Assembly (NCBI GenBank): GCA_028279305.1
Contig: JANQOA010000072.1
Location: forward strand, 1-35,426
Reading direction: 5' to 3'
DNA: 35,426 bases
Source of the DNA: Pseudomonadales bacterium
Lineage (GTDB): Bacteria; Pseudomonadota; Gammaproteobacteria; Pseudomonadales; Azotimanducaceae
In this document: positions 1-35,426 of the stretch, piece by piece
Numbering within the stretch: the first letter of the stretch is position 1
Layout of the letters: the number at the start of each line of letters is the position of its first letter
Position numbers and translations under genes: made by a program
Notes under the pieces: model-generated
What the model was told of the DNA's origin: nothing
What the model saw: only the letters and a program-made list of their open reading frames with translations
The model's database searches: none

Positions 1-796
1 CCCGCAGGTCCTGCAGCCTTTGCGCCCGCGGCGGCGGCAACTGCAGCTGCCAGCCGTCCGCTGCCAGTTCCATGGGGCCGGCGGTTAACGCCAGTGCCAG
101 CCGCAGGTCCGCGGCGCTGCGCGCCAGCGGCCCCACCACCGCCACATCAACTTCGCCGTACAGTTGCACCACCGGCGGCGCGTGGCCGGCCATGGAAACG
201 ATATTCCAGGTGGGTTTGTGACCGTAAACACCGCAATAGTGAGCCGGATTGCGGATCGAGCCGCCAATGTCCGAACCGCTGTCCAGCCCGGTCAGACCGG
301 CAGCCAGCGCCGCCGCTGAGCCGCCTGAGGACCCGCCCGGAGTGCAGCCGGGGTGCCAGGGGTTGTTGGTCTGGCCGTAGATCTCGTTGTAGCTCTGGTA
401 ATCGGACAGCATCAGCGGCACATTGGTTTTGCCCATGAAGTGCGCCCCCGCCGCCTTGAACGCGCGCACCACGTCGCTGTCAGCGGCGGCAACCATATCT
501 TTCCACATGGGAAACCCCCAGGTGGTTTTTAACCCTTCTATGTTATAAGACTCTTTGATGGTCATGGGCAGGCCGTGCAGCGGCCCAACCTCGCCGCCTG
601 CCGCCAGGGTCTCATCCGCCGCCACGGCCTGGGCTAACGCCCGCTCAAAATCCTGCACCACCACCGCGTTCAGGCTTTCAGCACTGGCTTCAATACGTTG
701 GATGAAGTAATTCGTCAGCTCCACCGAGCTGATCTGTTTCTGCGCAATCAGCGCTGCCAGTTCAAGCGCCGGCTTGAACCCCAGTTCGTCCGCCAT
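1..796 (-). CDS. Amidase signature family protein, 3' end cut by window edge
   Basis: Translating leftward from the ATG at 796 gives about 265 residues of an amidase-signature enzyme, which hydrolyses carboxamides. The frame is open to base 1, so roughly the C-terminal half is missing (family members are usually 450-500 aa). The Ser-cisSer-Lys machinery is visible: Lys81 in TIKES, the Gly/Ser-rich GGSSGGS at about 153-159 (cis-Ser), and the nucleophile Ser179 in DIGGSIR. A purine-rich ribosome-binding site (AGAGGGG) precedes the ATG. It lies downstream of the SDR and Rieske genes on the same strand after a 188-bp gap, so it is probably part of the same catabolic locus. The amide substrate is unknown. 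Confidence 0.9.
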   Translation of the reverse strand, partial: MADELGFKPALELAALIAQKQISSVELTNYFIQRIEASAESLNAVVVQDFERALAQAVAADETLAAGGEVGPLHGLPMTIKESYNIEGLKTTWGFPMWKDMVAAADSDVVRAFKAAGAHFMGKTNVPLMLSDYQSYNEIYGQTNNPWHPGCTPGGSSGGSAAALAAGLTGLDSGSDIGGSIRNPAHYCGVYGHKPTWNIVSMAGHAPPVVQLYGEVDVAVVGPLARSAADLRLALALTAGPMELAADGWQLQLPPPRAQRLQDLR

Positions 797-944
797 GGTT
801 GTTCCCCTCTTGGTGGGCCAAATATGATGGGGCAAATGCTATGGCCGGTAAACGCCGCCGCCGGTTCAAACGTTATTGCCGGGGCAATTGCGTACCCGCC
901 CGGCTCAGCATAATTCCATTTTTTGCGTTGGGGAACATTTTGCG

Positions 945-967
945 TCCGGGAACAGGTCCGGGAACAG
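945..967. repeat. Short direct repeat in the amidase/SDR gap
   Basis: The 11-mer TCCGGGAACAG occurs at 945-955 and again at 957-967, one base apart, just downstream of the SDR stop codon. Nothing else in the 797-984 gap is convincing: I see no clear terminator and no strong promoter for the amidase. The repeat may be incidental. Confidence 0.4.
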
Positions 968-984
968 AATGGCAAACAGAACCG

Positions 985-1716
985 TCAGGCGTTGACGTCG
1001 ATCGGCGCCACCACAAATGCCGGCCGGCCGGTCACCTTGGCCCGTACTTCACCGTTTGCACCCTGGCGCAACAGGTCCACTACTTCCGCCGCCAGTTCCT
1101 CCGGCGGCATGATGGTGGCCGGGTCGCGGAAAGCGTCGGGGACAATGGCGGTATCCACCACGCCCGGGCAGATGACGTTAACCCGCACGTTACCGCCGGC
1201 GTTGGCCTCGGCAACACTGCGCGCAAAGCCCACCAGTGCGTGTTTGGTGGCTGAGTACATGGGATCGATAGGCAACATGCCGAATGCCGCAATGGAAGCG
1301 GTAATGGTGATGGCGCCACCCTTGCCGCGCATTTTCGGCAGCAGGCATTTAACGCCATGGAAGACACCGTCCAGATTGACCCCGACTATGCGCCGGTACT
1401 GCTCAGCGCTGACGTCTTCGATGGCAAGAAATGTATCACCGGTGGGCACCGTCATGATGCCGGCGTTGAGATGGGCGTAGTCCGGCACCCCCAGGTCCGC
1501 CTCACAAGCCGCCACCGCCGCCTCCACCGCAGCGAAGTCGGTCACGTCACAGGGCAGGAACATGCCGTCAATTTCCGCCGCCAGCGCGGTGCCGGCCTCC
1601 GCATTGACGTCACAAACCGCCACCCGCACACCCTGGGCGGCCAGCAGACGGGCGGATGCGGCACCGATACCGGTTGCCGCACCGGTAATCAGGGCTACCG
1701 GATTATCTTCATTCAC
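985..1716 (-). CDS. Short-chain dehydrogenase/reductase (SDR)
   Basis: This is a 243-aa classical SDR that oxidises or reduces a hydroxyl/keto group with a nicotinamide cofactor. Visible motifs are the Rossmann TGAATGIG at 11-18, Asp36 at the end of beta-2 (favours NAD over NADP), NAG at 84-86, Asn114, Ser141 and the catalytic Tyr154-x3-Lys158 (YSATK). The start is GTG at 1716, with GAGGGAG six bases upstream; the nearby ATG at 1712 is out of frame. The ribosome-binding site overlaps the Rieske stop codon, so the two genes are very likely cotranscribed. It could act as a diol dehydrogenase after ring hydroxylation, but this is inference. Confidence 0.92.
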   Translation of the reverse strand: MNEDNPVALITGAATGIGAASARLLAAQGVRVAVCDVNAEAGTALAAEIDGMFLPCDVTDFAAVEAAVAACEADLGVPDYAHLNAGIMTVPTGDTFLAIEDVSAEQYRRIVGVNLDGVFHGVKCLLPKMRGKGGAITITASIAAFGMLPIDPMYSATKHALVGFARSVAEANAGGNVRVNVICPGVVDTAIVPDAFRDPATIMPPEELAAEVVDLLRQGANGEVRAKVTGRPAFVVAPIDVNA

Positions 1717-1727
1717 AATTTTCTCCC

Positions 1728-3317
1728 TCAGTTCTGCGGATCACGCAGGACCTGTTGTTCCACCCACTTGCCGTACAGATCATGGAAGTGGCGCAGCTTC
1801 AGCTCGTTGTAGTCACCCACCCGCAGGTGTTCCCGCGCCGTGGCTTTCATGCCCTGAAAGACAAACGGCAGGTTGCGCAGATCCTGGTTGAAGATTTTTG
1901 TCAGCATGCCCAGTTCCGGCGCGTTGGTCCAATCATCGTCCGCATCCAGCCAGTGAATTTCCCGCACCGGGGTGTATTCGCCATCCTCGGGAATGGGAGC
2001 CATGTACATACACTCCATGATGCACTCTTCGTGGTTGTCACCGTTGGGCCGGAAGCGGTAGTTGATGAGGTTAAAAGAACCCCAGGGATGCCAGTTGGGA
2101 AAAACCGTAAAGTACATCGAAGAGTGCAGTTCCACATCCGGGATGCCGTCCGCTATGGACGGCACCACATCTTTCAGCAACTGCCTCTGCATGCGCGCCT
2201 GCAGCACGCGCATGGGCACTTCACCCAGTTGCTGCTGTTCTTCTTCAGACAGCTTCAGATCCCGCGCCCGGGGCGCCGGCGCGGACTCCGGCAACTGACA
2301 GCCCCCCGCCCACAAACACAGATGCGGGTTGGCGTCGGTCAACTCACCCTCCAGCCACTCCGCCTGGGTGGTGAATTTGCCGCTTTTACCCTTGGGGGTA
2401 GTGACCTGCACCACGCCGTCACCCACATGCTCGTATACCCAGCCGTTTAAGGGGTGGCGCAGGCAGGTTGTGCCGTTTTCCGTGGCCACCGGTTCCCAGG
2501 CCGGCAGCCCTTCGGTTTCCAACGCCCCGCAGCGGATGGCCCTGGAGTAATTGCCGAAGGCATCATACTTGGTGCACAGGTCGTGGGCGCCGCCGGTGAG
2601 GATCTGCGGATGGGTCATGAGCACGTGATATGACTCCATGAAAGCTTCCTGCACCACTTTCCAGTTAGCGCGGATCACTTTAGCCACGTGCGCCTGTTTG
2701 AACCGGCGCTCGTAGGGCAGCAGTTCAAAGTGGTCGGCCAGATCACCCAGGTGATCTTCCAACGGCGCACAGTCCGGATCCGGGTTAATAAAAATGAACC
2801 GCCCCCAGCGCCCGACTTTGACTTCCGGCAGCGACTCCTGCTCGCGGTCGAGGCCGGCAAAATCATAGGCGCAGGGCACCTGCTTCAAAGTCCCATCCAG
2901 GTTCCACGCCCAGCCGTGGAACGGACAGCGGATCTCATCCAGGCCTTTGGCGCGTTTCTCACGCAGTTTGCGGCCGCGGTGCAGGCAGGCGTTGTAGTAA
3001 GCCTTAAATTCATCTTCGCCGGTTTTGACGAGCAGATAGGAACGGGTGGCAATGTCGTAGGGCACCACGTCACCAACCTCAGCGAAGTCGTCTTCGTGGG
3101 CCGCCATCTGCCACACCCGGCTCCACAGATGTTCTTTTTCAAGTTCGTGGTAAGCACGGTCTATGTAGCGGCCCACCGGCACCAGCGACGGGCCCGGCGG
3201 CAGCGGTGAATTTCGCCGCAAGGCAGCGGTGATGTTCTGCGGGTTGCTGTCCGCATCCAGCATTTTGGCAAACGCATCGTCCATGGTACGCACGCCGTTC
3301 TGCACGGTGCTGCTCAT
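1728..3317 (-). CDS. Rieske ring-hydroxylating oxygenase, alpha subunit
   Basis: This 529-aa protein is the catalytic subunit of a non-haem iron oxygenase. The Rieske [2Fe-2S] site is Cys111-x-His113 and Cys131-x2-His134. The mononuclear iron region reads NWKVVQEAFMESYH, with His231 and His236 as likely ligands. At 529 residues it is longer than the usual 430-460. The start ATG at 3317 has GAGAGGG upstream; an in-frame ATG lies 11 codons further in. No beta subunit, ferredoxin or reductase is encoded nearby, so electron donors must come from elsewhere. A palindrome-bearing promoter region precedes it at 3350-3378. The aromatic or alicyclic substrate cannot be read from the sequence. Confidence 0.93.
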   Translation of the reverse strand: MSSTVQNGVRTMDDAFAKMLDADSNPQNITAALRRNSPLPPGPSLVPVGRYIDRAYHELEKEHLWSRVWQMAAHEDDFAEVGDVVPYDIATRSYLLVKTGEDEFKAYYNACLHRGRKLREKRAKGLDEIRCPFHGWAWNLDGTLKQVPCAYDFAGLDREQESLPEVKVGRWGRFIFINPDPDCAPLEDHLGDLADHFELLPYERRFKQAHVAKVIRANWKVVQEAFMESYHVLMTHPQILTGGAHDLCTKYDAFGNYSRAIRCGALETEGLPAWEPVATENGTTCLRHPLNGWVYEHVGDGVVQVTTPKGKSGKFTTQAEWLEGELTDANPHLCLWAGGCQLPESAPAPRARDLKLSEEEQQQLGEVPMRVLQARMQRQLLKDVVPSIADGIPDVELHSSMYFTVFPNWHPWGSFNLINYRFRPNGDNHEECIMECMYMAPIPEDGEYTPVREIHWLDADDDWTNAPELGMLTKIFNQDLRNLPFVFQGMKATAREHLRVGDYNELKLRHFHDLYGKWVEQQVLRDPQN

Positions 3318-3349
3318 TTAGCCCTCTCACGTAAAGCGGATGAAACGCT

Positions 3350-3378
3350 ATCTTGAAACGCGTTTCATTTTTAATCAA
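3350..3378 (-). promoter_or_regulatory. Candidate promoter with 14-bp palindrome upstream of the Rieske gene
   Basis: On the minus strand, TTGATT (3378-3373) lies 17 bp before CAAGAT (3355-3350), a weak sigma70-like pair. The spacer contains the perfect palindrome TGAAACGCGTTTCA (3354-3367), and TGAAACGC is repeated at 3341-3348. The core GAAAC-N2-GTTTC fits the published PsrA-type consensus of fatty-acid-responsive TetR proteins. A palindrome between -35 and -10 is a typical repressor position. The binding protein is not known. Confidence 0.45.
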
Positions 3379-3393
3379 GCAGATTTCCGGGGC

Positions 3394-4269
3394 CTAGAGT
3401 TCAGCAATCAGCGCAGCATAGTCAGCAAAACCCAATTCAGCGCTTATTTCCTCCTGCCAGGCGGCTTGCATGAGCTGCCGGGTCTGCGCCGACAGCATCA
3501 ATTTTTCGCCGGCTTTGCCATTACGCACCTTGGCGCTGTCGCTGCCCGCCGGCAGCCCGCACACTTCTTCGCTGCGGGCGCGCAGCAGCGCATCGTCAAA
3601 ACGGTCTTTATGGCGCAACATAAACTCGATGGAGCTATGCTCCAGGGTTAACTGCAGCAGCGCTTCGTCCAGCGGCACCTCGATAAACTCAGCAATCCGC
3701 TGCACCGTGCGGCGCGGATCCTGCAGCATGTGCTCGTAAGCCATGAACAACACATCCGCCTCATTGCGGCGCGGCCACCAGGAGCGCAGGTGCTTGAAGT
3801 AGTTGCGCGGGCCGAGAAACTCCGCCTGTACGTATTCATCCAGGCCGACACAGCCGGGTTCCAGAAACCAGCCTTCCTGAAATTTAAACATCGACACCGC
3901 GGCATCCCCGGGATCGCGTACCACATTGATATAACGCCCTCCTTTGGGCACCTGATCCCAGCCCAGATGACTCTTGAAAGCGCGCGGATCGGCTTTCTGT
4001 TCAGCCTGCAGATCAATGCCCAGGCCGGCGCTGGTTTCGATCCACGGCACCACCCGGGAGATATCGTCAAAATCCATGTCCCCGCCGGTTCTCAGCGTGT
4101 GCACAATCTGCTGGGTCCAGGTGGTGCCGCTTTTGCCATAGGGCGTAATCACTACATCAGTGGGCCGCAACTGCATGGCCAGCCCCTGCTTGATCACCTC
4201 CGGAGTAAACAGCAGCTTGCTGCGCTCATGCATCTCCTGCAGGGTGCGCGGCCTTGTTTTACCGCTCAT
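3394..4269 (-). CDS. Sulfotransferase family protein (PAPS-dependent)
   Basis: This 291-aa protein resembles cytosolic sulfotransferases (PF00685), which move a sulfuryl group from PAPS to a hydroxyl or amine. The 5'-phosphosulfate loop YGKSGTTW is at about 44-51, and the 3'-phosphate-binding segment appears as RDPGDAAVSMFKFQ. The ATG at 4269 is chosen because it forms an ATGA overlap with the stop of the preceding VOC gene; a start at 4287 would lie inside that gene. Coupling to a ring-cleavage dioxygenase is unusual, because sulfotransferases are rarely part of catabolic operons. It may activate or detoxify a hydroxylated intermediate (inference). Confidence 0.88.
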   Translation of the reverse strand: MSGKTRPRTLQEMHERSKLLFTPEVIKQGLAMQLRPTDVVITPYGKSGTTWTQQIVHTLRTGGDMDFDDISRVVPWIETSAGLGIDLQAEQKADPRAFKSHLGWDQVPKGGRYINVVRDPGDAAVSMFKFQEGWFLEPGCVGLDEYVQAEFLGPRNYFKHLRSWWPRRNEADVLFMAYEHMLQDPRRTVQRIAEFIEVPLDEALLQLTLEHSSIEFMLRHKDRFDDALLRARSEEVCGLPAGSDSAKVRNGKAGEKLMLSAQTRQLMQAAWQEEISAELGFADYAALIAEL

Positions 4270-5198
4270 CCGACCCCCGCACCCCAATGGGAGCTGAAGG
4301 CTACCTCCGGGGTCGCCACCGCGGAGCCGTTGGCTTCGTTAAACAGGTCACCGTCCGTGAAGTGTTCCAGGGTAAAACCCGCCGGGTCCTGCCAGTAATC
4401 AAATACCTGACTGCCCAGCAGATGTTTGCCTATGCCCATGGCGTGTTCATAACCTTGTTTCTTGAGGACATCATGGCCCATCAGCAGACTGTCCCAGTCG
4501 GCCACTTCATACGCGGCGTGGTTAAATCCGCTGCGCCCCGCGTTAATGAGAAACAGCGTGTGGTGGTCGACATATACCTCTCCCCGATTGCAGCGCAAAA
4601 ACGCGCCGGTGGGTTTATCTTCACTCTCACCGGTGATTTCATCGCTGGTGAGCATGCTCAAGCGGCTCTTGTACCAGGCTTCGCTGGTGCGGAAGTCTTT
4701 CACATACAGCACGCAATGGCCCAGTCGTTTTACCGACGCATCACCGCTGCTGAATGTGACACGTTCGCCAAAACGGTGGCGCTGGCCGCCGCTATTCAGG
4801 GGCGGCCGGCTGGGCGGCTCTATCGGCTGCGGCTGGTCGATGCCGTGCACCACCCGCACCGGGGTGCCGTCCGGATCGTGCAGCAGCGCGCCGGCACCAC
4901 CGCCCGGCAACTCCAGCGCTTCCACCGGCGCGTCTTCCATGGCGGCAATCTGTTCCAGATGTGCCCGGCTCAGAGCTTCAAATCCCACCTCCACAAACTT
5001 ATTCGGGCCCTGTTCAGCCACATAACAATAGCGGTTGGCGTCGGTGCCGCGGGCCAGCAGCAGGCCGTCAACCTGTTCCACAAAAAATCCAAAGTCGCGC
5101 AGAAACTGCGCCTGACTCTGCAGATCCTCCACCTGGAAGCGTACGTAAAGAATGTCAGCAATGCCCCGGTGCGGAGCCGCGTCTGAAGTTGCGGTCAT
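4266..5198 (-). CDS. Two-domain VOC protein, type I extradiol dioxygenase-like
   Basis: This 310-aa protein has two vicinal-oxygen-chelate modules, as in catechol/biphenyldiol extradiol dioxygenases that cleave catechols next to the hydroxyls. In the second module the Fe(II) triad appears intact: His161 (GHCVLYV), His227 (NHAAYEV) and Glu278 (GFTLEHF). The candidate acid-base residues His212, His259 and Tyr268 are also present. The start is the ATG at 5198 with AGAGGTGG upstream; an extension to 5306 would run through the operators. It is the first gene of the leftward operon and faces the TetR gene. An intact active site argues for a working dioxygenase, but the substrate is unknown. Confidence 0.88.
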   Translation of the reverse strand: MTATSDAAPHRGIADILYVRFQVEDLQSQAQFLRDFGFFVEQVDGLLLARGTDANRYCYVAEQGPNKFVEVGFEALSRAHLEQIAAMEDAPVEALELPGGGAGALLHDPDGTPVRVVHGIDQPQPIEPPSRPPLNSGGQRHRFGERVTFSSGDASVKRLGHCVLYVKDFRTSEAWYKSRLSMLTSDEITGESEDKPTGAFLRCNRGEVYVDHHTLFLINAGRSGFNHAAYEVADWDSLLMGHDVLKKQGYEHAMGIGKHLLGSQVFDYWQDPAGFTLEHFTDGDLFNEANGSAVATPEVAFSSHWGAGVG

Positions 5199-5213
5199 GT
5201 AGCCACCTCTAAT

Positions 5214-5260
5214 TTCGTCGATTGACGAATAATTTACATAAAAACTTGCCAATCGACAAG
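5214..5260. promoter_or_regulatory. Two related operator-like palindromes between divergent operons
   Basis: Site 1 (5214-5229) is the perfect palindrome TTCGTC-N4-GACGAA. Site 2 (5245-5260) is CTTG-N8-CAAG; read on the minus strand it matches site 1 at 11 of 16 positions, sharing the core GTCGATTG. The centres are 31 bp apart, about three helical turns, so two dimers would sit on the same face. Site 2 overlaps the -35 elements of both promoters, and site 1 covers the predicted leftward start point. The obvious candidate binder is the adjacent TetR protein (5312-5947), which would control both arms and itself. Confidence 0.7.
5231..5259 (-). promoter_or_regulatory. Leftward promoter of the VOC-sulfotransferase operon
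   Basis: On the minus strand, TTGTCG (5259-5254) is followed after 17 bp by TAAATT (5236-5231). This places the start point near 5224, inside palindrome site 1 and about 25 bases before the ATG at 5198. Confidence 0.5.
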
Positions 5261-5273
5261 TACTGTGTAGAAT
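5246..5273 (+). promoter_or_regulatory. Rightward promoter of the TetR-FAH operon
   Basis: TTGCCA (5246-5251) and TAGAAT (5268-5273) are separated by 16 bp, a good sigma70-type pair. Transcription would start near 5280, about 32 bases before the TetR ATG. The -35 is embedded in palindrome site 2, as expected for autorepression. Confidence 0.6.
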
Positions 5274-5311
5274 CGCAACTCGTCCAATGTCATCACGCCC
5301 GCCCATCGATC

Positions 5312-5947
5312 ATGAACACCGCAGCGCAAAAATCTTCCCAGGAACGCGGCCAGGCGACCCGTAGGCTGCTGCTGCAAACCGCAATTGAATGTTTCTCCCG
5401 GCAAGGCTACGACGCTTCCTCCACCCGTCATATAGAGACCGCCGCCGGTGTGAAACGGGGGCTTATTTCATATCACTTCGGCAGCAAGGAAAATCTCTGG
5501 AAAGCGGCGGCAGCCCACCTGCTGGAGCGTTCCACCCGGGAAATCGGGCATACCCTGAAAAACCTGGAAAATACCGACCCGGCCGGCCGGCTGCGTTTTC
5601 TGGTGCGCGCCCACGTCCGCTTCTGCGCGCGGCACCCGGAAGTCAACCGCTTGATGATCAAAGAAGGCACCGACAACGACTGGCGCCTGCGCTGGCTGGT
5701 GGAGGAGATTGTCAGCCCCTGGTACAACCAGTTGAAAAGGCTGTACAGCGAAGCGCAGAGCCTCGGCGCGGCCCCGCAAATGGACTACCACCACTTCTAT
5801 TACATTCTCACCGGCGCCGCCACGCTGATCTTCTGCATGGCGCCGGAATCAAAACTGGTGGCCGGCATCGATCCGCTGGACGAAGCTGTGGTCACTGAAC
5901 ATGCTGACGCCCTGGCGCAACTACTCTTCCCGGAGGACCCTGAATGA
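5312..5947 (+). CDS. TetR/AcrR family transcriptional regulator
   Basis: This 211-aa repressor-type protein has an N-terminal helix-turn-helix at about residues 15-60 (TRHIETAAGVKRGLISYHF followed by GSKENLW). The helical C-terminal ligand domain is unrelated to its neighbours. The ATG at 5312 is preferred over the longer frame from 5222, which would translate the operators. The gene diverges from the VOC-sulfotransferase-Rieske arm and overlaps the FAH gene by an ATGA. It most likely senses a pathway compound and controls both arms through the palindromes at 5214-5260. Confidence 0.93.
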   Translation: MNTAAQKSSQERGQATRRLLLQTAIECFSRQGYDASSTRHIETAAGVKRGLISYHFGSKENLWKAAAAHLLERSTREIGHTLKNLENTDPAGRLRFLVRAHVRFCARHPEVNRLMIKEGTDNDWRLRWLVEEIVSPWYNQLKRLYSEAQSLGAAPQMDYHHFYYILTGAATLIFCMAPESKLVAGIDPLDEAVVTEHADALAQLLFPEDPE

Positions 5948-6819
5948 AACTGGTTACCTTTACCGAAAACGCCAACACCCGCATGGGTATCCTTGCCGGT
6001 AACGGCATCATCGACCTGAGCCGCGCCGCGCCATCGCTGCCGACAGAGGTGGCGGCTTTTCTGAATGCCGGGGAGCCCGCCATGCAGGCCGCCCGGGAGG
6101 CGGCGGACGGCAGCCCCGATTTTGACCTGGCGGCGGTAAAACTGGAAAGCCCGGTGCTGCGGCCCGGCAAAATTCTCGCCGTGGGCTTAAATTACCGTGC
6201 CCATGCGGAAGAAAGCGGCATGGAGATACCCTCCCACCCGATCATTTTCACCAAGCAGAATACTTCCATTAACGGGCCCTACGATCCGGTGCACAATCCG
6301 GCGGAAACCAAAATGCTGGACTACGAGGGTGAGCTGGCCTTTATTATCGGCAAACGCTGCCGGCGGGTGCCTGAAGACAAAGCGGCTGAGGTCATCGCCG
6401 GCTACTGCATTAACAACGACGTCAGCGTGCGCAACTGGCAGCTGCGCGGCACGCCTCCGCAGTTCACCATGGGTAAGTCCTGGGATACTCACTGTCCGCT
6501 GGGGCCGGCCCTGGTCACCGCTGACGAGTTGGACCCTCACAATCTGCGCCTGCGTACCCTGGTTAACGGCGAGGTACGGCAGGACACCAATACCAGCGAC
6601 CTCATTTTCAACTGTTATGAGATTCTCTCCTTTCTTTCCACCGCCTTCACCCTGGAACCGGGTGACGTGGTGGTCACCGGCACTCCTTCCGGGGTCGGCA
6701 TGGCCATGAAGCCGCCCAGCGCGCTGGCCGCCGGCGACATAGTCCGGGTGGAAATCGAAGGCCTGGGTTACATTGAAAACGAGATTGTCGACGAGCCGGC
6801 GGACACCGCGCAGTTTTAG
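5944..6819 (+). CDS. Fumarylacetoacetate hydrolase (FAH) family protein
   Basis: This 291-aa enzyme belongs to the FAH family, whose members hydrolyse, hydrate or decarboxylate C-C bonds of ring-cleavage products. The metal site is visible as acidic residues in DYEGELAFIIG (about 120-130) and the Asp in NNDVSVRNW. The preceding AVGLNYRAHAEE block and the later TGTPSGVG block are family hallmarks. Its start overlaps the TetR stop (ATGA), so the two are coupled. With the extradiol dioxygenase across the promoter it suggests a meta-cleavage pathway. The exact reaction within the family cannot be assigned. Confidence 0.92.
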   Translation: MKLVTFTENANTRMGILAGNGIIDLSRAAPSLPTEVAAFLNAGEPAMQAAREAADGSPDFDLAAVKLESPVLRPGKILAVGLNYRAHAEESGMEIPSHPIIFTKQNTSINGPYDPVHNPAETKMLDYEGELAFIIGKRCRRVPEDKAAEVIAGYCINNDVSVRNWQLRGTPPQFTMGKSWDTHCPLGPALVTADELDPHNLRLRTLVNGEVRQDTNTSDLIFNCYEILSFLSTAFTLEPGDVVVTGTPSGVGMAMKPPSALAAGDIVRVEIEGLGYIENEIVDEPADTAQF

Positions 6820-6846
6820 ATAAAGGCGACCCGGGCGGGGGAAATC

Positions 6847-6855
6847 TGCTAGATT
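6847..6855 (+). promoter_or_regulatory. Extended -10 promoter candidate before the amidohydrolase
   Basis: TGC-TAGATT (6847-6855) matches an extended -10 element (TGn plus hexamer). It lies 32 bases before the ATG at 6888 in the only sizeable gap of the rightward operon. No good -35 is seen. It could give internal transcription of the downstream genes. Confidence 0.35.
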
Positions 6856-6887
6856 AAAGCGCTCATAACCAGCGTGAGGGCGCCCGC

Positions 6888-8594
6888 ATGAGCGACACCA
6901 GCGGCAGCAATGCAAGCGGCAGGTACGACCTGCTGATCAGCAATGCGCGTATAGCTGACGGCACCGGGGCGGAACTGTTTACCGGCGATGTGGCGGTTAA
7001 AGACGGTAAAATCGCCGCGGTTAACACCGCCGGCGGTACCGACCTGAAAGCCCGGCGTACCATCGACGCTGACGGCGACCTGCTGACCCCGGGGTTTGTT
7101 GATATCCACACCCACTACGACGGCCAGGTGTGCTGGGACAAACAGGTTACCCCCAGTTGCTGGCACGGCGTGACCACCGTGGTGATGGGCAACTGCGGGG
7201 TTGGCTTTGCGCCCGTGCACAAAGGCAACGAAGCGGAACTGGTGGCGCTGATGGAGAGTGTGGAGGACATTCCCGGCACTGCTCTGCACGAAGGCGTGCC
7301 GTGGACCTGGGAAACATTCCCCGAATACCTGGATGCCATTGATACCCCCTACAGCGTGGATGTCGGCGCCCAGGTGCCCCACGTTGCCATCCGCCATTAT
7401 GTGATGGGTGACCGCTGTTACGACGATGCCGGCACCGAGGACATGGCGCAGATGCGCGACCTGACCCGCGAGGCTCTGCAGGCCGGTGCGCTGGGCTTTT
7501 CCACTTCGCGTTTCTACGGCCACGTGGATAAGGCCGGCAACGTGGTGCCGGGTACCCACGCCAGCGCCGCGGAAATGTGCACCATTGGCGACGCCTTTGC
7601 GGGCATGGGCCACGGCACCATTGAAATCATCTCCGACCACCTCAACGATGCGGAAGAACTGTCCTGGATCGAGCATATCGCGCGTACCACCGGGCGCACG
7701 GTGACCACCCTGGTTACCCCGGGTGCGGCCGCCATCTGGGACCTGGCGGACCACCTGCACGGTGAGGGATATAATCTGCGGCCCCAGGTTGGCGCGCGCC
7801 CGGCTTCCATCCTCATGACCCTGGAAGGCACCATTAACCCCATGCGCCAGCACGCTGCCTACCGGGAAATCCATCACCTGCCGCTGGCCCAGCGGCAGCG
7901 CGCCCTGCTGGACCCGGCGTTCCGCCAGCGGGTGCTGACAGAAACACCCACACCGCCGAAAAACCGCGACGCGGTGCGCATGATGAACAGCTACGACAGC
8001 ATCTACATTATGGATGAGCGGCTGAGCTATGAACCTTCGGCCGCGGACACATTGGCCGCGGCGGCAGCGGAACAGGGTGTGCACCCGCTGGAAGTCATGA
8101 TGGACACCATGGCCGCGGGCATCCCCTTACTGGTACTGTTCGGCAACTATCCGGGGGATCTGGAAGCCCAACGGGCGGCCATCGAAAATCCCCTCAGCGT
8201 ATTTGGTCTGTCTGACGGCGGCGCCCACTGCGGGGTGCTGGTAGACGCCAGTGTGCCCACCTATATGCTCAGCTACTTTACCCGCGACCGCAGCCGCGGC
8301 CCGCTGCTTGGGCTGGAACACGTGGTACATAAAATGACCCAGGACACGGCGCGGGTTTACGGCCTGCAGGACCGCGGGGTCATTGCACCCGGCTACAAGG
8401 CGGATCTGAACCTGATCGACTACGGCAACCTGGCCCTGGAAAACCCGCGCATGGTCTACGACCTGCCGGCGGGCGGCAAGCGTTTGATTCAGGAAGCGCG
8501 CGGTTACCGGGCTACCGTGTGTAACGGCGAAGTAACCTACGAAAACGGCGAACATACCGGCAGCATGCCGGGCAGGTTGATCAGGGGAGGCTGA
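6888..8594 (+). CDS. Amidohydrolase, N-acyl-D-amino-acid deacylase-like
   Basis: This 568-aa metal-dependent amidohydrolase matches the D-aminoacylase group. An N-terminal beta-sandwich precedes the TIM barrel. The metal-binding HTH motif (His74, His76) sits in GFVDIHTHYDGQ, followed by the family block GNCGVGFAP at about 101-109 and SDGGAHCG near 443-450, which carries the conserved Asp. The family removes acyl groups from N-acyl-D-amino acids or opens cyclic amides. GAGGG precedes the ATG. It sits in a locus that also encodes an amidase, so an amide-linked substrate is plausible, but the true substrate may be neither D nor an amino acid. Confidence 0.9.
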   Translation: MSDTSGSNASGRYDLLISNARIADGTGAELFTGDVAVKDGKIAAVNTAGGTDLKARRTIDADGDLLTPGFVDIHTHYDGQVCWDKQVTPSCWHGVTTVVMGNCGVGFAPVHKGNEAELVALMESVEDIPGTALHEGVPWTWETFPEYLDAIDTPYSVDVGAQVPHVAIRHYVMGDRCYDDAGTEDMAQMRDLTREALQAGALGFSTSRFYGHVDKAGNVVPGTHASAAEMCTIGDAFAGMGHGTIEIISDHLNDAEELSWIEHIARTTGRTVTTLVTPGAAAIWDLADHLHGEGYNLRPQVGARPASILMTLEGTINPMRQHAAYREIHHLPLAQRQRALLDPAFRQRVLTETPTPPKNRDAVRMMNSYDSIYIMDERLSYEPSAADTLAAAAAEQGVHPLEVMMDTMAAGIPLLVLFGNYPGDLEAQRAAIENPLSVFGLSDGGAHCGVLVDASVPTYMLSYFTRDRSRGPLLGLEHVVHKMTQDTARVYGLQDRGVIAPGYKADLNLIDYGNLALENPRMVYDLPAGGKRLIQEARGYRATVCNGEVTYENGEHTGSMPGRLIRGG

Positions 8595-8602
8595 GACAAC
8601 AA

Positions 8603-10006
8603 ATGAGTTTACAGGAACTGACCGCGGACTATCTGGTGGTGGGGAGCGGCGCCATGGGTATGGCGTTCACCGATGTGTTAGTCGAAGAAAGTGACGCCAG
8701 CGTGGTGATACTCGACCGCCATCACCAGCCCGGCGGCCACTGGAACGACGCATATCCCTACGTGCGCCTGCACCAGCCTTCCGCGTTTTACGGTGTCAAC
8801 AGCAAACATCTGGGCAGCGATACCATCGACCAGACGGGCTGGAACAAAGGGCTGTTTGAACTGGCCACCAACAGCGAAGTGTGCGCCTATTTTGATCAGG
8901 TCATGCAACAGCAGTTCCTGCCGTCCGGCCGGGTGCAGTACTTCCCCATGTGTGAATACGATGGTGACGGCCGCTTTCACTCGCTGGTGTCGGACGCGCA
9001 GTTTCAGGTGCACGCGAAAAAAACCGTGGACGCCACTTACATGAACGTTACCGTCCCGTCCATCCGGCCGCCCCAGTACCAGGTTGATGATAACGCCCAT
9101 TGCCAGCCGCCCAACGCCCTGCCCCGGGTCACCGGTCAGTACCAGCGGTACGTTATTGTCGGTGCCGGCAAAACAGGCATGGATGCCTGCCTGTTTCTGC
9201 TGAAGAACAACGTCAGCCCCGACGCCATCACCTGGATCATGCCCAGAGACTCATGGCTTCTCGACCGCGCCAATATTCAGCCCGGTGATATGTTCAGCGA
9301 GTCCGTGGGCCGCGGCTTTGCGCTGCAGACCCAGGCCATCGCTGAATCGGAAACCATCGCGGAAATTTTTACCCGGGTGGCTGAGTACGGACAGTTGCTG
9401 CGCTTCGACGACGAGGTGGAGCCCACCATGTACCGTTGCGCAACGGTCACCAAGGCGGAACTGGAACAATTGCGGTCCATCAAACATATCGTCCGTCAGG
9501 GCCGGGTACAGCGCATCGCCGCGGACCGGATCTACCTGGATGGCGGCGAAATTGCCACGGATGACAAAACCCTGCACGTGGATTGCAGCGCCGACGGCCT
9601 GGAACGGCGGCCCGAACAGGCCGTATTTGACGGCAACAAGATCACCCTGCAGTCAGTACGCACCTGCCAGCAGGTATTCAGCGCTGCGTTTATCGGTCAC
9701 GTGGAAGCCCGCTACGGCAGCGACGAAGAGAAAAACAGCCTCTGCACCCCGGTGCCACATCCCGACGATCACATCGACTTCCTGCGCACCACCCTGGCCA
9801 CCAACCTGAATGCCATGCACTGGGCGCAGGATGCGGAGCTGCAGGAATGGCTGCTGAACGCCCGGCTGGACGGCTTCACCAACCGCCGCAACGGCGACGC
9901 GCAGCCCACCGCTGAACAGGCTCAGATGCTTGAGAAAATCATGCACAACACCGTGAAGTCGGTGGAAAACCTGCAGCGGCTGCTGGCTCAGGTGGACGGC
10001 GCTTGA
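8603..10006 (+). CDS. FAD/NAD(P)-binding oxidoreductase
   Basis: This 467-aa flavoprotein has an N-terminal dinucleotide fold GSGAMG near residue 14, the acidic end of beta-2 (VVILDRHHQPGGHW) and a second Rossmann motif VGAGKTGMD near 190. The layout is that of flavin-dependent monooxygenases and lysine/ornithine-hydroxylase-like proteins that bind FAD and NAD(P)H. GGGAGG precedes the ATG. It starts 8 bases after the amidohydrolase stop and shares one base with the methyltransferase start, so the three are cotranscribed. I cannot assign a substrate. Confidence 0.85.
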   Translation: MSLQELTADYLVVGSGAMGMAFTDVLVEESDASVVILDRHHQPGGHWNDAYPYVRLHQPSAFYGVNSKHLGSDTIDQTGWNKGLFELATNSEVCAYFDQVMQQQFLPSGRVQYFPMCEYDGDGRFHSLVSDAQFQVHAKKTVDATYMNVTVPSIRPPQYQVDDNAHCQPPNALPRVTGQYQRYVIVGAGKTGMDACLFLLKNNVSPDAITWIMPRDSWLLDRANIQPGDMFSESVGRGFALQTQAIAESETIAEIFTRVAEYGQLLRFDDEVEPTMYRCATVTKAELEQLRSIKHIVRQGRVQRIAADRIYLDGGEIATDDKTLHVDCSADGLERRPEQAVFDGNKITLQSVRTCQQVFSAAFIGHVEARYGSDEEKNSLCTPVPHPDDHIDFLRTTLATNLNAMHWAQDAELQEWLLNARLDGFTNRRNGDAQPTAEQAQMLEKIMHNTVKSVENLQRLLAQVDGA

Positions 10007-10722
10007 TGCAGATCAACAGCCATGCACCGCAAAGCGTAAAAAACGAACTGCAACTCATGCAGCAGGTGCTGCCGCTGCACAACGCCAGGGTACTGGAACT
10101 GGGCTGCGGCCGTGCGGAAAAAATCCGTGAGCTGGCCGAACAAGGACAGATCGCCGGCGCGGTGGCGGCGGAAGTCGACCCCGCCGCCCATGCGCAGAAC
10201 CTGGACAACCCGGCGCCCGGGGTGGCTTTTGCCCAATTCGGCGCCCAGGACATCCAGGCGCCGGACCGGCACTTCGATGTGGTCATGATGCTGAAGTCGC
10301 TGCACCATGTACCCCTGACGCAGATGCGCGATGCGTTTGAGGAGATTGCCAGAGTGTTGAGGCCCGGCGGACTGCTGTACATTTCAGAGCCGGTATTCGC
10401 CGGTGACCTGAACGAGGTGCTGCGCCTGTTTCACGATGAAGAACATGTGCGCCAGGCGGCGTTTGAGGCTACCGTGGAGGCCGCCGCTTCACCTCACTTT
10501 AACCTGGTGGCCCAGCATTTTTTCCTCAACGAAGTACGCCTGAAATCTTTTGCTCAGTTCAAGGCGGGTATCATCGACGCCACCCACACGCAGCACAATC
10601 TCGGCGCTGATTTACTGGCCCGGGTGGAAGACAAGTTTGAATCCTACCGCCGCGTGCAGCCGCCCCACTACCGCTTCGAAACCCCCAACAGGGTGGATAT
10701 CCTGCAGCGCGCCGGTGCCTGA
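10006..10722 (+). CDS. Class I SAM-dependent methyltransferase
   Basis: This 238-aa protein has the SAM-binding motif I VLELGCGRAEK at about 28-38, an acidic motif II region (AAEVDP), DVVMMLKSLHHV at about 87-98, and the ARVLRPGGLLYISEP block typical of Methyltransf_11. The ATG at 10006 overlaps the previous TGA by one base (TGATG); a TTG one codon earlier is less likely. Being coupled to the FAD oxidoreductase suggests consecutive modification of one small molecule (inference). It is the last gene of the rightward arm. Confidence 0.88.
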   Translation: MQINSHAPQSVKNELQLMQQVLPLHNARVLELGCGRAEKIRELAEQGQIAGAVAAEVDPAAHAQNLDNPAPGVAFAQFGAQDIQAPDRHFDVVMMLKSLHHVPLTQMRDAFEEIARVLRPGGLLYISEPVFAGDLNEVLRLFHDEEHVRQAAFEATVEAAASPHFNLVAQHFFLNEVRLKSFAQFKAGIIDATHTQHNLGADLLARVEDKFESYRRVQPPHYRFETPNRVDILQRAGA

Positions 10723-10743
10723 CGCGCCGACGCCAAAGGCACC
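10714..10743. terminator. Weak inverted repeat between convergent genes
   Basis: GGTGCCT (10714-10720) pairs with AGGCACC (10737-10743) around a GC-rich 16-base loop, between the convergent methyltransferase and phosphatase genes. There is no T-tract, so intrinsic termination is uncertain. Confidence 0.3.
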
Positions 10744-10746
10744 CGC

Positions 10747-11520
10747 TTAACCCAGGTAGCGGGCGCGCAGTTCCGCCAGGGCGTCCTGCTCGAAGCCCAT
10801 GGCTTCAACGATGTAGTGTTCAGCGCTGTCAAATTCGCTTTCGATGGCGTCGTAGGCAGCCTGCAGGTATTCGGGCCGCACACCGGCCAGCGCCATAACC
10901 GCATCTTTGGCCGGCACCTGTTGCGGCTCGAAACGCTCCAGCCATTTCGGCAGGATGTAGCCTTCATAATCGATGCACTGATTGGTAAACAGGTAATCCT
11001 GTACAACGGTTTCCTTGGGTACGCCAAGCGCGTGCAGGATAAGCGCCACCGCCACCCCGGTGCGGTCCTTGCCGGCGGAACAGTGCACCAGAAAGCCGCC
11101 CTCCTCCAGGTTCAACAAGCCGTCGAACATTTTGACGTAGTCTTCCACATGATCGCGCACCAGTTCAGCGGTGAGGTCGGTCATGTAGCGGATACGATCC
11201 GCCAGCTCCAGGCCGGTCCGGGCCAGGCGCGTACGCAACTCCACCGCGCTGCCCGGATCTATGGGTATCTCCAGGCGTCTCGGCGCGTGCTCGGGAAACG
11301 GCGTGGGCTCTTCCTGCTTCTCATCGTCCCTGCGCAGGTCGCAGATGAGCTTAACGTTGAGGCCGGCAAACTGGCGCTGGGCGCTGCTGCTCAGGTGGGT
11401 CAACGTGCCTGAACGGTACAGCAAGCCGGGTTGGACCCGGCGCCCGTCCGCGCCGCTGTAACCGCCCAGGTCGCGCAGGTTGACCGCCCCCTCCAGGTCA
11501 ATGGTCTGCGGTGCGTTCAT
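10747..11520 (-). CDS. Tyrosine/dual-specificity protein phosphatase (Y_phosphatase3 type)
   Basis: This 257-aa phosphatase has the Cys-x5-Arg signature HCSAGKDRTG, with nucleophile Cys147 and Arg153. The N-terminal NLRDLGGY block followed by GLLYRSGTL is typical of bacterial PF13350 phosphatases. These remove phosphate from tyrosine or from phospholipid-like substrates. Its ATG overlaps the stop of the globin gene (ATGA), so its translation is probably coupled to the globin. The functional link between a haem protein and a phosphatase is not known. Confidence 0.9.
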   Translation of the reverse strand: MNAPQTIDLEGAVNLRDLGGYSGADGRRVQPGLLYRSGTLTHLSSSAQRQFAGLNVKLICDLRRDDEKQEEPTPFPEHAPRRLEIPIDPGSAVELRTRLARTGLELADRIRYMTDLTAELVRDHVEDYVKMFDGLLNLEEGGFLVHCSAGKDRTGVAVALILHALGVPKETVVQDYLFTNQCIDYEGYILPKWLERFEPQQVPAKDAVMALAGVRPEYLQAAYDAIESEFDSAEHYIVEAMGFEQDALAELRARYLG

Positions 11521-11927
11521 GCCTGCGCCGCCGGGTGTGCAAATACAAGCTGCAGGATGTAATCGATCCGCTGCTGCCAGGCTGAGGCATCAGCGGACGT
11601 CCAGGCATCACCCGCGCCGCTTTGCACCACATCCCGGATGGCCGAGAAAAAAGCCACATACATGTCCCTGTGCACCTGATAGGACAGCAGGTGATTGTCC
11701 AGCTCCCAGTTCAGGTAACCTTCAGGGCCAAGGTGCTCGTCAGACATCAGAAGTTCCAGGGTCTGTTCAAACATGCGGCCGCGCATGTGTTCGTCCGAGT
11801 GACCCATCAGCTCCAGCGCAGCGGGATGCAACTCAAAAAAACGCGCATAAACCTGGGGCACGATATCCCCCAGGTTGGCGGCGCAAGCCTCCAGGCTGGG
11901 CATGATGGCGGCGGGGTCGGCGCTCAT
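11517..11927 (-). CDS. Single-domain globin-like protein
   Basis: This 136-aa all-helical protein has the pattern of a bacterial globin: a QVYARFFELHPAALELM A/B-helix region, an RMFEQTLELLM segment, and DNHLLSYQVHRDMY followed by FFSAIRDVV. His79 is the likely proximal haem ligand. It would bind haem and a gas ligand (O2 or NO). Its ATG has no ribosome-binding site of its own but overlaps the stop of a 22-codon ORF that has a strong one, so it is probably translated by coupling. It overlaps the phosphatase downstream. The globin call rests on pattern, not on a search. Confidence 0.72.
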   Translation of the reverse strand: MSADPAAIMPSLEACAANLGDIVPQVYARFFELHPAALELMGHSDEHMRGRMFEQTLELLMSDEHLGPEGYLNWELDNHLLSYQVHRDMYVAFFSAIRDVVQSGAGDAWTSADASAWQQRIDYILQLVFAHPAAQA

Positions 11928-11992
11928 GAATTTTGTGTCCGTAGGGTGGGCGGCTGGGCGGGCGGTTGGGCAGTAAACAGTGTGACGGGCAT
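11924..11992 (-). CDS. 22-codon leader ORF coupled to the globin gene
   Basis: Starting at the ATG at 11992, a 22-aa proline-rich peptide (core AQPPAQPP) ends in a TGA that overlaps the globin ATG as ATGA. It has the best Shine-Dalgarno of this part of the window, AAGGAGG at 12001-12007, eight bases before its ATG, while the globin has none. This argues that ribosomes load here and pass on to the globin and phosphatase. The Pro-Pro pairs could slow ribosomes (EF-P-dependent) and so tune the coupling; that part is speculation. Confidence 0.6.
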   Translation of the reverse strand: MPVTLFTAQPPAQPPTLRTQNS

Positions 11993-12000
11993 GGGTTTAA

Positions 12001-12026
12001 CCTCCTTTTGCCTCTAATATATACAC
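12001..12026. promoter_or_regulatory. Shared control region between leader-globin and PhyH genes
   Basis: The minus strand carries AAGGAGG (12001-12007) for the leader ORF, preceded by the AT-rich TATATT. On the plus strand TAATAT (12015-12020) lies six bases before the PhyH ATG at 12027, which has no ribosome-binding site. This could mean a leaderless PhyH mRNA. Neither direction has a convincing -35. Confidence 0.4.
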
Positions 12027-12827
12027 ATGCTTGAGCAACAACCACACAGCCTTACCGCGGCTGAACGCGAGGCTTACCGGAACGATGGTTTTTTTGTCCG
12101 GCGCGGCGTGTTTCCGGCTGCTGAGGTGGCGCGGCTGAGCACGGCCGTGGAAGCTGCCAACCGCGCGGCGCTGGCCGCCGCCGCTGAACCGGGCGGCGGC
12201 GCAACCTATCACCTGGACGGCAACAGGTTTGTCGACACCGCAGCCTGCACCGTGCAATTTGAACATCAGCCCGGCTCGGACACCGTGCGGGTCATCGAGC
12301 CCATCCACGTGCTGCATCCGGCGCTGGATACATTGCTGGACCACCCGTTGCTGGTCCGCCCCATGCAGGGCCTTGTCGGCCAGTCCAGGCTGGCCCTGTG
12401 GACCGCGAAGTTGAATCTTAAACGCCCCCGCGAAGGTTCGGGTTTCGGCTGGCACCAGGACTCACCTTACTGGATGCACAACTGCCGCCACGTCGACCGC
12501 CTGCCGAACGTGATGCTGGCGTTGGACGAGCAGTCAGCAGATAACGGTTGTTTTGAGGTGATCCGCGGCAGCCACAAGCAGGGTATCCTGCCCGGCACCA
12601 GCGACGGTTCCCAACTGGGCGGTTTTTTTACCGATCCCGCCTGTTTTGACCTGTCACAGCGGGTGCGGCTCACCGGGCCGCCGGGATCGCTGTTCTTTTT
12701 CAGCCCGCACAGCGTCCACGGTTCACGCCCCAACCGCAGCAGCCGGCCGCGCCGGGCGCTGATCATGACCTACCAGCCCGGCGGTCAGCCGATGCTCAAA
12801 ATTCCCGCTGTGCGGAATATCAACTAA
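12027..12827 (+). CDS. Phytanoyl-CoA dioxygenase (PhyH) family protein
   Basis: This 266-aa Fe(II)/2-oxoglutarate oxygenase has the iron motif His143-x-Asp145 (GWHQDSPYW) and the distal His231 (HSVHGSRP). An arginine about ten residues further on, in RPRRALIMTYQPG, would bind 2-oxoglutarate. Such enzymes hydroxylate small molecules or acyl chains. No Shine-Dalgarno precedes the ATG. Its 3' end overlaps the convergent luciferase-like gene by four bases. The substrate is unknown. Confidence 0.9.
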   Translation: MLEQQPHSLTAAEREAYRNDGFFVRRGVFPAAEVARLSTAVEAANRAALAAAAEPGGGATYHLDGNRFVDTAACTVQFEHQPGSDTVRVIEPIHVLHPALDTLLDHPLLVRPMQGLVGQSRLALWTAKLNLKRPREGSGFGWHQDSPYWMHNCRHVDRLPNVMLALDEQSADNGCFEVIRGSHKQGILPGTSDGSQLGGFFTDPACFDLSQRVRLTGPPGSLFFFSPHSVHGSRPNRSSRPRRALIMTYQPGGQPMLKIPAVRNIN

Positions 12828-13819
12828 GCCTGCAGCGCCGCCGCCGCGGCCGCCATGGTATCAAACGTTACCTGACGCCGGTCTTCACCCCAGGGCATGG
12901 GCATCAACACCGGATGTTCAACCCCGGCGTCGATGTAAGCCCGGGTAAATGCCGTCACCTGATCAGCACTGCCGATAAAGTCGATGGCTTGCACCATTTC
13001 ATCGGAAATCGCCGCCAGCGCCCCGTCGCGGTCTTTGGCCGCCTGCCGTTCGCGCAGCGTATCCACTTCGTCTGCAAAACCGGCGGCGCGGAACATATTT
13101 GCATAACCGTCCGCCATGGCGTAGTTAAACAGATCCCGGCGCGCGGATTTTGCCGAGTTTGCAAACTCTCCAACCGCCGCGTGCACGTAGGCAAATATCT
13201 TAGCCCCGCCGCCGGCCCGCACCCGTTCAATCGAGGCCGGCACGTGGCTCACGGGGATATAATTCAGCAGCACGCCGTCCGCCACTTCACCGGCCAGTTT
13301 GAGCATCTGCGGACCCAGCGCCGCCATGACAATTTTCGGCCGCCGCTCGCCCAGGCGCACGCCCAGACGGAAACGCTTGACCTGCCAGAAGTCACCTTCA
13401 AAGGTCACCGCTTCGCCGGACAGGCACTCCCGCAACAGCGCAACGTATTCGCGCATCATGGCTATAGGCCGGTCCGCGGCTGCCGCGCCATGCTGGCGCA
13501 GAATCCCCGGCGCTGATACACCCACACCCAGCCACACGTCCGCATCCGGACTCAGCGCCTGCAGCGTCGCCGCTGACATGGCAGCCAACGGCGGTGTACG
13601 CACCTGCACCGGGACAATGCCCGTGGCCAGGTCGAGACCCGGCGCCACCGCTGAGACCCCGCCCAACAGGCTGAAAGCGTCGGTACCGTTTGCCTCCACC
13701 GTCCAGATGGAACGGTACCCCAGCTGCTGGGCATGTTGCGCCACATCCAGGACCGCGCGCGGACCCAGTACGGCAAGGCTGCCGAAGGTAACACCCAGCG
13801 GCGTGGTTGGCTCTGACAT
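12824..13819 (-). CDS. LLM class (luciferase-like) flavin/F420-dependent oxidoreductase
   Basis: This 331-aa TIM-barrel oxidoreductase shows luciferase-like family features: FGSLAVLGPRAVLDVAQHAQQLG at the N-terminus (read in parts), the central VWLGVGVSAPG and the LAGEVADGVLLN block. The layout is close to F420-dependent reductases, but many proteobacterial members use FMN. It follows the GST gene on the same strand after 32 bp, with GGAGAC as ribosome-binding site, so the two are probably one operon. The substrate is unknown. Confidence 0.88.
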   Translation of the reverse strand: MSEPTTPLGVTFGSLAVLGPRAVLDVAQHAQQLGYRSIWTVEANGTDAFSLLGGVSAVAPGLDLATGIVPVQVRTPPLAAMSAATLQALSPDADVWLGVGVSAPGILRQHGAAAADRPIAMMREYVALLRECLSGEAVTFEGDFWQVKRFRLGVRLGERRPKIVMAALGPQMLKLAGEVADGVLLNYIPVSHVPASIERVRAGGGAKIFAYVHAAVGEFANSAKSARRDLFNYAMADGYANMFRAAGFADEVDTLRERQAAKDRDGALAAISDEMVQAIDFIGSADQVTAFTRAYIDAGVEHPVLMPMPWGEDRRQVTFDTMAAAAAALQA

Positions 13820-13851
13820 CAGTGGTCTCCTTAAGCTCTTTTAGAACGTCT

Positions 13852-14610
13852 TTAGAACGTCATCGGCAACGGCAGATGATTGGCAAACATCCAATCGCGG
13901 CGCTTGACCAAGCCTTCATCAGCGCCACCCATCAACTCCGCGCAGTAATCATAGGATTTGCGCAGCCCGCCGGGCATCGGGCACTGATCTTCAGGCAGCG
14001 TCCGCGCAATCAGGGAAAAATAGGCCCAGTAGATGTCCAGGGCGGAGAGCCGCCCGCCGACCAGGTAATGGGGTGAAGATTGCGCCGCGGCAAACTTGCT
14101 GAATTCCGTCATAATCAGCTCCGCCTTGGCCTGGGCCCGCTCGCGGGCCGCTTCGCTGTAGCCGTACTGCGCAAACATGGGGTTTTTGGCGGCTGCCTGG
14201 GCTGCCCTTTCAGGTCCGCCAAGACCCAGCATCAGCAGACGCATATTCCAGATCCAGCCGTTTTCACCTATCAGTTCGTTGACCCAGCCGATCATGCCCA
14301 TGCGGTCATGTATATCATCGGGCAGCAGCGACGCTCCGCTGCCTAAACGTTCCGCCAGATTGAGGATTTCCAGCCAGCCGGCGCGCGGCGCTTCATCGTT
14401 ATACAAGGCCACCGGCGCATTCCGCTGGCGCGTCCACGCTACCAGCGCTTCGTTGGCACCGCCGCCGATCTGCAGCACCGGAACATATTCAACGCCTTTG
14501 ATATCCAGAACTGCCCTGGCCGACATGGAGTACGGCGCCGGGGCCCCGGCGGTGAGTGCCAGCCGCAATCCACTCATGTCTTCCGCGGCTTCCGCCTCAA
14601 TGTATTCCAC
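13852..14610 (-). CDS. Glutathione S-transferase family protein
   Basis: This 252-aa protein has an N-terminal thioredoxin-like half (LRLALTAGAPAPYSMSARAVL, then the substrate-side NAPVALYNDEAPR) and a helical C-terminal half with ISALDIYWAY-like SALDIYWAYFSLIA. The start is taken as GTG at 14610, because GGGAGG lies at 14617-14622, six bases upstream. The ATG at 14577 has no such site, and the frame further upstream to 15060 is out-of-gene sequence. GSTs conjugate or isomerise electrophiles with glutathione; the partner may be the adjacent LLM enzyme (inference). Confidence 0.8.
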   Translation of the reverse strand: MEYIEAEAAEDMSGLRLALTAGAPAPYSMSARAVLDIKGVEYVPVLQIGGGANEALVAWTRQRNAPVALYNDEAPRAGWLEILNLAERLGSGASLLPDDIHDRMGMIGWVNELIGENGWIWNMRLLMLGLGGPERAAQAAAKNPMFAQYGYSEAARERAQAKAELIMTEFSKFAAAQSSPHYLVGGRLSALDIYWAYFSLIARTLPEDQCPMPGGLRKSYDYCAELMGGADEGLVKRRDWMFANHLPLPMTF

Positions 14611-14692
14611 TGTTGTCCTCCCGTAAAACCAGCGCGCCAAGCTACAACATTTGGCATTGAGCATCCACCGGAGTTTCTGCCATGCTGCCCCC

Positions 14693-15496
14693 ATGGCCCG
14701 CCGTTTTCGACTTATCGCCTGGAACATCCGCGCCGGCGGCGGCCGCCGCGCGGACGAAATTGCCCGCGCCGTGCAGCGCCTGCGGGTGGACGCGGTGGTG
14801 CTCAGCGAGTTCCGCTCCAGCCCGCCGAGCCTGTCGATTGCGGCGCAACTGGCACAGATGGGCCTGCACCAGCAGGTTAATACCCTGCACGAGGTTAAAC
14901 CCGCAACCAATGCCCTGCTGATTGCAGCGCGCACGCCGTTAAAGAAGGTGCCGCTGCGGCACCGCCCCCGGGAAGCCGGCCGCTGGAGCATGGTGCGTCT
15001 GCAACAGCCGCGCCTGGCGCTGGCCGCCATGCACATTCCCAACCAGCACACCGGACGCAAACCGGCATATCACGAGGCGGTGCTGGGCCTGACCCGCCGT
15101 TGGCGCGGCGGCCCCGCCATTCTTACCGGCGACACCAATTCCGGCCGTATCGGCGAAGATGAACAGACGCCGGTATTCAACCAGCGCACGCACAAATGGT
15201 TTGAGCAGATCCATGCCAATGGCTGGCGTGACGCCTTCCGCCACCGCCACGGCAGCCGCCGCGAATTTACCTGGTATTCACCCGGACACAACAACGGTTT
15301 CCGCCTGGATCAGGCTTTTGTCTCACCCGAACTGGCGGGCCGCCTGCTGAACGTGCACCATCTGTGGCTGCGCCACTCCCAGCAACTGCACCGCCGGGAC
15401 AGTCTCAGCGACCATGCGGCACTGGTACTGGATCTTGATCTGCAGGCTGATGCGCCCGCCAGAGATCAGATTGCCCTGGAAAAATTGTCAGTCTGA
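14693..15496 (+). CDS. Endonuclease/exonuclease/phosphatase (EEP) family protein
   Basis: This 267-aa metal-dependent phosphoesterase fold shows the core residues Asn11 (LIAWNIR), Glu39 (LSEF), the GDTNSG block near 146 and the C-terminal SDHAAL near 238 (Asp-His pair). Family members cleave DNA, RNA or phospholipid phosphodiesters. The ATG at 14693 matches the usual start of the fold; a TTG at 14651 would add a poorly conserved tail. The 3' end overlaps hemN tail-to-tail by 31 bases. Confidence 0.85.
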   Translation: MARRFRLIAWNIRAGGGRRADEIARAVQRLRVDAVVLSEFRSSPPSLSIAAQLAQMGLHQQVNTLHEVKPATNALLIAARTPLKKVPLRHRPREAGRWSMVRLQQPRLALAAMHIPNQHTGRKPAYHEAVLGLTRRWRGGPAILTGDTNSGRIGEDEQTPVFNQRTHKWFEQIHANGWRDAFRHRHGSRREFTWYSPGHNNGFRLDQAFVSPELAGRLLNVHHLWLRHSQQLHRRDSLSDHAALVLDLDLQADAPARDQIALEKLSV

Positions 15497-16878
15497 GCCT
15501 GCTGGGTCAGATAACCGTCGAACACCATGCAAACGTTGCGGATCAGATAGCGTCCCTGCTCCGTGACCCTCATACCGGCACTGTTCAGGCTCAGTAACCC
15601 GGCGTCGGCAAGCTGCTGAATGCGCGGCAACTCCAGCCGGAAATACTCCGCAAACGCTTGCCCGCTGAGGCGGCTGAACTCCGCAAAGTTCAATTTAAAC
15701 TTGCACATCAGCGATTGGATCACGTAGCGCCGCAACTGGTCGTCACCGTTCAAGCGGCAACCCCGCTCCAACGGGAAATTATGAGTGTCCAGGCTGGCGT
15801 AATAAGACGGCAGGTCTTTGTGATTCTGCACGTACAGGCGCCCGGTCTGGCCGATGGCGCTGACCCCCAGGCCCAGCAACTGGCAGTCCGCATGGCTGGT
15901 GTAACCCATAAAACTGCGGTGCAGCGTGCCGCTGCGCATGGCTTTGACCAGACTGTCACCGGGCCGGGCAAAGTGATCCATGCCAACGTAGACGTAACCC
16001 TGGTCTTCCAGTTTTTCCACCGCCAGGCTCAGCAGTTCCAGTTTGCCCGCCGCGTCCGGCAACTCGTCAGCCGCGATCTGCCGCTGCGCCTTGAAGCGCT
16101 GCGGCAGGTGGGCATAGCTGTAGATGGATAACCTGTCCGGCTGCAGCGCAGTCACCCGGTCCAATGTTTTGCTGAAGCCGGCGGGCGTCTGCCGCGGCAG
16201 GCCGTAAATCAAGTCAAAGTTAACGGATTGCATGCCGTGCGCACGCGCGGCGGCAACCACCTCTGCAGTTTCCTCCTCACTCTGCAGACGGTTAATGGCA
16301 GCCTGCACCGCCGGGTTAAAATCCTGCACACCAACGCTGAGGCGGTTGAACCCCAGCGCCGCCAGACGGGAGATGCGCTCCGCGGATACCCCCCTGGGAT
16401 CTACTTCGATGGAATAGTCCCGGTAGGGGGCGGCACAGAGGGTAAACGAACGGCCGAGCTGATCGAATATCCGCTGCATCTGGCTGTCATCCAGAAACGT
16501 CGGGGTGCCGCCGCCGAAATGCAGTTGCTGCACTGCTCCACTGTCCGGCAGGTGTGCGCCCAACAGGGATATTTCGCGGCACAGATAATCAACGTAGGTT
16601 TCCGCATGGGTGCGGTTGCCGGTATGAATGCGGTTGCACGCGCAGTAGTAGCAGATTCTGGCGCAGAACGGCACATGCACATAAAGTGCCAGCGGGCGGC
16701 TGCCCACCGCGTGCAAGGTGTTCAGGTATTCGTTCTGCCAATCGCCGGGCTGAAACAGGTTGGCGGTGGGGTAGGATGTGTAGCGTGGGCCGTTTACATC
16801 AAAACGGCGCAGAAGGTCCGCCACCGGATGAACGACCCGGTCAACTTCAGCGCCAACCTCTTCGAGCACCCCGCTCAC
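15466..16878 (-). CDS. hemN: Oxygen-independent coproporphyrinogen III oxidase
   Basis: This 470-aa radical-SAM enzyme converts coproporphyrinogen III to protoporphyrinogen IX without oxygen, in the cytoplasm. The cluster motif is Cys72-x3-Cys76-x2-Cys79-x-Cys81 (FCARICYYCAC), the arrangement of true HemN. NGPRYTSYPTANLF near the N-terminus and the C-terminal HemN domain are present, and the length fits the family (about 455-460). The start is GTG at 16878, overlapping the fnr stop as GTGA. Coupling to an FNR-type regulator fits induction under low oxygen. Confidence 0.95.
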   Translation of the reverse strand: MSGVLEEVGAEVDRVVHPVADLLRRFDVNGPRYTSYPTANLFQPGDWQNEYLNTLHAVGSRPLALYVHVPFCARICYYCACNRIHTGNRTHAETYVDYLCREISLLGAHLPDSGAVQQLHFGGGTPTFLDDSQMQRIFDQLGRSFTLCAAPYRDYSIEVDPRGVSAERISRLAALGFNRLSVGVQDFNPAVQAAINRLQSEEETAEVVAAARAHGMQSVNFDLIYGLPRQTPAGFSKTLDRVTALQPDRLSIYSYAHLPQRFKAQRQIAADELPDAAGKLELLSLAVEKLEDQGYVYVGMDHFARPGDSLVKAMRSGTLHRSFMGYTSHADCQLLGLGVSAIGQTGRLYVQNHKDLPSYYASLDTHNFPLERGCRLNGDDQLRRYVIQSLMCKFKLNFAEFSRLSGQAFAEYFRLELPRIQQLADAGLLSLNSAGMRVTEQGRYLIRNVCMVFDGYLTQQAQTDNFSRAI

Positions 16879-17729
16879 AGCAGCGCCTGCGCGGCCAGCG
16901 CCCTGAGTTCCGGCAGGCGGCACAAATCAATGTGGTCACGCGCCGCGCGGATCAATCCCTGGGCATTCATTTTTGAGATCACCCGGGACAGGCTTTCCAG
17001 GGTCATGCCCAGATAATTAGCCAGGTCCGTGCGGCTCATCGGCGTCGGCAGAAACTGTTCACAGCGGCCCAGGGCATGAAGTTTGTCCGCAAACCTGACG
17101 CAGAACGCGGCAAACCGGACCTGCGCGGAAGTCTGGCTGAGGGTTGAATGATGTTGCAGATCCTGTCTGGCCTGGTCCGCCATATTGCTGACCAGGGCAG
17201 ACATCAGCGCCACTGCATGCCGGCCGTTCGCCTCCAGCGTTTTGATATCCAACTCACAAACGGTGGACGTCTCCACCGCCACCGCGCTCTCCACATAGGC
17301 GCCGTCATGGCAGACGCGGCCGATCACATCGCCGGGCAGGTGGAAACCGGTAACAAATTCTTCTCCCTGAGCATTCACCACCGAGGTCTTGAACATGCCG
17401 GAGCGCACGTGAAACTGCCGGCCGCTGGGATCACCGGCCCGGTAGAGGGCAACCCCGGGGCTGAATACCTGGCTGATGCGCATCCACCCCGGTAAATGCT
17501 GCAGGCTCTGCTCCGGCAACCGGCTGGCGATACAGACATGGCGGGTCTGGCAATCGGTACAGGGGTTGTTGTCCGGCGCCGGCGGTGGGGCGCATACATT
17601 GTCCCGGCCTGGGTGGGGAGAGGTGTCATCTAACGGGGAGTTGGATTGGGCGGAACTGGCTCTCACATGGCTCTCACTACTGCTTTTGCATGCAGCTTGG
17701 GGATATGTGCGGGCTGCGCCAATCCGCAA
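16875..17729 (-). CDS. fnr: FNR/ANR-type oxygen-sensing Crp-family regulator
   Basis: This 284-aa regulator carries an oxygen-labile [4Fe-4S] site. Cys57-x2-Cys60-x5-Cys66 matches the spacing of E. coli FNR Cys20/23/29, and Cys158 (TSTVCEL) matches Cys122. The C-terminal helix-turn-helix has Glu245, Ser248 and Arg249 (ESLSR), the residues that read TTGAT half-sites. The N-terminus is about 35 residues longer than in E. coli, and an internal start cannot be excluded. It is coupled to hemN and faces ompW across a perfect FNR box at 17779-17792, which may also serve autoregulation. Confidence 0.93.
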   Translation of the reverse strand: MRIGAARTYPQAACKSSSESHVRASSAQSNSPLDDTSPHPGRDNVCAPPPAPDNNPCTDCQTRHVCIASRLPEQSLQHLPGWMRISQVFSPGVALYRAGDPSGRQFHVRSGMFKTSVVNAQGEEFVTGFHLPGDVIGRVCHDGAYVESAVAVETSTVCELDIKTLEANGRHAVALMSALVSNMADQARQDLQHHSTLSQTSAQVRFAAFCVRFADKLHALGRCEQFLPTPMSRTDLANYLGMTLESLSRVISKMNAQGLIRAARDHIDLCRLPELRALAAQALL

Positions 17730-17778
17730 TTCTACCTACTCGGCGCGTAGCATCCCTCAGCACCCGTAGCTGCCCGGT

Positions 17779-17792
17779 TTGATTTATATCAA
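17779..17792. promoter_or_regulatory. Perfect FNR/ANR box
   Basis: TTGAT-TTAT-ATCAA is an exact match to the FNR consensus TTGAT-N4-ATCAA. If it acts at -41.5 for ompW, the start point would be near 17827 and the -10 would fall on CAAAGT (17815-17820), which is acceptable. The site is also about 50 bases upstream of the fnr start, so it could autoregulate fnr. The cognate protein is encoded next to it. Confidence 0.88.
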
Positions 17793-17870
17793 TTCTCCCC
17801 GGCCGCTTTGCTCACAAAGTACGCCACGCCTGATGCACGTTTTTAACTTACCGTAACCGAGGAGAGTGTT

Positions 17871-18467
17871 ATGAGATACCTGGTTTGCGCCATTACCCTG
17901 TGCTGTGCCCTTTACACCGTGCCTGTTCATGCAGAGCGCGGCGACTGGCAGATACGCATGGGCGGCAGCCTGGTCAACCCAAAATCAGACAACCATGGTA
18001 TTGTGGAGGTGGACAGCGATACCATGCTGACATTCAACGCCACCTATTTTTTGACCCCCAACTGGGCGATTGAGCTGCTGGCGGCGCTGCCGTTCACCCA
18101 CGACATCGACCTGGTGGGCGGCGGCAGGGTTGCAGAAACCAAACATCTGCCGCCCACCCTGTCCGCTCAATACCACTTCATGCCCGGCGGTAAGGTCCGC
18201 CCTTACGTCGGCGCCGGCATCAATTACACGCTGTTCTTCGAAGAAGACACCACCGGCGCTCTGGCCGGCAGCAGCCTCAAGCTGGAAGACTCCGTGGGCC
18301 CAGCCGCGCAGATCGGCATCGACATTGATCTGTCCGATCGCTGGTTTCTGAATGCGGAGGTACGCTGGATGGACATCGACACCAAAGCCAAACTTGACGG
18401 CGTTAGCCTGGGCACCGTGGAAATTGATCCATGGCTGTACGGGATCAACCTGGGTTTCAGACTATAG
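17871..18467 (+). CDS. ompW: OmpW family outer membrane protein
   Basis: This 198-aa protein has a signal peptide (MRYLVCAITLCCALYTVPVHA, cleavage after about residue 21) and an eight-strand barrel pattern ending in a terminal aromatic-like strand LYGINLGFRL. The blocks ATYFLTPNWAIELLAALPF and RPYVGAGINYTLFF are characteristic of OmpW. It forms a small outer-membrane channel for hydrophobic compounds. GAGGAGA precedes the ATG. The perfect FNR box upstream fits the known oxygen control of ompW in enterobacteria. Confidence 0.92.
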   Translation: MRYLVCAITLCCALYTVPVHAERGDWQIRMGGSLVNPKSDNHGIVEVDSDTMLTFNATYFLTPNWAIELLAALPFTHDIDLVGGGRVAETKHLPPTLSAQYHFMPGGKVRPYVGAGINYTLFFEEDTTGALAGSSLKLEDSVGPAAQIGIDIDLSDRWFLNAEVRWMDIDTKAKLDGVSLGTVEIDPWLYGINLGFRL

Positions 18468-18473
18468 TCTTAC

Positions 18474-18493
18474 AGCCGCGCCCTTAAGCGGCT
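18474..18493. terminator. Hairpin after ompW
   Basis: AGCCGC (18474-18479) pairs with GCGGCT (18488-18493) across an eight-base loop, seven bases after the ompW stop. There is no T-run, so it may stabilise the 3' end rather than terminate. Confidence 0.35.
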
Positions 18494-18509
18494 ACGCAAT
18501 TCCCCGCAT
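18490..18509 (+). promoter_or_regulatory. Shared 20-bp element, copy 1 (upstream of lipoprotein cytochrome)
   Basis: The element reads GGCTACGCAATTCCCCGCAT and matches 18 of 20 bases of the copy at 23061-23080. CGCA is repeated with a 10-bp period, as in sites bound by tandem activator subunits. It ends 58 bases before the cytochrome ATG. A -10-like GATGAT (18532-18537) begins 23 bases after the element end, the same offset as in copy 2. An activator-dependent promoter is likely. Confidence 0.6.
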
Positions 18510-18531
18510 TGCGCGGCGTTCCGCCGCGCAA
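18509..18531. other. Strong GC-rich hairpin in the cytochrome promoter region
   Basis: TTGCGCGGCG and CGCCGCGCAA form a perfect 10-bp stem with a TTC loop. It abuts the shared element and precedes the GATGAT hexamer. It lacks a T-tract and may instead be an operator, since a stem between -35 and -10 would block polymerase if bound. Confidence 0.5.
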
Positions 18532-18567
18532 GATGATGGCAGGCCATTTTAACGCGGGAACCGAAAG

Positions 18568-19032
18568 ATGAATGGTGTTTTCACTCAAGTCATAAAACCC
18601 TGTGCCGCGGTCACCGTGCTGGCCGCCGCGCTGGCGGGTTGTGATGATCAGGCACGCGGATTTGCCCTGCCCCCGGGCAATGCAACCACCGGTCAGGAAA
18701 CTTTTGTGGCGTTGCAGTGCAATCATTGTCACAGCGTGGCGGACGGCACTGAAAAAGCTGCTGACGGACACCCGGAAATCAATTTTTCCCTGGGCGGGCC
18801 AACCACCCGGGTGCGCACCTATGGCGACCTGGTGACCTCCATCATCAATCCTTCACACAAAGTCTCCGGCTACCCCAAAGCGGACGCCAACGTCAACGAG
18901 TTCGGCGAATCGAACATGCGTGTTTACAACGACATCATGACCGTGCAGCAACTTGTTGATTTAACAACGTATCTGCAAGGCACCTATAAACTGGTTCAAC
19001 CCCAGTACCAGCCCTACTATTACGGTCCTTAA
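18568..19032 (+). CDS. Lipoprotein class I cytochrome c
   Basis: This 154-aa protein carries a lipobox LAGC with the lipid-bearing Cys25, so it is probably anchored to a membrane facing the periplasm. A single covalent haem site is Cys51-x2-Cys54-His55 (CNHCH). A methionine in ESNMRVYNDIMTVQQLVDL is the probable sixth ligand, and the sequence ends soon after the final helix. It should shuttle electrons between periplasmic enzymes and an oxidase. It shares its upstream element with the second cytochrome (23134-23712). Confidence 0.9.
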   Translation: MNGVFTQVIKPCAAVTVLAAALAGCDDQARGFALPPGNATTGQETFVALQCNHCHSVADGTEKAADGHPEINFSLGGPTTRVRTYGDLVTSIINPSHKVSGYPKADANVNEFGESNMRVYNDIMTVQQLVDLTTYLQGTYKLVQPQYQPYYYGP

Positions 19033-19039
19033 GGCGGAT

Positions 19040-19072
19040 TCAGGGGGGACTCAGGGGGGACTCAGGGGGGAA
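19040..19072. repeat. Three tandem 11-bp repeats at the DUF4136 3' end
   Basis: TCAGGGGGGAC is repeated head-to-tail at 19040-19050 and 19051-19061, and as TCAGGGGGGAA at 19062-19072. The third copy encodes the last codons and stop of the DUF4136 gene (Phe-Pro-Pro-stop on the minus strand). G-runs like these are prone to slippage, and the earlier copies look like past duplications of the stop region. Confidence 0.8.
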
Positions 19073-19610
19073 AAGAAGCAAACAGTTCGGGTACCGCGCG
19101 GGCGATCACGTCTTCAGCCCCGTCCCGGTCCCTGGGGTAAAGGTTGGTTTCCACCCAGCCCCGCCAGATGGGTTTGCCGCCGTAAAAAACATCCGCGGCC
19201 AGAAAGCCGATGGTGCGTATGTCCATACGGGTGCCCGCCCCCGGCGTAATCTGTTCCCAGCAGTCCACGTCACGGCAGGGTGAACCCCCGGTTTCAAACG
19301 ACACCAGTTCGCGCCGGGTGCGCAGGGTCAGCATTACCTGTACATCCGCTGTGTCTTCAGTGGCGGTGAAACCTTTACCGGCCAGGTGTCCCGCCACCGC
19401 CTGCCGCAGCGCATCCCGCATCAAGGGGCTGACGTAACCGGTGTCATCCTGCACATCCAACCCCCCCTGGCGCCAGCTGAAGGTATTTTCAGTATCCAGA
19501 TAACCCGGCTCCACCACACACTGGGAACCGGACTGCATCGGGGTCTGACAAGCTGTCAGGACAAACAGGACGGCGCTGAGAAAGAGGTATCTGCTCGGGT
19601 GTTTCATCAT
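19062..19610 (-). CDS. DUF4136-type lipoprotein
   Basis: This 182-aa exported protein has a signal sequence ending in a lipobox LTAC (Cys20). The body, with TFSWR near the N-terminus, ADVQVMLTLRTRRE, and IWRGWVETNLYPRDRD towards the end, matches the layout of DUF4136 lipoproteins of proteobacteria. Their function is not known. AGGAA precedes the first of two adjacent ATGs. It follows the UspE-like gene after 42 bp on the same strand and is probably in its operon. Confidence 0.75.
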   Translation of the reverse strand: MMKHPSRYLFLSAVLFVLTACQTPMQSGSQCVVEPGYLDTENTFSWRQGGLDVQDDTGYVSPLMRDALRQAVAGHLAGKGFTATEDTADVQVMLTLRTRRELVSFETGGSPCRDVDCWEQITPGAGTRMDIRTIGFLAADVFYGGKPIWRGWVETNLYPRDRDGAEDVIARAVPELFASFPP

Positions 19611-19652
19611 GGTTCCTGTCTTGATTTGGGTACGCCGCCGGGATTGCGGACC

Positions 19653-20558
19653 TTAAGGGTTGATGACCAGGACGTCGTGATACGCCTTGGTCAGGATCCG
19701 TTCAGCGGTGTTGCCCAGGCCCAGGCTCTGGGTAATCGGGTGTGCCGCCGCCCCCACCACAATCACCCCGGCTTTCAGCTTGTGCGCCCGGCTGTTGATC
19801 ACCCGGCCTGCCTTGCCGACCGGGAAATGGATATTCGATTTCGGCACCCGGTAACCGGCCAGGGTGCGCTCCACCAGCGGCTCGATATCCCGCAGCACTT
19901 TTGCCTTGGTGACTTTCTCATTGGTCAGGTCCAGGTCCCGCAACACCTGGGAAATCTCAATGGCAAAAATCACGTGCAGCGGGGCGCCGGTAAGTTCAGC
20001 GTAGTCAGCCCCGGCTGCCATCAGGCGGGCGTTCAGGCGGCGGTGCTTGGCGTCGCTGCTCTTAAAATCCAGCGCCACCAGCACAGGGCCTTTACGCTTA
20101 CGTGCCGCCCGGGATTTTGCCGTGGTGAACAGCACCGGCGCACCGCAGGTGCGCAGAATCTGCCAGTCGGTAGGGGTGTATAACAGTGTTTTGCTGCGGT
20201 GCAGCGACTTTATCACCAGGTCGTAGCCCCCCTTGGCCACCGCCTCAGCCACCCAGCCGGCAATATCATGGCCCCACACGCATCTGCGTTTTACCTTGTA
20301 CTGCCGCAGGTGCTCCTCCCCAGCCTCCTCATGCAGCAACTGCTGCTGCCAGGCTTCCAGTTTTTCATGCATTTCATGGCGCATCTTGCGGCGCTGCTTG
20401 GCATCAAACGTCGTGTTGCTGTCCAGCATGGCGCTCCAGTAGAAACTGACAAGTTCCAGCGCACCCTGACTGCGCCGCTGCAATTGCAGGGCTTTTGCCA
20501 GCGCGCTCTGGGAGTGTTTGGGTTTATCCAGCACGGTAAGAATTGATGAAAACTGCAT
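19653..20558 (-). CDS. uspE: Tandem universal stress protein, UspE-like
   Basis: This 301-aa cytoplasmic protein has two Usp domains, as in UspE. The second ends with the nucleotide-loop-like block GAAAHPITQSLGLGNTAERIL and DVLVIN, the family signature near the C-terminus; the first is more divergent. UspE proteins respond to stress and growth arrest. In E. coli uspE lies next to fnr, and here it is 2 kb from fnr. AGGAG precedes the ATG. It sits downstream of the globin gene on the same strand. Confidence 0.85.
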   Translation of the reverse strand: MQFSSILTVLDKPKHSQSALAKALQLQRRSQGALELVSFYWSAMLDSNTTFDAKQRRKMRHEMHEKLEAWQQQLLHEEAGEEHLRQYKVKRRCVWGHDIAGWVAEAVAKGGYDLVIKSLHRSKTLLYTPTDWQILRTCGAPVLFTTAKSRAARKRKGPVLVALDFKSSDAKHRRLNARLMAAGADYAELTGAPLHVIFAIEISQVLRDLDLTNEKVTKAKVLRDIEPLVERTLAGYRVPKSNIHFPVGKAGRVINSRAHKLKAGVIVVGAAAHPITQSLGLGNTAERILTKAYHDVLVINP

Positions 20559-20586
20559 TTATGCTCCTATTTTTTGTCCGCGGTAC

Positions 20587-20622
20587 TATCCCCGGTTTTA
20601 TCCCCGGTTTTACCCCCGGAAC
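20587..20622. repeat. Three imperfect 12-bp tandem repeats upstream of uspE
   Basis: TATCCCCGGTTT occurs at 20587-20598 and 20599-20610, followed by the degenerate TACCCCCGGAAC at 20611-20622. They lie in the 108-bp gap between the globin stop and uspE. The rest of the gap is C/G-rich with similar fragments, suggesting decayed repeat units. I see no clear promoter. Confidence 0.6.
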
Positions 20623-20666
20623 TATCCCGGCGCTGTCCCCGGTGCTGTCCGCAGGCGGTCCGGCGG

Positions 20667-21101
20667 CTAATCCGGATCGGACGGCTGCAGCAGTTGCAGG
20701 CGGATAAAGGTTAAGCCCGGAGACAGCCCCGCCATCCAGGCCAGGCGTGTGGTTTCGTCCGCGTGCCTATCATACTCCACAACCGTCTGCAGCAGCGCTT
20801 CCAGCCACACATCCAGCAGCTCCGCGTCAATGCCCAGACCGCTGTGAACTCCAGCCAACCGGTACAACTCCGCTGACGGCGTGCCGGTAACATAAAAGCC
20901 CACCAGATCAAATATGGACCGCTTCAACATGCTGATCTGCTTATTCATGTCGGTACCGGCAAACAACTCCGCCACCTTGGGATGCCGGGTGAAGCGCCGA
21001 TAGAAGGTGGTGAAAAATTCGGTGCTGCGCGCTTCCGCGTCCGCTGTGTTGGCGCTGAACAGCCGGTCGAAGCTGGCTTCAAATTGTGGAATCGCAGTCA
21101 T
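20667..21101 (-). CDS. Single-domain globin
   Basis: This 144-aa protein has the clear bacterial globin pattern: FFTTFYRRFTRHPKVAELF in the A/B helices, GTDMNKQISML in the E region, and LAGVHSGLGI with proximal His86, then LLDVWLEALLQTVVEYD. It should bind haem and O2 or NO. The ATG at 21101 is preferred; a longer frame to 21140 adds a poorly conserved tail. It is distinct from the globin at 11517-11927. The upstream shared element copy 3 and the UspE neighbour suggest a low-oxygen or nitrosative-stress role. Confidence 0.88.
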   Translation of the reverse strand: MTAIPQFEASFDRLFSANTADAEARSTEFFTTFYRRFTRHPKVAELFAGTDMNKQISMLKRSIFDLVGFYVTGTPSAELYRLAGVHSGLGIDAELLDVWLEALLQTVVEYDRHADETTRLAWMAGLSPGLTFIRLQLLQPSDPD

Positions 21102-21138
21102 CCCGGTACACGTTAGCGGTTCAGCTCCGCCAGCGAAC

Positions 21139-21158
21139 ATATGGGGATATACGTAAAC
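21139..21158 (-). promoter_or_regulatory. Shared 20-bp element, weak copy 3 (upstream of globin)
   Basis: Read on the minus strand, this matches the cytochrome elements at 14 of 20 ungapped positions, conserving TTACG-A, TCCCC and the final AT. A TAAC-type -10 candidate lies about 23 bases further on, the same offset as in the cytochrome copies. The resulting leader would be only a few bases, which weakens the case. Confidence 0.35.
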
Positions 21159-21255
21159 ACGGCTGCCGCTCTACGAGGTTCTACGGATGGGACCCCCCTG
21201 ACGCGCAGGCATAATTCGTACAATCAGCAGCAGCCGGCCGCCGCCCACTTAAACC

Positions 21256-22599
21256 GTGCGTCAGCATCAACCCCCCGACAGGTCAAACGCAGACGTTGCA
21301 GAAGCGGCTGCCGCTGACCGCAGCGGTGAGGAACTGAACTCGCCTCTCAAGCGCACGCTGACCCGGCCGCAACTGATTCTGTACGGCCTGGGCACCACCA
21401 TCGGCGCCGGCATATATGCCCTGCTGGGGGAAATTGCCAACATTTCCGGCTACCTGGCACCCTGGGCGTTTGTGTTGGCGGGCCTGTTAGCCGGCTTTAC
21501 AGGGCTGTCTTTTGCGGTGCTGAGCAGCCGTTATCCCCGTGCCGCCGGCAGCGCGCTGTATGTGCAGAAGAGCTTTAACGCACCCCGCCTGGCTACCGCC
21601 GCGGGTTTGCTGGTGATGTTTGCCGGGGTGGTATCCGCCGCCACCCTGCTGAACGGTTTTGTCGGCTATGCCCAGGAATTTCTGCACCTCGAGCGCAACA
21701 CCGTTATTGCCCTCGCAGCCGTTTGTATCACCATGCTGGCAGTCTGGGGAATCAGTCAATCGGTGTGGCTGGCAGCGGCGATCACGCTGCTGGAAATCGG
21801 CGGCCTGCTGTGGGCAACCGGTCTGGCGGGGCTGTCCGTGCAGGCGCCGGACTTTTCTCTGTTCATTACCCCGCCGCAGGCTCTTGTAACCCCGCCGCAG
21901 GCTCTTGTAACCCCGCCGCAGGCGCTGCCGGATGGCGCCGGGGCGGGCGCCGCGCTGGCGGTTGTGATCAGCGGTGCGGTGCTGGCCTTTTACGCCTTCA
22001 TCGGCTTTGAAGACATGGTTGAGGTGGCGGAAGAAGTCCGCGACGTAAAACACGCCATGCCGGCTGCCATCATCATCACCCTGTGCCTGACAACCTTACT
22101 GTATGGCGTCCTCATGGTGGCCGCGTTACTGGCTGTGGGGCCCGGCTATCTGGCTGATTCCAGCGCCCCGCTGCCGGATCTGTTTCGCGCGCTGGGCCAC
22201 AATCATCCCCGGGTGATTTCATTTATCGGCGCCCTGGCAATTATCAACGGCGCCTTGATTCAAGTCATCATGGCCTCCCGGGTGTTTTACGGCCTGGCTT
22301 CCCGTGGGCAACTGCCCGCGATCCTGGCGCGGGTAAATCCAACCACCCGTACACCCTGGCTGGCAACCCTGCTGTCCGGGACCGCCATACTGCTGCTGGC
22401 GCTGGCCGGCAACCTGGTGCTGCTGGCGGAACTGACCTCGGTACTTATCCTGCTGGTCTTTACCCTGGTTAACGCGGCACTGTTTAATCTGCAACGGCGT
22501 GCTGCCGGGCGCCGGGCTGTGCTTCAGGTCAGCAGTTTGATCGGCGCCGCGGCGTGCCTGGCGCTGGTGTTCTACACCCTCAGCGGCTGGCTGACCTGA
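21256..22599 (+). CDS. APC superfamily amino acid permease
   Basis: This 447-aa integral membrane protein has about 12 hydrophobic helices. The first carries GLGTTIGAGIYALLG, the substrate-binding unwound helix of APC transporters, and FYAFIGFEDMVEVAEEVRD is the typical TM6 region. It probably imports amino acids or amines with protons. The GTG start at 21256 has no good ribosome-binding site, so the first 20-30 residues are uncertain. The loop at residues 205-224 carries a TPPQALV repeat. No pathway partner is adjacent. Confidence 0.88.
   Translation: MRQHQPPDRSNADVAEAAAADRSGEELNSPLKRTLTRPQLILYGLGTTIGAGIYALLGEIANISGYLAPWAFVLAGLLAGFTGLSFAVLSSRYPRAAGSALYVQKSFNAPRLATAAGLLVMFAGVVSAATLLNGFVGYAQEFLHLERNTVIALAAVCITMLAVWGISQSVWLAAAITLLEIGGLLWATGLAGLSVQAPDFSLFITPPQALVTPPQALVTPPQALPDGAGAGAALAVVISGAVLAFYAFIGFEDMVEVAEEVRDVKHAMPAAIIITLCLTTLLYGVLMVAALLAVGPGYLADSSAPLPDLFRALGHNHPRVISFIGALAIINGALIQVIMASRVFYGLASRGQLPAILARVNPTTRTPWLATLLSGTAILLLALAGNLVLLAELTSVLILLVFTLVNAALFNLQRRAAGRRAVLQVSSLIGAAACLALVFYTLSGWLT
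21868..21923 (+). repeat. In-frame 21-bp tandem repeat in the permease
   Basis: ACCCCGCCGCAGGCTCTTGT plus A (21 bp, seven codons: TPPQALV) is repeated exactly at 21868-21888 and 21889-21909, with a partial third copy to about 21923. The period keeps the reading frame, so copy number can change without killing the gene. It lies in an extramembrane loop before the TM6-like helix. Confidence 0.9.
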
Positions 22600-22605
22600 C
22601 CCGGT

Positions 22606-22977
22606 TCAGGCCGCTGACTCCGCGCAACGGATGCAACTGGTGGTAGCGGGCAGCGCCTGCAGGCGCCCGCTATCGATCTCCGACTGGCAGTGTACACAGG
22701 TGTCATAAGTCCCGTCGTCCAAGCGCTGCAGGGCAAACTTAACCGCGGCCACCTCCTCGTTCATTTGCGCCGCGAGTTGCACCATGGTTTCTTCGTTCTC
22801 CAGTTCCACCGCCTGTTCCGCAAAATCCGCGGGTAAAGGCTGTTGGCGGTGTTCAACATGTTCAGCCAGACGGCTCTGGCGCTGCAGGGCGCTATCCAGC
22901 ATTTGCAGCAGGCGTTCGCGCACGCCCTGGGGGTGAGTGCCAACCGGGTCGGAGCCCACGTGTTTCTGGCTTGCCAT
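22606..22977 (-). CDS. DksA/TraR family zinc-finger protein
   Basis: This 123-aa protein has a helical N-terminal part (coiled-coil-like 30-85) and the four-cysteine zinc finger Cys94-x2-Cys97-x17-Cys115-x2-Cys118 (YDTCVHCQSEI ... SCIRCAE). Family members bind the RNA polymerase secondary channel and tune stringent-response promoters. It is shorter than DksA (about 150 aa) and closer to TraR/YbiI-like proteins. AAGGGA precedes the ATG. It is convergent with the permease and divergent from the cytochrome. Confidence 0.9.
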   Translation of the reverse strand: MASQKHVGSDPVGTHPQGVRERLLQMLDSALQRQSRLAEHVEHRQQPLPADFAEQAVELENEETMVQLAAQMNEEVAAVKFALQRLDDGTYDTCVHCQSEIDSGRLQALPATTSCIRCAESAA

Positions 22978-23060
22978 GGTTTATTTCCCTTAAGATCAAT
23001 CAGCAAGATCTCAGCGTAAAAATTACACTCTGACCCGCCCATCGGGGGATACCGGATAAC

Positions 23061-23080
23061 GGTTACGCAGTTCCCCGCAT
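23061..23080 (+). promoter_or_regulatory. Shared 20-bp element, copy 2 (upstream of second cytochrome)
   Basis: GGTTACGCAGTTCCCCGCAT differs from the copy at 18490-18509 at only two positions. Two CGCA tetrads lie exactly 10 bp apart (23066 and 23076). The end of the element is 53 bases before the TTG start at 23134. A -10-like TTAAAT (23103-23108) begins 23 bases after the element, matching copy 1. The palindrome CCTGATATCAGG (23112-23123) follows. Confidence 0.6.
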
Positions 23081-23133
23081 ATGGTACCGGAGGCAGCCGT
23101 AGTTAAATCCACCTGATATCAGGGAGGTTACTC

Positions 23134-23712
23134 TTGAAACAGCACCTAAGAATGTCCCACAAAGTGTTTGTGGTTGCCTTGCTCAGCTTGGTTGCCCTGG
23201 CGGCGTTGCTTCTGTCTCCGGCGGCGGCCTGGGGTGAAGGCAAACCACTGCCCGGCGACCCGGAACGCGGCCGTTATCTGACCGAAATCCTCGGCTGCGG
23301 CGGCTGCCACACCGAGGGTGCGCTGCTGGGTGCACCCACCGGGCCCTGGCTGGCGGGTTCCAAAATCGGCGTGGCTTACGAAGAGAATGAAGAAGGTCAA
23401 CCCACTGCCGTGGTATTTCCCGCCAACCTGACGTCGGATAAAGCCACCGGCCTGGGCCGCTGGCGCGAACAGGACATCGTGCACCTGTTGCAGACCGGCC
23501 GCAAACACAACGGGCAGACTGCCAATCCGGTGATGCCCTGGATGAACTACAGCCTGTTGCTGCCTCAGGACATGGCGGACATCGCCGCCTATCTGCACAA
23601 CCTGGCGCCGGTGAAGCGCCGGATCCCCGCGGCCATCGCCCCGGGGCAGCCGATCCGCGAGCCCTATGTGCGGATCGGCGTGTATATGTTCACCCCAATT
23701 CCGGACGAGTAG
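23134..23712 (+). CDS. Class I cytochrome c, dehydrogenase-subunit type
   Basis: This 192-aa exported cytochrome has a hydrophobic N-terminal segment (about 10-32, cleaved or anchoring) and one haem site Cys55-x2-Cys58-His59 (GCGGCH). The later block NLTSDKATGLGRWREQDIVHLLQTG and VMPWMNYSLL (likely Met ligand) resembles cytochrome subunits of membrane alcohol or aldehyde dehydrogenases. The TTG start at 23134 is supported by AGGGAGG six bases upstream. It overlaps the convergent desaturase gene by 23 bases. No dehydrogenase partner is adjacent. Confidence 0.9.
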   Translation: MKQHLRMSHKVFVVALLSLVALAALLLSPAAAWGEGKPLPGDPERGRYLTEILGCGGCHTEGALLGAPTGPWLAGSKIGVAYEENEEGQPTAVVFPANLTSDKATGLGRWREQDIVHLLQTGRKHNGQTANPVMPWMNYSLLLPQDMADIAAYLHNLAPVKRRIPAAIAPGQPIREPYVRIGVYMFTPIPDE

Positions 23713-24571
23713 ACGCGCCCAGCCGGGTAGCCGCGGCGCCGGGCAGCGGCTCCGGCGCGCTGACCAGAGGCCAGAAGAGTTGTTCCGCAACGCTGGTTTC
23801 AGGCAGGTTTTCGACGCCGAATTCCTCGGGATAGCGCCGGGTGATTTTTGCCGTACCGAACAACACGTCCCAGAAGAACAGCAGGTTGCCGTAGTTGCCT
23901 TTGTAATGGGTGACCCCGTCCGCCAGATGTTTGCCGTGGTGGGCGCTGTGGGTAGCGGGTGTGGAAATGGTACGCTCCAGCACCCACATCAGCGGCGACA
24001 GCCATTTAATGCGGTACAAGGCCTGATCCCAGCGTACATCCGAATGTGCGCCGAAAATGACCGTCATTTTCACCACGATGTAGACTGCATAGACCCAACC
24101 GGCGCCGAGATACACCAGGATCCCCGACAACCACAAACCCGGCATCAGCAGGTAGTAGAACAGGTTGTTGCGGTACACCACCCGGATGGACAGATAACCC
24201 GCATTGTGATGGGGACGGTGCAGCTTATAGAGCCAGGGTACGGTGTGCGACAGACGGTGCCAGCCGTACTGGGTGAGATCGTCAAATATGAGGAACAACA
24301 AAAACACGCCCCAGAACGGCCAGCTTTCCAAGGCGCCGCCGTAAGCGGGCAGCAGCAGCGCACCCAGCGCAATACCGCTGGTCAACACCAGCGGCTGGAT
24401 CAGCACCGACAGAGCGCCGGTGCTGAGCAGTTCCACCACGCCGTCGCCGCGGCGCTGCCCGGGTTTACGGAAAAAGCGCGTAAACAGTATCTCCAGCACA
24501 ATAAAGGTGCTGAAGATGGCCAGGATGGCAATCACTTCCGGTGCCAGACCGTTTGCGGTGATCGGGTTCAT
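23690..24571 (-). CDS. Sterol desaturase/fatty acid hydroxylase family protein
   Basis: This 293-aa membrane di-iron enzyme has several hydrophobic helices and the three histidine clusters of the family: HRLSH, HRPHH and HSAHH. These bind two irons that activate oxygen for C-H hydroxylation or desaturation of lipids. The ATG at 24571 has AAGGTGG eight bases upstream; a GTG at 24583 is less likely. It lies behind a TetR gene on the same strand, with a palindrome at 24636-24655 in the gap. The substrate is unknown. Confidence 0.92.
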   Translation of the reverse strand: MNPITANGLAPEVIAILAIFSTFIVLEILFTRFFRKPGQRRGDGVVELLSTGALSVLIQPLVLTSGIALGALLLPAYGGALESWPFWGVFLLFLIFDDLTQYGWHRLSHTVPWLYKLHRPHHNAGYLSIRVVYRNNLFYYLLMPGLWLSGILVYLGAGWVYAVYIVVKMTVIFGAHSDVRWDQALYRIKWLSPLMWVLERTISTPATHSAHHGKHLADGVTHYKGNYGNLLFFWDVLFGTAKITRRYPEEFGVENLPETSVAEQLFWPLVSAPEPLPGAAATRLGASTRPELG

Positions 24572-24635
24572 GACGGTTTCCACCTTCTTGGAGCAGTGCA
24601 GATGGCGGACACTGTAGCCGGTGGCCCGAGACTAG

Positions 24636-24655
24636 AATGCTAAATAGTTAGCATT
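24636..24655. promoter_or_regulatory. 20-bp perfect inverted repeat before the desaturase gene
   Basis: AATGCTAA-ATAG-TTAGCATT is an exact palindrome with a 4-bp centre, a typical TetR-type operator size. It lies 65 bases upstream of the desaturase ATG and overlaps AT-rich -10-like sequence on the minus strand. The candidate binder is the TetR protein encoded just upstream or an unlinked regulator. Confidence 0.6.
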
Positions 24656-24682
24656 TGATCTTGGCCTTGAACTTGAACGGAT

Positions 24683-25240
24683 TTATCCCAGGCCGTGGAA
24701 AAACGTACGTTTAAATCCGTCAGCAGCCTGCCGTGGTGACATTTCGCCGCGCCGCACCATCAACCAGCCGGCGTACAGCAGGCTGTCAAACACGGACACC
24801 ACCCAGGCGTCGGATACATCCGCTTGAATGTCACCGTCCTGCTTGGCCTGGCCAACCAGGTCCGCCAGTTCGTCGAGCTGCCGCTGATAGACCGCGCGCA
24901 CCTTTTTATTGCCGCTGGCAATGTCCCACAGACTGAGCAGAAATTTGAAGCGGTCAGCCATGGGCAGCAGCACGTCTATGGCCGCTTCTATCGCCGCCCG
25001 GCCGCGCAGCCCCTGTTGTTTCAACGGCGCCATCAGTTCGTCCGTTTCTTCCAGGCACTGCCGGGCCAGGTATTGCACCAGCAGGTCTTTGGATTCGAAA
25101 TGCCGGTACAAAGTGGCGCGGCCGATGCCGGCGGCCAGGGCGATTTCCGACATCCCGGCATCCGGATTACGCAACAGCACCTGTATGCTGGCTTCTATGA
25201 TCGCGCGCTGCGACTGAAGTACTCGCGGGTCTTGGCTCAC
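24683..25240 (-). CDS. TetR/AcrR family transcriptional regulator
   Basis: This 185-aa protein has the helix-turn-helix SEIALAAGIGRATLYRHFES at about 30-49 and a helical ligand domain. It starts with GTG at 25240 (MSQDPRVL). It diverges from the Rieske/LLM pair and is followed by the desaturase on the same strand. It could bind the symmetrical repeat at 25259-25305, the palindrome at 24636-24655, or both; the sequences of the two sites differ, so one regulator for both is not assured. Confidence 0.9.
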   Translation of the reverse strand: MSQDPRVLQSQRAIIEASIQVLLRNPDAGMSEIALAAGIGRATLYRHFESKDLLVQYLARQCLEETDELMAPLKQQGLRGRAAIEAAIDVLLPMADRFKFLLSLWDIASGNKKVRAVYQRQLDELADLVGQAKQDGDIQADVSDAWVVSVFDSLLYAGWLMVRRGEMSPRQAADGFKRTFFHGLG

Positions 25241-25258
25241 TGGAAACCTTGTGGATGA

Positions 25259-25305
25259 GACAGGGTTGTATCATAAACCCATTCTGTTTATGATACAACC
25301 CTGTC
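25259..25305. promoter_or_regulatory. Perfectly symmetrical divergent promoter (20-bp arms)
   Basis: Two exact 20-bp inverted arms (25259-25278 and 25286-25305) flank a 7-bp centre. Each strand contains TTGTAT, 17 bp, TATGAT: plus strand -35 at 25266-25271 and -10 at 25289-25294; minus strand -35 at 25298-25293 and -10 at 25275-25270. Each -35 thus overlaps the other promoter's -10. The start points would be near 25301 (+) and 25262 (-), giving short leaders of about 22-26 bases. The arms can also act as operator for the neighbouring TetR protein. Confidence 0.75.
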
Positions 25306-25326
25306 CCATAGATTCGGCCCAATGTT

Positions 25327-26490
25327 ATGCCCGCGCAAACCCTCCTCAACGAGTTGAAACAGGCGGCCATGCAGCCCCTGGAAACCGCCCATTCACTGCC
25401 ATTTGCCGCCTATACCGACAATGCGGTGCTGGCGGCGGAGGCACAACACATTTTCCACCGCGAATGGGTATTCGTCTGCATGGCCGGGGAACTGCCCGAT
25501 GCGGGTGATTACTATGCGCTGACCCTGGCCGGTGAACCCATTATTGTCATGCGCGGTGAAGACGGGCATCTGTGCACCCTGGCCAACATCTGCCGCCACC
25601 GCGGCACGGTGCTGTTGGATGCCGGGTTCGGCCGGGTGGACAAATATATCGTATGCCCCTATCACGCCTGGGCTTACGCCAAAGACGGCAGCCTGCAGGC
25701 GATCCCCTTTAACGAGCAGATACACGTGGACCGCACCGGCCACACCCTCAGCCGCTTTCAATGCGCTGAATGGAACGGCATGGTATTTGTCAACCTGGAC
25801 CCCCAGGCTGCCCCCCTGAGCACGCGCCTGCAGGGCATCGACCCGTATCTGGCAATGTTTGAACCGCAGACCTTCAGCCATTGCAGCGGTGGTACGGCGG
25901 AAACCTGGTTAACCAACTGGAAGCTGGCCATGGAGAACGCCATGGAAAGCTATCATCTGTTCAAAGTGCATGAAAACACGCTGGAAACCTACTCCCCCAC
26001 CCGGCAGGCCTATTACATTGCCGGCAGCAGTGAATGGACCCTGACCGGCGGGGCTACGGCGCGCAAAAAGGGCTTGCTGGAAAAGGTGTTCGGCGCTTCT
26101 TACAGCGAGCTGTACGAACACTACATCCTGGTTTCGCTGCCGCCTTCTTTTGTTGGCGTGCTCACTTACGGTTCGTTCGGCTGGCTGTCCGCTCACCCGG
26201 TGGATGCCGGTACCACCCTGATCCGCTCCGGCGCCACATTCACAAAAGACGGTTCAGGCGGCAGCCCGCAGAGTGACGAATTCACCCGGGCGTTTTTTGC
26301 TGAAGACCAGCAGATGTGCGAACGGGTGCAGACCGGCATGAGCGCAACGCTCTCCCGCGGCGGTAAATTGGTGGACATGGAGCGGGTGGTGGTGGACTTC
26401 CATCAGTTTCTGGCCACCCGTTTAAGCCGCCAGCCCGCTACGCCGCTGTTTGAAGACAGCATGGCGCAACGTTTTCTGGCCGGAGCCTGA
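25327..26490 (+). CDS. Rieske ring-hydroxylating oxygenase, alpha subunit
   Basis: This 387-aa oxygenase has the Rieske site Cys89-x-His91 and Cys110-x2-His113 (NICRHRG, CPYHAW), and the mononuclear iron region NWKLAMENAMESYH with His210 and His215. It is smaller than the protein at 1728-3317 and only distantly similar. The ATG at 25327 lacks a clear Shine-Dalgarno; the leader from the symmetrical promoter would be about 26 bases. It is followed two bases later by an LLM flavin monooxygenase. No dedicated ferredoxin or reductase is present, and the substrate is unknown. Confidence 0.92.
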   Translation: MPAQTLLNELKQAAMQPLETAHSLPFAAYTDNAVLAAEAQHIFHREWVFVCMAGELPDAGDYYALTLAGEPIIVMRGEDGHLCTLANICRHRGTVLLDAGFGRVDKYIVCPYHAWAYAKDGSLQAIPFNEQIHVDRTGHTLSRFQCAEWNGMVFVNLDPQAAPLSTRLQGIDPYLAMFEPQTFSHCSGGTAETWLTNWKLAMENAMESYHLFKVHENTLETYSPTRQAYYIAGSSEWTLTGGATARKKGLLEKVFGASYSELYEHYILVSLPPSFVGVLTYGSFGWLSAHPVDAGTTLIRSGATFTKDGSGGSPQSDEFTRAFFAEDQQMCERVQTGMSATLSRGGKLVDMERVVVDFHQFLATRLSRQPATPLFEDSMAQRFLAGA

Positions 26491-26491
26491 T

Positions 26492-27616
26492 ATGGTTGAA
26501 TTTGTCATTCTGGCGGTACCCTACATGCGCCGCCGCGGCGAGCAGGTTGGCCGCGCGGGCTCGGACCCGCAGCGCTTTCAGCTGTTGATGGAAGACATGC
26601 GCACGCAGCTGCGTTTTGCTGAACAACTGGGTTATGGCGGTTTCTGTTTAACCGAACAGCACCTGCAGGTGGAAGGCATCGAAACCACCACCAACCCGCT
26701 GTTCTGGAACATGTACATCGCCCAGCACACGGAAAAAATGCGCGTCGGGCAACTGGGGATGAACCTGACTGCGGTAAACCCCATTCAACTGGCGGAAAAC
26801 CTCGCCATGCTGGACCACTTTACCCAGGGCAGAATGTTTGCCGGCTTTTCCCGCGGCAACACCGCCCGTTGGACAGGGACCTTCGGTCAGCATCTGGGCA
26901 TCACTTCCACCGAATCCGACAAGTCGGAGGCGGACCTGCGCAACCGCCGCGCCTTCACCGAAAACTGGCAGCTGGTCAAAGCCTTGTGGACCCAGGAGAC
27001 CGTGTCCCTGCAGGGAGAGTTCTGGCAGGTGCCGCCGGCCATGGACTGGAGCTTTAATCCGACCCGGGATTGGTCCCCGGACAGCGTTGACGCAGACGGC
27101 AAGCTGCGGGCCATAGGCATTGTGCCGCGGCCGCTGCAACAACCCATGCCCCCGGTCTATGCGCCGTTCAGCTACAGCATGGAAACGGCAAAATTCTGGG
27201 CCCGTGAAGGCGGCAAGATGATGAGCATGGTCAGCGAAGAGAAAGAAGAATTTATCCCCATCACCCTGGAGGTATGCCTGCAGGAAGCCCATGATCACGG
27301 CCGCCGCATAGCCGCTGATGACTTACTGGCGCTGGGCGGTCATCTGGTAATGGGGCGTAATCCGGCGGAGACCCGGGATCTGTATAACGGCTTTGAGGAG
27401 TTGTTTAACTTTGCCTACAACGCACCCCCCTACCAGGTCCCCATGGGCCGCCTGTGGACCGGATCCCAACAGCAGGTGCTGGACCATGTCAGCCGCCTGC
27501 GCGACAGTTACGGCATCAGCGAATTTTTCCTCTGGCATCACGTCGGCTACTTTGAGCAGGAACAGGAGATGGCGATGCTGAACGAGTTTGCTGAAGGGGT
27601 GATCGCAAAGCTCTGA
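26492..27616 (+). CDS. LLM class flavin-dependent oxidoreductase (bacterial luciferase-like)
   Basis: This 374-aa protein has the luciferase-like TIM-barrel pattern: EDMRTQLRFAEQLGYGGFCLTEQH at the front (read in parts), the central MRVGQLGMNLTAVNPIQLAENLAMLDH region, and GRMFAGFSRGN. Such enzymes use reduced FMN and O2 to oxygenate or desulfonate substrates. The ATG at 26492 is chosen because it follows the Rieske stop by one base; an in-frame ATG at 26450 lies inside that gene. The tight Rieske-LLM pairing suggests one pathway, with an unlinked flavin reductase. Confidence 0.88.
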   Translation: MVEFVILAVPYMRRRGEQVGRAGSDPQRFQLLMEDMRTQLRFAEQLGYGGFCLTEQHLQVEGIETTTNPLFWNMYIAQHTEKMRVGQLGMNLTAVNPIQLAENLAMLDHFTQGRMFAGFSRGNTARWTGTFGQHLGITSTESDKSEADLRNRRAFTENWQLVKALWTQETVSLQGEFWQVPPAMDWSFNPTRDWSPDSVDADGKLRAIGIVPRPLQQPMPPVYAPFSYSMETAKFWAREGGKMMSMVSEEKEEFIPITLEVCLQEAHDHGRRIAADDLLALGGHLVMGRNPAETRDLYNGFEELFNFAYNAPPYQVPMGRLWTGSQQQVLDHVSRLRDSYGISEFFLWHHVGYFEQEQEMAMLNEFAEGVIAKL

Positions 27617-27799
27617 CAGCACATGGTTCTCATCGCGGCCCAACAACTCAATTGTATTGTCCGGCCGCTGAGCTAAGGCGCTGACTCCATCCGGTAGTGA
27701 GTATCCGTTTCTCCAGCGACAACAGAACCGCCGCTCATGGTCGCGGCCCCCGCCTGCCTTGTGAATTTCTTCCTTTTTATATTTCCTTACTTATATTCC

Positions 27800-27828
27800 T
27801 TGACAGAAATATTTCCATATAGCAATAT
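27800..27828 (+). promoter_or_regulatory. Promoter and operator candidate for the ArsR gene
   Basis: A perfect -35 TTGACA (27800-27805) and CAATAT (27823-27828) are separated by 17 bp. The spacer begins with the palindrome GAAATATTTC (27806-27815), and the AAATATTT-type half recurs at the -10, as in the AT-rich ArsR/SmtB operators. The 27617-27799 part of the gap shows only a GC-rich stem GCGGCC/GGCCGC (27635-27668) after the LLM gene, without a T-tract. Confidence 0.6.
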
Positions 27829-27858
27829 TTTAATCCGACAACGTTACAGGCCAGCCAC

Positions 27859-28164
27859 ATGGACACTTTCTCCGCCATTGTTGAACCCAACCGGCGCTTG
27901 ATGCTGGAAGCCATGCGCCGCCAACCCTGCACGGTAAATACCCTGGTTGAAGTGGCCGGCTTGAGCCAGCCGGCTGTGTCAAAACACCTGAAGGTACTGA
28001 AGGCCGCCAACCTGGTTGTGGTGCGGCCCGACGGCCAGAAACGCTGGTACGAGCTGAACGCACAGCCATTGATGGAAGTGGACAGGTTCCTGGAACCCTA
28101 CCGCGAATATTTGAGCCGCAAACTCGACCGCCTCGAACAACATCTCGATGAGATGGACCAATAA
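27859..28164 (+). CDS. ArsR family transcriptional regulator
   Basis: This 101-aa winged-helix repressor has the recognition helix LVEVAGLSQPAVSKHLKVL at about 30-48 and the wing VVVRPDGQKRWYEL. No metal-binding cysteine cluster is visible (single Cys near 23), so it is probably not a metal sensor. It is followed by an SRPBCC/AHSA1 protein, a pairing seen in many bacteria. The strong TTGACA promoter precedes it, with a palindrome for autorepression. Confidence 0.92.
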   Translation: MDTFSAIVEPNRRLMLEAMRRQPCTVNTLVEVAGLSQPAVSKHLKVLKAANLVVVRPDGQKRWYELNAQPLMEVDRFLEPYREYLSRKLDRLEQHLDEMDQ

Positions 28165-28198
28165 TGATGCCCCGTTAAGGGCACAAAGGAGCATAATC

Positions 28199-28768
28199 AT
28201 GACAACACCTGCTGCTAATCTCGACGCTGAACGATTTGGCGTATACGGCACGGACGACGCCGGCAACCACACCCTTACCTTTACCCGGGTGCTGGAACAT
28301 CCCGTCGAAAAAGTCTGGCGCGCCATTACCGTTGCGGAACACCGGGCCGCCTGGTTTGAGGAGTTAAGCCTGCAACTCAAGCCGGGGGGAGATGCGGTGA
28401 TTAACTTCAGCGGCTCGGAGTGCCCGCCCCCGGAGGACAACCATCCCAAGGTCTACTACTGCAAAGTGACTCGTTTTGAACCACCGCATATACTGGAATA
28501 CATCGGGCCTCACGAACATCACAGATTTGAACTGGAGACCCGGGGTAACGGCTGCCAGCTGACCTTCCTGGCTACCCTGCCCGACATCACCGTGTTCGAC
28601 GACGAAGCGAAAACCATTCATTCGCGTTACGGTACCGCCTGCGGCTGGCACTACAAACTCGATCAAATGGAATGGAGCCTGGACGGGATTCCGTTTGAAG
28701 ACGAAGGTTATGCGGGTCCGATTAAGACAGAATACTACTTTGTGTACCGCAGAATGGATAAACAGTAA
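28199..28768 (+). CDS. SRPBCC/AHSA1-domain protein
   Basis: This 189-aa START-like fold protein has the family features TLTFTRVLEHPVEKVWRAI near 30-48, AAWFEE, and GGDAVINFSG; the C-terminal helix carries HYKLDQMEWSL. Such proteins bind hydrophobic ligands and are usually controlled by the partner ArsR. AAAGGAG lies seven bases before the ATG at 28199. Its ligand is unknown. Confidence 0.88.
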   Translation: MTTPAANLDAERFGVYGTDDAGNHTLTFTRVLEHPVEKVWRAITVAEHRAAWFEELSLQLKPGGDAVINFSGSECPPPEDNHPKVYYCKVTRFEPPHILEYIGPHEHHRFELETRGNGCQLTFLATLPDITVFDDEAKTIHSRYGTACGWHYKLDQMEWSLDGIPFEDEGYAGPIKTEYYFVYRRMDKQ

Positions 28769-28803
28769 GCGCAAAACTTCACCAACAGGCCGGGAGGATA
28801 CCG

Positions 28804-30537
28804 ATGGCCGGCAGCATCAACCGCCGCGCAGTTTTAACGGGAACGCTGATCTCCGCCATCGGTTATCTGGCTGGATGTGCCTCCGGCAGCAGTCAGCAGG
28901 CGCGCAGACCGCTGGTCGGGTTTACTCCTGTACCCAGGACCGCGGCTGACGGCAGAAGTATCGTGATCGCGGATGAATACGAGTACCAGACATTCATCCC
29001 GTGGGGAGAACCCTTGTCGGCTGCAGCCCCGGCCTGGAGCTGGCCCCCTTCGGCTGAAGCACAACTGCAACAGGTGGGCATCGGCCATGACGGCATGGCC
29101 TATTTCCCTTTTGCCGGGGACGGCCGCCACGGCCTGCTGGTCATTAATCACGAGTACGGCAACAACTGGCATGTGCTCGGCACAGCCATGCCGGCAACCC
29201 GCGAACAGGTGCTGGCGTCACAGCACGCCCATGGCGTATCAGTGATCGAGATCAGGGAGACGCACGGCGTCTGGGAAGTCGTGCCGGATTCTACGTTCTC
29301 GCGGCGGATTCACGCAAACACCGGGATGATCATGTCCGGACCTGTTACCGGACATGCACTGGTGACCAACAGTGCCAACAACCCGATTTCGGGGACCTTA
29401 AACAACTGCGCGAACGGCCGCACGCCGTGGAATACTTACCTCACGTGCGAAGAGAACTTTAATTTCTACTTCGGCAGCAGCAGTGCATTCCATCCAAGTG
29501 AGCAGCAGCAACGTTATGATCTGCACGCCGGCGGCAGCTTCTACGGCTGGTATCAGTTCGACCCGCGCTTCGACCTGGCTGACCCGGAATTCGCCAACGA
29601 AGCAAACCGCTTCGGCTGGGTGGTGGAGATCGATCCGGCGGACCCTGCCGCCACGCCGGTGAAGCGCACGGCGCTGGGCCGCTTGAAACACGAAGGCGCT
29701 GAAGTGGTTGAAGGCCGGGACGGGCATATTGTCGTTTACATGGGTGACGATCAGCGCTTCGAGTTCATCTACAAGTTTGTCTCCGCGGACAACTGGCGCC
29801 GCATGCATGACGCCGGCATCAGCCCGCTGGATGAAGGCACGCTGTACGCGGCGCGGTTCAACGATGACGGCGCCGGTGAGTGGCTGCCGCTGAGCCTCGG
29901 CAACCCGGCGCTGGCAGAGGCTTTCAGCGACCAGGCTGACATCCTGGTGCATGCCCGGCTGGCTGCCACGCTGGCCGGCGCCACGCCGATGGACCGCCCC
30001 GAGTGGATTAGCGTGGGCCCCGATGGTGATGTCTACTGCACCCTCACCAATAACACCAGACGCGAGCAGACCGACGCGGCAAATCCCATGGCGCCCAATC
30101 CAAACGGGCACATCATCCGCTGGCGGGACGAGGATGACCACCTGGGTATCCGCTTCACCTGGGACCATTTCCTGATCTGTGACGATGTCTATAAAACCGA
30201 AGACAGCCTGGGCAGCCCGGACGGGTTGTGGGCGGATCCGGACGGCCGCCTACTGATCTGCACCGACGGCGACCAGTATGAGGGCAAGCCCGATCAGTTG
30301 ATGGTTGCGGATACCCGAACCGGCACCCTGGCACGCCTGCTGGTGGGCGTAGCCGGCTGTGAAATCACCGGGCTGACCACCACGCCGGACCGGCGTACCT
30401 TGTTTGTCAACGTCCAGCACCCGGGCAACGGCAACCCTCAGATTACCAGCTTCCCGGCTGCAGATGACGGCAAGACGGTACCGCGGGACTGTACCCTGGT
30501 GGTCAGACGCAAGGACGGCGGCGTTGTCGGCAGCTGA
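28804..30537 (+). CDS. PhoX-family alkaline phosphatase-like lipoprotein
   Basis: This 577-aa exported protein matches PhoX/DUF839. The N-terminus has a twin-arginine-like RRAVLTGTLI and a lipobox LAGC (Cys25), suggesting Tat export and lipidation. The PhoX-like blocks VINHEYG, the glutamate-rich NTYLTCEENFNFYFG, and FGWVVEIDPADP are present, as is GRLKHEGAEVVEG, a characteristic region with metal ligands. PhoX uses calcium and iron to hydrolyse phosphate esters in the periplasm. GGGAGG precedes the ATG. No Pho box was noticed. Confidence 0.88.
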   Translation: MAGSINRRAVLTGTLISAIGYLAGCASGSSQQARRPLVGFTPVPRTAADGRSIVIADEYEYQTFIPWGEPLSAAAPAWSWPPSAEAQLQQVGIGHDGMAYFPFAGDGRHGLLVINHEYGNNWHVLGTAMPATREQVLASQHAHGVSVIEIRETHGVWEVVPDSTFSRRIHANTGMIMSGPVTGHALVTNSANNPISGTLNNCANGRTPWNTYLTCEENFNFYFGSSSAFHPSEQQQRYDLHAGGSFYGWYQFDPRFDLADPEFANEANRFGWVVEIDPADPAATPVKRTALGRLKHEGAEVVEGRDGHIVVYMGDDQRFEFIYKFVSADNWRRMHDAGISPLDEGTLYAARFNDDGAGEWLPLSLGNPALAEAFSDQADILVHARLAATLAGATPMDRPEWISVGPDGDVYCTLTNNTRREQTDAANPMAPNPNGHIIRWRDEDDHLGIRFTWDHFLICDDVYKTEDSLGSPDGLWADPDGRLLICTDGDQYEGKPDQLMVADTRTGTLARLLVGVAGCEITGLTTTPDRRTLFVNVQHPGNGNPQITSFPAADDGKTVPRDCTLVVRRKDGGVVGS

Positions 30538-30608
30538 TCCATAAACACCCAGTGCGGGTAAATGGCGTCTGTAAATGGTGCGGGTAAATCGCAGGCGCGG
30601 CTTGAACC

Positions 30609-30639
30609 TTCGCCAAATAATGATATGTTGTATCATATC
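30609..30639 (+). promoter_or_regulatory. Zur-like operator on the COG0523 promoter
   Basis: GATATG-TTGTAT-CATATC (30622-30639) is a perfect-arm palindrome and matches the Zur-type GAAATGTTATAACATTTC at 14 of 18 bases. A promoter TTCGCC (30609-30614), 16 bp, TATCAT (30631-30636) overlaps it, so binding would block transcription. COG0523 genes of this type are commonly Zur-regulated, which supports the assignment. Confidence 0.6.
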
Positions 30640-30684
30640 TGTATCCACACAGATCAATAAAACAACTATCACGCGGAGACTGTC

Positions 30685-31902
30685 TTGGCACCATCTTTGC
30701 CCGTAACCGTATTGTCAGGTTTTCTTGGCGCTGGCAAGACCACCCTCATGAACCACGTTCTCAATAACCGCGAAGGCCTGCGGGTCGCCGTCATAGTGAA
30801 CGACATGGGAGAAGTTAATATCGACGCAGACTTGCTGCGGGAGGATGTTTCCCTGCAGCAGGTTGATGAAAAACTGGTCGAGATGACTAACGGCTGCATC
30901 TGCTGCACGCTCCGTGAGGACCTGCTGATTGAGGTTTCGCGTCTCGCGGACGAGCAACGCTTCGACTACCTGCTGATCGAATCCACCGGCGTATCAGAAC
31001 CCCTGCCAGTGGCGGAGACGTTTACTTTCGAAGATGAAACCGGCCGCTCTCTGTCCTCTGTGGCCCGGCTCGACACCATGGTTACGGTGGTTGATGCGTA
31101 TAATTTTCCAAGGCTGATGGCCGAAGCGGAGAGCCTGAAAGACAAGCGCATGGAGATCGGTGAAGAAGACGAGCGCAACATAGCTGACCTGCTCATCGAT
31201 CAGGTTGAATTCAGCAACGTCATTGTCGTGACAAAGACAGACTTGCTCGACAGCACCCAGGCGGACGCCCTGCTCGCCACCCTGCGCCGTTTGAATCCCG
31301 GTGCTGAAGTGCTAGTCGCCGAGCATGGCAAGATTGAACCCAAGGCTATACTCGGCACCAACATGTTTGACATGGCGGAGGCGGCAAAAGCACCCGGCTG
31401 GCTGGCTGAGCTGCGCGGTGAACACATGCCGGAGACCGAGGAATACGGCATCGGAAGTTTTGTCTACCAGGCACGCAGGCCGTTTCACCCCCAGCGGCTC
31501 TACGACTTTCTTGTCAGGGGCTGGCGCCACGGTAACCTTGTTAGATCAAAAGGCTATTTCTGGCTGGCTTCACGCGTCAATCAGGCGGGTTCCTGGTCCC
31601 AGGCGGGCGGCATCATGAATCACGGTTTTGCCGGCCTGTTCTGGTCAGCCATGCCCAAGGAGCATTGGCCTGACGACGCTGAACACCGCGCCGCCATCGA
31701 AAGCAAGTGTGAACCGCCATACGGTGACCGGCGTCAGGAAATTGTCTTCATCGGACAGGGACTCGACGAAGAGAATGCGCGCCGGGCGTTGGATGCGTGC
31801 CTCCTCAATGAAGTGGAACTTGCCGCCGGCCCGGAAGCGTGGAAACGCTACCCGGACCCTTTTCCCCAGTGGGTCCGCGAGGTAGAAGAGGCTGAAGCTT
31901 AA
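30685..31902 (+). CDS. COG0523 family GTP-dependent metallochaperone (ZigA/YciC-like)
   Basis: This 405-aa CobW-family P-loop GTPase has Walker [10 protein letters not shown] at 12-20, the metal-binding CxCC motif CICC at 71-74, and [18 protein letters not shown]-terminal CobW_C domain follows. It is likely a zinc metallochaperone used in zinc shortage. The TTG start at 30685 has GGAG upstream. It shares one base with the DUF1826 gene. The Zur-like site upstream fits this role. Confidence 0.92.
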
Positions 31903-32498
31903 TGCGGCAGGTGATCAGCGACCAGCTCTGCGACTTTGCCTCGATTTATGACGACGATGTTGAACTTGTCAGCGTATCCAGACCCCAGGCAGACCTTTGT
32001 GCAACCCTGTCGAAGCGACTAATCAGTTCACGCCAGATCCCCCAGTTACGATGGGTGCAGCATGCGGATGATTCCGCGGCCCCGGGCCGGGCGCTTGCGG
32101 CAACAGCAGATGCCCCGCTGCCCGATCAGATATCGCAGGCCAGCGACATGCTGGGTCAGCTTCTGGGTTGTGCGCGGGTCGGCGTACGGCTCGAAACATT
32201 AAGCGTTCCCATGTGCCCGCGCTTTCATGTAGATCAAGTTCCCTGCCGCTTGTTGATCACCCTCAGCGGCAAAGGCACGGAATGGATTCCCCACGGTGAC
32301 GTCGACTGGGATGTGTTTGCGGATATCGAAACAAGCGCACCCCCGGTTAGAGCTGAGAAGCAGATACAGCAATTGACCACGGGACACTGGTCGCTGCTTA
32401 AGGGTGGTGCCTGGAACGATAGCTTTAGCGGGGTTGTGCACCGGTCGCCCCGGGGCGTTGGCGAACGATTGCTGTTATCCCTCGACCCGATTTATTAA
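31902..32498 (+). CDS. DUF1826 domain protein
   Basis: This 198-aa protein has the DUF1826 hallmarks: MCPRFHVDQVPCRLLITL near 108-125, and GTEWIPHGDVDW. The conserved His and Cys residues suggest a metal or cofactor site, but no function is established. It overlaps the COG0523 stop by one base (TAATG), so both are coupled and probably zinc-controlled together. This gene pair occurs in other proteobacteria. Confidence 0.8.
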   Translation: MRQVISDQLCDFASIYDDDVELVSVSRPQADLCATLSKRLISSRQIPQLRWVQHADDSAAPGRALAATADAPLPDQISQASDMLGQLLGCARVGVRLETLSVPMCPRFHVDQVPCRLLITLSGKGTEWIPHGDVDWDVFADIETSAPPVRAEKQIQQLTTGHWSLLKGGAWNDSFSGVVHRSPRGVGERLLLSLDPIY

Positions 32499-32503
32499 AG
32501 ACA

Positions 32504-32529
32504 GGCGCAGTGCGGACGGCGCCAGTTTT
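32504..32529. terminator. Candidate terminator between convergent genes
   Basis: GGCGC (32504-32508) pairs with GCGCC (32519-32523) across a 10-base loop, followed by AGTTTT. It lies just after the DUF1826 stop. The stem is short, so confidence is low. Confidence 0.3.
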
Positions 32530-32571
32530 GCGGGCACATGAACCAGCAACCTGAATCGTCAACTTGAACCA

Positions 32572-33474
32572 TCAATAAGACACCGCTACGGACGTTGCCG
32601 GATTCAGATCTTCCCGGGGGTCGGTGAGCATGTTTTCCGGAAATTCAACACGAATCCCGGGCGCATCCACATCCAGACAGAGTTCGTGGTTGTTGTCACC
32701 GTCACCAAGATCACCGATTGCAAACGGCACAACACTTGTTAAATCACCGCCTTCTGCAGCGACAAACACCCTGTAGGCCAACCGTTCCACATCATCCACT
32801 TCATCACCGCCGGGTTTTGTCACCCCGCCTGTCCACACCACCCGAATGACCTGGCGGGTTGATGCCGGACATCCATCACCGCCGCCGAACGGCAGAGCCG
32901 TCGCCTGTTTGCCCAGCTCCCACTGATCTTCTCTTACAGCTTCCGCGTGAATCAGACGCGGCCCGCGCTCCAGCTCGATGACGTCAACACTTGTGCCCCT
33001 GAAATTGGAGCGGCCATCCATGGAGATAATATGACCGGTAATTTCCACCGCTACGGGCTGGTTTTCTATCGACCCAAAATCCCCAATCAGCAGCATGGTG
33101 CGAAGTTCACCCGCATCTTCAGCCGGCGCGGGTGTGGCGCACGCAACGCTGACCTGACTGCCGTCCGCCAGGGTAACGAGAAAATCGCCGGCCTGCATGG
33201 TCGTCAGGTCAAGCTCTTTGGAGAACACCACAGGCATGCCGTCCTGATGGCCAAATTCACCGCAGATCCGATAACTGGCCAGGAACGGAATAGCGTCATC
33301 CAGCCCGTAGAAGGCAGACAGCAGAGACGCGTCTTCACCGCCGGCGTCCGGGTAAGATGCCAACGCGGTTGAGTCGCTCTGCCCGGTACTGGCCAGACTG
33401 CTGATGTCTGAGCAGGCGGCAAGCAACTGCAGGGCCAGCAACAAAGATGCTGCCGGTTTGATCAGCGGTTTCAT
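32572..33474 (-). CDS. Unrecognised lipoprotein
   Basis: This 300-aa protein has a signal sequence and a lipobox LAAC with Cys21, followed by Ser (consistent with outer-membrane sorting). The mature part is rich in acidic and glycine residues (DLGDGDNN, GGEDASLL), with four or five cysteines that could form disulfides. I do not recognise the family. The ATG at 33474 is chosen; AAGGAT lies nine bases upstream, and a GTG three codons earlier is the alternative. The control region contains a 14-bp duplication. Confidence 0.6.
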   Translation of the reverse strand: MKPLIKPAASLLLALQLLAACSDISSLASTGQSDSTALASYPDAGGEDASLLSAFYGLDDAIPFLASYRICGEFGHQDGMPVVFSKELDLTTMQAGDFLVTLADGSQVSVACATPAPAEDAGELRTMLLIGDFGSIENQPVAVEITGHIISMDGRSNFRGTSVDVIELERGPRLIHAEAVREDQWELGKQATALPFGGGDGCPASTRQVIRVVWTGGVTKPGGDEVDDVERLAYRVFVAAEGGDLTSVVPFAIGDLGDGDNNHELCLDVDAPGIRVEFPENMLTDPREDLNPATSVAVSY

Positions 33475-33475
33475 T

Positions 33476-33503
33476 ATTGCCACATCCTTATTGCCACATC
33501 CTT
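33476..33503. repeat. 14-bp tandem duplication at the lipoprotein translation start
   Basis: ATTGCCACATCCTT occurs twice head-to-tail (33476-33489 and 33490-33503). On the minus strand this doubles the ribosome-binding region AAGGATGTGGCAAT directly before the lipoprotein ATG. Slippage could add or remove a copy. Confidence 0.85.
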
Positions 33504-33518
33504 CGTCTGAAGCTTGCC

Positions 33519-33767
33519 CTACTCTGCGTGCGTGCCGGGTTTGTCAGCTTCCCGGCATCGCGACAAGGCAATGGCTTTAACCTGCTCGCCGTCGTTCAGG
33601 GAGATATCAATCGAGGCACCAAATTCCATGACCGTACCGTCGGCTTCCACATAACTGATCATCAGCAAGTGGCTATCCCCGGTTTCCTCAACCCACCACA
33701 AATAATTGCGGCGGGTTGAGTTTTCCGATGCCAGAAATTCACCCCGCGGCAGGTTGTCAGTACACAC
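33519..33767 (-). CDS. Small hypothetical protein overlapping the secreted-protein gene
   Basis: The frame from GTG 33767 encodes 82 aa. Its start overlaps the stop of the 34848-33757 gene by 11 bases, on the same strand. There is no signal peptide; the sequence contains FLASENSTRR and LLMISYVEADGTVMEF and looks foldable but unfamiliar. AGGCG lies a few bases before the GTG. It may be a coupled small gene or a remnant of a longer protein; I cannot separate these. Confidence 0.4.
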   Translation of the reverse strand: MCTDNLPRGEFLASENSTRRNYLWWVEETGDSHLLMISYVEADGTVMEFGASIDISLNDGEQVKAIALSRCREADKPGTHAE

Positions 33768-34848
33768 ACGCTACGCCTGCAAAGACCTCTATGTCGCAAT
33801 GATAAACCGGTGAGCCCTGGTTCGGGTAACTCTTCTGAAACCCGGCATGCAGGCCTGATGCGCCCGAGTTAATAACAACCTGCTGGATGGTGGCCAGACA
33901 ACTCGTGTAGTTGGCAACTTTGTTGGAAGCAGTCAGCATATTTTCCATTGTGTTAATAGCGTTCAAACACTTTGCCGTGGAAATAGGAGAGTTGCGGGAA
34001 ATGCGGGCGACACCTTCAATGGTTGCACCTTTCTGCGCCTGAAAGCGGATGCGGTTTGCCATTATGCCGCGCTTGTCAGCAGCCACTGCTGATGATCCGA
34101 CCAGGATAAAATTAAAGCCAACATCGGGCTCTGACGTGTATACGGTGGCTGACGCACATACGGTGTGTGCGCCGTTAACGTTGGAAATCAGAATATCGTT
34201 GGGCGGGCAATCGCCATTCTGATCCGGAGCAACAATGGGTTCAATCTGCTGTGTATCGATCACCCAATAGAGCAGTGCCGCGGGGTTAATCGTGATGTTT
34301 ACCGGCGTTTCGTACCAATCGAACTGGAAGGTTGCATAGTTGAAAAAACCCTGCCGCGCGGTCAACGAGTGGGTGCCGTTCGGCAATGTGTAGGTGCCGT
34401 CGGAGTTGGCCGCTATCTGATTGCCGTTGCTGTCCAGCAGGTATGGGATCTGCTGTACATAGTAGCCAGGGTTCCATTCGATCCTGAACGTGTTGCTGGT
34501 GCGAACCTCATTAATCGGCCCATAGAAATAACCAAGACCCAGGGTCGCTGCAGGTTCAGCCACATTTGCACCGGCCTGCATCAAATCATCCAGCTCCATA
34601 AAGCCGGTTTCCGTGTTGTTCACGTTCTCAGGCGTCACCGTTATGGTCGATTTAATGTAGTCGATGTAAGCAAGCGCGGCCTGGTATTGCGCCAACACAA
34701 ACCCCACATCGAATCGCGGCAATCGGTAGTTGTCGTAATCCTGCCCGTAGCACACGGCAACCACGCCCGCACTCACACAGAATTCAGCATGTGCAACCGG
34801 CGCATAGCTGCAAACCAGAATAACCAGCGCAACTAAGTGTTTCTTCAT
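33757..34848 (-). CDS. Unrecognised secreted protein
   Basis: This 363-aa protein begins with a clear signal peptide (MKKHLVALVILVCSYAPVAHA, cleavage after about residue 21). The mature part contains several cysteines, YFYGPINEVRTS, a hydrophilic beta-rich middle (TYTLPNGTHSLTAR) and a helical stretch SPISTAKCLNAINTMENML. I do not recognise the family, and no catalytic motif is evident. GAGGAGA precedes the ATG but lies inside an inverted repeat that could fold over it. It is probably translated together with the small ORF downstream. Confidence 0.65.
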   Translation of the reverse strand: MKKHLVALVILVCSYAPVAHAEFCVSAGVVAVCYGQDYDNYRLPRFDVGFVLAQYQAALAYIDYIKSTITVTPENVNNTETGFMELDDLMQAGANVAEPAATLGLGYFYGPINEVRTSNTFRIEWNPGYYVQQIPYLLDSNGNQIAANSDGTYTLPNGTHSLTARQGFFNYATFQFDWYETPVNITINPAALLYWVIDTQQIEPIVAPDQNGDCPPNDILISNVNGAHTVCASATVYTSEPDVGFNFILVGSSAVAADKRGIMANRIRFQAQKGATIEGVARISRNSPISTAKCLNAINTMENMLTASNKVANYTSCLATIQQVVINSGASGLHAGFQKSYPNQGSPVYHCDIEVFAGVACVY

Positions 34849-34853
34849 TCCCG

Positions 34854-34882
34854 TCTCCTCAAACTAGTCTAGTTAGAGGAGA
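34854..34882. promoter_or_regulatory. Inverted repeat enclosing the ribosome-binding site
   Basis: TCTCCTC (34854-34860) pairs with GAGGAGA (34876-34882), and AACTAG (34862-34867) with CTAGTT (34869-34874), with one mismatch pair (34861/34875). In the minus-strand mRNA the Shine-Dalgarno GAGGAGA, a few bases before the ATG at 34848, is complementary to the upstream UCUCCUC. The hairpin would hide it from ribosomes. Confidence 0.7.
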
Positions 34883-34886
34883 TTTA

Positions 34887-34915
34887 ATCGAATTTTCTTA
34901 TCTGCTGTATGTCAA
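34887..34915 (-). promoter_or_regulatory. Promoter candidate for the secreted-protein gene
   Basis: On the minus strand a perfect -35 TTGACA (34915-34910) is followed after 17 bp by TTCGAT (34892-34887), a weak -10. The start point would be near 34880, which would trim the first bases of the hairpin; a different -10 is possible. Confidence 0.4.
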
Positions 34916-34918
34916 CCC

Positions 34919-34943
34919 GCTGACACACAGATAAAATGTCAGC
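34919..34943. promoter_or_regulatory. 7-bp inverted repeat upstream of the promoter
   Basis: GCTGACA (34919-34925) pairs with TGTCAGC (34937-34943) over 11 bases. It sits immediately upstream of the -35 of the secreted-protein gene, and 24 bases after the membrane-protein stop. It could be an operator or a terminator stem without a T-tract. Confidence 0.45.
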
Positions 34944-34966
34944 AGATGAGTACCTCAAATCAGGCG

Positions 34967-35341
34967 TTAGTCCCGCAGCCGGGCGGATTCCAGAACCTCA
35001 CGGGTCAACTGGTGGTCATTGGTCACCAACAGACCGGCGAGCACCGCGAGGATAAACACAGATACCAACACCATATCAACCGAACTCTTCCTGGCTGCCA
35101 GGCCGATCACGAACCCGGCAACAATAATCAGGCTGCCCAGGTGCAGCGTATGAAAAACCGGCACGTCAAACAGCAGGTACAACAGCGGAATTTGCTGCAG
35201 TTGCATGACAATCAGGACCGCGTACGCGGGTGCCCTTATCGATTCAAAATAGATCCGGTAGTCCGACACGGGTGCAACCGGCACCAGCAGGGATGCGGCA
35301 ATCAGCAAGGTCACCGGTCCGGTGAGCAGCTGTGAACCCAA
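34967..35341 (-). CDS. Small membrane protein or C-terminal part of a longer one
   Basis: This frame encodes 124 aa with about four hydrophobic helices: LLTGPVTLLIAASLLVPVA, then APAYAVLIVMQLQQIPLLYLL, LGSLIIVAGFVIGLA and MVLVSVFILAVLAGLLV. The apparent start at 35341 is TTG without a good ribosome-binding site, and the frame stays open to the edge, so this may not be the true N-terminus. I do not recognise the family. See the possible frameshift in the next entry. Confidence 0.5.
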   Translation of the reverse strand: MGSQLLTGPVTLLIAASLLVPVAPVSDYRIYFESIRAPAYAVLIVMQLQQIPLLYLLFDVPVFHTLHLGSLIIVAGFVIGLAARKSSVDMVLVSVFILAVLAGLLVTNDHQLTREVLESARLRD

Positions 35342-35424
35342 TACCGGTTGGCGGAGGTAAAGATGGGCGCAAGGTTGCTTAACGTACGGGCCAGACTGAA
35401 AGACAGAATCAGCGACGTTGCAAT
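35311..35424 (-). pseudogene. Upstream hydrophobic frame, possibly the same gene before a frameshift
   Basis: In the -1 register, a frame open to the edge encodes a helix-like stretch (SLILSFSLARTLSNLAPIF) and then NRYW before ending at the TGA at 35313-35311. Adding one base in the G-run at 35337-35339 would join it smoothly to the 34967 frame. It may instead be the end of a separate overlapping gene. Only a fragment is visible. Confidence 0.3.
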
Positions 35425-35426
35425 GG

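Follow-up and report, generated by a model that had tools for sequence, protein, structure and literature searches.

The palindrome and its gene neighbourhood

What function is served by a 47-bp palindrome lying between two genes that are transcribed away from each other, one for a TetR-family regulator and one for a Rieske oxygenase? Here we examine such an element in a stretch of 35,426 bases (the window, meaning that whole stretch), which belongs to a fragmented assembly of 399 contigs (97.41% complete, 6.56% contamination). The two arms, GACAGGGTTGTATCATAAAC (25259-25278) and GTTTATGATACAACCCTGTC (25286-25305), are exact 20-bp reverse complements around the 7-bp centre CCATTCT, as the preliminary description of this DNA had stated, and with one mismatch they extend to 24 nt (25255-25278/25286-25309, 23/24 or 96% identity). 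The palindrome is the longest perfect inverted repeat of the window (gap up to 20), the next independent one being 10 bp long. That such symmetry lies far beyond chance, as had also been claimed, agrees with first-order Markov simulations (n=6), in which the longest inverted repeat was 12 bp and two of the six runs gave none of at least 10 bp. No second copy of the arm core occurs within the window with up to three mismatches, and a 111-bp query (25230-25340) searched against the whole genome matched only its own locus, once per strand, so that a mobile or repeated element was rejected.

The flanking genes are those previously named, tetR on the minus strand and the Rieske gene on the plus strand (Table 1), and their divergent starts are separated by a short gap of 86 bp. 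The TetR_N domain of the regulator scores 36.1 bits (cut-off 24) and provides the N-terminal helix-turn-helix expected of the family. The protein reaches no curated NCBIfam cut-off and could not be linked to a characterised regulator; among solved structures, the best match of the TetR alignment is LfrR (PDB 2v57, E 4.6e-20), a mycobacterial efflux repressor of the same family. The Rieske protein partially resembles glycine betaine monooxygenase GbcA (138 bits vs a cut-off of 670). It is followed by a luciferase-like monooxygenase gene that likely starts at ATG 26492 rather than at TTG 26450, where the mechanical ORF begins, the matches of relatives starting at residue 15-16 of that ORF. Since this ATG lies one base past the Rieske stop, the two oxygenase genes are probably co-transcribed. 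On the other side, the fatty-acid-hydroxylase-superfamily gene downstream of tetR may share the tetR transcript; its ORF overlaps a cytochrome c ORF on the plus strand tail to tail by 23 bases (23690-23712). Elsewhere in the window, the short peptide TPPQAL recurs in frame, three times in all, within an amino-acid permease ORF (21256-22599), which probably reflects a small tandem repeat.

Table 1. Positions of genes, candidate operators and candidate promoters in the window
Feature	Position	Strand	Details
Fatty-acid-hydroxylase-superfamily protein	23690..24583	-	PF04116; downstream of tetR, same strand
TetR-family regulator	24683..25240	-	185 aa; GTG start at 25240; TetR_N PF00440, E 5.4e-9
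Operator OL (candidate)	25255..25274	.	ATGAGACAGGGTTGTATCAT = ATGAGACA-GGGT-TGTATCAT; 0 mismatches to ATGANACA-N4-TGTNTCAT
Candidate Rieske promoter	25266..25294	+	-35 TTGTAT 25266-25271; 17-bp spacer; -10 TATGAT 25289-25294; geometry kept in relatives
Candidate tetR promoter	25270..25298	-	-35 TTGTAT 25298-25293; 17-bp spacer; -10 TATGAT 25275-25270
Linker between OL and OR	25275..25289	.	15 bp; sequence variable; length 15 in 12/16 two-site loci
Operator OR (candidate)	25290..25309	.	ATGATACAACCCTGTCCCAT = ATGATACA-ACCC-TGTCCCAT; one mismatch to consensus, in the outer half
Rieske non-haem oxygenase	25327..26490	+	387 aa; ATG 25327; PF00355, PF00848
Luciferase-like monooxygenase	26492..27616	+	PF00296; likelier start

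Several window genes have close relatives in other genomes of the same genus, among them ArsR (88% identity in L010) and the luciferase-like protein, which L006 and L008 match at 81-85% over ~110 residues; this favours assignment of the contig to that genus. In L006 and L008, a related TetR is followed on its own strand by a stretch of Rieske sequence (30-32% identity) and then by the luciferase-like gene, a hint that the oxygenase pair is conserved in a different arrangement.

Two candidate operators and their conservation

Each arm of the palindrome overlaps its own separate, imperfect 20-bp dyad of the consensus ATGANACA-N4-TGTNTCAT. The gap thus contains two palindromic dyads, the predicted operators OL and OR, which are 35 bp apart from centre to centre. 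The earlier reading of the palindrome as a repressor target and two-way promoter agrees with this arrangement, but the single 47-bp unit gives way to two parts: most likely, the unit consists of two separate 20-bp candidate operators of the adjacent TetR.

Relatives were collected from several searches. The TetR protein was searched in the genomes of 97 relatives (nine with matches at E 1e-10), a 12-row TetR alignment in genomes of the class (2/369 matched at 1e-25), the family (23/206) and the order (18/381), and the Rieske protein in genomes of the order (17/390 matched at 1e-60); the genomes searched with TetR and with Rieske overlap between sets, and the genome of the window is among them. 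Among 39 other same-genus genomes (G001-G039), four contain a TetR match at E 1e-10, with 34-36% identity. After duplicate removal, 48 TetR loci were scanned over 400 bp upstream (397 bp in L145, only 32 bp in L143) for the consensus with up to three mismatches. Two sites 28-50 bp apart were found upstream of tetR in 16 of the 48, with a spacing of exactly 35 bp in 12 and of 31 (L018), 33 (L165), 36 (L141) and 47 bp (L139) in the others. The 32 loci without such a pair comprise 16 with no site (including L143), 15 with one, and L160, in which two sites are separated by 20 bp. Across the 48 loci combined (168,280 bases, up to three mismatches) the consensus occurs 69 times and its reversed form three times, a count that is partly circular, the consensus having been derived from a subset of these very loci, and that does not represent independent observations, since the loci are related by descent; the 35-bp spacing is free of this circularity. 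Palindromes upstream of the regulator's own gene, candidate sites for a TetR dimer, are present and conserved among relatives. Two TetR relatives (L153 and L154) contain in-frame stops and are likely decayed copies.

The gene divergent from tetR at the twelve 35-bp loci encodes a Rieske protein in nine (the window, L131, L161-L164, L166, L167 and L169), a HlyD-type membrane fusion protein in two (L168 and L170) and a DUF2141 protein in one (L171). Beside the 33-bp pair of L165 it is again a Rieske gene (L106), and beside the 36-bp pair of L141 a 402-aa frame that appears HlyD-like by eye. The sites were also scanned from the Rieske side in 19 fetched loci. Eleven have a divergent TetR gene, with eight pairs at 35 bp (the window included), one at 33 bp and two single sites. 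L100, with TetR on the same strand as Rieske, has no operator site, and among the seven loci without TetR in the fetched stretch, four have no site (L107, L109, L112 and L113), two share one identical site (L115 and L116), and L099 is too short. The two single-site loci are distant divergent TetR-Rieske relatives (L111, the place of L133, and L114, the place of L134), which suggests that one site is the functional unit. The preliminary description had held that relatives with only one arm conserved would speak against it, and with these two this is in part the case.

The search was extended with TetR relatives from the genome collection (the best 80 of 214). In this set, only L018 exceeds 30% identity across almost the whole TetR; a number of others (L020, L025 and L065, for instance) show 25-28% over most of it, and many are short matches to the DNA-binding domain only. 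The operator scan took in L018 alone; the neighbour comparison took in all 80, and at E 1e-8 no locus other than L018 showed a match to a further gene of the window. A close relative of the exact palindrome site was not found in these comparisons, the gene of the nearest Rieske relative (G308, 67%) lying at a contig end with its upstream region outside the comparison.

Candidate promoters apparently sharing bases with the operators

Both strands contain the hexamers TTGTAT and TATGAT 17 bp apart, as had been reported, and on both strands these overlap both candidate operators. The accompanying claim that each -35 lies on the -10 of the other strand is incorrect, the overlap being 2 bp only (25293-25294 and 25270-25271). 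The -35 is weak, with TTGTAT matching three of the six bases of the textbook consensus TTGACA, and since the whole promoter scores 8/12, a sigma-70 consensus scan with a threshold of 9/12 reported no promoter in 24500-26500. The view that overlapping divergent promoters lie between the TetR and oxygenase genes nevertheless gains support from their geometry, which is kept in the relatives. If they are active, transcripts are expected to start near 25301-25303 for the Rieske gene and near 25263-25261 for tetR. Each copy of TATGATA is self-symmetric, so additional inner start sites are possible.

Some bases appear to serve operator and promoter at once. The fifth base of the half-site (position 5), which the operator leaves free, is T in 21/24 inner halves and in 1/24 outer halves of the 12 loci with 35-bp spacing, the outer halves otherwise having A or G (nominal Fisher P 3.6e-9, for a contrast noticed post hoc and with kinship uncorrected). 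The inner T coincides with the last base of the -10 TATGAT. In these loci, the -10 ends in T in 12/12 on the side of the divergent gene and in 9/12 on the tetR side, where it ends in A, C or G at L161, L163 and L164. The base preceding the half-site does not discriminate inner from outer halves and seems to belong to the operator, since it is commonly T both inside (23/24) and outside (21/24). The 15-bp linker between the operators sets the spacer of both promoters at 17 bp.

Symmetry of the arms

The long symmetry of the window varies across the relatives. Over 24 nt, arm-to-arm identity in the 12 loci ranges from 13 to 23, with 23 in the window, 22 in L168 and L170, and 13-18 in the other nine. 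Bases flanking the operators match within a locus at 11/36 positions (permuted mean 12.7), with no excess over the between-locus level. Given this range of identities and the level of the flanks, the long-arm symmetry is not what is maintained. The comparison of orthologous intergenic regions that had been proposed as a check divides: the operators, the 35-bp spacing and the inner T are conserved, but long-arm identity is not.

It had been suggested that the symmetry reflects selection or gene conversion between the arms. The N4 cores of the two operators do match within loci more often than expected (23/48, permuted mean 16.4; P 0.007, or 0.011 without L167), but the flanks show no such excess, nor do N4 and flanks taken together (P 0.13). 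In the sister loci L166 and L167, no mirrored changes were seen by eye. Template switching between inverted arms is a known process (described in PMC8604942), and homogenisation of the arms by template switching or gene conversion may conceivably have occurred here, to which the N4 excess lends a weak hint.

Candidate operator pairs elsewhere in the genomes

Two sites joined by a linker of exactly 15 bp, with T required in the inner halves (three mismatches allowed), form a pattern that is present in 10 of 381 genomes of the order, the reversed pattern being present in none among the matches listed. All ten fall within the 18/381 TetR-positive genomes, a co-occurrence with a hypergeometric P of 3e-15 that is inflated since most pairs adjoin tetR. 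With position 5 free and at most one mismatch, single sites number 75 (27 reversed) in 16 TetR-positive genomes and 22 (16 reversed) in 16 other genomes, five of which are listed as lacking a TetR match and 11 of which are taken to be among 343 unlisted ones. Among the matches listed for these 32 genomes (position 5 free), every close pair falls in a TetR-positive genome, 13 with a spacing of 35 bp and one with 36 bp; these listed pairs leave out the sites of G077, G068, G078, G088, G125 and G268 and part of those of G346. In the window's genome alone, the single-site pattern is as frequent as its reverse at up to two mismatches (6 vs 6), and at up to one mismatch with R/Y at position 4 the counts are 6 vs 0.

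The same genome contains a second pair, also 35 bp apart and not beside a tetR gene (G000:C361:10831-10885; L123 5332-5386), flanked by genes for a DUF2141 protein and a fatty-acid hydroxylase. Its hexamers are TTGTAT-17-TATAAT, and the base that departs from the operator consensus creates a perfect consensus -10. In G308, TetR adjoins DUF2141, the same type of gene as beside this pair. The second pair suggests a small regulon. Two other genomes of the genus, G114 and G222 (L187 and L179, around 1501), contain 35-bp pairs between beta-propeller and HD-domain genes, with Pfam assignment of the G114 proteins only and the HD-domain gene appearing dGTPase-like by eye. The window's genome also encodes a paralogous TetR (G000:C367:4944-5519; L125) with 38-39% identity, whose own start is preceded by a single similar site. 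A fatty-acid-hydroxylase-like stretch lies near the paralogue.

Proposed switch and alternative explanations

We consider it probable that the palindrome comprises two TetR operators 35 bp apart, whose inner halves double as promoter elements, forming an autoregulated two-gene switch. The half-site TATGATACA would supply the -10 of one promoter (TATGAT) and, on the other strand, part of the opposite -35 (TTGTAT), the linker length holding both spacers constant. A TetR dimer on either operator would cover one promoter at its -10 and the other at its -35, and because each operator overlaps elements of both promoters, one bound dimer would hinder both genes and two would shut both. This is in line with the earlier proposal that a repressor on the arms acts on both genes. 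Both would be released on loss of DNA binding, presumably caused by a ligand akin to the substrate of the oxygenase. Binding by the adjacent TetR, promoter activity, repression and induction by a ligand are inferred here; the outcome would be an autoregulated control of the Rieske and luciferase-like oxygenases.

It was originally suggested that the element is a single symmetric promoter at which two RNA polymerases compete, with symmetry selected for a balanced rivalry between tetR and the oxygenase genes. The same hexamers and 17-bp spacer do occur on both strands, and their overlap makes joint occupancy unlikely, so polymerase competition between the two promoters is possible. We nevertheless regard selection for such rivalry as an unlikely explanation, given the arm matches of 13-23/24 across the 12 loci, with flanks at the between-locus level, and the existence of single-operator relatives. 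In the five E. coli bidirectional promoters tested in PMC12825309, polymerase competition was insignificant at the basal level, the promoters being too weak to compete; it appeared once one direction was strongly activated, which could repress the other, and competition is not to be presumed for the window. A structural role, with arm pairing selected for a cruciform, an RNA hairpin or a bidirectional terminator, is highly improbable. From the sequence, the 20 exact pairs and 7-base loop could fold in either strand, and a weak terminator-like call of five pairs lies inside the palindrome; against this, the bases following the full stem are not T-rich, in 9/12 loci the two 24-base arms agree at just 13-18 positions, with no excess in the flanks, and hairpin pairing would not require the features that are conserved, namely the 20-bp dyad and the spacing. 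Terminator, hairpin and cruciform were accordingly rejected as the selected feature on the arm comparison across the 12 loci.

A different regulator, for example the C367 paralogue, might instead be the main reader of the sites, with the adjacent TetR secondary; we think this alternative quite improbable. The paralogue's own upstream site (ATGATACATTAACGTCCCAT) is similar, but in 12 loci the 35-bp pair precedes a gene for a relative of the adjacent TetR, the ten pair-bearing genomes of the order are all TetR-positive, and the second pair is associated with DUF2141, which adjoins TetR in G308. A broader and doubtful idea is that a TetR subfamily uses a fixed 55-bp operator-15-operator cassette, its operators and both promoters built from common bases, at unrelated targets (Rieske/luciferase-like oxygenases, HlyD-type exporters and DUF2141/fatty-acid hydroxylase). 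With arms that are inverted copies separated by 15 bp, template switching at replication would keep the operators alike and make the switch self-homogenising, the window containing a nearly perfect example.

Comparison with known divergent systems

The element is most likely a compact version of a switch like that of Tn10 tetR-tetA rather than a new kind. The Tn10 control region was reportedly described by Bertrand in 1983, and its operators, tetO1 and tetO2, are spaced by about 30 bp, compared with 35 bp from centre to centre here. Unlike in Tn10, the two operators are in near-perfect mutual symmetry and the target is an oxygenase instead of a pump. The layouts are otherwise alike: a regulator gene of the TetR type points away from its target across a gap with two palindromic operators, the divergent promoters overlap (here predicted) and both genes are repressed (here proposed); no membership by sequence is claimed. 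As outlined in PMC3511530 and PMC11686294, Tn10 TetR binds two operators and represses both tetR and tetA. The operators differ in sequence and size, being 20-bp ATGANACA-N4-TGTNTCAT dyads here, a 19-mer for tetO2 of Tn10 in PMC11686294, and 15-bp palindromes in the terms of PMC3511530.

Repression of a divergent neighbour has precedents: in Streptomyces, all five regulators tested with gaps of less than 200 bp acted in this way (PMC3511530), and AcrR, a member of the TetR family, represses the two transcripts made from the bidirectional promoter of acrA/acrR (PMC12825309). In the bidirectional promoters described by Warman, Grainger and colleagues, acrR/acrA among them, symmetric promoter DNA serves both strands, as predicted for the window. 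Their start sites lie 7-25 bp apart, usually 18, around one shared -10 (PMC10268837), whereas the window has two separate -10s and predicted starts ~38 bp apart, a sequence arrangement outside that class as the source defines it. The five E. coli promoters of PMC12825309 also share a -10, in a geometry different from the window's.

Implications

The general understanding of divergent promoters is unchanged by this locus. A TetR group with no tie to a characterised regulator is now given a candidate operator, target genes and predicted start sites. The position-5 T would be a clear natural case in which a single base is both a free operator position and a key promoter base, and the locus illustrates how a striking long palindrome can result incidentally from a pair of shorter functional sites. 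With its 35-bp spacing fixed at different targets, the arrangement could serve as a compact part for two-way regulated promoters.
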